DNA of 41,960 nt. Source: a virus. Below the pieces are notes generated by a model, which was not told where the DNA came from, ran no database searches, and worked only from the letters and a program-made list of their open reading frames with translations. Below are positions 1 to 41,960 of this stretch, one piece after another (the stretch's first letter is position 1; each line of letters begins with the position of its first letter). The translations under genes and the position numbers were made by a program. Location: the IMG/VR virus record IMGVR_UViG_3300046538_000089, positions 1-41,960 of that record. The stretch is one strand, 5' to 3'.

Positions 1-127
1 TGATGTGGACGCCCCTACCCCCGGGTGGACACCCCACACACCGTCTCTCGGTCACCCTGTCGTCTGGTCTACCGCGTTGTTAGCTCACTGTCAGGTGGCT
101 GCGCCCGCTACGGCAGTTGGTTCCAGA
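1..127. repeat. 127-bp terminal direct repeat, left copy
   Basis: The first 127 bases are identical to the last 127 (41834-41960). An overlap of exactly 127 is the usual largest k-mer of a de Bruijn assembler, so this is most likely the closure overlap of a circular contig rather than a biological terminal repeat. The unit genome is then 41,833 bp. The copy contains the last codons and stop of the HNH gene (108-127). Confidence 0.95.
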
Positions 128-518
128 TTTGGGAGGCGAGAGTTTCGGTGTTGCGGTCTTGGTGTCTCAAGGAGGCGAGGCGTGTTGCCCTCTTCAGGGC
201 TGCCTGTCGTGTCTTGTGGTCGTGATGTGGTCCGCAGAGGGGCGACCAGTTGCCGTGGTCCCACATGGCTCCACCGTCGGCGAGCTCCGTGATGTGGTCG
301 ACGACGGTTGCTGGCCCGTCGCACACTCTGCATCGTGGGTTGGTGCGGAGGTACTGGGCTGACTCTGTGCGCCACCGTGCGGTGTTGCGTCCGTCTCCGG
401 GGATGATGCGGTGTGCGCCGCTCTTCCGCTTCCGCTGGTGTCCAGCACACCGTCCTCGGTTGGTGGCGAGTTCGTCGCAGTCGAGGGCTGAGCAGCGCAT
501 GGGTGCACGGGTGGGCAT
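108..518 (-). CDS. HNH endonuclease next to terminase
   Basis: This 136-residue protein has a clear HNH fold in its C-terminal half. A CRVC zinc knuckle near residue 79 is followed by the VVDHI core His, then by NWSPLCGPHHDHKT with the second CxxH and the terminal His. A second CxxxxC pair lies near the N terminus. HNH proteins beside terminase genes (HK97 gp74 is the model) work with the large subunit in cos cleavage and packaging. This gene sits directly upstream of the small terminase gene once the genome is circularised. Its stop (TAG, 108-110) lies inside the terminal repeat, so the gene is complete. A homing endonuclease is the alternative reading, but position favours packaging. Confidence 0.85.
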   Translation of the reverse strand: MPTRAPMRCSALDCDELATNRGRCAGHQRKRKSGAHRIIPGDGRNTARWRTESAQYLRTNPRCRVCDGPATVVDHITELADGGAMWDHGNWSPLCGPHHDHKTRQAALKRATRLASLRHQDRNTETLASQIWNQLP

Positions 519-536
519 GTCCCACCCCCCTCGGTG

Positions 537-995
537 TCAGCGGAGCATAGTGACGGGTACGTCTGTGTCGGTGTCGTCGCTGCCCATGTGGGAGAACGCT
601 TTGATAGTGCCAACCTGGTCGAGGCCGATGCTGGCGTCCCGGTATTTGGCGACGATCGCGTTGTCGGTGGTGTGCACGGCGTCGGCTTCGTAGTTCGCTT
701 GGGTGGCGGACTGCCAGTCGAAGACGTACGCGTTCACCTCGGTTTCTGAGAGGCGGACGCCGAAGCGTTTCCCGCCGGTCCCGTCGGGGCCGTAGTAGTC
801 GACGGCGTACCCGAAGTACTCGCCAGCGGTGAGCTCGGCACCGAGGCCGAACGTGACGATGACCTGCCCGTCACCCTCTTCCATCACTACTGACGTGAGG
901 TGGCGTGGGGTGAGGGCTTCGGGGAACTCGGTCACGTCTTCGATCGTAGGTGCGACCGGTGACAGGTGGCGGTCGATCCAGTTGCGGAAGCTCAT
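537..995 (-). CDS. Unknown protein, possibly virion-associated
   Basis: The 152-residue acidic protein is not recognised. Alternating hydrophobic and polar stretches in the middle (for example GQVIVTFGLGAELTAGEYFG) suggest a beta-sandwich, and there is no signal peptide or membrane segment. An AGGAG ribosome site lies just before the ATG at 995. It is the last gene before the HNH endonuclease and follows the coiled-coil gene 1304-2167, so it may belong to a late virion group rather than the replication operon. The function is not known. Confidence 0.75.
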   Translation of the reverse strand: MSFRNWIDRHLSPVAPTIEDVTEFPEALTPRHLTSVVMEEGDGQVIVTFGLGAELTAGEYFGYAVDYYGPDGTGGKRFGVRLSETEVNAYVFDWQSATQANYEADAVHTTDNAIVAKYRDASIGLDQVGTIKAFSHMGSDDTDTDVPVTMLR

Positions 996-999
996 GGAG

Positions 1000-1143
1000 T
1001 CAGCTCCTGTCTTCGATCACTTCGCTCATGGCCTGGTTGATCTCGGCCACTGTCTGGGGGTGCGGGGTGAGTGGTGCCGGCCACCGGTTGGAACGCACGC
1101 GATGGCTGCTGATGTCGTCAGGCTGCTGAGCGTCGGATCGCAT
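1000..1143 (-). CDS. Small unknown protein (47 aa)
   Basis: A short hydrophilic product of 47 residues whose C-terminal half (TVAEINQAMSEVIEDRS) looks helical. The chosen ATG lies within the last 26 bases of the upstream gene (1118-1294), and the stop is 4 bases before the next gene. This tight packing is the main evidence that it is translated. The start could lie elsewhere. No family is recognised. Confidence 0.5.
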   Translation of the reverse strand: MRSDAQQPDDISSHRVRSNRWPAPLTPHPQTVAEINQAMSEVIEDRS

Positions 1144-1294
1144 CGCGCGCCTCGTGCCGGTCGCGACGTCGAGCACCGCGCTTGATGCTGCTGCGTACAC
1201 CTGCGCGCTGCAGGTACGCGAGGTACTTGCGCCCGAAGCGGCTGAAGGCATCCCACTCAGCGCCAGTGCGACGTTGCCGGTGACCCATGCTCAC
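1118..1294 (-). CDS. Small basic protein (58 aa)
   Basis: The GTG start at 1294 is preceded by a strong AGGAGG ribosome site. The 58-residue product is very basic: the N terminus reads SMGHRQRRTGAEWDAFSRFG and the rest is rich in Arg. It has two predicted short helices and no Cys pairs. High charge suggests nucleic-acid or virion contact, but no family is recognised. It lies 9 bp after the coiled-coil gene, apparently co-transcribed with it. Confidence 0.7.
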   Translation of the reverse strand: MSMGHRQRRTGAEWDAFSRFGRKYLAYLQRAGVRSSIKRGARRRDRHEARDAIRRSAA

Positions 1295-1303
1295 GGGAGC
1301 CTC

Positions 1304-2167
1304 CTACAGCTTCAAAGCGACGATCGTGACGGTGAACGTCAACGACAGGGTCACCGCTGCCTTCGCTCGGAGGGTGACGGTGACGCCTGCGGCGGTCTGG
1401 TTCTTGAACCCTGCGGGTGTGAACTGGTCGGTGCTGAGGATCGCGAGGGGCACGTAGGTGGCGTCGGGGGCTGCAGCGTCGAAGACGACGGGGACGTCGA
1501 GTGTGGCGCCGGACGCGAGGGTGACGATGGTCGCTTGCTTGCGGCCCGACGTGACGCCGGTCATCTTGTTCTCGAGAGCGGCGAGGCGGGCTGCGAGTGC
1601 CGTGTCCGCTGCGGCGCGGGCGGTCTGCTCTGCCGTGTCCGCTGCCTTGCGTGCGTCGGCTTCTGCTTTCGTCGCGGCGGCTGCGAGTGCAGCGTTCCCC
1701 GTGTCGGCGTCAGCTCGTGCGCGTGCTTCCGCAGCGTCGGCGTCCGCACGGGTCTTCGCTTCCGCTGCGTTGGCTGCAGCGCGGACGGTCGCCTCATCGC
1801 GGAGAGCCGTTTCGGCGGCAGTCATCCGGTCGGCGAGCTCGTCGTTCTCGGCGGCGAGTTGCGACGTCGCGGTGGTGAGGTTGTCGGCGAGGGCGGTGAC
1901 TTCCACCTGAACGGCTGCGAGGTCCGACCCGACCTTCTGCACGGCCGTCTTGGTGGCGGTGTCCGCGTTGCTGTTCGCGGCGAGTGCGGTGGTCAGGTCG
2001 GTGAGGTTGCCGGTGATGGTGGCGATCTGCCCGGTCTGTTGTGCGACGAGGGCTGCGAGGTCGATGAAGCGTGGGTCGCGGTTGATGACCATCTGTCGGG
2101 CGTTCTGCGCGAGGGATGCTGCTTGCTTCGCTTCGGTGAGGCCGGATCCGAAGTCGCCGCGTCTCAT
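1304..2167 (-). CDS. Alanine-rich coiled-coil protein, candidate virion fibre
   Basis: This 287-residue protein has three parts. An N-terminal segment (about 1-45) contains ARQMVINRDPRF. A long Ala/Glu/Asp/Arg-rich coiled coil (about 50-200) contains repeats such as ADADAAEARARADADTG and ends in LAALENKM. A C-terminal beta-rich domain of about 85 residues follows (TIVTLASGATLDVPVVFDA and onward). This shaft-plus-tip layout is typical of trimeric phage fibres and appendages. The start ATG at 2167 overlaps the previous stop by 4 bases. It is odd that a fibre-like gene lies far from the tail genes, next to the packaging end. A scaffold or head fibre is another option. Function is inferred from architecture only. 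Confidence 0.75.
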   Translation of the reverse strand: MRRGDFGSGLTEAKQAASLAQNARQMVINRDPRFIDLAALVAQQTGQIATITGNLTDLTTALAANSNADTATKTAVQKVGSDLAAVQVEVTALADNLTTATSQLAAENDELADRMTAAETALRDEATVRAAANAAEAKTRADADAAEARARADADTGNAALAAAATKAEADARKAADTAEQTARAAADTALAARLAALENKMTGVTSGRKQATIVTLASGATLDVPVVFDAAAPDATYVPLAILSTDQFTPAGFKNQTAAGVTVTLRAKAAVTLSLTFTVTIVALKL

Positions 2168-2466
2168 GCTCGAGCCACCGACACGATCGCGTCGGACCGG
2201 GATGTGACGGACAGGTCCACGTCGGTGTCGCCTGCGCACCAGACGCTCATCCAGGAGCCCTGCATCACGAGGGATGCATGCCCGTCACCGGGGGTGACGG
2301 ATGTTCCCTTGCGGGCGTACACGGGGTCGTCTCCGTCATGGGCGATGACCTGCAGGTTGCTGTTCCCGCGGTCTTCCATGACGACGTGCACGGTGACGGT
2401 GGTGCCGGCGGTGACCGGGAACTCGTACGCGCCTTGCTGGTCAGCGGTAATGGTGTGGTCTGCCAT
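2164..2466 (-). CDS. Small beta-rich protein (100 aa)
   Basis: The 100-residue protein consists of alternating beta strands: ADHTITADQQGAYEFPVTAG, then TVTVHVVMEDR, then VDLSVTSRSDAIVSVARA. It looks like a single immunoglobulin-like or jelly-roll domain, with no signal peptide. It overlaps the coiled-coil gene by 4 bases, so the two are probably made together and may assemble on the particle. No family is identified. Confidence 0.75.
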   Translation of the reverse strand: MADHTITADQQGAYEFPVTAGTTVTVHVVMEDRGNSNLQVIAHDGDDPVYARKGTSVTPGDGHASLVMQGSWMSVWCAGDTDVDLSVTSRSDAIVSVARA

Positions 2467-2491
2467 GAGCGCTCCTGATCAACGCTGGTGG

Positions 2492-2713
2492 TTAGTCGAC
2501 GGTGATGCCGAGGTTGCGGATGGTTTCCACGACTTCGTCGCTGTACATGCGGAGGCCGCGTGCTTCCCATGCCGCTTCAACCTGTTCGGTGGTGAAGGTG
2601 AAGTCGGCGTGTGAAGTGTTCTGGGCGATGAGGGTGAGCTGCTGTTCGATGCCGGCGAGCAGTTTCAGCTTGGCGCTGCGGTACTCGCCGAGGCTGAGGT
2701 CACCCGCGGTCAT
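2492..2713 (-). CDS. Small helical unknown protein (73 aa)
   Basis: A helical 73-residue product, with an N-terminal stretch SAKLKLLAGIEQQLTLIAQN likely to form an amphipathic helix or coiled coil. The start ATG overlaps the stop of the membrane peptide gene 2710-2817 by 4 bases, showing translational coupling. The family is not recognised. Confidence 0.7.
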   Translation of the reverse strand: MTAGDLSLGEYRSAKLKLLAGIEQQLTLIAQNTSHADFTFTTEQVEAAWEARGLRMYSDEVVETIRNLGITVD

Positions 2714-2817
2714 CGGTTGCGCCTGTTCAGCAGCTGAGCGAGGGACATCCCGATGCTCATGCCTCCGGTGAAGATGGCGACGAGCGCGAGGACGAGCGGA
2801 GCGACGTCGATCGTCAT
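2710..2817 (-). CDS. Single-span membrane peptide (35 aa)
   Basis: A 35-residue protein with one hydrophobic segment (APLVLALVAIFTGGMSIGMS) and a basic tail NRRNR, so it is predicted to span the membrane with the C terminus inside. It overlaps the flanking genes by 4 bases on each side (ATGA), which strongly supports its reality despite its length. The role is unknown; small phage membrane peptides can act in lysis or exclusion. Confidence 0.65.
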   Translation of the reverse strand: MTIDVAPLVLALVAIFTGGMSIGMSLAQLLNRRNR

Positions 2818-3020
2818 GCTGTCACCGGTTCCGGGTCGCCGTACGTGGTGGTCTTGGTCACCGTGGCGAGGGTCACGTCGGGTTCGAGCATCGCTGCACG
2901 CATGTTCGACTCGATGCGGTGGAGTTCGTTGACCGCTTCGGCCTGGTCGACGACGTACGAGCTGATCGCTTTCCCGCCACGAGCGACGGTGTACACGGTC
3001 TCCTTGATGGGCTCAGGCAC
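2814..3020 (-). CDS. Small unknown protein (68 aa)
   Basis: The GTG start at 3020 is preceded by GGGGAGGG, a good ribosome site. The 68-residue product begins PEPIKETVYTVARGGKAISS and continues with a helical middle (AEAVNELHRIESNMRAAML). No motif is recognised. A longer reading of the same frame back to 3305 exists, but it would overlap the well-supported gene 3013-3231 completely. Confidence 0.65.
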   Translation of the reverse strand: MPEPIKETVYTVARGGKAISSYVVDQAEAVNELHRIESNMRAAMLEPDVTLATVTKTTTYGDPEPVTA

Positions 3021-3231
3021 GTTTCCCTCCCCGATCGAGGTACGGGTCGAAGGTGAACCCGATCGTGGGGTGCCAGCTGGTGTCGCGTTCGTGGAAGCCG
3101 CTGGTGTCGTGGAACTCGCCGCCGGCACCGAATCGGTTGACGGCGGTCGTGACGATGGGGGAGAGCTTGCGCTCGGTCCGGCGGGTCTCCGCTCGGGCCT
3201 GCTGGCGTTGCAGCATGCGGGATGCTCGCAT
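3013..3231 (-). CDS. Small basic protein (72 aa), first gene of the left group
   Basis: AGGAGGCGACG followed by ATG gives a near-ideal ribosome site. The product starts with a strongly basic helix (RMLQRQQARAETRRTERKL) and ends in an aromatic, acidic half (HPTIGFTFDPYLDRGG). It is the first gene after the 750-bp non-coding stretch, so a promoter for the 3231-108 group should lie upstream. No family is recognised. Confidence 0.7.
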   Translation of the reverse strand: MRASRMLQRQQARAETRRTERKLSPIVTTAVNRFGAGGEFHDTSGFHERDTSWHPTIGFTFDPYLDRGGKRA

Positions 3232-3832
3232 CGTCGCCTCCTCGGTGGTGGTCGGCCGGTCTCGTCTGGGTTCCGCGGTGCCAGCAGCGGGTTACTCAGG
3301 GTCACGGCCTTGAAGGGTCCTCGTGCTCGCGCCGCGATCGTTAGGTTCGCTGTGCGGCCGGTCCCAGAGCGAGGTGCGGGATCGGCGGCTAGGTGCGGTG
3401 CTGATGCGTGTCGGCTGGCAAGAGGAAGTGTGGGGGCACAGCAGAGCGGGCAGAGGCGGCCGAGGGGTGTTTTAGGTCCTCGTCAGGGCGCATGCCCGCT
3501 CGCTGGCGGGGCGGTAGCTTTGCTCGGGTTCACCTGGCGGGCCACTGCATGAAACCGCTCAGCCGGTCTACTGGAACGCAGCGCCGAACCGGCAAAGGCG
3601 ACTGCGAGCGATGACCTGATCGCCTATCCCCGTAGCTGCACGTGGAAGACCGGCCCAACCAGTCTTGTCGGCGTTCAGGGACCTTTGACGCGTGAGCGTC
3701 CTCCCGAACCATGCGGAAGTCGAACCGCGGTTGTTGTCGCAGGCGCGGTGTGCTGCGGGTAGGTCACCACCACCATGTCGCCGGAGCCAACCCGAAGTGG
3801 CTCCGACAGCCCCATCCCAGGAGCGCTCATGG

Positions 3833-3866
3833 GAGAAGCCCCGACCTGTGAGGATCGGGGCTTCTC
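3833..3866. terminator. Strong hairpin, probable terminator of the early operon
   Basis: GAGAAGCCCCGA pairs perfectly with TCGGGGCTTCTC around a 10-base loop. It lies about 115 bp beyond the stop of the last gene of the early leftward operon (3980). There is no U-run on either side, which is common for hairpin terminators in GC-rich actinobacteria, so it could act in either direction or be an RNA structure. Confidence 0.55.
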
Positions 3867-3904
3867 GATCAGTGACCCTGATTCTTCTCAGAGATCACCT
3901 ACGT

Positions 3905-3945
3905 GATAGCAATTGTGCCACAAAAAGTGTCACTTGTGACGTGTT
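3905..3945 (-). promoter_or_regulatory. Possible leftward promoter
   Basis: Read on the minus strand, GTGACA (5 of 6 to TTGACA) is followed about 19 bases later by TGC-TATCAC, an extended -10-like element. This is the most AT-rich segment of the gap. It could drive the 3231-108 group, but the strong hairpin at 3833-3866 lies downstream, so the assignment is weak. Confidence 0.25.
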
Positions 3946-3979
3946 GCGGGCATGGTTCGGCCAGCGTGTCGCCGGGCTT

Positions 3980-4651
3980 CTACGTGGTCGTCAGCTCTTC
4001 GGCTTTTTCGGTGAGTTCGTCGCCGAGTTCCGCGACCGCTTCGAACCCGACCCACTCGGTCGCGGAGCCGATGATCTCCGGGCATGCCCTGCATGTTGCG
4101 CGCGGCCTGATCGGGTGGTCGTCGACTTTGCGGTACTCGACGATGATCGGCCACCGGAACGTGTCCCCGTTCTGGTCGGTCCAGTACTCGGACCGGCAGA
4201 CGGGGCAGCGGGTGCGGATCTCGAGCCGTTTCGGTGGTTCGAGTTGGCTGCGGATGTTCCGCACCCACCGGCGGAGTTCGTCCTCGTACCAGGCGAACGC
4301 GTCCGTCTGTGCGGCGACCGTGAACCGGATGTACCAGCGTCGCAGCGACCCGGACACGTCGTCCTTGTCCCAGGTGGCGCCGAACGTGGTGCACCAGCCG
4401 CGGACCGATGCGGTGACCAGTTGCCACTCGGCGAGGGCTTCCGACTTCACCATGTTCCGTTCACGGGCGGCGACGGACTTCGATCCGCCATCGTTGCCCG
4501 CCGACGGGGTGATCGACGCGTACAGCTGATCCAACAGGCTGGGGTGCTGCACGGAGTGAATGCCGATGTACTCACCATCGTCGGACTTCTGCGTGATGTG
4601 CTCCGTGGACGGCTTCGTGAGGACGTCCACCACGTCGAGAAGATCAGTCAC
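3980..4651 (-). CDS. Zinc-ribbon protein of unknown function
   Basis: The 223-residue product begins at a GTG (4651) that overlaps the end of the upstream gene by 8 bases. A C-terminal treble of CPVC (near residue 146) and CRAC (near residue 185) pairs forms a probable zinc ribbon. The middle carries many Trp residues (for example RRWYIRFTV), and the C terminus is a glutamate-rich helix. Similar zinc-ribbon proteins close many actinophage early operons, but I know no function. It is the last gene of the early leftward operon before the non-coding gap. Confidence 0.75.
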   Translation of the reverse strand: MTDLLDVVDVLTKPSTEHITQKSDDGEYIGIHSVQHPSLLDQLYASITPSAGNDGGSKSVAARERNMVKSEALAEWQLVTASVRGWCTTFGATWDKDDVSGSLRRWYIRFTVAAQTDAFAWYEDELRRWVRNIRSQLEPPKRLEIRTRCPVCRSEYWTDQNGDTFRWPIIVEYRKVDDHPIRPRATCRACPEIIGSATEWVGFEAVAELGDELTEKAEELTTT

Positions 4652-5144
4652 CTGTGCCGCCTTCCTCGGTTCGAGCAAGGAGGATCTGCAGGCATTCCAC
4701 GCAGGAGGTTGCCGATCGGCTGACGGTGAGCGGCTCGATTTCGGCGTATTCGCCTCGGTCCTGGTCCCACGCAGCAGGCGACGGAACGGGCGTGCCGTCG
4801 ATCGCCGTCGAAGCCCCGTACGGTGCGAAGTGCTTGACCGCGACCTCGTCGCCGTCGTACTTGCGAGGGTCATCGTTGTACCTGGTGAGGTCGTACGTGG
4901 ACATGATCGCCTCGGCCACCTTCTCCAAGTCAGACCGCAGTGCCTTCATGTGCGCAGACTCGGCCGCCGGCGTGGTCTCGAAGATGTCGGCGATGACCCC
5001 GGAGCTGCGCTCGGCGATGTCTGGACGAAGCCACTCCCTCGGAATGTCGATCTCCTCGAGGATCGAGGCGAGATCCTGCCGGATGTCCTGGTACGCGAAC
5101 GACTGCGCGGCCGACGACTTGCTGATGTCAGGTGTGTAGGTCAT
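4644..5144 (-). CDS. Unknown acidic protein (166 aa)
   Basis: A 166-residue acidic, mainly helical protein. The N-terminal half (QDIRQDLASILEEIDIPREW) looks like a helical bundle, and the C terminus contains a CVEC pair that could bind a metal with another chain. A GAGGAAG-like ribosome site precedes the ATG. It follows SSB by 14 bp and overlaps the next gene by 8 bp, so it is part of the replication operon. It is not recognised. Confidence 0.75.
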   Translation of the reverse strand: MTYTPDISKSSAAQSFAYQDIRQDLASILEEIDIPREWLRPDIAERSSGVIADIFETTPAAESAHMKALRSDLEKVAEAIMSTYDLTRYNDDPRKYDGDEVAVKHFAPYGASTAIDGTPVPSPAAWDQDRGEYAEIEPLTVSRSATSCVECLQILLARTEEGGTGD

Positions 5145-5158
5145 GCTCTTCCTCCTGC

Positions 5159-5599
5159 TCAGAACGGCGTCTCGTCGTTGAACCCGTCACCGGGCGCGGA
5201 CCAGACGTCGTTCGGCTGCTGCGAACCCTGCTGCGAGCTCTGCTGCTGACCGCCCTGCTGTCCCGTCTTCGATCGGCGGTCGTCGATGCCGATCGTCGGG
5301 TTGCGGAGGACCACGGTCGCGCCGGCGCCGTTCTTGCCCTCGTAGACCTGCACCTCCGGGTCGCCCGAGATCGTCACGTAGGTGCCTTTCTGGACTCGGC
5401 GGGCGTAGTACTCGGCGTCCTGGTCCCAGAACGTCGCCTCCGCCCACGTGGTGCCGCCGATGGTCTCGTAGCCGCCACCTTCCTGCTTCTTCGACCAGGA
5501 GTGCGCCACCCGGATCGAGAGCACCTTCTTCCCCGTCTGCGTCGTGTTCTGGCGGGGCTCAACGGCCCAACCCTCGACCGTCATCGTTGCGTTGCTCAT
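5159..5599 (-). CDS. ssb: Single-stranded DNA-binding protein
   Basis: The 146-residue protein has an OB-fold (about residues 4-105): MTVEGWAVEPRQN, then KVLSIRVAHS, the TWAEATFWDQDAEY segment typical of SSB, and TYVTISGDPEVQVYEG. A low-complexity Gln/Gly/Ser linker (about 112-130) leads to an acidic tip ending NDETPF, matching the partner-binding tail of bacterial SSBs. It coats single strands during phage replication and recombination. It overlaps gene 5596-5832 by 4 bases, within the replication operon. Recognition is secure. Confidence 0.93.
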   Translation of the reverse strand: MSNATMTVEGWAVEPRQNTTQTGKKVLSIRVAHSWSKKQEGGGYETIGGTTWAEATFWDQDAEYYARRVQKGTYVTISGDPEVQVYEGKNGAGATVVLRNPTIGIDDRRSKTGQQGGQQQSSQQGSQQPNDVWSAPGDGFNDETPF

Positions 5600-5832
5600 G
5601 CTGCGTTCTCCTTGATGTAGCGAGTGCGAAGGCCACCAGCGGAGATGCTTGTCCGCCGTCCGATGACGTCCGGGAAGATGTGGTGCGTGACCTCGATGAC
5701 GTAGTTCGGTTTGCCGTCCCATCCCTTGGTCACATCCACGACGCGGACAGTTCGTCCTGATTCGCCGCGGTGCATGTAGGCCTTGTCTGCGAACAGGTCG
5801 CCGACTGCAGGCGGCGTGTACTTCTTGCTCAT
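5596..5832 (-). CDS. Small beta-barrel-like unknown protein (78 aa)
   Basis: A 78-residue protein of probable SH3-like beta-barrel type. VGDLFADKAY begins the fold and strands TVRVVDVTKG and YVIEVTHHIF follow, ending in a basic strand (GLRTRYIKEN). Small actinobacterial proteins with this pattern are common next to phage replication genes, but the function is unknown to me. It is coupled by 4-base overlaps with ssb and the redoxin gene. Confidence 0.7.
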   Translation of the reverse strand: MSKKYTPPAVGDLFADKAYMHRGESGRTVRVVDVTKGWDGKPNYVIEVTHHIFPDVIGRRTSISAGGLRTRYIKENAA

Positions 5833-6113
5833 GCTGCGAACTCCTCGGTGTTGATGTGCTTCTGCAGGAGGTCGGGGCGGAAGCCGCCGAACACCTCGTC
5901 GGTGAACCCGCCAGGTACGGCCGGGTCTGGGGTCTGCACGACGACGATCGGCGCCGCTGCGATCCCGAGCTCACGGGCGGCGGCGATCACACCGTCGTCC
6001 TCCGCGGAGTCGTGGATGTACGGCACCTTGTGCTCCGTCAGCCACTTCTCCGTCATGCGGCACTGCACGCACGCGGGCTTCGAGTAGACACGGACGGTCT
6101 GCTGCGTGGTCAT
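5829..6113 (-). CDS. nrdH: NrdH-like glutaredoxin
   Basis: The 94-residue protein is a thioredoxin-fold redoxin. Strand VRVYSKPA leads into the redox centre CVQC (about residues 15-18), then helix RMTEKWLTEHKVPY, and the AAPIVVVQ segment holds the conserved cis-Pro. NrdH proteins use thioredoxin reductase electrons to recycle class Ib ribonucleotide reductase. No reductase gene is present here, so it would serve the host enzyme to raise dNTP supply. AAAGGA lies 8-9 bases before the ATG. Recognition is good; the substrate is inferred. Confidence 0.88.
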   Translation of the reverse strand: MTTQQTVRVYSKPACVQCRMTEKWLTEHKVPYIHDSAEDDGVIAAARELGIAAAPIVVVQTPDPAVPGGFTDEVFGGFRPDLLQKHINTEEFAA

Positions 6114-6157
6114 GGGATTGTCCTTTCGGGTGGGTTCTGGTTGTTGGTCTGGTGTGG

Positions 6158-7339
6158 TCACGTGATCGGCTCCCACGGCCACGAGGAGCCGCGGACCATG
6201 CGGCGGGGCCAGCCACGTTCGTCACGGTCACCACGCCACCGGGAGACGGCGACGACGTGCCCCTCACCGGTGTTGTCCGGATCGGGTCGGAGACCGAAAC
6301 CGAACTCCGGCCAGCCGAGCAGCGCCGCGGACCCCCGAGGGCGGAGGTCACGTTCCCCGGATGCGCCCGTCGACTTGCCGGCATGTGCCTCCATGACGAG
6401 CGCGATGTTCCGCTCCCGCAACGAGTCGAGGCCGACGATCAGCGGTGCTGCGTCATCGTCGTTGTTGATCGCCTTCGGGACGAGCTTGTACAGCGGCCCG
6501 ATGAACAACACGTCGGGCTTGTGCCGGTCGATGAGGCGGTGGATCTCCGACAGGTGCGAGCCGCGGGTGATGTCGATGCGGTTCCCGGCGACGATGTTGA
6601 TCGCCAACGCCGGATCCACCACGCCAACCTCACGGGCCCGTCGAGTGGACCAGCGGACCGCCCGCCGCCACTGCCGTTCCGTGTTCTCCGCATCAACCAC
6701 AAGCACCTTCACCGGGTCGATCGGTTCGAACGTCGTCGGATGGATCCCAGCAGCCGCGAGAACAGCCAACTGCCGGACGAACGTCGTCTTCCCCGAACCC
6801 TCCGGCCCGGTCACAATCAGCCGATCCTTCCGCTCCAGCAGACCCGGAATCACCCAGTCGTACGCATCCGACCCGGACAGGATCTCCGCCAACGTCTTCG
6901 TCTGCAGCATCCCCGTCGAGTGACCATCCACGAGGGTCTGCAACCGGTTCAACGCAGCTGACGCAGCATCCATCGGGTCGGCGCCGGCCGCGAGGTCTTC
7001 CTGCATCGTGTTCGCCACGTTCCGGGACTCACGTCGCACCGCATCCGCACGGACACCCTGCGCGTACTCCGGAGCAGCGAACGCGTACACCGACGGGTCA
7101 GCCCACTGGAACGGCTCCGTGTCGAGCCCACGGACACCCCAGCCAGCGAGAGCCGTGTCCACGATGGCTGCGTCGACCGCGTCGCCCCGGCTGAGACGTT
7201 CCACGATCCCGTCGAACACCACCCCGAGACGAGCGTCCGAGAAGTCCACCGACCCGACCATCCCGTGCACACGACCCACCTGCAGCGGGTCACGGATCAG
7301 CGCGCCGAGGAGGTTCCGCTCGACCTGCGTGCCGGTCAT
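6158..7339 (-). CDS. Replicative helicase, DnaB-N plus RepA-like ATPase
   Basis: This protein has about 393 residues. The first 70 (VERNLLGALIRDPLQVGRVH) resemble the DnaB N-terminal domain. The rest is a RecA-fold ATPase with Walker A GPEGSGKT (about 178-185), VLVVDAEN after it and a Walker B-like DVLFIGP. This resembles RepA/DnaB-type single-domain helicases of small phages, which unwind the fork at the phage origin. I chose the ATG that overlaps the previous stop by 4 bases (7339). An in-frame ATG 12 bases upstream (7351) is also possible. It follows the initiator-like gene, as expected for a replication pair. Confidence 0.83.
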   Translation of the reverse strand: MTGTQVERNLLGALIRDPLQVGRVHGMVGSVDFSDARLGVVFDGIVERLSRGDAVDAAIVDTALAGWGVRGLDTEPFQWADPSVYAFAAPEYAQGVRADAVRRESRNVANTMQEDLAAGADPMDAASAALNRLQTLVDGHSTGMLQTKTLAEILSGSDAYDWVIPGLLERKDRLIVTGPEGSGKTTFVRQLAVLAAAGIHPTTFEPIDPVKVLVVDAENTERQWRRAVRWSTRRAREVGVVDPALAINIVAGNRIDITRGSHLSEIHRLIDRHKPDVLFIGPLYKLVPKAINNDDDAAPLIVGLDSLRERNIALVMEAHAGKSTGASGERDLRPRGSAALLGWPEFGFGLRPDPDNTGEGHVVAVSRWRGDRDERGWPRRMVRGSSWPWEPIT

Positions 7340-8091
7340 GCGTTCATCCATGCGTCAGGGTTCGGACGATTCTGCGGCCGGCCTACCGTTCCAGGGAGCT
7401 CGTCAGTCCAACGGTCCTTGTTCAGCCATGCGCCGAGAGCGGGAACGAATTGTCGCTCGGTCGTCGCCGCGTACGCGTCCCCGAACCGGATGATCGCTGC
7501 CTTGAGCTCCTCGATCGGGAGCCGCTTCGTCGCCTTCTTGAAGCGGTCGAACGCGTCCTTCCGCTCGACCTTCTTCGGCCAGTGCGACCATGCCTCCTCG
7601 AAGGGCTCTTCAAGGCTTGGGATGACGAGCTTCGTCACCGCAGGTGATGACTCAATCCCAGATTCAACCCAACCCAACCCAGGGGTGAGCTCCTCCGGAA
7701 TCCTTCCTGCATCCCTCATGCGTGATGCATGAAGCCCTCGTCGAACCGCGCGAGGGTCGTCGAACGCCGGCAAGACATCCTTGGTGGGGTGCGGCGGCTT
7801 CTGGTGCTCAGTCCAGTGCACAGCGGCGATGTAGTCAGTGCCGTCGACCGTGTAACGCGCGACCACCCCGGCCGACTCGAGCTCCGACAGCCACCCGTCG
7901 ATCGTCTCCGCCGTGATGTCGGGGTCGAGCGGAAAGCAGTCAGCCTTCACGAGCAGCGGGTTGTCCTTACCCTTGCCGTGGTCGTCGAGGTAGCCCCACA
8001 GGAGCACCCAGAAGTAGCGCACTGGGATCGGCCACGACGCGACCTTCTCCGAGACGCGGAGCTCGTGCTTGAGCATCCTGGTCTTAGCCAT
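7336..8091 (-). CDS. Replication initiator / replisome organiser-like protein
   Basis: The 251-residue protein starts with a winged-helix-like region (KHELRVSEKVASWPIPVRYF, then a WLSELESAGVVARY helix-strand). After a linker it has a C-terminal region (FEEAWSHWPKKVERKDAFDR through FVPALGAWLNKDRW) of the kind seen in phage replication organisers and DnaT/DnaD-like loaders. The position directly before the helicase gene with a 4-base overlap supports a helicase-loading or origin-binding role. Assignment is by pattern and context, not a firm family match. Confidence 0.75.
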   Translation of the reverse strand: MAKTRMLKHELRVSEKVASWPIPVRYFWVLLWGYLDDHGKGKDNPLLVKADCFPLDPDITAETIDGWLSELESAGVVARYTVDGTDYIAAVHWTEHQKPPHPTKDVLPAFDDPRAVRRGLHASRMRDAGRIPEELTPGLGWVESGIESSPAVTKLVIPSLEEPFEEAWSHWPKKVERKDAFDRFKKATKRLPIEELKAAIIRFGDAYAATTERQFVPALGAWLNKDRWTDELPGTVGRPQNRPNPDAWMNA

Positions 8092-8743
8092 GTTCGCCGC
8101 ACTCCCTCTTCTGCGCGTCGATGCCCTGCTGGTACCCGCGTCGCCACTCGGACATTCCGTACTCCTCGACCTGGTGGTCGCTGTAGACAGGTCCGCTGTT
8201 CGTGGCTGCGGGGTAGCGCAGGTTGTAGTCGTCGATCTGACGCCAGACGACGCCAGCGAAGTACCGGAACTTGTCTCGGAACGGCACGTCGCGGTTCGAT
8301 GCCGCGGTCGATACGGCGTACTCGAGCGCGGACTGAGGCAAGGTCATTGACCACCATGTGCGGATCGAGCGTTCCCAGTCGTGGGGTAGCCGGTTCGAGC
8401 CGATGGATCCGTCCCACGTCAGGTGGAACTCGTCGCAGTAGTCAGCCATCGCGCGCAAGTCGGCGTCCATGTGCGCTGCGCGGTTCGCGTTTGCGAGGAC
8501 GTACTCGGCAGAGCGTTCAGCGACAGCCGCGACGAGTGGACTGTCGGGGCTGATGGATGTCTTGCCAGAGTTGCAGTCCTTGCATGCGGCCACGAGGTTG
8601 TCGGGCTTGTCGGATCCTCCGAGCGCGACCGGGATGACGTGGTCGACGTGCAGAGTGACGTCAGGCGCTTTCTCGCCGCAGTACTGGCAGGTGTGCTTGT
8701 CCCGCCGCAGCACCTCGAATCGGGTGCGCTTGCTGACCGCCAT
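8084..8743 (-). CDS. HNH endonuclease with C-terminal DNA-contact region
   Basis: AGGAGG lies 6 bases before the ATG. The 219-residue protein has a classic HNH domain (about 6-60): CQYCGE knuckle, LHVDHVIPVALGGSD core, and DNLVAACKDCNSGKT. The remaining 150 residues (helices with NRAAHMDADLRAMADYCDEF and a Trp-rich stretch) probably contact DNA or a partner. It is one of three HNH/zinc-finger genes between the recombination and replication genes. It may be a homing endonuclease or a structure-specific nuclease in replication. The first 83 bases overlap gene 8661-8906 in another frame. Confidence 0.87.
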   Translation of the reverse strand: MAVSKRTRFEVLRRDKHTCQYCGEKAPDVTLHVDHVIPVALGGSDKPDNLVAACKDCNSGKTSISPDSPLVAAVAERSAEYVLANANRAAHMDADLRAMADYCDEFHLTWDGSIGSNRLPHDWERSIRTWWSMTLPQSALEYAVSTAASNRDVPFRDKFRYFAGVVWRQIDDYNLRYPAATNSGPVYSDHQVEEYGMSEWRRGYQQGIDAQKRECGEHG

Positions 8744-8906
8744 GTGACACCTCCTCTTCCTTCTCTGCCATCGCGACGCCGTCGGCGATGGCTTGCTTGA
8801 TGTCCTCTTCGGGGAGTCCGTGCTCACGTGCGAGGACGACGTACCGGTGCACGTCACGGCCGACCATGTGCAGGTGCGTGACCGCTGCCTGCTGCCTGCC
8901 GTTCAT
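8661..8906 (-). CDS. Small unknown protein overlapping the HNH gene
   Basis: Starts with an ATGA overlap at the stop of the preceding HNH gene, like most genes here. Residues 1-52 form a credible helical protein (QQAAVTHLHMVGRDVHRYVV, then EEDIKQAIADGVAMAEKEEE). The last 27 or so codons run through the start of the next HNH gene in another frame and look like shadow sequence. The gene is likely real but its C terminus is unusual. The function is unknown. Confidence 0.6.
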   Translation of the reverse strand: MNGRQQAAVTHLHMVGRDVHRYVVLAREHGLPEEDIKQAIADGVAMAEKEEEVSHGGQQAHPIRGAAAGQAHLPVLRRESA

Positions 8907-9304
8907 GCGGGGACCTTCGTGATCCCGAGGTCGAACAGGCGCTGCTTCGCGTCATCGGTGCGGACCGGCGCCCACTCCTGCTTCACGTTCTCCGTGAACA
9001 GCACCCACCGCTTCGAACCCGACGGCGACGGGACCAGGATCGGAACTTCCTCGGATTCCTCAACCCACGACGGGATCGCGTAGCCGGTGGCCCGGGCTTC
9101 CTCGCCGTGGCTGTGGACGTGCTCGTGGCAGTGGAGGCACAGGGCGACAAGGTTCGACATGACGTGTCGGCCTCCTCGGGACCGGAACTTTCGGTGGTGG
9201 AGGTGCAGGGGCGCGTACGCCAGAGCTCCGCACCGCTCGCACTTGTTGCCGGCCCTCGAGAGCACGATGTTCCTGACCGCTGTTGGGATGTTCGAGCTAG
9301 GCAT
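8903..9304 (-). CDS. HNH endonuclease
   Basis: A 133-residue protein with a compact HNH domain: CERCG knuckle (about 21-25), LHLHHRKFRSRGG core with the catalytic His, NLVALCLHCHEHVHSHG with the second CxxC and metal His. The C-terminal 60 residues (VPILVPSPSGSKRWVLFTEN onward) form a separate beta-rich region. It is typical of free-standing phage HNH proteins. It overlaps both neighbours by 4-8 bases, so it is embedded in the operon rather than obviously inserted. Confidence 0.87.
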   Translation of the reverse strand: MPSSNIPTAVRNIVLSRAGNKCERCGALAYAPLHLHHRKFRSRGGRHVMSNLVALCLHCHEHVHSHGEEARATGYAIPSWVEESEEVPILVPSPSGSKRWVLFTENVKQEWAPVRTDDAKQRLFDLGITKVPA

Positions 9305-9833
9305 GGATCACCGCCAGGTCGAACTTCTTGTGGCAGCTCACGCACCGCGGCACGTAGTGGGAGAGGTCGGCACTCCACGCACCGTCTGGACCTGTTTGCT
9401 CGTCCGGGGCGGCGTGATCGTAGGACCACTGCTTCGCCGTCTTCCCACAGGTCACGCAGGAGTAGTTGCGCGCGGGGCCTCGAGTGTTTCGCAGGCGGGC
9501 ATGCACTGCGGTGTAGGAAGCCTGAGGACCGGTCCAGTTCGGGTTGAGCTCACCGGCCAGCCGGGGACGCTCGAGGACGATGTCGGGCGATCCGTGACGG
9601 CGGACGCGTGTCTGGTGAAGCTTGCAGAGACCATGCGGTCCGTCGTCGGTGTTGCTGCATCCGTCCAGGACACAGACCCCTCGCGCCGGTCGGGCGGGCG
9701 CCGACACGCGAGTGATGCTGAAGTGTCCGTTCCGCTTCCACCGCTTGTAGTGCATCAGGCAAACACGTCGACCGGTGGCGAGTGACTTACCGACGCGCTC
9801 GCACCCGTCGAGAGTGCAGAGACGCCGGCTCAT
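9297..9833 (-). CDS. Zinc-finger repeat HNH-like protein
   Basis: The 178-residue protein carries two related N-terminal zinc modules: CTLDGCERVG with CLMHYKRWKRNG, and CVLDGCSNTDDG with CKLHQTRVRRHG. Each is a C-x4-C-xn-C-x2-H unit followed by a basic helix. A C-terminal HNH-like region (SCVTCGKTAKQWSYDHAAPD, then VPRCVSCHKKFD) follows. Such tandem modules are DNA-binding parts of homing-type endonucleases. The HNH core has DH but lacks the usual spacing to a final N/H pair, so activity is uncertain. It is coupled to the RHH gene by a 4-base overlap. Confidence 0.8.
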   Translation of the reverse strand: MSRRLCTLDGCERVGKSLATGRRVCLMHYKRWKRNGHFSITRVSAPARPARGVCVLDGCSNTDDGPHGLCKLHQTRVRRHGSPDIVLERPRLAGELNPNWTGPQASYTAVHARLRNTRGPARNYSCVTCGKTAKQWSYDHAAPDEQTGPDGAWSADLSHYVPRCVSCHKKFDLAVIHA

Positions 9834-10153
9834 CGCGGCACCTTCGATCGCTTGACGCGTCCGTTGGAGGGGAGCTCGAGTTTCTTGCGGAGGAACGCGG
9901 TCTGCGTGTTGGAGAGGCCGATCTCGGCGGCGATCTGCGAGTCGAGTGCGCCTTCCCCGTTGCGGAGGGCGATGTAGTCGTCGCGTTCCTCAGCGTTGAG
10001 GGTGAGTGGGATGGGCGCTTCGGGGATCACCTTGATGACGAGTGCGCGGAGCAGGGTCGACACTTCGATGCCTTGCTTGATGGCTTCCCGGTTGAGGGTC
10101 TTGAAGCGTTGGCGGGGGATCTGCACGGTGACGGGAACGTCGAAGTCGTCCAT
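9830..10153 (-). CDS. Ribbon-helix-helix / HTH DNA-binding protein
   Basis: The 107-residue protein has an N-terminal pattern of an RHH regulator (strand VPVTVQIPRQ, helix FKTLNREAIKQG, then EVSTLLRALVIKVI). A second helix-turn-helix-like region follows near the C terminus (DSQIAAEIGLSNTQTAFLRK) and the tail is basic (RVKRSKVPR). It probably binds DNA as a dimer and may regulate the early operon. Its start shares one base with the stop of the upstream nuclease gene. Confidence 0.72.
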   Translation of the reverse strand: MDDFDVPVTVQIPRQRFKTLNREAIKQGIEVSTLLRALVIKVIPEAPIPLTLNAEERDDYIALRNGEGALDSQIAAEIGLSNTQTAFLRKKLELPSNGRVKRSKVPR

Positions 10154-10533
10154 CAGGCACCTGCCAGGAGCTTGACGAGGTCGTCGACCGTCATCGTCAC
10201 GTACTGGGGACCGGCCTCGGCGATGCCGCGGCGCTTGTGTATGACGAACCCGAAGTCCGCGTCGTCGTTGCCGCGTTCAGCTTCGGCTTCGTTCAGCCAC
10301 GAGCCGAGAGACATGGTGGCGTGGTTCTTGCACTCGAGGACAACGCGAGCTCCACGCGGGGTGCGGACGCCGCCGATGTCGCCACGGTCGTTCTTGCCGT
10401 TCTTCGGCCGAATGTCGATGCGGTCGTCGAGCTCATCGCGGAGGTAGTTCGCGATGGACCGTTCGAACTGCTGCCCGGCTTTGCGGGCTGACGCGTTCGA
10501 CCTGCGTCGTGGTGTGCCAGTGTTGTTGGACAC
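10153..10533 (-). CDS. PD-(D/E)XK nuclease, resolvase-like
   Basis: The GTG start at 10533 has GGAAGAGAG upstream. In the 126-residue protein, a helix QQFERSIANYLRDEL leads to RGDIGGVRT (catalytic Asp), then ARVVLECKNH (the ExK pair) and a final helix NEAEAERGN. This order matches small PD-(D/E)XK enzymes such as Holliday-junction resolvases and restriction-like nucleases. Together with the exonuclease and the Sak4-like ATPase upstream it forms a recombination module. The exact substrate is inferred. Confidence 0.78.
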   Translation of the reverse strand: MSNNTGTPRRRSNASARKAGQQFERSIANYLRDELDDRIDIRPKNGKNDRGDIGGVRTPRGARVVLECKNHATMSLGSWLNEAEAERGNDDADFGFVIHKRRGIAEAGPQYVTMTVDDLVKLLAGA

Positions 10534-10614
10534 GCTGGTCTCTCTTCCTGGGATGGAGGGGTTGCGAGGGTGGAGGGGCGGCGGATGTTGGCGCATCTGC
10601 CGCCCCGGTTCAGG

Positions 10615-11532
10615 TCAGGCTTCGCGGTAGGCGGAGCGGATGACGGTGAGGACGTTGTCGGACGCGTGCGCAGCTTTCGCTGCGGCACCGAGTGCGGCGA
10701 TCGCGTCCTTGTCGCCTTGCGCGTCGTTGAGCTCGGCGAGCCAGTCGCGGCCGGACTCGTCTGGTTCCTGCGTCTCTTCGACGACGGGGGTGGCGTACGC
10801 GGATCGGCCGGTTTCGACGTCGGCGAGGCCGAGGGCCCGCCAGAAGGCGTCCATCGTGAAGTTCGGCCAGTCCTTGGGCTCGTCGAGCTGCAGCCGAACC
10901 GACCGCACCTTGGAGAGGGTGTACTGGCCGCGCACGGGCATGTGGATGACGGCGTCGACGTCGTAGGGGAGGCCCTTCTCTGCCTTCACCTTCCACACCT
11001 TGTCGCCGGTGGGCTTGCCCTTGACGATCTCGGCGACTTCCTCGTACCGGGCGGTGATGATGACGGGTCCGTCGTGGAGGCGGAGGGTGTCGATGATGTC
11101 CCGCCAGTGGGTCTTGTGCTTGTTCCAGATGTCGACGCCGATCGTGGCGTCGCCGCCCCGGTTGCCCTTGCGTGCGGCACGCTGGTTCGCGTCGACCTGC
11201 GCGTTCTCGCTGATCGTGTCCCACACCTTCGTGCCTGAGTCGACGACGATCAGGGTGGGCTTGTCGCCCTTCGGTTCGGTGGCGGCTTCGTGGATGATCT
11301 TCCGGAGGCCGGTGATGGTGCCGTCGTACTCGACGATGTCGAAGTCGGCTCCGGGGATGAGCGCGTACTCGTCTGGATCCTGCTCGCCGTGTCCGACCCA
11401 CAGGGTGCGGCCGACGAGCTCTGACGCGGATGCCTGCGCTGCGAGGAACGACTTCCCTGCACCTTCCCCGCCGGCAGCGAGGAGCAGCGGCCATGAGGGC
11501 TTGCCGGTGGGCTTCCTGGTGGCGATGGTCAT
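10615..11532 (-). CDS. Sak4-like RecA-fold recombination ATPase
   Basis: The 305-residue protein has Walker A GGEGAGKS (about 21-28), LIVVDS Walker B (about 94-99), and conserved middle segments WRDIIDTLRLHDGPVIITAR and GLPYDVDAVIHM. These are typical of the AAA_24/Sak4 family, Rad51-related phage proteins that act with SSB in strand annealing. It lies between the exonuclease and the resolvase-like nuclease, and no RecT, Erf or Redbeta-type annealase is visible, so it is the likely recombinase. The C-terminal 60 residues are acidic and probably flexible. Confidence 0.82.
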   Translation of the reverse strand: MTIATRKPTGKPSWPLLLAAGGEGAGKSFLAAQASASELVGRTLWVGHGEQDPDEYALIPGADFDIVEYDGTITGLRKIIHEAATEPKGDKPTLIVVDSGTKVWDTISENAQVDANQRAARKGNRGGDATIGVDIWNKHKTHWRDIIDTLRLHDGPVIITARYEEVAEIVKGKPTGDKVWKVKAEKGLPYDVDAVIHMPVRGQYTLSKVRSVRLQLDEPKDWPNFTMDAFWRALGLADVETGRSAYATPVVEETQEPDESGRDWLAELNDAQGDKDAIAALGAAAKAAHASDNVLTVIRSAYREA

Positions 11533-11915
11533 GCGGATGCTCCTTCCAGGAACGGCGCCCACATATGCCGCGTGTAGTCGGCAGCGGGCTTGAGGAACGC
11601 GTGCACTTCGTCCTCGTCGGCTTCAGTGACGTAGACGGTGTGATCGAGGAGGATGCCCTTGCGTGGAAGCAGGTAGAACAAGCGGAGGTAGTCACGCTCG
11701 TCGTCGCCTGCGGTGAACCACTCGGACGCGCTCGGGCGAATCCAGTCGAACCGGTACAGCCAGTTGAGGCCGTCGGTGGGGCTGCCCCATTCCTCGGCGA
11801 ACTGCTTCCAGCTCTCCCAAGTGTTCGAGTAGGCACTCTGCTGGTCGCCGGTGGCGAAGTAGTTGGAGTCGGGGCCGTAGTAGTCGTGCTCGGGTTCCCA
11901 GAGGTGCTGGGTCAT
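11529..11915 (-). CDS. Unknown acidic aromatic-rich protein (128 aa)
   Basis: The 128-residue protein is unusually rich in Trp, Tyr and Asp (HLWEPEHDYYGPDSNYF and NTWESWKQFAEEWG) and strongly acidic overall. It sits between the exonuclease and the ATPase with 4-base overlaps on both sides, so it may be a partner of the recombination module or a DNA mimic. No family is recognised. Confidence 0.72.
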   Translation of the reverse strand: MTQHLWEPEHDYYGPDSNYFATGDQQSAYSNTWESWKQFAEEWGSPTDGLNWLYRFDWIRPSASEWFTAGDDERDYLRLFYLLPRKGILLDHTVYVTEADEDEVHAFLKPAADYTRHMWAPFLEGASA

Positions 11916-12751
11916 GCGATCGCTCCTTCTTGGAACATGAGCCACGTCGGCGGCTGCAGCGGGTCGGGGTTGATGGGGTAGCCGGGCCACTCGTCAGCGG
12001 CGGCGCACGCGGCGTACGTCTCGAGCGCTCTTCTGCCCTTCGCTGCAGCGATCTCCGCGAACTCGGGTGCGAGGGAGTACACGCCGACGAGGTACGGGGG
12101 TTCGACTTCCGCGACGACGAACTTCATCGGGAGGGTGAAATCACCGGTGACAAGTCCGTACTGGTGCAGGTACCACCACTCCTGAACGTGGTAGCCGAAG
12201 TTCGCGACGGTGCGGGCGAAGTCCTCGGGGGATGCACCCTTCGCGGAGCTCTTCAGGTCCATAGCGGTGGGTTCTGGGGCGGTGAAATCGGGGAGGAAGT
12301 CGAACCGCGACCTCATCGCGACACCCGTCTCGGGGTCGGTGGCGAACACGGACGCTTCCGCGTTCCCCGGCTGCTCGAACAGTGCCCGTGCGGTCGGGTG
12401 GGTGAGGACCGCTTCGGTCATGTCGTCGACCTGCTGCGCGACTGCAGCCTTCACGGGGGTGTTGCCGGCGTTTCGCTGTTCCTCGATCCACTCCTTCGCT
12501 GCCTTGGTAGAGGCGGCGCCGTTCGATGCGAGGAGATCGTCGGGGATCGCGACGGTCGGAGCGCCGGTGCCGAGCACCTTCGAGTGCACGGCGGTGCCGA
12601 GATCGAACTCCTTCTTCGGGGGCTGCGGGTGGTCGCGGTCCCACTCGTAGCGGGCGGGGGAGTCGAGGAGCTTGCGGGCTTGGGTGGAGGACAGCTCGGG
12701 GCGGTAGTGGTACTCCTGCTCGTCGAGGTCCAAGACGATGCCGTTCACCAT
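11912..12751 (-). CDS. RecE-like exonuclease (PD-(D/E)XK)
   Basis: AAGGAG precedes the ATG at 12751. The 279-residue protein shows the RecE/Cas4-like exonuclease order: YHYRPELSSTQARKLLDSPA near the N terminus, LGTAVHSKVLG with the conserved His, RSRFDFLPDF with the catalytic Asp, AMDLKSSAKG with the Lys, and YHVQEWWYLHQYG with the QxxxY helix. These enzymes resect double-stranded ends to feed annealing. The gene starts the recombination module that continues with the Sak4-like ATPase. Recognition is good. Confidence 0.87.
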   Translation of the reverse strand: MVNGIVLDLDEQEYHYRPELSSTQARKLLDSPARYEWDRDHPQPPKKEFDLGTAVHSKVLGTGAPTVAIPDDLLASNGAASTKAAKEWIEEQRNAGNTPVKAAVAQQVDDMTEAVLTHPTARALFEQPGNAEASVFATDPETGVAMRSRFDFLPDFTAPEPTAMDLKSSAKGASPEDFARTVANFGYHVQEWWYLHQYGLVTGDFTLPMKFVVAEVEPPYLVGVYSLAPEFAEIAAAKGRRALETYAACAAADEWPGYPINPDPLQPPTWLMFQEGAIA

Positions 12752-12858
12752 GTGCGCATCTCCTTCTTCCACTGGCGGAGCATGAGCCAGCGGGTGAACG
12801 GTCCGGGGAGGATGGTCCACTCGGCGGGGTCGCTGCCGTTCCAACCGACGGGGATCAT
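12745..12858 (-). CDS. Small Trp-rich peptide (37 aa)
   Basis: A 37-residue protein with five Trp residues and a basic end (LRQWKKEMRTW). It overlaps the upstream stop by 4 bases and the exonuclease start by 7, and its 3' end supplies the exonuclease ribosome site. This translational coupling supports the gene. The function is unknown. Confidence 0.6.
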   Translation of the reverse strand: MIPVGWNGSDPAEWTILPGPFTRWLMLRQWKKEMRTW

Positions 12859-13058
12859 GCGGACACCTCACGGGTGATTGCGACGATGTGGTCGATCGCG
12901 ATCCACTTCGGGACGCTGCCGAACGCGCCTTCCACCTGATAGCCCGTGAGCTGCCCAGTGGCGCGCGACGTCGTCGTTGTGAACTCGGTGCACGTGAACT
13001 CGATGACCGGGCCGGTGTCGAGGAAGATCCGCATCGAGAGACGTTCTGCGGCGCTCAT
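12855..13058 (-). CDS. Small beta-rich unknown protein (67 aa)
   Basis: A 67-residue product with alternating strands (MRIFLDTGPVIEFTCTEFTT, then YQVEGAFG and WIAIDHIVAITRE), suggesting a small barrel. It has 4-base overlaps with both neighbours in the early operon. It is not recognised. Confidence 0.65.
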   Translation of the reverse strand: MSAAERLSMRIFLDTGPVIEFTCTEFTTTTSRATGQLTGYQVEGAFGSVPKWIAIDHIVAITREVSA

Positions 13059-13378
13059 CGCTGCACCCCGACTCGTTCGGTGAGGTCGCCGGCTGTCTTC
13101 GCCCACCAGACGTCGTGTTCGTGCGAGCCGATCGGGTGGGGGTTCTTCAGCAGGTCGCCGTTGTACGCGGCGACGAGGTTCGCGGTGCGCTGCTCTTCGA
13201 CGAGCGCGAGGGTCGCGTGGACCTGGGCGGCGTTGATGACGTTGGTGGAGAACTCGTAGGAGTAGAACTCGTTCCGTTCCTCGTCGGTGAGCCCGTCGGG
13301 GCGGATGAGGGTGAGGAGGCGTCGTGCTTCGGCGGTGTGTTCTTCGGCCGTCTGCGGCCTTCTCGTGGTGGTGGTCAT
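13055..13378 (-). CDS. Unknown helical protein (107 aa)
   Basis: A 107-residue helical protein. The N-terminal part is TAEEHTAEARRLLTLIR and a central helix reads NVINAAQVHATLALVEEQ. No catalytic motif is visible. It overlaps the next gene by 4 bases. This is part of the run of small early genes downstream of the switch, whose products in related phages usually act on host takeover. The function is unknown. Confidence 0.7.
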   Translation of the reverse strand: MTTTTRRPQTAEEHTAEARRLLTLIRPDGLTDEERNEFYSYEFSTNVINAAQVHATLALVEEQRTANLVAAYNGDLLKNPHPIGSHEHDVWWAKTAGDLTERVGVQR

Positions 13379-13382
13379 GTGA

Positions 13383-13682
13383 TCACGCCTCCGTGTAGGG
13401 GTGGACCAGAGTGAGCTTGTGCGCGTAGTCCCGCTCGAAGTTCGGGTCGACGGGCCCGATCGATCCTCGGGACATGTCAAGCCAGTGCCAGGTGCCGTCA
13501 CGGTCGAGTAGGGCGCGTTTGAGGCCGTAGTTCTGACCACTGCGACCAGTGGTGTAGATCCCCTCTGTGGTCGGCAGGACGCACTTTTCGAGGCGCGGCG
13601 AGCTGGCGTCTGAAGCAAGTTGAACGACGTAGCTTTCGCCGTTTACTTCGACGATGTCGCCGTTGTTGAGCGTGGTGGTCAT
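13383..13682 (-). CDS. Unknown beta-rich protein (99 aa)
   Basis: The 99-residue protein begins with a small beta hairpin (GDIVEVNGESYVVQLAS), like the start of a KOW/SH3-type barrel, and ends in DYAHKLTLVHPYTEA. Gene spacing to its neighbours is 4 and 28 bp. It has no transmembrane or catalytic signature and no recognised family. Confidence 0.7.
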   Translation of the reverse strand: MTTTLNNGDIVEVNGESYVVQLASDASSPRLEKCVLPTTEGIYTTGRSGQNYGLKRALLDRDGTWHWLDMSRGSIGPVDPNFERDYAHKLTLVHPYTEA

Positions 13683-13710
13683 GGTGTGTCTCCCTGGGCT
13701 GGGTGCGACG

Positions 13711-13977
13711 TCAGTCGCAGGTGGAAACGTGGTCGTGTTCTTCGGCGCGGGCTTCGGCTTTCGCGTCGGCTTCGGCGTCGTACTCGTACTGGGCGCGGTC
13801 GATGACAGCGAGAGCGGCGACCGTGTACGTGGCGTCGGCCAGGTACTCGTCGCGGCCCATGTCGCCGATCTCGTCCCACGTGGGGTGCTGCACGCCGTCG
13901 ATGACAGGGCCGTACTGGGCTGCGTCACGCTTCTGCAGCGCACGGGCCAGGAGCTCGGTGCGGGACGGGCGGCTCAT
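13711..13977 (-). CDS. Unknown small acidic protein (88 aa)
   Basis: An 88-residue protein with an Asp/Glu/Ala-rich C-terminal helix (EYDAEADAKAEARAEEHD) and a middle region DEIGDMGRDEYLADATYTVA. The helical tail may form a coiled coil. It overlaps the previous gene by 4 bases. No family is recognised. Confidence 0.7.
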   Translation of the reverse strand: MSRPSRTELLARALQKRDAAQYGPVIDGVQHPTWDEIGDMGRDEYLADATYTVAALAVIDRAQYEYDAEADAKAEARAEEHDHVSTCD

Positions 13978-14189
13978 GCGCGACGGCCTTGGTAGGCAGC
14001 CAGTGCGTGACCAGCAATCTCCATGTGACGGAGCGCTTCGACCCGGACAAGTGCTCGCCGGAGGTTCGTAGCCCAACCGCAGGAGTTGTCGTAGAGGACT
14101 ACAGCGCCCGTGCTGGATCGGATCTCGTAGTGCCAGACCGTCCGGCCGTTCACCTGGCCACCTGAGTAGACGCGCGCCTTGACGCTCAT
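13974..14189 (-). CDS. Unknown small protein (71 aa)
   Basis: A 71-residue protein: an antiparallel beta sheet region (HYEIRSSTGAVVLYDNSCGW) followed by a basic helix (LRRALVRVEALRHMEIAG). This resembles small DUF1508-like folds, but the match is only by pattern. It has 4-base overlaps with both neighbours. Confidence 0.68.
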   Translation of the reverse strand: MSVKARVYSGGQVNGRTVWHYEIRSSTGAVVLYDNSCGWATNLRRALVRVEALRHMEIAGHALAAYQGRRA

Positions 14190-14353
14190 GCGACCACCCC
14201 CAGCATCGCGAGGACGTCAGCGGGATCACCGGGGCAGGTGGCGAGGACGAGCGAACGCGCCTTCGCTTTCTCCGCATCGGTGAGCACGAACTCGGGTCGC
14301 GGGTCGACCGCGGACAGGTCGGTCGGCTTGTCGTAGCCGTACGCGCCGCTCAC
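14186..14353 (-). CDS. Unknown small protein (55 aa)
   Basis: The GTG start at 14353 overlaps the preceding stop by 4 bases. The 55-residue product has a helical centre (LTDAEKAKARSLVLATCPGD). It is supported mainly by its packing in the operon, and no family is recognised. Confidence 0.6.
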   Translation of the reverse strand: MSGAYGYDKPTDLSAVDPRPEFVLTDAEKAKARSLVLATCPGDPADVLAMLGVVA

Positions 14354-14523
14354 CGGTCCGCTCCCGGCATGTTCACGACGGAGTGGACTCGGAGGATCGC
14401 GGCGACGAACAGGACCACGACAGCCCACACGAGGACCGGCCACATGAGGGACACGGTCGGGACGCTGGACGCGATCACCGCGACGACGAACGACAGGTAC
14501 ATGAGAGCGGCTGCGGTCTTCAC
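14350..14523 (-). CDS. Small two-span membrane protein (57 aa)
   Basis: The GTG start at 14523 is coupled to the previous stop. The 57-residue protein contains two hydrophobic segments (LMYLSFVVAVIASSVPTV and WPVLVWAVVVLFVAAIL) and a polar tail, so it probably forms a membrane hairpin. Small early membrane proteins of temperate phages often act in superinfection exclusion, but nothing here proves that. Confidence 0.65.
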   Translation of the reverse strand: MKTAAALMYLSFVVAVIASSVPTVSLMWPVLVWAVVVLFVAAILRVHSVVNMPGADR

Positions 14524-14630
14524 AGGGCACCCCCGCATGCGACACCGACAGCAGCGACGACGAGCGTCAAGCCGACGACGGTGAGGAACGCGCCGATGAT
14601 GCGGTCCTCGAACCGCTCCCTCCCGCTCAT
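14520..14630 (-). CDS. Single-span membrane peptide (36 aa)
   Basis: A 36-residue product: charged N terminus (SGRERFEDRI), then one membrane segment (GAFLTVVGLTLVVAAVGVA). It overlaps the excisionase stop and the next gene start by 4 bases each. Together with gene 14350-14523 it makes a two-gene membrane pair of unknown role. Confidence 0.6.
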   Translation of the reverse strand: MSGRERFEDRIIGAFLTVVGLTLVVAAVGVACGGAL

Positions 14631-14833
14631 GATGCGGGCCTCTCAGCGGGAAGTGACTGCAGCCACCTCTCACCCTCCTGCTTCGTGATCAGCGGCTTCC
14701 GCTTCGCCGGGTACACCGGGATCAGGTCACCGGACGTGATCGCGAGCTTCACCGTCGTCTCTGACAGGTCCACCGCGCGGGCGAAGTTGGGGATGGAGTA
14801 CGCGAGCTTGTCGAGTACGGGTGTGTCGCTCAT
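14627..14833 (-). CDS. xis: Excisionase-like HTH protein
   Basis: The 68-residue protein has a MerR/excisionase-type winged helix: YSIPNFARAVDLSETTVKLA forms the helix-turn-helix and IPVYPAKRKPLITKQEGERW the wing and following helix. This is the usual pattern of phage Xis proteins, which bend attachment-site DNA and direct integrase to excision. As the second gene of the leftward operon it would be made on induction. Two 12-bp repeats beside attP (20140, 20161) are candidate targets. A purely regulatory role is the alternative. Confidence 0.75.
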   Translation of the reverse strand: MSDTPVLDKLAYSIPNFARAVDLSETTVKLAITSGDLIPVYPAKRKPLITKQEGERWLQSLPAERPAS

Positions 14834-15039
14834 GCTGCGGCTCCCATCAGTTCGTGGTGGGGCCGGCCGAGCGCGGTTGCGACGCGGTCGAAGTCGTCGT
14901 AGTCGAACGGCTGCGTGCCGTTGAGTTCAGCGACGAGTGTGGGGAGCGGGATGCCGGCTGCGGCTGCGAGGTCAGCGTCGGTGCGGTTCATGGACTGCAG
15001 CGACTGCCTGATCCTCCTGGCGGTGGTTTGGCTGGTCAT
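14830..15039 (-). CDS. Cro-like HTH regulator
   Basis: The first gene of the leftward early operon. From the ATG at 15039 it has 69 residues with a short helix-turn-helix (RTDADLAAAAGIPLPTLVAE) resembling Xre/Cro proteins. The start lies 7 bases after a -10-like TAGCCT, so the mRNA is probably leaderless. A longer reading to 15075 would run through the promoter and is less likely. Divergent to the repressor, it probably acts as the lytic-side regulator of the switch. Confidence 0.75.
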   Translation of the reverse strand: MTSQTTARRIRQSLQSMNRTDADLAAAAGIPLPTLVAELNGTQPFDYDDFDRVATALGRPHHELMGAAA

Positions 15040-15077
15040 AAGTGCAAGGCTACACCGCACTAGTGACGTGTGCAAGG
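15039..15077 (-). promoter_or_regulatory. Leftward early promoter with operator-like repeats
   Basis: On the minus strand TTGCAC (15070-15075) is separated by 17 bases from TAGCCT (15047-15052), 7 bases before the ATG. The octamer GTGCAAGG occurs twice (plus-strand 15042-15049 and 15070-15077), overlapping the -10/start and the -35. A perfect palindrome CACTAGTG (15058-15065) sits in the spacer. These are good candidates for repressor or Cro operators. Confidence 0.6.
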
Positions 15078-15120
15078 TCGCACGAGGGTGCTGTGCATCG
15101 TTTTAGCCACGGGACGCTGC

Positions 15121-15133
15121 TAATGTGACGTCG
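15121..15133 (+). promoter_or_regulatory. Leaderless promoter of the repressor gene
   Basis: TAATGT (15121-15126) fits the actinobacterial -10 TANNNT and lies 6 bases before the GTG start, with no ribosome site in between. Transcription would start at or next to the start codon. The -35 region (TCGTTT, 15098-15103) is a poor match, as is common for such promoters. Confidence 0.5.
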
Positions 15134-15525
15134 TGGGTATCAACAAAGACAAGCCGCCGAGCGCGCTCAACCGTGCGATGGCAGCCGTGATCCGTGGGGA
15201 GTCCTACGCACTCCAGCTGTCACAGCAGGACATCGTGAAGAAGACAGGAATCTCCCCCGCGACCGTGCAACGGCTCATGAAGGGCGAACAGAAGTTCAAC
15301 CTCGACCAGATCGAGTCGTTCGCCGGCACCCTGGGCTTCCCCGTCGATGAACTCTGCCGCCGCGCAGTCGAGTGGCGCTCAACACGAATGTCGGAGGCTG
15401 CCCCCGACAATGTGGTCACGCTGAAGCCACGACGCGTCGAAGACATGACCGTCGAGGAGATCGAAGCGGAGAAGCATGCGGCGACCCGTGACCCCGAGAT
15501 GGACACGGACGAGCAGTTCGACTAA
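15133..15525 (+). CDS. Xre-family phage repressor
   Basis: The 130-residue protein has an Xre helix-turn-helix: LSQQDIVKKTGISPATVQRL then MKGEQKFNLDQIESFAGTLG (about residues 28-70). A short acidic C-terminal tail follows, with no LexA-like protease domain. It is divergent from the Cro-like/xis operon and followed by an ImmA-like gene, which is the ImmR/ImmA arrangement. It is therefore the probable prophage repressor, and derepression would depend on its partner rather than on RecA-driven self-cleavage. GTG start. Confidence 0.82.
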   Translation: MGINKDKPPSALNRAMAAVIRGESYALQLSQQDIVKKTGISPATVQRLMKGEQKFNLDQIESFAGTLGFPVDELCRRAVEWRSTRMSEAAPDNVVTLKPRRVEDMTVEEIEAEKHAATRDPEMDTDEQFD

Positions 15526-15545
15526 CCACCGACCTGAGGGGGAAC

Positions 15546-15908
15546 GTGTACGACCCGTACCAACACGCAGCAGAGCTCGGCATCACCGTCCTGCACCGTC
15601 CGCTTCGGACAGCGCACGAGATGTGGCTCCCGGACCACAACATCATCGTCGTGAAAGACCGCCTCCGGGTAGTGCATGATCGGGCAGCGCTGGCGCATGG
15701 CGTCGCCCACGCCGCGCTCGGTCACCCCGATGACCGGCCCAAGCATGAAGTGCAAGCCGACCGGTACGCAGCGGAACGCCTCATCGACGAGGACCAGGCG
15801 CTCGCACTGTGCAGGTGGACGCAGGACCAGGCGAGGATCGCGGCGGAGCTGGGTGTGTCAGGGCGGCTGTGGCGGGTGTGGGCGAACACCCACCGGCAAG
15901 CGGCTTAG
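15546..15908 (+). CDS. ImmA/IrrE-like protein with altered active site
   Basis: The GTG start at 15546 has GAGGGGG upstream. The 120-residue protein matches the ImmA/IrrE family: HNIIVVKDRL strand, a zinc-site helix around residues 48-60, and EVQADRYAAERLI, the third-ligand region. In the family the helix is HExxH; here it reads HGVAH (51-55), so both His remain but the catalytic Glu is Gly. It probably binds zinc or the repressor but may not cleave it. It lies 20 bp after the repressor and converges on gene 15905-16138 with a 4-base overlap. Confidence 0.75.
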   Translation: MYDPYQHAAELGITVLHRPLRTAHEMWLPDHNIIVVKDRLRVVHDRAALAHGVAHAALGHPDDRPKHEVQADRYAAERLIDEDQALALCRWTQDQARIAAELGVSGRLWRVWANTHRQAA

Positions 15909-16138
15909 TCGTCCTCGATGCTATGCACGAACGTGCTTACGGCGAGGTTGGAGCCCTGCCCGAAGCCTCGCCTCCACCCTGATCGGAACACCGAGTACGT
16001 GTCGTCGCGCGGGTACGGCTGGCGGCCATGTGCTGTGCAGTACTCGCGCCACGCGTCTTCGACCGTTCCCGGCTCGTAGCTGTCCTCAACAATCGGAGGG
16101 GCGGGCTGGCCGCCGCCACCACGGATGACCCTCATCAT
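15905..16138 (-). CDS. Unknown protein (77 aa) after integrase
   Basis: A 77-residue protein with an aromatic middle (VEDAWREYCTAHGRQPYPRD, then SVFRSGWRRGFGQG). Helix-loop composition suggests a small soluble protein. It is the last gene of the integrase operon, overlapping the previous gene by 4 bases and meeting the ImmA-like gene tail to tail. The function is unknown. Confidence 0.68.
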   Translation of the reverse strand: MMRVIRGGGGQPAPPIVEDSYEPGTVEDAWREYCTAHGRQPYPRDDTYSVFRSGWRRGFGQGSNLAVSTFVHSIEDD

Positions 16139-16353
16139 TCGTCCTCGTCTGGCGGATCAGATTCGAGCTCGGTCACGTCGACGCCGTGCAACACGCGCCA
16201 GTCCCCGTGCCCGTCGAGTTCGCGGAACACTGCCCAGGCCACGCCGGCGTCGTAGCCGCTGTCGACGCAACGCTTCTCGCCGTATGAGTCGCGTCCGAAG
16301 ACACCACCGCAGAAGCCCGTGAAGACCGTCCCCGGTTCGATTGGGTGGCTCAC
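16135..16353 (-). CDS. Unknown acidic protein (72 aa) after integrase
   Basis: A 72-residue protein beginning MSHPIEPGTVFTGFCGGVFG, with a Cys-containing middle (EKRCVDSGYDAGVAWAVFRE) and an acidic tail. Coupled to integrase by a 4-base overlap, so it should be expressed with it. A recombination directionality or regulatory role is conceivable from position alone. No family is recognised. Confidence 0.68.
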   Translation of the reverse strand: MSHPIEPGTVFTGFCGGVFGRDSYGEKRCVDSGYDAGVAWAVFRELDGHGDWRVLHGVDVTELESDPPDEDE

Positions 16354-17669
16354 GCTGCTTCTCCTTCGTCTGTGGTTCCAAGGGTACGGTCCGGCCGCGT
16401 CAACGGCAGGTACGCCCGCGTGAGCGCTTCGCGGAGCACGTCGCGGTTCTGCCGTGACCGGTAGTGGCGGGACATGACGACGGTCGAGTGGCCGACGATG
16501 TCGATGATCGTCATCTCGTCCACCCCCGCCGCGTACAGCATGTCCACCGTCGTGTTGCGGGCCGTGCGGAGCTGCGTGTCCTGAACGCCGGCGCGGGTGA
16601 GGACGTCATGCCAGTACGCGTTGTCAGTGGACGGGTCGATCGGTGACCCGTCGAGCTCGAGGCCATCCTTCGTCTGTTTCGGGTCGGAGGTCCACAGCAG
16701 CCCGTGCGGGTTCGGTTCCGAATCGGCCGTCTCCACCCGCCGTTCGATGATGGACCGCAACGGGTCGACGAGGGGGATGATCCGCCACCCCGCTTCCGAC
16801 TTCGGCCGGGACAGCCACAACCCACCCTCAAGGTGTCGGTACTCCCGGTCCTCCGGTGCGTCCAGGAACCGTTCGGGGCACTTCGAGCCCTGCTTCCACC
16901 CACACACGGGTGGTTCCCACGGCTTCGCCCGGTTGCAGCCATGCGACCACGAGAACCGCTTCAACTGCCACGACAAGTCCAACTCATCCGTGACACGGTC
17001 CAGTTCGAGGCCGATGACCTCACCCTGACGGGCACCGGCGAGTAGTGCGGTCGCGACCCGGGAACCGAGACGTTCATGCTGCACCGTCTCGAGGACACGG
17101 ATGCCACCGTCCACGTCGAGGCGGGGGAGTTGCACCTTCTTCTTCTTCGGCTGGTCGACGAGGGTGGCGACGTTCCGGCTGACTCGTCCGTCGCGCATCG
17201 CATCGCGGAGAGCGAGGGACAGCACCCGGTGCGCCTGCTGCGCGGAGGCACCACCGAGCCCCTTCTCACGGATCGCCTGCTCCACCTTCCGTACATGCTG
17301 CGGGGTCAGCTTGTCGAGGCGCGTCTTCCCGATCGCCGGCACGATGTACTGCTCAATGCTGGTTCGGTACGACGCGATCGTCTTCGGGGCGATCTTCTTC
17401 GAGTGGATGTGCGCGAACCAGTACCGGATCCACGACGTGAGCGTCTGCGAAGCGGTCGGCATGTCACCGATGTCGGCGAGGTCTTTCTGCAGCCGCTTCA
17501 ACTCAGCGACGACGACGGCCTTCGACTTGTTGCGGACGAACTTCCGGCGCCGCTTCCCCGTCGTGGACGGCAGCTCGATGGCAGCCTGCCAGTACTTCAA
17601 CGGCTTCCCCGGGTCCTTCGGAACACGGAACAGGGCACCCTCACCAGCACCACGCTGAATCGCACCCAT
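16350..17669 (-). CDS. int: Tyrosine integrase
   Basis: This 439-residue recombinase inserts the phage at its attachment site. An N-terminal arm-binding region (1-70) and a SAM-like core-binding domain (about 72-160, LTSWIRYWFAHIHSKKIAPK) precede the catalytic domain. Visible active-site residues are Arg214 (GARQGE), Lys290 (RPKSEAGWR), Arg371, His394 (IVGHST) and the nucleophile Tyr403 (SRHYRS). Box II, usually HxxRHT, reads RTARNT (368-373), so the catalytic His is replaced by Arg. A Cys-rich insert (245-264) is common in actinophage integrases. attP lies about 2.5 kb upstream in a tRNA-Lys segment. The start ATG shares one base with the upstream stop. Confidence 0.92.
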   Translation of the reverse strand: MGAIQRGAGEGALFRVPKDPGKPLKYWQAAIELPSTTGKRRRKFVRNKSKAVVVAELKRLQKDLADIGDMPTASQTLTSWIRYWFAHIHSKKIAPKTIASYRTSIEQYIVPAIGKTRLDKLTPQHVRKVEQAIREKGLGGASAQQAHRVLSLALRDAMRDGRVSRNVATLVDQPKKKKVQLPRLDVDGGIRVLETVQHERLGSRVATALLAGARQGEVIGLELDRVTDELDLSWQLKRFSWSHGCNRAKPWEPPVCGWKQGSKCPERFLDAPEDREYRHLEGGLWLSRPKSEAGWRIIPLVDPLRSIIERRVETADSEPNPHGLLWTSDPKQTKDGLELDGSPIDPSTDNAYWHDVLTRAGVQDTQLRTARNTTVDMLYAAGVDEMTIIDIVGHSTVVMSRHYRSRQNRDVLREALTRAYLPLTRPDRTLGTTDEGEAA

Positions 17670-17965
17670 CAGGGCTCCATCCGGGTGTCGCTAGTGAGTT
17701 CCGGAAGTTCGAGGTATCCACCGCTGTAGTCGATGAGTGGCAACCGACGATCACGCTCGGCGGGAACCTCGGTGAGCACGTGACGGCGAACGGTAGCGAA
17801 GGCGTACCCGATCCCGTCCTTGAGGTCGCCGAGGACTTTCACCTGAAAGTCGGGGTCGTCTGCCTCCACCGGGTCGCCAAGATGCCAGCGTTCGAGTGTT
17901 CGACCGAATGCCTTCGTCTGCCATTCGTTGCCGCGAGCGTCGATCATGCTGTCGAACATCCCCAT
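17669..17965 (-). CDS. Unknown accessory protein (98 aa)
   Basis: A 98-residue protein of beta-rich type: MGMFDSMIDARGNEWQTKAF, then PDFQVKVLGDLKDGIGYAFA. The opening resembles small phage and actinobacterial proteins that start MGMFDxI and bind nothing known. It forms one transcript with integrase (1-base overlap) and the next upstream gene (1-base overlap). It belongs to the accessory set between integrase and attP. Confidence 0.68.
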   Translation of the reverse strand: MGMFDSMIDARGNEWQTKAFGRTLERWHLGDPVEADDPDFQVKVLGDLKDGIGYAFATVRRHVLTEVPAERDRRLPLIDYSGGYLELPELTSDTRMEP

Positions 17966-18207
17966 CAGCCGTTCTCCCTTCTGTTGAGGATGACCCCGAC
18001 CGCTCGTGCGAGTTCGTGGAGGTCACCGGTGGACTCGAAGTCCGTGTACGCGGCTTGGATGCCCGCCAGGCGGTTGCTCTCGTCCGCGGCGAGCCGAAGC
18101 CACCGTTCGTTGTTCGCATGACCGCGCTTGTGGGCGATCGTCGCCAGGCTGTCGAGAGCGAGCGGCAGCTGCCCGACTTCCTCGGATGCTGGCGTGACGT
18201 CAGCCAC
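17965..18207 (-). CDS. Unknown helical accessory protein (80 aa)
   Basis: An 80-residue, mainly helical protein (LALDSLATIAHKRGHANNER, then ESTGDLHELARAVGVILNRR). It overlaps gene 18200-19285 by 8 bases. No motif is recognised. Its place in the operon between integrase and attP makes it a candidate cargo or integrase-modulating gene. Confidence 0.65.
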   Translation of the reverse strand: MADVTPASEEVGQLPLALDSLATIAHKRGHANNERWLRLAADESNRLAGIQAAYTDFESTGDLHELARAVGVILNRRENG

Positions 18208-19285
18208 GGTCGCCGTCCTCGGCAGTCGAGGGCGGTGTCACGTCGCGGATCGTGGACGGGTCGAGAACGCTCGCGCCCCAGTGCGTGTCTCCGATGATGA
18301 GCGTGCCGCCCGTCTCGACGGTCGCCTGCACCCAGATCCCGGTCACTGTGGACCGGCCAGTGATGCGCGTCCCCGGTGCCATGTACTCGATGCTCGGCGG
18401 GGCGGCGGGGATTTCCGGCGTCAGGGAGCATCCGAGCCATGCGCGACCTCGGTTGTCGTAACGAACCGGGTAGCGCGGGTCGGCGGGCAGCCCGCCAGCG
18501 AACGTTTCGCCGCAGTCGCTACAGACGTGGAGCCCGTCATGTTTCGAGATTTGTCCGCAGACACAGGGGTTGTCCCAGTCTTGCGTCTTGTCCAGGTATC
18601 CGCGTCTCCCGCACCATTCGGTGCTCGGGTCCGGCTGCGAGAGCAGGGCGAGCACAGCGGCCGTGACGTTCTCCCGCAGCGGGCCGATGTCGCGGCCCCA
18701 GAGACGCGACTGCGCCGGATCCGGGTAGTTCGACACGTTGAACAACACGGCCCCGACCGCGCTGTCGATCTGCTCGCGCGTCGGCAGGGACGTGGACACA
18801 GATGTTGCGTGGGCGTCCCAGCCTGCCTCGAACGCCACGGGCACCCTCTCGCAGTCACGGCCCGGACCGCGATCGCGCCATGCGAGGTAGGCCGTTGCGA
18901 GTTCGTCGCTTCCGAACTCGTCCGGGTCGTCGGTGGTCGGCACCGGGCGCTCGATGCGGATGAGTTCGAGAGCTGCGTCCTGCGCGCCGCATCGGTAGAT
19001 CACTAGGTCACCCTCGATGGCATCGAACACGATCGTCTCGTCGCCCTTGTCCCTGTCCGCGATCACGCGGTACGGCTGGCCGGTCGCTGCCACAGTGGGT
19101 ACGAGGTGGCCGGCCCAGGTGAGGTGTTCGATCTGGGATGCGGCATCACGGAGTGCGAGGACAGCGTCAGCCATCCAGTCGGAGTCGCGCGGTCCACCCT
19201 CTTCCTCGGTCTGCTCGTCGGCGAGGTCGCGGAGTTGGCTTGGCAACCACGGGGACGCGATCACGGGTTTCTGCTGCTCGGTCAT
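18200..19285 (-). CDS. Modular accessory protein with zinc knuckle (361 aa)
   Basis: The largest protein between integrase and attP. It looks mosaic. An N-terminal helical part (residues about 15-60, LPSQLRDLADEQ through VLALRDAASQIEHL) is followed by beta segments (PYRVIADRDKGDETIVFDAI). A phage-type module reads ELATAYLAWRDRGPG then VAFEAGWDAH, then PTREQIDSAVGAVLFNV. Two Cys pairs (CVCG and CSDCG, about residues 249-265) form a probable zinc knuckle, and a C-terminal beta domain ends in PSTIRDVTPP. Such concatenated modules recur in Ea22-like actinophage proteins of unknown role. No enzyme motif is visible. Confidence 0.72.
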   Translation of the reverse strand: MTEQQKPVIASPWLPSQLRDLADEQTEEEGGPRDSDWMADAVLALRDAASQIEHLTWAGHLVPTVAATGQPYRVIADRDKGDETIVFDAIEGDLVIYRCGAQDAALELIRIERPVPTTDDPDEFGSDELATAYLAWRDRGPGRDCERVPVAFEAGWDAHATSVSTSLPTREQIDSAVGAVLFNVSNYPDPAQSRLWGRDIGPLRENVTAAVLALLSQPDPSTEWCGRRGYLDKTQDWDNPCVCGQISKHDGLHVCSDCGETFAGGLPADPRYPVRYDNRGRAWLGCSLTPEIPAAPPSIEYMAPGTRITGRSTVTGIWVQATVETGGTLIIGDTHWGASVLDPSTIRDVTPPSTAEDGDRG

Positions 19286-19419
19286 GGGCGGCGTCCCTTC
19301 ACGTTGTCGCGACGTCGGGGCTGCGACGCTCGGGACTGCTGCTGTTTCGCTTCGCGCTCTCGGCGTTCGGCTCGCCGCTGCGCTCGGGCGAACTCCATGC
19401 TGTACATGTCGGGGTTCAT
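19282..19419 (-). CDS. Small, very basic peptide (45 aa)
   Basis: GAAGGAGG precedes the ATG. The 45-residue product starts MNPDMYSMEFARAQRRAERR and continues as an Arg/Gln-rich helix and tail. The composition suggests RNA or DNA binding. It overlaps the next gene by 4 bases and is the first gene after the terminator at 19565-19594, so it may have its own promoter. No family is recognised. Confidence 0.62.
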   Translation of the reverse strand: MNPDMYSMEFARAQRRAERREREAKQQQSRASQPRRRDNVKGRRP

Positions 19420-19606
19420 GCCTTCGTCCTCCTTCTCGGGCTTCCGCCCTGTCCTGTCCTCCTGTCGTGTGCAACCCAGACTCGACAGGCGGGTCTCCTA
19501 CGTCGGTGGTTGGTCGTACTGTCCACTTCTGTTCCTTCCGGTGCTTACTTCACTGGTGGGGGCGGGGGCTGATCCGTGAGCGCGGGTCAGCCCCTACTTG
19601 CTGAGG
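19420..19606. other. Intergenic region with terminator hairpin
   Basis: This 187-bp gap separates the Ea22-like gene from the integrase operon. It holds the hairpin at 19565-19594 and should contain a promoter for the leftward 19419-15905 operon. I see no convincing -10/-35 pair. Confidence 0.5.
19565..19594 (-). terminator. Hairpin downstream of the Ea22-like gene
   Basis: GGGGCTGA (19565-19572) pairs with TCAGCCCC (19587-19594) around a 14-base loop, 13 bp after the stop of gene 19607-19933. There is no U-run, but position directly after a gene supports a terminator. Confidence 0.55.
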
Positions 19607-19933
19607 TCAGGCGGCGATGCGCTGGTCGGCGGCGATGATCGCGACGGCGATGCGCTTGCCGTGAGTCGCTAAGGACGCACCCTCACCAGCCTCAGCTGCC
19701 ATGGCAAGCAGGCTGTCGATCGCGTCAAGCAGGTCGGGGTTGCCCGCGGTACCGACGATGAGCGCAGCGGTTCCGAGGTCGCCTCCGAGGTCGCCTCCGA
19801 GGTCAGCGAATCGTCCGCCGAACTCGGCTGCTCCGACGACAAGCCACCCGTCCTCGTTGAACTTCCAAGGCCCCTGAACGGCCTCGTCCTTCCACTTGGC
19901 GAGTACTGCGCGAGCCTGCTCGATGTCGGTCAC
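19607..19933 (-). CDS. Ea22-like protein with GGDL repeat (108 aa)
   Basis: A GTG start with AGGAGG ideally placed. The 108-residue protein begins DIEQARAVLAKWKDEAVQGPWKFNED and continues with ALIVGTAGNPDLLDAIDSLL. This matches the Ea22-type phage module (a GPW motif followed by a helix ending in LLDAL), known from lambda-like phages but without a clear role. A 12-bp tandem repeat (19775-19804) encodes GGDLGGDL in the middle, probably from slippage. It is the first gene on the integrase side of attP. Confidence 0.72.
   Translation of the reverse strand: MTDIEQARAVLAKWKDEAVQGPWKFNEDGWLVVGAAEFGGRFADLGGDLGGDLGTAALIVGTAGNPDLLDAIDSLLAMAAEAGEGASLATHGKRIAVAIIAADQRIAA
19775..19804 (-). repeat. 12-bp tandem repeat within gene 19607-19933
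   Basis: Two and a half direct copies of the 12-base unit GAGGTCGCCTCC (plus strand). They keep frame and add GGDL units, so the length could vary between relatives. Confidence 0.85.
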
Positions 19934-20139
19934 TGGATCCTCCTGCGGTGGTGCAAGTTCGTTCTTCCTGGTAGGGGCGACGCGTCAGCTTCGGGTGAAG
20001 ACGCGGCGTGTGCGCGGGGGTGCTGGCGGCACGTTTCGTGCCGCTGCGACCTCCTGCGGGCGTGTTTCTGGTGCATCCGCCTCGTGTATCCATCGTGTTG
20101 TTCTCGCACGGGGTCGTGCGGTCACATTGGACACGGTAC

Positions 20140-20172
20140 ACGTCAGAAGTGCCGCCCGCAACGTCAGAAGTG
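20140..20172 (+). repeat. Paired 12-bp repeats beside the attP core
   Basis: ACGTCAGAAGTG occurs at 20140-20151 and again at 20161-20172, 21 bp apart start to start, i.e. two helical turns on the same DNA face. The second copy ends 4 bases before the tRNA-identical core. Phased direct repeats at this position are typical of Xis or integrase arm sites. Confidence 0.7.
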
Positions 20173-20176
20173 ACAT

Positions 20177-20232
20177 AGAGCAACTGACTCTTAATCAGTG
20201 GGTTCTCGGTTCAAGTCCGAGGGGGTGCACCG
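20177..20232 (+). other. attP: attP core: 3' part of tRNA-Lys(CTT)
   Basis: The sequence has the end of a D-arm (AGAGC), a full anticodon arm (ACTGA-CTCTTAA-TCAGT, anticodon CTT), a T-arm (CTCGG-TTCAAGT-CCGAG) and the acceptor 3' half ending GCACC. The 5' acceptor strand and most of the D-arm are missing, so it is not a working tRNA but the identity segment used for insertion into the 3' end of a host tRNA-Lys gene. On integration the host gene is restored by this copy. Confidence 0.9.
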
Positions 20233-20235
20233 ATC

Positions 20236-20278
20236 GGCCCGGTGGTTGCATCCCAGTATGCATCCCACCGGGCCTTTT
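20236..20278 (+). terminator. Rho-independent terminator directly after attP
   Basis: GGCCCGGTGG pairs perfectly with CCACCGGGCC (20236-20274) and is followed by TTTT (20275-20278). It starts 3 bases after the tRNA identity segment. In the prophage it would terminate the restored host tRNA-Lys transcript and shield phage DNA. On the other strand it also ends the DUF3263-like gene transcript. Two TGCATCCC repeats lie in the loop. Confidence 0.8.
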
Positions 20279-20302
20279 GCTGTCTCCGGTGCATCCACTG
20301 AC

Positions 20303-20539
20303 TCAGGCGACACGCCGAGCGGCACGATTCGCCACAGATTGCTCGGTCGTCCGCTGCACTCGGTGCGTCACGATCGGAAACTCCTGGGCGACGTCCGCGC
20401 GCTCGACGAGCCGCAGCAGCACCTGCCGGTACCTGACCCATGACACGGCGAGCTCGTTCCGGATCAGTGCTTCCTTCGTGCGGTCGTTCCGTGGGTGCTG
20501 GTCCTCGAACGTCAGGATGGCTCTCTCGTCGTCGGTCAT
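20303..20539 (-). CDS. DUF3263-like small DNA-binding protein
   Basis: From the ATG at 20539, the 78-residue protein reads DDERAILTFEDQHPRNDRTK, EALIRNELAVSWVRYRQVLL, then RLVERADVAQEFP and a basic tail. This matches the DUF3263 pattern (an acidic start, a sigma-like helix-turn-helix around a [SW]xxRYxQ motif), found in actinobacteria and their phages and thought to bind DNA. It stands alone beside attP, divergent from the plus-strand group, and its start is 6 bases after a GACACT hexamer, suggesting a leaderless mRNA expressed in the lysogen. Confidence 0.72.
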   Translation of the reverse strand: MTDDERAILTFEDQHPRNDRTKEALIRNELAVSWVRYRQVLLRLVERADVAQEFPIVTHRVQRTTEQSVANRAARRVA

Positions 20540-20545
20540 GGCTGC

Positions 20546-20551
20546 AGTGTC
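20546..20551 (-). promoter_or_regulatory. GACACT -10-like element, leftward
   Basis: GACACT on the minus strand ends 6 bases before the ATG of the DUF3263-like gene, with no ribosome site between. It matches the elements at 20606, 21066 and 21413. Position and spacing fit a leaderless actinobacterial promoter. Confidence 0.55.
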
Positions 20552-20605
20552 CGTCGGACCGCTGACACCCGCACGCGGCTCTGGACGGCGCCCACGACCG
20601 CGAGG

Positions 20606-20611
20606 GACACT
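20606..20611 (+). promoter_or_regulatory. GACACT -10-like element, rightward
   Basis: GACACT lies 7 bases before the ATG at 20619. TGGACG (20582-20587, 4 of 6 to TTGACA) stands 18 bases upstream. The extended GGACACTG is the exact inverse of CAGTGTCC at 20545-20552, making a symmetrical divergent control region. Confidence 0.55.
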
Positions 20612-20618
20612 GTTCCTC

Positions 20619-21035
20619 ATGGGGTTCAAGGAGTGGTTGGCAGGAGCCGACGAGCGGGCAGCGAAAGCGTCAGCCCGTCTCGACGAGATCAACCGGCGTC
20701 AACGGGAGACCGGGAAGTTTGCCGGCGTCTACCTGACTGACGGGATGATCGGCTGGACCGACCAGGGCCGTGCCCGCCGTGAACCCGTCACCGGGGCTCG
20801 AGCGGAAGTCGTGGTCGGTGCTGACGCGCAACGCCGCATCACCGCGACCCGCATCGTCCTCATCGGAGTGTTCGCGCTCGCGTTCCGGAAGCAGAAGGGC
20901 ACCGGGTTCCTCACGATCGAGGCGGACACGTACTACCTGGGTGTGCCGTTCCCCATCAAGGATGAGCGTGACGCTCGGGCGTTCGCGGCGAAGGTGAACG
21001 CTGCAGCACGGGCGGGCTTAACTTCGGCGGAATGA
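20619..21035 (+). CDS. PH-like domain protein, lysogenic candidate (138 aa)
   Basis: The 138-residue protein has a basic helical start (GFKEWLAGADERAAKASARL). It is followed by a beta-rich domain (EVVVGADAQRRITATRIVLI, FALAFRKQKGTGFLTIEADT, then FPIKDERDARAFAAKVNAAA) whose ending helix is typical of bacterial PH-like domains. No signal peptide is visible. It is the first plus-strand gene after attP and would lie at one prophage end, with its own leaderless promoter, so it is a good candidate for a gene expressed in the lysogen. The function is unknown. Confidence 0.68.
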   Translation: MGFKEWLAGADERAAKASARLDEINRRQRETGKFAGVYLTDGMIGWTDQGRARREPVTGARAEVVVGADAQRRITATRIVLIGVFALAFRKQKGTGFLTIEADTYYLGVPFPIKDERDARAFAAKVNAAARAGLTSAE

Positions 21036-21065
21036 AGCCGTCCGCTTCATGTCGGAGGATGCGGG

Positions 21066-21071
21066 GACACT
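21066..21071 (+). promoter_or_regulatory. GACACT -10-like element
   Basis: GGGACACT ends at 21071, 6 bases before the ATG at 21078. The only GGAGGA nearby is about 18 bases from the start and too far for a ribosome site, which favours a leaderless mRNA. Confidence 0.5.
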
Positions 21072-21077
21072 ACCCGC

Positions 21078-21353
21078 ATGCCGCAGTACCAGTGGTCCGC
21101 ACCCATCCACCCGGACCCGCCCGAGGACCAGCCGCTCGGAGTTGACGGCGTGGAGTGGTCCGAGCTCGCCCACCACGACCCGGTGTGGGTGCGGGTCGAG
21201 TTCTCCCGCACCGGGTGGCAGAAGCTCCCCGGGTTCGTTGACGCGAAGACCGACTCCATCGTCCTCGTGCAGCTAGTGCACATGGGGTTCGCCCACCGGC
21301 TCTGGCTGCCCCGTGACCGTGTCACCGTCCGGCAGCTGAAACCCCGTCGCTGA
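21078..21353 (+). CDS. Unknown plus-strand protein (91 aa)
   Basis: A 91-residue protein with a Pro-rich start (QYQWSAPIHPDPPEDQP) and a small beta-rich domain (VWVRVEFSRTGWQKLPGFVD, then HRLWLPRDRVTVRQLKPRR) ending basic. It may be an SH3-like fold. It belongs to the three-gene plus-strand group at the prophage end, and a strong hairpin follows 8 bp after its stop. The function is unknown. Confidence 0.65.
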   Translation: MPQYQWSAPIHPDPPEDQPLGVDGVEWSELAHHDPVWVRVEFSRTGWQKLPGFVDAKTDSIVLVQLVHMGFAHRLWLPRDRVTVRQLKPRR

Positions 21354-21361
21354 ACGACGAA

Positions 21362-21398
21362 ACGCGCCCCGCCACCCTCGGATGAGGGGGCGGGGCGT
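21362..21398. terminator. Strong hairpin after gene 21078-21353
   Basis: ACGCGCCCCGCC pairs with GGCGGGGCGT (one bulge), with a further CCCTC/GAGGG stem inside, giving a very stable hairpin 8 bp after the stop codon. The following ATTGG has few T residues. It separates this gene from 21425-21607, which has its own promoter-like element. Confidence 0.65.
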
Positions 21399-21412
21399 AT
21401 TGGTTCCTGACG

Positions 21413-21418
21413 TACACT
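21413..21418 (+). promoter_or_regulatory. TACACT -10-like element
   Basis: TACACT fits TANNNT and ends 6 bases before the ATG at 21425. There is no purine-rich ribosome site between, as in the three GACACT cases. Confidence 0.5.
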
Positions 21419-21424
21419 CGGCGC

Positions 21425-21607
21425 ATGGGGACGCCGATGGAACGCATCGCACGCTGGTTTGCGCACCGCAACGACCGACCGACGCAGTGCGCTTGGTGCT
21501 CAGTGCCAGTCGCCGAGGACTCTGGCAAATGGCACCGGGAGCTGCGCGAGCTCACGTGCGGTTCCGATGAGTGCGAGGAACGATCCGCGGCGCTGCAATC
21601 CTGGTGA
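21425..21607 (+). CDS. Small zinc-finger-like protein (60 aa)
   Basis: A 60-residue protein with two Cys pairs, CAWC (22-25) and CGSDEC (45-50), separated by a polar linker, forming a likely single zinc finger. The N-terminal helix is basic (MERIARWFAHRNDR). It converges on the SGNH tail gene with 1 bp between stops. It is probably expressed on its own in the lysogen from the TACACT element. Function unknown; DNA or RNA binding is plausible. Confidence 0.65.
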   Translation: MGTPMERIARWFAHRNDRPTQCAWCSVPVAEDSGKWHRELRELTCGSDECEERSAALQSW

Positions 21608-21608
21608 G

Positions 21609-22949
21609 TCAGGGAAGCAGTGCAGCGAGTCGGGCTTGCGCCTTCAGGAAGTAGCCCGCCAGGTTCGGGTGCGTGTTGTCTCCGCTGAGGAACAGACCCG
21701 CGGCGCTTGATGCCGCGTAGGTGCCGAAGCGCTGGTGCACGTCGATGAGCGGCATTCCCCGTTCGGATGCGATCTGGTACTTCGCGGTGTCGAAGTTCGC
21801 GTACTCGCTCCAACCAGTCGGGTTCGACGTCTCGATGAACACATCCGACGCGGCGTGCTTGGCGAGTACGTTCCCGAGGTTCGTCTTGAAGATGGCGGCG
21901 TCGTCACTACCGTGTTGGTCGTTGATGCCGAGGTTCATGAACACCGCTGCCGGTGAGAACGACTGCACAAACGGCGAGTACGACCAGGGGTTACCAAGGA
22001 CCCAGTCAGCACAGCTCGTGCTCTCTGCTGCTGCGTTGAGGACGATGATTCCGGACGTTCGGAACACGCCGATCGATCCCATCCAGAACGGGCCTGCTCC
22101 GGTCGTCTCGATGTCGATGGTGTGGACGGAGTCAGCCTGATCTGCGACCTGTGCCGTAGTCGGCGTGGTCCCCACCTGGGTGAGATCGGCCCAAGCACCA
22201 CCGTCGATGCGCCACCGCGCGGGCGTGTTCGACATGTACTTGAACTGGATGACGGTGCCGGGACGCTTCGACGTGTACGTGAAGCGGTTACCGACCGCGT
22301 CAGATTCGAGGAAGTCACTGCCCCCGAGCGGCGTCCAAACGCCAGTGAGAGTGACCCGGTCATCGACTCGGACATCCGGACCGCCTTTGTTCGCCATGAC
22401 GATCTCTCCAGCGACCGGTACGCCGTTCTTCTCGAGCGCTTCGGCAAGGAAGTCCTTGCTGTATTTCGTGGAGTACTGGGACGTCGTGGAATCACCGCAC
22501 AGCGCGATGATGGAAAGTCCTGCCCCTGCTGTTGCTTTCGCAACGCCGAACCGTGTGCGCTGGGTGTTTTCGGCCGTGACGTTGAACAGGGTCCGCTGTG
22601 CGTCGTAGTCGCCGACGATGCTGGCCGCTCGCGCCGGCGCCGGTCGGTTCTGCACCGAGAGGCGGGAGCTGAGTGCACCCATGACACTTTCAGGGAAGAG
22701 ATTGGTTTCGTCATCCAGCGCAGCGACGGCGACATCCCTGTCGAGGGATCGGAGGATTCCAGACCCATCGTCTACGAGACGATCGTTCGACGTAGGAAGG
22801 TCTTTCCACATCGTGAATCCGTCGCCGATCTTCACGATCTTGCGGGTCTCGTCGTACCCCCACTCACCAGAAGCGAGCGGACGGCTGCTGTTCTCCCACG
22901 CGTCCGCGTTCCCGCGCCGCACCACAATCGTGGCGTAATCCGTTGCCAT
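21609..22949 (-). CDS. Tail protein with SGNH esterase domain
   Basis: This 446-residue protein starts with a short tail-attachment motif (GEWGYDETRKIVKIGDGFTM, residues 28-47), the small repeat found at the N terminus of many receptor-binding tail proteins. A linker of about 90 residues follows, then an SGNH hydrolase: block I GDST (152-155, nucleophile Ser154), LGIND block III, and D424-x-x-H427 in DNTHPN. A beta domain is inserted between blocks I and III. Such enzymes deacylate cell-surface glycans during adsorption. GAGGAGAGG precedes the ATG. It is the last late gene. Confidence 0.87.
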   Translation of the reverse strand: MATDYATIVVRRGNADAWENSSRPLASGEWGYDETRKIVKIGDGFTMWKDLPTSNDRLVDDGSGILRSLDRDVAVAALDDETNLFPESVMGALSSRLSVQNRPAPARAASIVGDYDAQRTLFNVTAENTQRTRFGVAKATAGAGLSIIALCGDSTTSQYSTKYSKDFLAEALEKNGVPVAGEIVMANKGGPDVRVDDRVTLTGVWTPLGGSDFLESDAVGNRFTYTSKRPGTVIQFKYMSNTPARWRIDGGAWADLTQVGTTPTTAQVADQADSVHTIDIETTGAGPFWMGSIGVFRTSGIIVLNAAAESTSCADWVLGNPWSYSPFVQSFSPAAVFMNLGINDQHGSDDAAIFKTNLGNVLAKHAASDVFIETSNPTGWSEYANFDTAKYQIASERGMPLIDVHQRFGTYAASSAAGLFLSGDNTHPNLAGYFLKAQARLAALLP

Positions 22950-22978
22950 GCTGGCCTCTCCTCAAGTCCTGTGATGCG

Positions 22979-23443
22979 TCAGACGTCGCGCGTCGTGTCG
23001 CTCTGAAAGTCAGCCCGGAACTGCGCGATCCCGTGCTCATCGAACGTGCCGTCCAAGTCGTCCTCAGCCAGCAGCTCCCGGATGTGGGCATCCACCGCAG
23101 GAGGCTCCACAGCGGAACCCCACTGCGCCCGCACCGCACGGATGTACTCCCGGAACGCCTGACGCACCGACCGGAGCGTCCGCACCAACTGCGCGTACCC
23201 AGTCTCGAGACGCCCGATACGGTCCTCGTACGGCTGCACCGCCTTCGCGACAGCCGCCTCCACCCGGTCGTTGACGTACTTGTCGAGCTCCGTCGCCTGC
23301 GCGAACTGCGTCGTCGACTCCTGCGCCCGGTTCTTCGCTTCCTCAACCCGCGTCGACCGACGTGAGGTCCAGATCGCGAAGACACCAGCGATCACCGCCA
23401 CAACAACCGGGGCGACGTACGGAAGCCAGTCCTTCACTTCCAC
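22979..23443 (-). CDS. Membrane-anchored coiled-coil protein (154 aa)
   Basis: One N-terminal membrane segment (LPYVAPVVVAVIAGVFAIW) is followed by about 100 residues of charged coiled coil (VEEAKNRAQESTTQFAQATE, then YEDRIGRLETGYAQLVRTLR) and an acidic end. It overlaps the four-span membrane gene by 10 bases, in the lysis region. It could be an accessory lysis protein or holin regulator. Similar one-span coiled-coil proteins occur in actinophage lysis cassettes. No specific family claim is made. Confidence 0.75.
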   Translation of the reverse strand: MEVKDWLPYVAPVVVAVIAGVFAIWTSRRSTRVEEAKNRAQESTTQFAQATELDKYVNDRVEAAVAKAVQPYEDRIGRLETGYAQLVRTLRSVRQAFREYIRAVRAQWGSAVEPPAVDAHIRELLAEDDLDGTFDEHGIAQFRADFQSDTTRDV

Positions 23444-23898
23444 TGGTGCACCTCCCGGTCTCGGGCGATGTCACTCACCCTCCACGCTGGCATCACGGCC
23501 ATCGCGAAGATCGCCCAACCCACACCAGACCGGCCGATGTCACCACCGACGATCCCCGCGAGGAACACCGACCCTGCGTACAGCAGCAGCAGGCCGAGCA
23601 TGAAGCACTTGCCCCAGAACTCGATCCGCCACAACCTGTTCGGGAACGCCACCCCGACGAGACACACCAGCCCGGTGATGGACAGCATCAGCCCGAACGA
23701 CTGCGCGTACCCCTCACCGAACGAGTCCCGCAGCGCGGGGATGCCGCCGAGGTAGCCGAAGATCCCGAACCCGATGGCGAACAGGTCGAACGCAGGCAAG
23801 CCGATTCGGAGCAGCCAACGAACCCGGTCATCGGACTCGTCGACCCCGTTCGGACCCCAGATGGATGCAGCAACGAGCCGCCTGAACAAGCGCATCAT
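23434..23898 (-). CDS. Four-span membrane protein (154 aa)
   Basis: About four hydrophobic segments (FDLFAIGFGIFGYLGGIPAL, FGLMLSITGLVCLVGVAF, CFMLGLLLLYAGSVFLAGIV, VGWAIFAMAVMPAW). The N terminus is polar and basic. It sits between two other membrane proteins directly after the endolysin, so a holin or antiholin role is likely, but which of the three is the holin cannot be decided from sequence. Confidence 0.78.
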   Translation of the reverse strand: MMRLFRRLVAASIWGPNGVDESDDRVRWLLRIGLPAFDLFAIGFGIFGYLGGIPALRDSFGEGYAQSFGLMLSITGLVCLVGVAFPNRLWRIEFWGKCFMLGLLLLYAGSVFLAGIVGGDIGRSGVGWAIFAMAVMPAWRVSDIARDREVHQWK

Positions 23899-23923
23899 GC
23901 GCCCCTCTCGGTAGGGGGTCGAA

Positions 23924-24322
23924 CTACGCTTCGCCCTGCTCAGCGCGGATGTCCGTCTGCGACGGTTCGAACTGCGCCGGCTGCAGCTCCTGCGACTTCG
24001 CAGCCGCCGTCTCCACCGCCACCGACTTCGGGACGGAACCGATTCCGAACCGGGTCAGGAACTCGTTCACCGCGGGGATCGCGAACACACGCGTCAGGGC
24101 GCCAGCCACCGCAGTGATGACCGCAGCGGACGCCAGGAGAACGCCGTACACCTTCCCGTCGACCGGGAGGCCGAGCGCGTCGATGATCGTCGGGAGGACA
24201 CCAGCGAACGTGATGAACGCGGGGATGCCCACCTGGACGATGGTCCGCAGCACACGCTGCGCGGCGTACCAGATCTCGTCGACCTCGATGGTCTTCTCTT
24301 CGTGCTTGCCGTTGTCGCTCAC
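23924..24322 (-). CDS. Candidate holin (132 aa)
   Basis: A 132-residue protein with two membrane segments (TIVQVGIPAFITFAGVLPTI and VYGVLLASAAVITAVAGAL), a polar N terminus and a charged C-terminal tail. This is the common layout of actinophage two-span holins. It overlaps the endolysin stop by 4 bases, the typical lysis arrangement. Holins form membrane holes that release the endolysin or trigger lysis timing. Assigned by topology and context. Confidence 0.8.
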   Translation of the reverse strand: MSDNGKHEEKTIEVDEIWYAAQRVLRTIVQVGIPAFITFAGVLPTIIDALGLPVDGKVYGVLLASAAVITAVAGALTRVFAIPAVNEFLTRFGIGSVPKSVAVETAAAKSQELQPAQFEPSQTDIRAEQGEA

Positions 24323-25134
24323 GCTGCGTCCTCCTCAGACAGAACAGCCTTCACGGACGCTTCGAACACCGGCGACAGCGCAACCCCGAGGGAGTCACGG
24401 CGGGCACGGCAGTCCTGGATCAGACCGGACACCTGCGCCGAAGACAGCGTCTGGAACAGGCTCGTGTCACCAGGGACAGCGTGGGAGTAGGTGATCGCTC
24501 GGGAGCTCGACACGGCGGTGAACGACAGCTCACCGATCGCGTACTGCTTCTTCGTCTTCTCGGACGTGACGTAGATCATGTCTGCCTCGACTTTCGGGGT
24601 GGGTGGCTTGATTGGTGCGGCGGGCTTCGCCGGGGGCTTCACGGACGCCGACGGCTTCGCGGTGAGCCGAGTGCGCGCATCCGGGTACGGGGGGACGGCT
24701 TCCGCGCGGGTCGCCATCTCGTGGTGCCAGGGCTCGTTGAACCACGCACCAGTCCAGGTGCCGCCGCGGCCCTCGACGATCTGGTGCAGGCGGGTGAACT
24801 CGTCCGAGTAGAGGGCACGGTTCGACCCGTCCGGCATCGTGACGCCGAAGTCGATCGCGTTGCCGTGCAGCACCTCGTCATGCCGGGACGTGAACGGTGC
24901 AGCGACGACGACGCCGAGCGCGAAGCGGTTATTCCACAGGTACGACTGCCGACCCCGGGACCGCATGCCCTCGTTGACCGACAGCGTGCCGGACCGGCCC
25001 TTCGACCGCAGGTACGCGTTGAAGTCGATGATCGTCGACAGCACCTGCAGGGCGATGCGCTCCGACATGACGTACTGCTCCACGCCGCGGAGATCCCCGT
25101 ACGAGGACTTCCCGACGCTGAACTTGGCGACCAT
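24319..25134 (-). CDS. Endolysin, M15-type peptidase
   Basis: From the ATG at 25134 (AAGGGG upstream) the protein has 271 residues. The N-terminal domain (about 5-150) is a VanY/L-Ala-D-Glu-type peptidase: SVNEGMRSRGRQ, then HDEVLHGNAIDFG with His85/His90 and Asp95 as zinc ligands, and EPWHHEM with the final His. A Pro/Lys/Ala linker (about 157-185) leads to a C-terminal domain of about 85 residues (YVTSEKTKKQYAIGE onward) that probably binds the cell wall. The domain order is standard for actinophage endolysins. A hairpin terminator lies just upstream. Confidence 0.85.
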   Translation of the reverse strand: MVAKFSVGKSSYGDLRGVEQYVMSERIALQVLSTIIDFNAYLRSKGRSGTLSVNEGMRSRGRQSYLWNNRFALGVVVAAPFTSRHDEVLHGNAIDFGVTMPDGSNRALYSDEFTRLHQIVEGRGGTWTGAWFNEPWHHEMATRAEAVPPYPDARTRLTAKPSASVKPPAKPAAPIKPPTPKVEADMIYVTSEKTKKQYAIGELSFTAVSSSRAITYSHAVPGDTSLFQTLSSAQVSGLIQDCRARRDSLGVALSPVFEASVKAVLSEEDAA

Positions 25135-25155
25135 GACGGCCCCTTCCATGACGAA

Positions 25156-25179
25156 AGGCCACCCCGTGTGGGATGGCCT
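25156..25179 (-). terminator. Terminator between tail and lysis genes
   Basis: On the minus strand AGGCCATCCC and GGGGTGGCCT form a stem (with one mismatch) around ACAC, followed by TTTCGT. It lies between the minor tail gene stop (25201) and the endolysin start, so part of the late transcripts should end here. Confidence 0.7.
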
Positions 25180-25200
25180 AGAAGATTGAGTGGGTGAGGG

Positions 25201-26199
25201 TCAGAACGACACGACGCCGATCTGCACACCCTTCGTGCGGATCGTGTCCGAGTCCTTGTCCGCGTCGAGGAACGCGCGGATCACGTTTGCTCCGCCCTTC
25301 GTGCGAGCGATGCCCGACACGGAGAAGAAGATCCCCGCCCCGCCCTGGATGCGAGACAGGCGAGTCGACGACGGGTGCAGCACGTTCTCGTCGTTGAAGA
25401 CGACCGACAGCATCCCCGAAGCGTTCTGCTGATGCGACCCCACCGCAGTACCCGTCACGGTGATGAACACCAGCCGGTCACCGTCCGTGTAGAACTGCTG
25501 GCCGGCGATCCGCACACGCCCCGCAGCGGGCGTGACGTCCGTGTCCACGTTGTCGTCCGCGGACGGGAGCGCATCGATCGACTGCGCACGACGCCACTGC
25601 GAAGCCGCGAACGTCCCCGCAGCCCGGTACGCGAAGTCCACATCCACGCAGTACGCCTCCGTCCCACGGAGGAACAGCAGCGGACTCATCTGCAGCAACG
25701 CCGCACGCGACTTCACTTCGAACGACGGCCGTATCGACGGCAGCGGCGAGTACAGAGTCGACGCCGCCAACGTCTGCCCGGCACCACGCGTGAACTGGTG
25801 CAGCGTCAGGAACTCCTGACCCGTGCTGAGCGGGACCGTCGATCCCTTCAGCACGACGAGCTTGACGGGCAGATCGACAGCCGCGTTGAACGCCGGATCC
25901 GACGCCTTGCGAACGGCTGGGTTGTAGAGCAGCCCCACGTAGTAGATCGTGTTCGAGGTGACCGCCGGGACAGTCAGTGTGATGTCCGCGTCCATCTGGT
26001 GGCCGTACCCGTTCACCACAGCGCGAGCGAACCCGGACACTGTGGAACGACGGATCGTCACCGTGTCGTTCGTGTTCACGGTGATCCGATACGGGTCGCC
26101 CCAGTCGTCGAGGATGCCGTTCCCGACAGCCCCAACCGTCTGCCCCCACGCACCATCCGTCAACTTCTGATCAACGATCGGGAACGAGCTCTCCGTCAT
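25201..26199 (-). CDS. Minor tail / baseplate protein (332 aa)
   Basis: A 332-residue protein rich in beta strands. The start is FPIVDQKLTDGAWGQTVGAV; middle strands are DTVTIRRSTVSGFARAVVNG and ADITLTVPAVTSNTIYYVGL; the end is KDSDTIRTKGVQIGVVSF. This pattern matches the minor tail proteins that follow the Gp37-like gene in actinophages and may be the upper baseplate or receptor-binding part. It ends just before a terminator. No catalytic motif is visible. Confidence 0.8.
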   Translation of the reverse strand: MTESSFPIVDQKLTDGAWGQTVGAVGNGILDDWGDPYRITVNTNDTVTIRRSTVSGFARAVVNGYGHQMDADITLTVPAVTSNTIYYVGLLYNPAVRKASDPAFNAAVDLPVKLVVLKGSTVPLSTGQEFLTLHQFTRGAGQTLAASTLYSPLPSIRPSFEVKSRAALLQMSPLLFLRGTEAYCVDVDFAYRAAGTFAASQWRRAQSIDALPSADDNVDTDVTPAAGRVRIAGQQFYTDGDRLVFITVTGTAVGSHQQNASGMLSVVFNDENVLHPSSTRLSRIQGGAGIFFSVSGIARTKGGANVIRAFLDADKDSDTIRTKGVQIGVVSF

Positions 26200-26211
26200 G
26201 TCACTCTCCTT

Positions 26212-27372
26212 CTAGATCGCCTGCAGCATGCGGACGCTCTTCAACGTCTTCGCCACACGAGTGTTCGTCTTCGTCGTCCACGCCGACGAGTCTCTGGACC
26301 CGACCACCGCGGACACGGTCTCCGTCGGGGAGCCGTCCTGCGCCTGCACTGTCGTCGTCACCTCACGGACCAGGTTCGATAGGTCGAGGCCGTCGATGAA
26401 GACACCGACCTTGTCGCCCACGAACCAGTCCCGCCGGTACTGCACGTCCGGGGAGTCGGTGATCGTGAACGACACCGACACTGGGCTCGAACCGTCCGAC
26501 AGGGCATCATCCCCAGCGTCCGTCAGCTCCGACGCGACGGTCGTCTGCCGCTGGTCGATGAGCTGTTCCACCTTCGCGCCCCACGCCGCCTCAGCAGCCG
26601 TGGAGACACGTTCCACGAACAGGCGCGCCTGCCCGTGACCGCCGCCCGCGACGATCGCGTCCGTCACCGTGGGACGGGTGAGCGTGTACGACCAGTCCTC
26701 ACCGATCACACCGCCCGTGAAGTCGCGGACGGAACCGAACCGGACGTTCGCGGTGCGGTTCGTGATCGGCCGCACCGAGAACTGCAGGAACGGCGCCGTG
26801 TCTTCACCTTGAAGGATGTCGACGTGCAAGCTGCCGGACTCGGCGATGTCCGAGACGGTGTCGCCGAGCAGCGCGAGACGGCCCTTGATGGACACGTTCC
26901 GACCCCGACCCTGCGTGGCAGGGACCCGCAGGCCCGACACTCTTCGTGCCGATCGAGCGCCAGGGCCAGCGTTGACGTTGACGTAGCTGAGGAGCACCGA
27001 CTCCGCCGGCCCTGACCGGTTGTCGTACGCGGCCGGCTGCGACGTGATCGCACTTGTGGGGTCCGGGTACAGGATCCGGTCGTTGAGGACGTCGAGGTCC
27101 GACACACCGGAGATCGTCGACACCGTGCCGCCACGTTGGATGCTCGTGATCGGCCCCGACATGACCAGCTTGTCGCCGCGGGTGATGAGGACACCGTTCC
27201 CCGGCGTGAACATCCCGACGAGACCTTCGTTGCGTGCCGTCACCGTCCATGTACCCGGGTCGGTGCCGGTGACGTTGTGCCGCTCCACGACGGTCAGCGA
27301 CGACCAGAACTTAACGGGGTCGTAGGAGCGGCGGAGGTTCTTGTCCCGCGGCTGGATCATCCACTGAGGCAT
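26212..27372 (-). CDS. Gp37-like tail protein (386 aa)
   Basis: The 386-residue protein resembles the siphovirus ReqiPepy6 Gp37-like family: RSYDPVKFWSSLTVVERHNV near the start, TWTVTARNEGLVGMFTPGNG, and a middle GGGHGQARLFVERVSTAAEA, followed by DWFVGDKVGVFID. These proteins form the tail-associated hub at the tip, next to the distal tail protein. It lies in the usual order after the distal tail gene. Recognition by pattern is fairly secure. Confidence 0.82.
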   Translation of the reverse strand: MPQWMIQPRDKNLRRSYDPVKFWSSLTVVERHNVTGTDPGTWTVTARNEGLVGMFTPGNGVLITRGDKLVMSGPITSIQRGGTVSTISGVSDLDVLNDRILYPDPTSAITSQPAAYDNRSGPAESVLLSYVNVNAGPGARSARRVSGLRVPATQGRGRNVSIKGRLALLGDTVSDIAESGSLHVDILQGEDTAPFLQFSVRPITNRTANVRFGSVRDFTGGVIGEDWSYTLTRPTVTDAIVAGGGHGQARLFVERVSTAAEAAWGAKVEQLIDQRQTTVASELTDAGDDALSDGSSPVSVSFTITDSPDVQYRRDWFVGDKVGVFIDGLDLSNLVREVTTTVQAQDGSPTETVSAVVGSRDSSAWTTKTNTRVAKTLKSVRMLQAI

Positions 27373-27385
27373 GCGACCTCCAAGA

Positions 27386-28441
27386 TCAGAACGCCGACAT
27401 GTACTTCTCGAGCCACCGGACCGTCATCGACGTGTCCGCCCCCGACGAGCCGAGCTGCACGTTCACCCGGTTCATGCCCGGACGGAGCGGCGCGAACGTC
27501 GAAGTGGGGGAGATGTACGGCCACGCCACCTGCCCGCCGAGACGAGCAGACCGGCGCCGTGGATCCGTGACCAGCACCAGTTCCGCACCATCAGCGACCG
27601 CCGACGTCATCACCATTTTCGTGCCAGGGAAGCTGAGTTCCGCGATCGTCGCGGGACCATCGACGAGGACTTCCACCCACGCCGGCACGTCACCCTGCAC
27701 GGCCATCTGCATGCCGTTGCCGATCGTCACCGAAGCGGAGATCGCACGAGGCCACACGTTGTCGTCCGTGGTGGACAGGAATACTTCCCCGTCAGCGATG
27801 CCGTACGTGAACGACGTGTACTCGCGGGCGTGGAAGAACGGATCCACCGCGAGGAGCGTCAGCCCGAAGTTCTCGAACCGTGCCCCACCAGCAGACCCAC
27901 CATGCTCACCCGTCCACCCGTCCTTGTAGACGACGTCGAGGAGACGTTCACCGTTCACCGACGACACCCCGAGGCGGAATGTGCCCGTGTCGCCCACGTC
28001 CACGAGGTCCCACATTGGTGCGATCAGTCCGCGGATCTCCGTCAGCTTCTCCATGAACTCCACGTGGGACGTGTCGGACGCGAACTTCAACGGGAGGAAC
28101 ACTTCCCGCTCGTCGACGTTCACTTCCTGCAACGACGACCCCGGCATCCCCGGCGTCTTGATCGTCACCACGTCCAGCGGGGGCAACTGCAGACCAGTCG
28201 CCCCCGCCTTCAGGATCCGGTCCACGTCAACGTTCAACGGGACCACGAGGGACCCGTCCATCGACTCGAGCCAGATCCGGCGTGTGTCTTCACGCACGAT
28301 GACGGGCGGTGTCGTCGGGAAGTCAGGCCCAGTGAATCCGTTGCCGTCGAGGATGTCGACGAACTCGTCCGCCGGCCCGCCTCCGTCGATCACGTTCGTG
28401 ATCTCGAGGGACGGCTGACCGCCGCTGATCAGTGCTGCCAC
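27386..28441 (-). CDS. Distal tail (Dit-like) protein (351 aa)
   Basis: The gene follows the tape measure and encodes 351 residues with a distal-tail-like pattern: VVPLNVDVDRILKAGATGLQ, FLPLKFASDTSHVEFMEKLT, then RLLDVVYKDGWTG and a C-terminal beta domain ending RWLEKYMSAF. The segment FGLTLLAVDPFFHARE is characteristic of phage tail family proteins that join the tail tube to the baseplate. It acts as the adaptor ring at the tail tip. Confidence 0.84.
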   Translation of the reverse strand: MAALISGGQPSLEITNVIDGGGPADEFVDILDGNGFTGPDFPTTPPVIVREDTRRIWLESMDGSLVVPLNVDVDRILKAGATGLQLPPLDVVTIKTPGMPGSSLQEVNVDEREVFLPLKFASDTSHVEFMEKLTEIRGLIAPMWDLVDVGDTGTFRLGVSSVNGERLLDVVYKDGWTGEHGGSAGGARFENFGLTLLAVDPFFHAREYTSFTYGIADGEVFLSTTDDNVWPRAISASVTIGNGMQMAVQGDVPAWVEVLVDGPATIAELSFPGTKMVMTSAVADGAELVLVTDPRRRSARLGGQVAWPYISPTSTFAPLRPGMNRVNVQLGSSGADTSMTVRWLEKYMSAF

Positions 28442-28454
28442 AAGATACCTCCGA

Positions 28455-31400
28455 TCAGCGTCCGCCAGTCATGACTTCCTTCTTGTGCACCCACGACTCG
28501 AACTCGCGGACAGCGCCACGATCCGCGTTGTGGAACACCGGCGCGTACGTGTTGCCGCCGCCACCGCTCTCGGTCGAGACGATCTCCCGCAGCGTCTGCA
28601 TCGGCAGCGCAACCTCCGGGTCGCGGAGGTTGTTCTGCACCAGAGACAGCCCCTGGGGGAGCACACCGCCCTTGTCGTACAAGGTCGGAGTCAGACCGCC
28701 GACGATGCCGCCAGCAGCCATCCCACCGCCCGAAGGACGGCCCTTGTACTCGAAGTGCCACGGCTCACGCTGCGAGAACGACAGGCCCGTCGGGTACCAG
28801 CCGAAGCGGGGACCGTTCGAACGCATCCACGCCTGCGAACCACCACCGACGTCCGCCGCGTTACCGAGCCCGTGCACCGAAGAGCCCGGGGTCGCTGCGA
28901 GGTTCCCGCCGGCCCGGTACATCGCGTACCGCTTCTGCTGGTTCGCGAGATCCCGGTAACCCTCCGTCAACGACAGGCCACCACCGAACGCACGCTGCAT
29001 CGCCTCCCACGCGACCGCAGCAGCCTTCCGGAGATACCCGCCGATCGGACCGACACCAGAACCACCCGTGAACCCGGTGACCTTCGACAGCGCCGACTTC
29101 GGCAGCTGCCCGTTCTTCCCGTTCCCACCGAAGTTCCCGACATCACCGCCGCCCATGTTCTTCAACACGGACACTGCGCCCGACAGGAGCTTGTTCCCCA
29201 TGCCCGCTGCAGCGTCGACCATGCCGCCCGAACCGGGGATGTTCCCGATCACGGACTTCACGAGCTTCCCAAGAGTCCCCATGGGATCCGAGACGACTTG
29301 CGACGCGGTCTCCGCGGCGTTCTTCGTCCAGTCCCACGCGTTCCCCGCGGCGCCCTTCGTCCACGACCATGCAGCCTTCGCACCCGCGAGGAGCCCGTTC
29401 CCGTTGCCGCCGTCGGAACCGGAGTTCTTCTTGACGACGCCGCCCTTCGCGTAGCCCGTCATCTGACGGACAGCGGAGGCACCACCGGAGTTGCCGGCGG
29501 CGTTCAGCGCGTGGATCGTGGACGGTCCGAGACCGCGGACGACCTCGGGGACGAGGACACCTTCACCGCGACGCATCGGCGTCATCACGTCGTCACGCTT
29601 CGCGGCCTGGTAGCCGGGGATCACACCACCACGGGCGAACCCGTCAGGCAGGCTGACCTTGTCGATCTTCTTCGTCCCGAAGAACCCAGCGACCTTGTTG
29701 AAGTTGCCGATGAGGGCCTTGTTCACGACCGTCTCGACGACGAACTTGATCGGTGCCTTCGCGGCCGACTTGACAGCCTCCCACGCCTTCGCGATGCCGT
29801 TCTTCATCGTCGTGAACGCAGACGGGATCGTGTTCTTCGCGACGTCAGCGAGCTTGTCGAAGACCGGCTTCAGCCAGTCCCACACCGACTTGATCGCCGT
29901 CTTGATGCCATCCCACGCCGGCTTGATCGCGTTACGGTACAGCCACAGGAACACCGGCCCGAGCACGTTCTTCACGATGAACACAGCCGCGGTGAAGATC
30001 GGCTTCGCGTAGAAGTTCCACCACGCGGAGATGATCGTCTGGATCGCTGCGAACACCGGCTTGATGACTGAGTTGTAGAGCCACATGAAGACCGCACCGA
30101 CCGTGGTCCGGATGATCGCTGCGACGAGCTGAAAGATCGGTGACAGCACGTTGTTCCACACCGCGGACACGACAGCTCCGATGCCGCGGAACACGGGACC
30201 GAACACGTTCTTCCACAGCCAGATCGCGACCGTCGCGACGGCCTGCGCACCCATCTTGATGCCAGCCCAGATCGCATCGATCCCAGTCTTGAACCAGCCG
30301 ATGTTCTTGTACGCCCAGATCACACCCGCGACGAGCAGACCGATCGCGGTGATGATCAGCCCGATCGGGTTCATGCGCAGCGCCAGGTTGAACGCTTTCT
30401 GCGCCCCCGTGGCGAGCCAAGTCGCGAACGTCCACGCCTTCTGAGCTGCCGTGACGACACGCAGCTGACTGGCCCACATCGCGAACCCACCAGCAGCGAG
30501 GATCTTCTGCTGCAGGACCCACGCCTTGTACGCGACGACGAGGCCACCGATGGCGCCCGCGAGGAGCGTCACCGCGACCTTGTTGTTCCGCATGAACGCC
30601 GTGACACCAACGAGTGCAGGGCCGATCACGTTCGCGAGGAGGAACGCAGCAGCACGGAACGCGCCAACGAACGCGCCCGCCATGATCGCCGCAGTCGGAC
30701 CGAGCGCCGCGGCAAGGTTCTTCACCGACGGCACCAGGCTCGACGTCACGAACGACGAGATGTCGCGGAACGCCCCCACGATGACCGTGCGAGCAGCCTG
30801 CACGCCCGACACGACCGCAGGGTCAATCCCGGAGATCGGCGCGGACACCTTCCCGGTGAACGCGAGCTTCCCGAGCCCACCAGCGATGCCGAGGAACTTC
30901 GTGACCTTGTCACCAGCACCGTCAAGGCCAGCCGCAGCAGAGTTCGCGATGCCCTCGAGCGCCGGAGAAACGGTCTGGTAGATCCCAAGCGCGACGTCTT
31001 CAAGCTGCGACTGCAGCTTGTCCATCGCACCGCCGAGACCCTTCATCTTCGACTGCGCGACAGCAGCAGCACCACCCTGCCGTCCGACAGCCTTCGCCAT
31101 CGTGTCGAACGCCGAAGCACCAGACGACGCCAACGACGACACCGCCGCCAACGGCTCCCGACCGAAGGCAACAGCCGCGTTCGCCGCAAACTGCTCCTTC
31201 GTCATCGTCTTCTGCGCTTCGGACAGCTGCTGGATGATCTCCCGCATCCCGACGAACTTCCCGGAGGAGTCGAACGCGCTGATTCCGAGCGCTTCGATCG
31301 CGCCACCAGCCTGCTTCGAGGGCGCCGACAGGGACGCCATCATGCCGCGCAGGGCAGTACCCGCCGTGTCACCCTTCAGGCCGTTGTTCGCGAGGAGACC

Positions 31401-32525
31401 AACCGCCGCAGCGGTGTCCCCGATGTTGATGCCGAGCACCCGGGCGACAGGTCCGACGTACTTCATCGATGTCGCGATGTCGTCGACACCACCTGCGGCA
31501 GCGTTCGCAGTGTTCGCGAGGACATCCGCGACCATGCCTGCGTCCTTCGCGGCGAGACCGAACTGGTTGATCGCGTTCGACTGAATCTCAGCCGCACGCC
31601 CACCATCAACCTGCGCCGCAGCAGCAAGCTGGATGGTGCCCTTCGCAGCCGTCATCGCGTCAGCAGCCGTCAGGCCACCCTTCGCGAGCTCGAGCATGAT
31701 CGCAGCAGCGTCCTTACCGGACGTCGCGGGAAGTGTGAGGTCGGAACCGAGCTGTCGGGCCTTCTCACCGAACTTCGCGAGCTCCGCGCCGGACGTGTTC
31801 GTCACCGCACCGAGCTCGTTGATGGTCGCCGTGTACTCGTTGCCGAGCTTGATGACCTGCCCGACGCCGATGATCGCACCGAACCCGGCAGCCATCCCCG
31901 CGAGAGGCTTCAACGTCGCCAGAGCAGTCGCCGCGACGTTCTTCGCGCCCGCAGCGACCTTCCCCAGCCCGGAAGACAGGGGAGCGCCAGCAGCAGCAAG
32001 CCGGCCGAACCGGGACTGCATCAACGCGGTCTGCTTCGACCCCTGCGCCTGCGCAGCCGACAACTGCCCGGTCACGGTCTTCTGCTCGTTGAACGCAGCC
32101 TTCAGCTGATCCTCAACCGCAACAACCTTCATGCCGGCGAGCTGCTGCTTCCCACGCGCCGACGTGAGCTGCTGCTCCGCCTTCAACGCCTGCGACGACG
32201 ACGCCGTGTACTTCTTCCGCTGCTCAGCGAGACGAGCCTCAGCCGCCTGCACACCAACAGCGGCAGACTTCTCCTCCGACCGGGCCTTCGCGATCGCGAC
32301 CTTCTCCGACTGGATCGCCTTCGCAGCACGCTTCGACGCGACCTCGAGCTCCGACACCAGCGTCTTCGCCGCCGACGTGGACCCGCCAGCTGCGACACCA
32401 GCCGAGAACTGACGGCCAGCAGACAGGCCCGCGGTCTTCGCCGCGGTACCTGCCTGCTTCGACATCGTCGATGCGAACTTCGACATCGACGGGAGCACAT
32501 CGAGCCACACAGCTGAACCGGCCAC
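28455..32525 (-). CDS. Tape measure protein with M15 peptidase domain
   Basis: From the GTG at 32525 (GGAG upstream) the protein has about 1356 residues; an in-frame TTG lies 12 bases earlier. A coiled coil (about 60-180) precedes the TP901-type core (YTATINELGAVTNTSGAELA, NAINQFGLAAKD, ANAAAGGVDDIATSMKYVGP). Several Trp-rich, membrane-active segments follow (about 700-950). Near the C terminus (about 1230-1310) is a VanY-like domain: LTEGYRDL, SSVHGLGNAADVGGG and EPWHFEY. The protein sets tail length (about 0.2 micrometre if 1.5 angstrom per residue) and probably opens the cell wall. Confidence 0.93.
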   Translation of the reverse strand: MAGSAVWLDVLPSMSKFASTMSKQAGTAAKTAGLSAGRQFSAGVAAGGSTSAAKTLVSELEVASKRAAKAIQSEKVAIAKARSEEKSAAVGVQAAEARLAEQRKKYTASSSQALKAEQQLTSARGKQQLAGMKVVAVEDQLKAAFNEQKTVTGQLSAAQAQGSKQTALMQSRFGRLAAAGAPLSSGLGKVAAGAKNVAATALATLKPLAGMAAGFGAIIGVGQVIKLGNEYTATINELGAVTNTSGAELAKFGEKARQLGSDLTLPATSGKDAAAIMLELAKGGLTAADAMTAAKGTIQLAAAAQVDGGRAAEIQSNAINQFGLAAKDAGMVADVLANTANAAAGGVDDIATSMKYVGPVARVLGINIGDTAAAVGLLANNGLKGDTAGTALRGMMASLSAPSKQAGGAIEALGISAFDSSGKFVGMREIIQQLSEAQKTMTKEQFAANAAVAFGREPLAAVSSLASSGASAFDTMAKAVGRQGGAAAVAQSKMKGLGGAMDKLQSQLEDVALGIYQTVSPALEGIANSAAAGLDGAGDKVTKFLGIAGGLGKLAFTGKVSAPISGIDPAVVSGVQAARTVIVGAFRDISSFVTSSLVPSVKNLAAALGPTAAIMAGAFVGAFRAAAFLLANVIGPALVGVTAFMRNNKVAVTLLAGAIGGLVVAYKAWVLQQKILAAGGFAMWASQLRVVTAAQKAWTFATWLATGAQKAFNLALRMNPIGLIITAIGLLVAGVIWAYKNIGWFKTGIDAIWAGIKMGAQAVATVAIWLWKNVFGPVFRGIGAVVSAVWNNVLSPIFQLVAAIIRTTVGAVFMWLYNSVIKPVFAAIQTIISAWWNFYAKPIFTAAVFIVKNVLGPVFLWLYRNAIKPAWDGIKTAIKSVWDWLKPVFDKLADVAKNTIPSAFTTMKNGIAKAWEAVKSAAKAPIKFVVETVVNKALIGNFNKVAGFFGTKKIDKVSLPDGFARGGVIPGYQAAKRDDVMTPMRRGEGVLVPEVVRGLGPSTIHALNAAGNSGGASAVRQMTGYAKGGVVKKNSGSDGGNGNGLLAGAKAAWSWTKGAAGNAWDWTKNAAETASQVVSDPMGTLGKLVKSVIGNIPGSGGMVDAAAGMGNKLLSGAVSVLKNMGGGDVGNFGGNGKNGQLPKSALSKVTGFTGGSGVGPIGGYLRKAAAVAWEAMQRAFGGGLSLTEGYRDLANQQKRYAMYRAGGNLAATPGSSVHGLGNAADVGGGSQAWMRSNGPRFGWYPTGLSFSQREPWHFEYKGRPSGGGMAAGGIVGGLTPTLYDKGGVLPQGLSLVQNNLRDPEVALPMQTLREIVSTESGGGGNTYAPVFHNADRGAVREFESWVHKKEVMTGGR

Positions 32526-32540
32526 AACGCACTCCAATGT

Positions 32541-33358
32541 CTAGTTGTTGACGAACCAGCCCGCCTCAACGACGGCCATCTCGGCCCGCTGCTGCGCCAA
32601 GTACTCGGCGTCCGCCTCGTCCTGCTCAGTCGGCTCCACGACAGGAGCGGGCAGCAAGTCCGGCTTCGGGACAGCCGACTTCGACAGCGCCGACTGCACC
32701 GTGTACAGCAGCACCCGCATGATCGAGTTCGTGTCCCGCGCGATCCAGTCGGAGTCCTGCCAGTCCGTGTCCCGATGGGCACGGTGGAACGCTGAATCGG
32801 TGGGTAGACCCTCGACGAGCACCCGCAGCTGCCGGGTGCTGATGCGCCCCTGCAAGTACTCCGCCAACGGATCCCGCGGCGAGTACGTCGACTGCAGCGC
32901 AGCATCCCCGGGACCCTGATGGTCACCGAGAAGCTGCAGCATCGCCTCAGCGCGGACCTGCACAGCAACAGGGTGCGTCGCCGGCAGGTCCGCGATCTCG
33001 AGGTCGAACTCGTCGAGGTCTACCCCCGTCAGTTTCCCTGCGAGTCCTTCAGGTCCTGACCGACAGCGATCATCACGAGGTTGATGCCCTCGTCGGTGCC
33101 GCCCTGCTCGATGAACTTCTCGTACTGCTCGTCACCGAGGAGGATGCGGCCCTGAGCGGACTCGTCCTCGTCGTCGGCGCCCTTCAGCGCCTTCTTCGTC
33201 TCGTTGTCGTAGAAGTACGGGTGGGGCAGGTAGAACGGCTCACCACCCTCTTCCACGAAGATCTCGATCGTGTCGCCACCGACGGACTCCTCGACCTTCC
33301 GCCGAGCGGCGGCGAGGGTGTACGACGTGCGACGGTTCTTGTCAGCCTTGCTGGTCAT
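32541..33358 (-). CDS. Tail assembly chaperone, -1 frameshift product
   Basis: Reading from the ATG at 33358 and shifting -1 at GGGAAAC (33032-33038) joins the short chaperone to a second frame that continues LTGVDLDEFDLEIADLPATH, then VQVRAEAMLQLLGDHQ, and ends GWFVNN. Total length is 818 bases plus one re-read base, 273 codons exactly. This is the gpG/gpGT arrangement of long-tailed phages: both forms bind the tape measure during tail assembly. The second part lacks its own ribosome site. Confidence 0.88.
33029..33358 (-). CDS. Tail assembly chaperone, short form
   Basis: The 109-residue protein (ATG 33358, stop 33029) starts basic (TSKADKNRRTSYTLAAARRK) and has an acidic beta/helix body (GDTIEIFVEEGGEPFYLPHP, then DEQYEKFIEQGGTDEGINL). 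It is the gpG-like form made when no frameshift occurs. It lies between the major tail protein and the tape measure, where this gene is found in nearly all siphoviruses. Confidence 0.87.
   Translation of the reverse strand: MTSKADKNRRTSYTLAAARRKVEESVGGDTIEIFVEEGGEPFYLPHPYFYDNETKKALKGADDEDESAQGRILLGDEQYEKFIEQGGTDEGINLVMIAVGQDLKDSQGN
33032..33038 (-). other. -1 ribosomal frameshift slippery site GGGAAAC
   Basis: In the short chaperone frame the heptamer reads G-GGA-AAC directly before the TGA stop. It follows the X-XXY-YYZ rule, so tRNAs on GGA and AAC can re-pair with GGG and AAA. The shifted frame runs open to 32541. Confidence 0.87.
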
Positions 33359-33401
33359 GCTGGTCTCCTAGTGAGCTTGGTGAGCTCGTGAGCAGGGGTA
33401 A

Positions 33402-33443
33402 CAGGTGGCGGCGGCGCAGCTCACCAAACGACGCCGCCACCTG
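33402..33443 (-). terminator. Hairpin after the major tail protein
   Basis: CAGGTGGCGGCG (33402-33413) pairs perfectly with CGCCGCCACCTG (33432-33443) around an 18-base loop, 15 bp after the major tail protein stop. It has no U-run. It probably reduces read-through to the chaperones or stabilises the abundant upstream mRNA. Confidence 0.65.
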
Positions 33444-33458
33444 GTCCTGGGGGGAGGG

Positions 33459-34085
33459 TCAGCCGCCGGAGACGACGACACCGCCGGCAGCGGTCTGAGC
33501 CTCCGTGTACGACTTCCCGACCACCGGGTCCTCGTAGATCGTGAAGGTGCGGTTCACCTCTTCGACGTCGGAACGGTTCAGCGCCCGGTCGTCGATGTCG
33601 GTGACCTTGATGCGGTACGCGGCCTCCACGCGGTACACGGCGGAGTCGCCGACACCGTCCTGCGACAGGGTGATCGCCCGGTAGTACGGGTACTCACCCG
33701 ACGTCTCGTCGTAGATCCACGCCGCGTTCTTGTCCGACGGCCACTCCGACACGGGCTGCTTGTACGCCAGCGCCTTCGTCCACCCGTTCGTCTCACCGAA
33801 CGCCACCTGGAAGGTGTGCGTCTCCGACGTGACGTCCGACCGGACCGACTGCGTGGTCTGCAGCATGTTCGTCTCGTCCGACGACACGTCGTACGAGTGC
33901 GAGATGCCGTCGGTGGTGATGTAGCCCATGTTCTTGTAGCCGGTGGGCAGAGCGATCGGCTTCCCGTCAGTGGCGAAGAACGCTTCGGGGATGGCAGTGG
34001 AGTAGTCAGCGATCGCGAGGATGGTGGTGCCCCACTTGTGGACGTTGCGGTTGTCGTTGGCCAGCTGGCCAATCACGTCAGGCAT
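33459..34085 (-). CDS. Major tail protein
   Basis: From the ATG at 34085 the protein has 208 residues. It begins PDVIGQLANDNRNVHKWGTT and continues with the beta-rich body of tail-tube proteins (GYKNMGYITTDGISHSYDVS, SETHTFQVAFGETNG, YRAITLSQDGVGD, VNRTFTIYEDPVVG). It forms stacked hexameric rings of the tail tube. Hairpins on both sides (34106-34128 and 33402-33443) set it apart as its own expression unit. A longer upstream reading is not supported because the hairpin and spacing lie there. Confidence 0.88.
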   Translation of the reverse strand: MPDVIGQLANDNRNVHKWGTTILAIADYSTAIPEAFFATDGKPIALPTGYKNMGYITTDGISHSYDVSSDETNMLQTTQSVRSDVTSETHTFQVAFGETNGWTKALAYKQPVSEWPSDKNAAWIYDETSGEYPYYRAITLSQDGVGDSAVYRVEAAYRIKVTDIDDRALNRSDVEEVNRTFTIYEDPVVGKSYTEAQTAAGGVVVSGG

Positions 34086-34105
34086 GCGTTCTCCTTGAAC
34101 GACAA

Positions 34106-34128
34106 AGCCGCCCGACGTGCGGACGGCT
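34106..34128 (-). terminator. Hairpin before the major tail protein
   Basis: AGCCG and CGGCT with an inner CCG/CGG form a 9-bp stem (one mismatch) around five bases, followed on the minus strand by TTTGTC. It lies between the tail terminator gene and the major tail protein gene. Confidence 0.6.
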
Positions 34129-34156
34129 GAATGGATGATGAGTGTTGGTGAGCGGC

Positions 34157-34525
34157 CTATTGGGGGCGCGCGTCGAGCTCGTACGTGCCGACAGCACGAC
34201 GCAGCGCCGCATTCGAGTACGCGACGTTCCCGAACGAGTCGGACTCGCGGACCTGGTCGAACAGGTTGCAGAGGACCATCGCGACTTCGACTTTCTGCAC
34301 GAGGTCCCACACGGCGCCGCGGGTCTTCGCGAACACCGCCAGGTCGACGTGGAACGTCTTCTCGTAGTCGCGGCCGAACCCGCCAGGGATCCGCTCCACG
34401 ACGATGCACGGCGAGACGGTCTCGAGGTTCGACGGGGTCTCCGTGTACGTCGCAGCGCCCGTCTCCTGCTTCAAGTAGGCGAGGAGCACACGCTCCACGT
34501 TGGGCCACACCCCGTACACGTTCAT
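34157..34525 (-). CDS. Tail terminator protein
   Basis: The 122-residue protein has the pattern of phage tail terminators: a helical N terminus (VYGVWPNVERVLLAYLKQET), then SPCIVVERIPGGFGRDYEKT leading into the strand FHVDLAVFAKTRG and a helix VWDLVQKVEVAMVL. It caps the tail tube and joins it to the head. It follows the HK97 gp10-like gene with a 4-base overlap, the standard order. Confidence 0.82.
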   Translation of the reverse strand: MNVYGVWPNVERVLLAYLKQETGAATYTETPSNLETVSPCIVVERIPGGFGRDYEKTFHVDLAVFAKTRGAVWDLVQKVEVAMVLCNLFDQVRESDSFGNVAYSNAALRRAVGTYELDARPQ

Positions 34526-34833
34526 GCGCCCATCGCTCTCCGCAGGATCGCCTGCTTCGACACCCCAACGTCGCCGTGCTCCACCTGCGTCGCATCAGCA
34601 GACGTCGCGATCACACGAGCGAACGGACGCTTGTACCCGCCGTTCGCCTTCGTGCCAGGACGAGTACCCTCCTCCACACGGAGCGAGTCACCGAACTGCT
34701 TCGCACCAGCCGAGTACGCCAACCGTTGAGCACGCGGCAAGATCCGGTCCGCCTTGTCCCGCATCGCCTTCCGCACCACGGGATTCCGGACCGCCTGATC
34801 GATGATCCCCCGGCCGATGACGACCTTCGGCAT
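34522..34833 (-). CDS. HK97 gp10-like neck protein
   Basis: A 103-residue basic protein: helix DQAVRNPVVRKAMRDKADRI, then LPRAQRLAYSAGAKQFGDSL, the loop RPGTKANGGYKRPFARVIAT and the end VSKQAILRRAMGA. This matches the HK97 gp10-like (neck/tail-completion) family acting at the head-tail joint. It overlaps both neighbours by 1-4 bases. Confidence 0.8.
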   Translation of the reverse strand: MPKVVIGRGIIDQAVRNPVVRKAMRDKADRILPRAQRLAYSAGAKQFGDSLRVEEGTRPGTKANGGYKRPFARVIATSADATQVEHGDVGVSKQAILRRAMGA

Positions 34834-35066
34834 CAGCTGGGTGCCGCGTACTCGAAGTCCGCGATGACAGCCAGCTTCTCCGCCTTCGTCTTCGCCCCCG
34901 CCAGATCGATGCCGTGAGCGTCAGCCCACACCTCGATCTCCGGGACCGTCCACACCTCCGACGGGACCACGCCCACATCAGGGGTGTGCTTCGGCTCCAC
35001 CAGCCCCAGACGCACCGCGTCCTCGAGCCGGTACTCGTTGCCGTTCACGCTGATCTTGTCCGACAT
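34833..35066 (-). CDS. Small connector-region protein with HeH/LEM-like domain
   Basis: The 77-residue protein has an N-terminal segment NGNEYRLEDAVRLGLVEPK, almost shared with gene 35868-36053, and a C-terminal helix pair VPEIEVWADAHGIDLAGAKT followed by KAEKLAVIADF. The latter resembles HeH/LEM domains found in phage connector genes. It probably sits in the head-tail joint. The two similar N termini suggest a duplicated module. Confidence 0.72.
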   Translation of the reverse strand: MSDKISVNGNEYRLEDAVRLGLVEPKHTPDVGVVPSEVWTVPEIEVWADAHGIDLAGAKTKAEKLAVIADFEYAAPS

Positions 35067-35069
35067 CCG

Positions 35070-35402
35070 TCAGCCCTTCGTCTCGGTGATCACGAACTCC
35101 GTGTGCGGGAGCACGTTCCAGTACGTCTGCGGCCGGCCATCGACGTAGTACGTCTGGCCGCGCCAGATGACCGTGTCTGCGGCCTGGATCCAGTCCTGCG
35201 GTTCACGGGTCGACACCATCCACCGTGAGGTGACGATGTCGTTCTGCCCGAGGGATTCCTTCGTCCCCACCGGCTGCACGTTGCAGCCATCGATGACCTC
35301 GTTGATGACCGTCTTTGTGGGGACGCCGTCCTCGTCCGGGACACCCTCGGTGGTGCGCTTCACGGTGACCGTGTCCCGGTGCAGCATGTTCGCGAGGATC
35401 AC
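35070..35402 (-). CDS. Head closure / stopper protein
   Basis: A 110-residue beta-rich protein: LHRDTVTVKRTTEGVPDEDG, then NVQPVGTKESLGQNDIVTSR, DTVIWRGQTYYVDGRPQTY and HTEFVITETKG. This is the pattern of head closure (SPP1 gp16/HK97 connector-type) proteins that bind below the portal adaptor. It lies in the expected place after the connector gene, overlapping it by 4 bases. Confidence 0.82.
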   Translation of the reverse strand: MILANMLHRDTVTVKRTTEGVPDEDGVPTKTVINEVIDGCNVQPVGTKESLGQNDIVTSRWMVSTREPQDWIQAADTVIWRGQTYYVDGRPQTYWNVLPHTEFVITETKG

Positions 35403-35947
35403 CAGTGGTCACCGCCGATGCGGTACCGACCAACCGCTCGAGCCCACTGCGACGTCGTCCCGACCGTTGCCGCGGCAGCCATCGCCACCTGCTCCTGCCC
35501 CGACGTGAACTGCGACAGCCACGGCGACGCTTCGGAGATCGACGCAGCCTGGTCCAGGACCACTTCCTGCACGTCCCCCGGGGTGACGTCGAAGCCGTGC
35601 GTGTACACGACCTCGATCGACCGCCACACGTCGGGGAACCGCGCGGGGAGGCGGAGCAGACCAGCCGCAGACCACTCAGGGTCTGTCACTGTCTGCCCCG
35701 CCACCGTCAGGCTCGCGACGGACACAACCGGCCACACCGGAAGGCGGAGCACCCGCGTCCCCGCCCCGTCGAGAACGATCGTGTCGTCCTCGACGAGGCT
35801 GATGGGGTTGCGGGTCTGACCCCGGAACCGCTCCGACGCCATCTGCAGCGCCAGAGCGATCCCAGGGTCACTCGCCGGTTTGCCGAGCCTTGCCGCGAGA
35901 TCGGCTGGATCGGCCAGCGGGGGCAGCGTCGTCTCCTGCAGAGTCAC
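35399..35947 (-). CDS. Head-tail adaptor (gp6-like connector)
   Basis: The GTG at 35947 follows AGGAGGCAGGAC, a near-perfect ribosome site. An ATG at 35965 would place that site inside the gene. The 182-residue protein is helical then beta-rich: ADPADLAARLGKPASDPGIA, LQMASERFRGQTRNP, LRLPVWPVVSVASLTVAGQT, and IEVVYTHGFDVTPGDVQEVV, the hallmark of gp6-like connector proteins. It forms the ring below the portal. It overlaps the end of gene 35868-36053 by 80 bases. Confidence 0.85.
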   Translation of the reverse strand: MTLQETTLPPLADPADLAARLGKPASDPGIALALQMASERFRGQTRNPISLVEDDTIVLDGAGTRVLRLPVWPVVSVASLTVAGQTVTDPEWSAAGLLRLPARFPDVWRSIEVVYTHGFDVTPGDVQEVVLDQAASISEASPWLSQFTSGQEQVAMAAAATVGTTSQWARAVGRYRIGGDHW

Positions 35948-36053
35948 GTCCTGCCTCCTCCACACCGCGTGCCTTGTTGTGCACCAGACCGAGACGGTTC
36001 GCGTCCTCGATCCGGTACCTGATCCCGTTAATGACGACCATGCCGTCCGTCAT
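35868..36053 (-). CDS. Small protein sharing the YRxEDAxRLGLV motif (61 aa)
   Basis: The ATG at 36053 shares a base with the capsid stop. The first 24 residues (VVINGIRYRIEDANRLGLVH) match the N terminus of gene 34833-35066. The last 27 or so residues (AAPAGRSSRSRGKARQTGE) are Arg/Ser-rich and lie in the region overlapping the connector gene, so they may be little constrained. It may be a shortened paralogue. Its role at the capsid-connector junction is unknown. Confidence 0.62.
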   Translation of the reverse strand: MTDGMVVINGIRYRIEDANRLGLVHNKARGVEEAGRDSAGDDAAPAGRSSRSRGKARQTGE

Positions 36054-37324
36054 CAGGCGCCCGTGGTACCGAGGTCGACGAGGGCGAGGTGCGCCGGCTT
36101 GTAGATGACCTGGGCGGCACGGAGCTCCGCACGCACGTACACGAGGTTGCGTCGTGCGTAGTCGGCGTGCTGGTTGAACGCGACCACGGACAGCGCCTCA
36201 CGCTCGAGGACGTTGATCGTCGACAGGTCACCGACGAGGGCAGTGCCCTCGGGGATCGCCTGCGTGGTGACGTACGGACGGCCCCACAGGGTGCGTGGAC
36301 CAGCACCGAACGGACCAGCACCGAAGAAGCGCTGGTTCCCGTCCTGCATCAGGTCCAGCACTTCAGCGTCAGCCGGGTTGAGGACGATGCCGGTGACCTG
36401 AGCGCCGACCTCGTCGAGGGCGGTGAGGGCCTTGCGGATCGACGTCGGGATCTGCACCGGGTCGGTGCCGGCCGTCGCGATCTGCTGGATGCCGGTCGTG
36501 TTCAGGATGCCGGTCGGCTGACCCGACGCGCCCGTACCGTTCACGAGGTAGTTCTCGATGACGGCCTTGATGTTGTACGCCAGCTGCCCGTCCAGGTAGG
36601 AGGCGAACGCACCCGCGTCGGCGAGGAGTTCGTTCGTGACGGTGTAACCGTCGGCGTAGGTGAAAACCTTGCCGGTCGCGAGGTTCGTCGACAGGTCCGA
36701 CAGCGGCTTCAGCGCGGACGCCGGGTCACCGGGCAGAATCTCGTCCTTGACGATGCCCGCGTTGCGGAGCACCGAGGTGATCTGCACGTAGTCGAAGCTG
36801 TTGCCGGTGATCGACCCGATGGAGATCAGGTCGAGCAGCCTCAGGGGACGCTGGTACGTCAGGTCCACCTGCGGCAGACGTGTCGGCTGCAGACGGCCCA
36901 CGGCGACCGACAGGGGGTTCGGGTCTGCCTTCAGACCGCGACCCTTCGCCCCGACGGTGACCTTCGGCAGCTGGATCAGCGAACCCTCACCGAACCCACC
37001 CGGGTTCGACTTGATGAGCTGCTGGTACGGCGCCGAGTCCGTGTACGCCTCACCGAACGACTTGAAGCCCTCGGGCTGCTCGTCGGCCGGCTTCGGCTCC
37101 TCGTCGGACTTCGCCGACGACGTGGACGCGAGGAGCGTCTTCATGTTCGACTGCGCGTCGTCCGCGGCCTTCACCTGCACGGTGAGCTCGTCGGCCTGCG
37201 ACTTCAGCTCACCGATCTTGGTGATCTCGTCCGCCGTGAACTCACGGTCCTCGGACTTCGCCAGGTCGGCGATGCTCTTCGCTTCGGCCAGGACGGCCGC
37301 GAGCTTCTCTCGGAGCGTCTTCAT
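36053..37324 (-). CDS. HK97-fold major capsid protein
   Basis: The 423-residue protein starts with a helical scaffold-like delta domain (about 1-75, LREKLAAVLAEAKSIADLAK then KSQADELTVQVKAADD) that the protease upstream should remove. The HK97 fold follows: PEGFKSFGEAYTDS, GRLQPTRLPQVDLT, ENYLVNGTGASGQPTGILN (the loop next to the spine helix), GIVLNPADAEVLDLMQ, LWGRPYVTTQAIPEGTALVG and the end VYVRAELRAAQVIYKPAHLA. It forms the icosahedral shell. It overlaps the protease stop by 4 bases. Confidence 0.93.
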   Translation of the reverse strand: MKTLREKLAAVLAEAKSIADLAKSEDREFTADEITKIGELKSQADELTVQVKAADDAQSNMKTLLASTSSAKSDEEPKPADEQPEGFKSFGEAYTDSAPYQQLIKSNPGGFGEGSLIQLPKVTVGAKGRGLKADPNPLSVAVGRLQPTRLPQVDLTYQRPLRLLDLISIGSITGNSFDYVQITSVLRNAGIVKDEILPGDPASALKPLSDLSTNLATGKVFTYADGYTVTNELLADAGAFASYLDGQLAYNIKAVIENYLVNGTGASGQPTGILNTTGIQQIATAGTDPVQIPTSIRKALTALDEVGAQVTGIVLNPADAEVLDLMQDGNQRFFGAGPFGAGPRTLWGRPYVTTQAIPEGTALVGDLSTINVLEREALSVVAFNQHADYARRNLVYVRAELRAAQVIYKPAHLALVDLGTTGA

Positions 37325-38079
37325 CGTTCCTCCATCAGGATCAGTTCTGCTGCGGTCGCCCAGGCCGCCACTTGGGCATGAGTAAGGCCCGCCGATTTCG
37401 ACGGGCCTGACGGTTCCCCATCCTGGGGAGGTGAGCTTTCCGGCGGGGCGCCGGAAGATTCGGTGGGCGGCGGGGTTAGCCCCTCGTCGCCAATCGGGAT
37501 GACGCCGCCCTGGGCGAACCGGGGGTCACCCGGCGGCTCCTTGTCCGCTTCGAGTTCTTCACGCACGATGCGGCGGATGTCCTCGTCGGACTTCGTCCCG
37601 AGCAGCTGCGTCTCCGGGTTCATGCCCTTCAGCGTCGGGCCGAACTCGATCAGGTTCAGCTTCCGGAGCTCGAAGAACTCGTCCTCGTCCTGCGTGACGT
37701 AGCCACCATCGACGACGTCGTACCCGAAGGAGAACTCCTTCACCCGACGCTGCTTCAGCAGCTTGTACGTCTGCAGCGCTGTCGGGTTCTCGAGGTCCAG
37801 CTGCGCGGTCACGAGGAGACCGTCAGCGGTCTCCGCAGCCGACAGGCTCCACCCGATGTGCGCGAACGGATCCGCCCACTGGTGCGACCAGATCGCGGGG
37901 ATCGCGTCACCAGACGCCGCCCAGTCCTGCAGCGACTCAGCGAACGCACCAGGGACGATGACGTCGCCGCCGTGGTCCTTGTTCCCGAACACTGCGACGA
38001 GCGCCGTGAACTGCCCGTCGCCGAGACCGTCAGCGGTACCGACGGCCTTCACGTTGGCGTTGAAGCTCTTCGTCTTCAT
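37321..38079 (-). CDS. HK97-family prohead protease
   Basis: The 252-residue protein has the herpesvirus/HK97-type serine protease core (about 1-160): FTALVAVFGNKDHGGDVIVP, catalytic His66 in SHQW, and EFSFGYDV with Ser117, plus KLNLIEFGPTLKGMNP. The C-terminal 90 residues are Pro/Ser/Gly-rich, then helical (THAQVAAWATAAELILMEER), and may be self-cleaved. It cuts the capsid delta domain during maturation. It lies between portal and capsid with 4-base overlaps on both sides. Confidence 0.91.
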   Translation of the reverse strand: MKTKSFNANVKAVGTADGLGDGQFTALVAVFGNKDHGGDVIVPGAFAESLQDWAASGDAIPAIWSHQWADPFAHIGWSLSAAETADGLLVTAQLDLENPTALQTYKLLKQRRVKEFSFGYDVVDGGYVTQDEDEFFELRKLNLIEFGPTLKGMNPETQLLGTKSDEDIRRIVREELEADKEPPGDPRFAQGGVIPIGDEGLTPPPTESSGAPPESSPPQDGEPSGPSKSAGLTHAQVAAWATAAELILMEER

Positions 38080-39446
38080 GCGCTTGCCTCCAACTGCCCG
38101 GTCGCCCAGAGCACTTCCATCGCCTGCTTCGGATCCAGCCCCTTGCTGCGGAGCAGGTCGTACGCCTTCGCCACCTCCGGGGTCGCGTCAGCCGGGGACG
38201 CCTGCGGACCACCACCACGGACCACGTTCAACGGGGTGATGATCTCGTCGCCGCCCTCGATCGCCGGCCGGTTGTCCATCGCCCGCGCCTCGTTGATCGT
38301 CAGCCACGGACCACCAGTCGCCGCGGACGTGATCGCCGCACGCTCCTCGAACGAACCGCGCAGCTTCACGCCCAGGTCGAACTCCGCGTACATCGACTCG
38401 TCGCCACCGTTGAGGAGCGGAGTGATGTGCGCGTTGAACGCCTGCTCGAACTGCACGATCGTCGCGCCCAGAGCGTCGCGGTACAGCGACTGGCGGAACG
38501 CCTCCATGTTGGAGTAGTTCCCCTGCCGTGCACCGATCATCTCGGGAGGCACGTGGTACGCCGAAGCGACCTCGATGTCGGTGAGGGTGCGCCCCTCAAC
38601 CTCCTGCATGTCCTTCGGCGAGAAGATGTCGACCTTCTTGACGTCTGCGCCGATCGGCAGGACGGGCATCTTGCCCTCACTGCCGCCACCGTCGGCCCAG
38701 TTCGACATCTCCTGCTCAAGCCGGGTCATTGCAGCCCCGTTGAGTCCTTCGACGCCGTCCACCGCGGCCTGGGTTACGACGGCCGGGAACCGGGCGCCCT
38801 TCTTCCAGATCGCACGCCGGTACTTCACCGACTCCGTGTGCTCCTCGAGGATGTGCCGCAACGTCTCGATCGGGGGAGTGCCGTTCCCCGACCCGTACCC
38901 GCGGTCGAACATCAGCCCGTTGAGCGCGATGTGCTTCGGCTTCCCATCACCGACGAACAGGTCAACCCCATCCACCAGCGACGTACCCGTGTACGTGAAC
39001 CGCCACGACTGCGCCGGCCAGTGCTGCAGAACAGCACCAGCCCGCGTGTCAGCGGACGGCACCAGCTGCGCCATGAACCGGTCGTAGACCAGGAAATCGC
39101 AGAGCATCGTGTGCCAGAACCGGTACTGCGTCAGGAACGGCTGCGGCGACTTGATGAGCTCCGCGAGCGGCCCCTCCGTGACACGCGTCCGGTCTGTGTC
39201 ACCCTGACGGCGGTACACCTTCATCGGAATCGACGCGATGTTCGACGCGATGAAGTCAACGACCTTCCGCACCGAAGGCTGCGACTGCCAGATCCCATAC
39301 GCCGACTGCGCGTACTCCGACAACGGCATCCCCGGGTCAGCGACGATCGCACGACCGTCGTACCGCCACGGCGTCCCCAACGACGGGAACTCCGCGAGGA
39401 TCTGACCGTTCGACTGATCCGACGACTTCTTGAAGAACAGGCTCAC
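38076..39446 (-). CDS. Portal protein
   Basis: The GTG at 39446 lies within the 3' end of the small membrane gene. The 456-residue protein shows HK97/lambda-type portal features: SAYGIWQSQPSVRKVVDFIA, NIASIPMKVYRRQGD, FWHTMLCDFLVYDRFMAQLV, FDRGYGSGNGTPPIETLR, and VASAYHVPPEMIGARQGNYS followed by MEAFRQSLYRDALG, the family signature. It forms the dodecameric ring through which DNA enters and leaves the head. A longer upstream reading would run through the whole membrane gene. Confidence 0.92.
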   Translation of the reverse strand: MSLFFKKSSDQSNGQILAEFPSLGTPWRYDGRAIVADPGMPLSEYAQSAYGIWQSQPSVRKVVDFIASNIASIPMKVYRRQGDTDRTRVTEGPLAELIKSPQPFLTQYRFWHTMLCDFLVYDRFMAQLVPSADTRAGAVLQHWPAQSWRFTYTGTSLVDGVDLFVGDGKPKHIALNGLMFDRGYGSGNGTPPIETLRHILEEHTESVKYRRAIWKKGARFPAVVTQAAVDGVEGLNGAAMTRLEQEMSNWADGGGSEGKMPVLPIGADVKKVDIFSPKDMQEVEGRTLTDIEVASAYHVPPEMIGARQGNYSNMEAFRQSLYRDALGATIVQFEQAFNAHITPLLNGGDESMYAEFDLGVKLRGSFEERAAITSAATGGPWLTINEARAMDNRPAIEGGDEIITPLNVVRGGGPQASPADATPEVAKAYDLLRSKGLDPKQAMEVLWATGQLEASA

Positions 39447-39583
39447 GTCATCCTCCAAGCGATCAGGAACAGGGCCACACCCGCGACAACGAGCGCCGCC
39501 GGCCAGTACACGGCCGCGACACCCGCAGTGATGAGCAGCACCCCAAGGATCTCGAGGAGGACCACGACAGCTGCACGAGTCAT
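39443..39583 (-). CDS. Small two-span membrane protein between TerL and portal
   Basis: A 46-residue, almost wholly hydrophobic protein (VVVLLEILGVLLITAGVAAV, WPAALVVAGVALFLIAW) with probably two membrane segments. It shares one base with the terminase stop and overlaps the portal start by 4. Similar tiny membrane proteins sit here in other actinophages without known function. Confidence 0.7.
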   Translation of the reverse strand: MTRAAVVVLLEILGVLLITAGVAAVYWPAALVVAGVALFLIAWRMT

Positions 39584-41331
39584 CACGCCACCTCCGAGGT
39601 GCCGAACACGCTCGCGTCCGGATCGTTGTACGGGTTCTTCTTCTTCGGCTTCGTGACCAACGCCTCCGACAGGGCATTCACCGTCGCAGCGACACCATCG
39701 ATCTTGTCCATCGAGTGCGCCTTGTTCGGCTTCACGTTCCCGTTCGCGTCGATGTCCACCGACAAGTTGTCGACGTTCCACCGCAGCACCGGGTTCCCGC
39801 CCGTCCGGAACAGGGGCTTCTCCTCGCTGCCGGTCAGCAGCAGACGCTGCAGCTCCTTCAACGGAGGCGACAGGCGCCGGAAGTCCTGGTACACACGCAC
39901 CAAGTTCTTCACCCCGGAGTCCTGCAGGCTGTTGACCATCTGCGTCGAGTTCCACGGGTCGAACCCGATCGACACGACATCGAACTGGTCGAGGTCCGCT
40001 TGGATCTGCGCCTGCACGAACGCGTAGTCCGTGACGTTCCCCGGCGTGGTCCGCAGGAACCCCTGCCGAACCCACGCTGATGCGTTGCCCGCAGTGCGCT
40101 TGTTCAACGCGTCCAGGGCACCCTCGGGTATCCAGAACCGCGCGAGGACGTCGTACCCGTTCCCATCGGGGAACAGCAGCACCCACGCGGTGAGGTCCGA
40201 CGCGGACGCGAGGTCCCAACCGCCGAACGCCTTCCGCCCAGCGAGCTTCGCCTCATCCACCGTGCCGGCGTTCCGATCCCACGAGTCGAGGGTGATGAAC
40301 CGCGACTCCTGCTTCGTGCGGATCCCGAGGTGCAGACGCAAGTAGTCGCCGAGCTCCGCAGGGGAGTTCTTCGCCTTCAACGCCGCGCTCTCGAGCTGCT
40401 TGCGGGACGGGCTGATCCCGTACCCCGGGTTCGCCTTCCGCTGTGTCTCCGGAGCGAACGGGTCGTCATCCTCGTCGGCCCCCCAGATGGCGCCGTACCA
40501 GGAGTGATCCTCGATCGTTCCCGCCGCCAGCTTCTCGATGTACAACCGGGTCTCGTCGTAGATCGTCCCCGACTTCGACGCGTCCGGCGTCGTGATCCGA
40601 ACACCCAACGGCTGCGTCCGCGAACCACGACCAGTCTCGAGCGTCCGAACCAAGTCCGGTGACTTGTGCACGTGGAGCTCGTCAACGATGAAGCAGTGCA
40701 AGTTCGCGCCGTGCTGCGCATCAGCAGCCGACGAGATGACCTCGATGTACGACCCCGACTTCGGGTGCACGATCCGCTTCTGGTGCGCCTTGAACCGACC
40801 AGCAAGCGCCGGCGTCTTCTCCACCAGCTGCTTGATCGGCCCGAACACGAACCCCGCCTGACGCTCCGTCGAAGCAGCCGTCACAACCTGACCGCCCGAC
40901 TCACCGTCAGCGCCAGTCATGTACACGGCGATGCCACCCGCCAGGGTACTCTTGCCATTTTTTCGAGGCACGTCGACCATGACGTCACGGATGATCCGCA
41001 CCATCGCGAGCGCATCCTCATCCCACTGCACCCACCCGAACACCGGGGCGATCACGTACGCGATCTGCCACGGGTCAGGATCCAGCGGCTTGCCCGCCCA
41101 CTTCCCCTGCGTGTGCCGCAGCAGGTGGAACGTCTTCAGCACCTTGTCGACCCGCTCCGGGTCGAACTGTGCACCCTCAACTTCACGCGGCTCAGGCGTC
41201 TTGAACTTCGGGGGGATCTCCGGCAACGGGTAACCCCGGTCCTGCAAGTACCAGGCAACCTCAGGAGACAGCTTCAGCACCTCGAGAGTTGCCTCATCCA
41301 GGACGTCAGAACGGGTTGTCGTCTTCCCCAT
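39583..41331 (-). CDS. terL: Terminase large subunit
   Basis: The 582-residue packaging motor and nuclease. ATPase motifs: Walker A-like PRKNGKST (122-129), an adenine-binding region at about 80-90 (PDPWQ), Walker B CFIVDE (213-218), and GTIYDETRLY coupling region. The nuclease domain begins with GWDLASASDLTAWV (371-384, Asp373) and continues with FDVVSIGFDPWNSTQMV. This is the Terminase_1 (HK97-like) type, which usually cuts cos sites. The ATG at 41331 overlaps the small subunit gene by 26 bases. Confidence 0.94.
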   Translation of the reverse strand: MGKTTTRSDVLDEATLEVLKLSPEVAWYLQDRGYPLPEIPPKFKTPEPREVEGAQFDPERVDKVLKTFHLLRHTQGKWAGKPLDPDPWQIAYVIAPVFGWVQWDEDALAMVRIIRDVMVDVPRKNGKSTLAGGIAVYMTGADGESGGQVVTAASTERQAGFVFGPIKQLVEKTPALAGRFKAHQKRIVHPKSGSYIEVISSAADAQHGANLHCFIVDELHVHKSPDLVRTLETGRGSRTQPLGVRITTPDASKSGTIYDETRLYIEKLAAGTIEDHSWYGAIWGADEDDDPFAPETQRKANPGYGISPSRKQLESAALKAKNSPAELGDYLRLHLGIRTKQESRFITLDSWDRNAGTVDEAKLAGRKAFGGWDLASASDLTAWVLLFPDGNGYDVLARFWIPEGALDALNKRTAGNASAWVRQGFLRTTPGNVTDYAFVQAQIQADLDQFDVVSIGFDPWNSTQMVNSLQDSGVKNLVRVYQDFRRLSPPLKELQRLLLTGSEEKPLFRTGGNPVLRWNVDNLSVDIDANGNVKPNKAHSMDKIDGVAATVNALSEALVTKPKKKNPYNDPDASVFGTSEVA

Positions 41332-41758
41332 CGTCGGACTCCTTCGCCAAGCTCTGCTCCGAGCTCGGCGTCAGTCCAAACTCCCGCGCCAGCAGCTGCA
41401 GCCGATGCCCCGCATTCCGCCTGATCGCAACCGCCGGATGCGGGATCTCACCCTGCTTCGCATCGATCGTCAACGACCCATGCTCCTGCAGAGCCAACGT
41501 CGCAGCCTTGAACTCCGACCACGTCTCGCAGTACGTCGCCAGAACCGCCCGATCCTCCGCCTTCACAATGTCGAGACGGGTGAGTTCCGGAACCACACGG
41601 TTCCACTCAGCAACCGCCTCATCCGACAACCACTCAGGAGCCGACGGAGGCACACGCTTGAACGCCGGAGCATCCACCACCTTCCGACCACCACTGTCAC
41701 GACCATTCCCACGCCCCTCAACGAGACGCAGAGCAGCCGGCTTCGCAGCACGAGGCAT
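41306..41758 (-). CDS. terS: Terminase small subunit (P27 type)
   Basis: The 150-residue protein matches P27-family small terminases: VPPSAPEWLSDEAVAEWNRV, VPELTRLDIVKAEDRAVLAT, YCETWSEFKAATLALQEHG, then HPAVAIRRNAGHRLQLLARE and the motif FGLTPSSEQ. It recognises the packaging site and hands DNA to the large subunit. With the genome circularised, the presumed cos region and the HNH gene lie directly upstream. Confidence 0.9.
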   Translation of the reverse strand: MPRAAKPAALRLVEGRGNGRDSGGRKVVDAPAFKRVPPSAPEWLSDEAVAEWNRVVPELTRLDIVKAEDRAVLATYCETWSEFKAATLALQEHGSLTIDAKQGEIPHPAVAIRRNAGHRLQLLAREFGLTPSSEQSLAKESDDGEDDNPF

Positions 41759-41833
41759 CAGGACCCCCTAGTAGCCGTAGTGAGACGCGAAAGAGGGAGC
41801 CACCGGCGGGCGCTCTTATCCGCGGATTCCGCC
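41759..41833. other. Presumed packaging (cos) region, right part
   Basis: About 182 bp between the terminase small subunit start (41758) and the HNH stop (108, across the junction) carry no gene. In HK97-type phages with an HNH gene next to terminase, the cohesive-end site normally lies here. Short G/C-rich repeats, including a GGGTG-GA-CACCC inverted repeat at about 25-36, are visible. I cannot identify the cut site from sequence alone. Confidence 0.45.
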
Positions 41834-41960
41834 TGATGTGGACGCCCCTACCCCCGGGTGGACACCCCACACACCGTCTCTCGGTCACCCTGTCGTCTGG
41901 TCTACCGCGTTGTTAGCTCACTGTCAGGTGGCTGCGCCCGCTACGGCAGTTGGTTCCAGA
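41834..41960. repeat. 127-bp terminal direct repeat, right copy
   Basis: This is an exact copy of bases 1-127. Joining the two copies puts the HNH gene directly upstream of the terminase small subunit gene in the leftward direction, which is the usual order at a siphovirus packaging end. That supports circular closure. Confidence 0.95.

Follow-up and report, generated by a model that had tools for sequence, protein, structure and literature searches.

Leaderless-type promoters beside the attachment site of a temperate phage genome, two of which carry a damage-promoter signature

Four genes lie to the right of the attachment site in this phage genome and each begins close behind one of two nearly identical hexamers. 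The question raised by the locus is whether these genes are held under one common control. The window, i.e. the whole stretch of DNA that was analysed, is an IMG/VR virus record of 41,960 bases (65.4% GC) with a temperate gene set of tyrosine integrase, HTH repressor, ImmA-like peptidase and attP. Its named protein relatives come mostly from phages of Mycobacterium, Arthrobacter, Microbacterium and Gordonia, and the host is therefore very probably an actinobacterium; a scan of bacterial genome contigs for this prophage found no carrier. Six genomes were compared, the window and five relatives, with 406 called gene starts and motif spacings of 0-24 nt counted before each.

Geometry and conservation of the six starts

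Genes and predicted -10 hexamers (window positions, strand):
14830..15039, minus: Cro-like HTH gene with leaderless geometry, first gene of the presumed lytic operon
15047..15052, minus: TAGCCT, -10 of the Cro-like gene, 7 nt before ATG 15039
15121..15126, plus: TAATGT, -10 of the repressor, 6 nt before GTG 15133
15133..15525, plus: HTH repressor gene (phrog_4583/phrog_8), leaderless geometry in the relatives examined
20177..20231, plus: attP core, the 3' part of tRNA-Lys(CTT), with a complete tRNA-Lys at the equivalent place in two relatives (G001, G005)
20303..20539, minus: gene of a 78-aa DNA-binding protein, DUF3263 (NapA-like), oriented towards attP (Pfam PF11662, E 1.7e-13)
20546..20551, minus: GACACT, -10, 6 nt before ATG 20539 (DUF3263 gene)
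20606..20611, plus: GACACT, -10, 7 nt before ATG 20619
20619..21035, plus: conserved phage protein gene, 138 aa, phrog_26783
21066..21071, plus: GACACT, -10, 6 nt before ATG 21078
21078..21353, plus: gene of a beta-rich protein, 91 aa, with a promoter type common to the DUF3263 gene
21365..21397, plus: GC-rich inverted repeat, probable terminator of the 21078 gene, just upstream of the 21425 promoter
21413..21418, plus: TACACT, -10, 6 nt before ATG 21425
21425..21607, plus: cargo ORF, 60 aa

The sequence-only reading had described hexamers ending 6-7 nt before the four att-side starts, with no ribosome site, and the same geometry at the repressor and the Cro-like gene. All six can be read directly at these places, and no Shine-Dalgarno sequence is found at the usual distance from any of the six starts (20539, 20619, 21078, 21425, 15133, 15039). 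For the Cro-like gene, the gene caller gave 14991 and the leaderless ATG is 15039. The likeness that had been drawn to actinobacterial leaderless promoters also agrees with the known -10-to-start spacing of such promoters (PMC3160421; PMC3898074). Repressor and divergent Cro-like gene are leaderless by the spacing criterion in the relatives keeping that arrangement, and Arthrobacter phage Hestia has a like geometry at two divergent genes, gp44 and gp45. A scan with the sigma-70 consensus gave no match in the att-side region. The immunity intergenic region (15040-15132) holds GTGCAAGG direct repeats and a palindrome, ACACCGCACTAG/CTAGTGACGTGT, which are probable repressor operators.

The DUF3263 product scores 50.7 bits against its family profile (curated cut-off 22.3), and its AF2 model (pLDDT 92) has the Mtb NapA structures 9n2g/9n2n as best PDB matches, with a best probability of 0.97, a TM of about 0.6 and E 0.2; by sequence profile, the match to NapA reaches E 2.6e-11. 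Mtb NapA is associated with the nucleoid and binds AT-rich DNA (PMC10665949; PDB titles). Among the six genomes the DUF3263 gene is found in the window and G001 only, and a search for DUF3263 on plasmids gave no match. The fold search for the 21078 product gave a beta-rich protein with no convincing PDB relative. Relatives hold unrelated genes at the place of the 21425 ORF, most with a TANNNT hexamer (TAGGAT, TAGCCT or TAGTCT) at 6-7 nt. Judged by sequence comparison, the stretch from attP to the 20619 promoter looks like a cargo exchange point.

A scan of the motifs against chance, proposed as a check on the sequence-only reading, gave a peak at spacings 6 and 7 across the 406 starts. GACACT occurs 6 and 4 times at these two spacings and once at all others (10 against 1), and TANNNT 8 and 6 times, compared with 5 across the other 23 spacings together (14 against 5). 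Within the window, GACACT is about 2.7-fold depleted relative to dinucleotide shuffles (11 copies, 29.3 expected), and three of the 11 copies lie 6-7 nt before the att-side starts 20539, 20619 and 21078. Of the 14 matches to GACACTN6-7RTG in the six genomes, 12 belong to these gene families, and reversing the pattern as a control gives 4 matches.

At the 21078 start, GACACT stands at 6 nt in the window and in all four closest relatives holding that start. At the 20619 gene it is kept in five of six copies and replaced in the other one by TAGGCT at 7 nt. The DNA similarity of L008, L009 and L010 to the window starts at 20601-20604, right at the -10 of this gene. Homologous promoters elsewhere read TAGGCT, CACACT, GACGAT, GATGAT, GAGGAT, GACGCT or CATGCT, with A2 and T6 as the invariant bases, so the hexamer behaves as expected of a -10. 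By this spacing and conservation, the hexamers are -10 elements of the leaderless promoter type that is ordinary in actinobacteria, with transcription starts predicted at the start codons.

The TGTC(A/G)G element and its distribution in other phages

Upstream elements (window positions, strand):
20562..20567, minus: TGTCAG, -26 element of PafBC type, exactly 10 nt upstream of the -10 of 20539
20582..20587, plus: TGGACG, -35-like, 18 nt upstream of the -10 of 20619 (TAGACG in some relatives)
21032..21050, plus: ATGAAGC-N5-GCTTCAT, a palindrome that overlaps the -35 region of the 21078 promoter and is mostly conserved among close relatives
21050..21055, plus: TGTCGG, -26 element of PafBC type, exactly 10 nt upstream of the -10 of 21078

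The -26 element, TGTCR(g), is absent at the 20619, 21425, repressor and Cro-like promoters, and T(A/G)GACG-N18 precedes the -10 of the 20619 gene in most relatives. The palindrome was considered as a common operator and rejected, as it is present at 21078 only and lost in L028.

The consensus of RecA-NDp promoters is tTGTCRgtg-8nt-TannnT (PMC5656591). PafBC, which uses the -26 motif plus a -10 and is activated by ssDNA (PMC11804915; PMC10609372), inserts between sigma-A region 4 and the DNA, with PafB reading the -26 motif (PMC11804915), and this promoter type reaches beyond mycobacteria into other Actinobacteria (PMC8223512). Both window promoters have TGTCR(g) and the 10-nt distance to the -10. 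Their GACACT has A2 and T6 of TannnT and G for T at the first base, and they are therefore called RecA-NDp-like, not strict members. If transcription starts at the ATG, TGTCRG would occupy -28 to -23, in agreement with the name -26.

TGTCRG-N10-(TANNNT or NACACT), searched for with no start-codon requirement, has 8 matches in the six genomes (expected 0.17-0.30 per genome), and in seven the start of a DUF3263 or 21078-family gene follows at 6 nt. Across 453 kb of related phage DNA, TGTC(A/G)G ahead of a -10 and a start has 26 matches when the spacer is 10, whereas each of 17 other spacer lengths gives 0-2; the set of 26 includes near-identical homologues and thus reflects conservation, not 26 independent events. 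Genome G005 has no TGTCRG-type element at all, and neither does the L029 homologue of the 21078 gene. LexA-like boxes in the window are not above chance (4 matches, 3.5 expected).

The same LexA-independent damage signature is common to att-proximal or induction-related genes of other actinophages. Within 600 nt upstream, the strict element is found at 14 of 16 DUF3263 loci in phages (0-0.7% per locus in shuffles); the other two are Footloose, with none, and MoxS-R1, with TGTCTG instead. Several phage DUF3263 genes are located close to attachment sites or integrases. The DUF3263 gene of mycobacteriophages lies behind an ImmA-like protease gene, and it is the latter that the element, with a TANNNT -10, precedes. 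The ATG behind the element is in frame with ImmA in phiGD20-1 (L057 3459-3552), 93 nt (31 codons) downstream of the annotated start, and in dwieneke (L058 2420-2498), 78 nt (26 codons) downstream. Both ImmA annotations are therefore probably too long, their starts having been placed too far upstream. The element is also found before distant 21078 homologues (L046, L048) and remote ones (L045, L047).

A broad scan of IMG/VR, using the strict leaderless RecA-NDp pattern at the consensus spacer only, returned 59 loci. The largest product groups are ImmA-like proteases (10 loci, 5 non-redundant) and YqaJ-like exonucleases (10, 6), followed by a small unknown family (4, 4) and DUF3263 (2, 2); such clustering in few gene families would not be expected of random matches. 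The narrow motif TGTCGGSGG-N7-GACACT was found in IMG/VR in the four relatives only. In environmental phages of 40-56% GC, the ATG of YqaJ/RecE-like exonuclease genes follows a full RecA-NDp consensus at 6-7 nt (L062, L063, L064, L066, L069, L084, L086, L099, L114, L117), and a family of 58-59 aa proteins lies behind the full consensus in L096, L098, L100 and L112. A limited search of the open-access literature on PafBC with phage found no report of such prophage promoters.

Could TGTCRG instead be the operator of the DUF3263/NapA-like protein, through which it would regulate its own gene and the neighbouring 21078? The element stands before nearly every phage DUF3263 gene examined, and the modelled fold is a DNA-binding one. 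However, it also precedes 21078 homologues in genomes without DUF3263 (G002, G003, G004), as well as the YqaJ genes and the tyrosine integrase of L028. NapA, moreover, was crystallised on AT-rich DNA (PDB titles), and a spacing fixed at 10 nt points to an element in contact with RNA polymerase. An autoregulatory operator is thus improbable. The L028 integrase (2216-3435) has TGTCGG-N10-GAGGAT-N7-ATG upstream.

To the left of attP, a noncoding stretch of the window (19424-19597) is 92-96% identical across relatives. It holds an invariant aCGTCGGtg-N8-TACTGT, with one mismatch to RecA-NDp, and about 70 nt 3' of it have a very stable predicted fold (z -5.1). The stretch is a candidate small RNA or integrase arm region; an Rfam search of the window gave zero matches.

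Competing regulators and the preferred reading

The sequence-only reading had favoured a common lysogenic control, in which one lysogeny-specific sigma factor or regulator would read GACACT/TACACT at the four att-proximal genes and the repressor. The hexamer type and spacing are identical at the four genes and GACACT is kept in close relatives, as such a control would predict. Distant relatives, however, keep only A2 and T6, and GACACT itself is not supported as the mark of a common lysogenic control. The upstream elements differ as well, with T(A/G)GACG-N18 at 20619 and TGTCRG-N10 at 21078 and 20539. The geometry does hold for all four att-side genes, but it is not confined to them and the repressor, since the Cro-like gene at the head of the presumed lytic operon has it too. 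Some inserted genes to the right of attP are led by a Shine-Dalgarno sequence in two relatives (G003 36239+, G005 2066+), so the leaderless geometry is no rule for every gene in that position. What survives of a shared regulator is a likely one for 20539 (minus) and 21078 through TGTC(A/G)G-N10, and it does not extend to 20619 and 21425. A single regulator for the whole set is accordingly quite unlikely.

Control by host WhiA, which would bind GACAC over the -10, is very unlikely. GACAC is the WhiA motif (PMC3781837); it lies within three of the four hexamers, and a GTGTC is present at the 20539 promoter as well. Relatives, on the other hand, have GACGA, GATGA, CATGC or TAGGC in its place and keep the NANNNT form. 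A conserved GACAC was thus not found at homologous promoters, and WhiA as a target-binding regulator was rejected; a hexamer that changes while A2 and T6 stay is poorly explained by it. GACAC is also too common to be informative alone, with 15,116 copies in S. venezuelae (PMC3781837). A reading of the hexamers as coincidental matches, or as signals for translation with no promoter function, might be argued from the shortness of six-base motifs and from promoters known from sequence alone, but is hardly credible given the sharp positional peak, the conservation in six genomes and the other -10 forms that substitute at the same spacing.

The reading preferred here is that the hexamers belong to leaderless sigma-A promoters of several classes, two of the promoters being PafBC-dependent; its probability is put at about 0.78. 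The hexamers would act as sigma-A -10 elements with transcription beginning at the first base of the start codon, and the mRNAs would therefore be leaderless. In the first class (20539 minus and 21078), TGTC(A/G)G centred at about -26 and 10 nt from the -10 would replace the -35. Activated by ssDNA after DNA damage, PafBC would bridge sigma-A region 4 and the -26 element. As this layout is that of a PafBC-dependent promoter, 20539 and 21078 would be damage-induced via host PafBC, independently of LexA. The second class (20619), with its -35-like T(A/G)GACG and 18-nt spacer, probably functions in the lysogen as an ordinary sigma-A promoter. The third (repressor, Cro-like gene, 21425) would comprise -10-type leaderless promoters without the -26 element.

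The match of TGTC(A/G)G to the PafBC consensus points to damage induction and not to maintenance of lysogeny, and suggests that the window phage listens to a host alarm other than classical SOS. The gene families involved lead to a wider proposal. It is somewhat favoured that unrelated temperate actinophage groups have independently placed ImmA-type proteases, att-proximal NapA-like and 21078-family genes, integrase and YqaJ under host PafBC, which would give a LexA-independent, ssDNA-activated programme of prophage induction and recombination. The way in which prophages of actinobacteria detect DNA damage in the host is not well defined. If these promoters are PafBC-dependent, they would provide prophages with a damage input that needs no LexA cleavage and has as its targets ImmA proteases, as candidate anti-repressors, together with att-proximal DNA-binding proteins and enzymes of recombination. 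The short signature TGTCRG-N10-NANNNT-N6-8-ATG can be searched for in other genomes and indicates where annotated start codons of mycobacteriophage ImmA genes may need correction.

Comparison with known systems

By comparison with actinobacterial (TA-led) leaderless genes, the geometry at the window starts is real and ordinary for the phylum: a -10 hexamer precedes the start codon by about 12 nt and there is no Shine-Dalgarno sequence, with the difference that three of the six window genes have GACACT instead of TANNNT. What is unusual is the damage-promoter signature at two of the four att-proximal genes. Mycobacteriophage Adephagia offers a phage example in P90, with a HicB-like antitoxin gene (gene 90) that is expressed in lysogens and predicted to be leaderless (PMC11373665); the gene and the phage differ from those described here, and no -26 element is described there.

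RecA-NDp promoters of mycobacteria and other Actinobacteria share with the two window promoters TGTCRG and the 10 nt to the -10. The window promoters differ in being located in a phage, beside the attachment site, in their leaderless geometry and in the G for T at the first -10 base. Unlike the phage genes here, the RecA-NDp cases in the cited papers are host DNA-repair and stress genes. The ImmA-DUF3263 operons of mycobacteriophages have a TANNNT -10, in contrast to GACACT in the window. NapA (Rv0430) and the window protein are alike in Pfam family and fold, whereas the latter is phage-borne and att-proximal. Finally, prophage genes regulated by LexA/SOS resemble the proposed system in that both would couple phage genes to host damage, but the signal here would be a positive one through PafBC instead of the release of a repressor.
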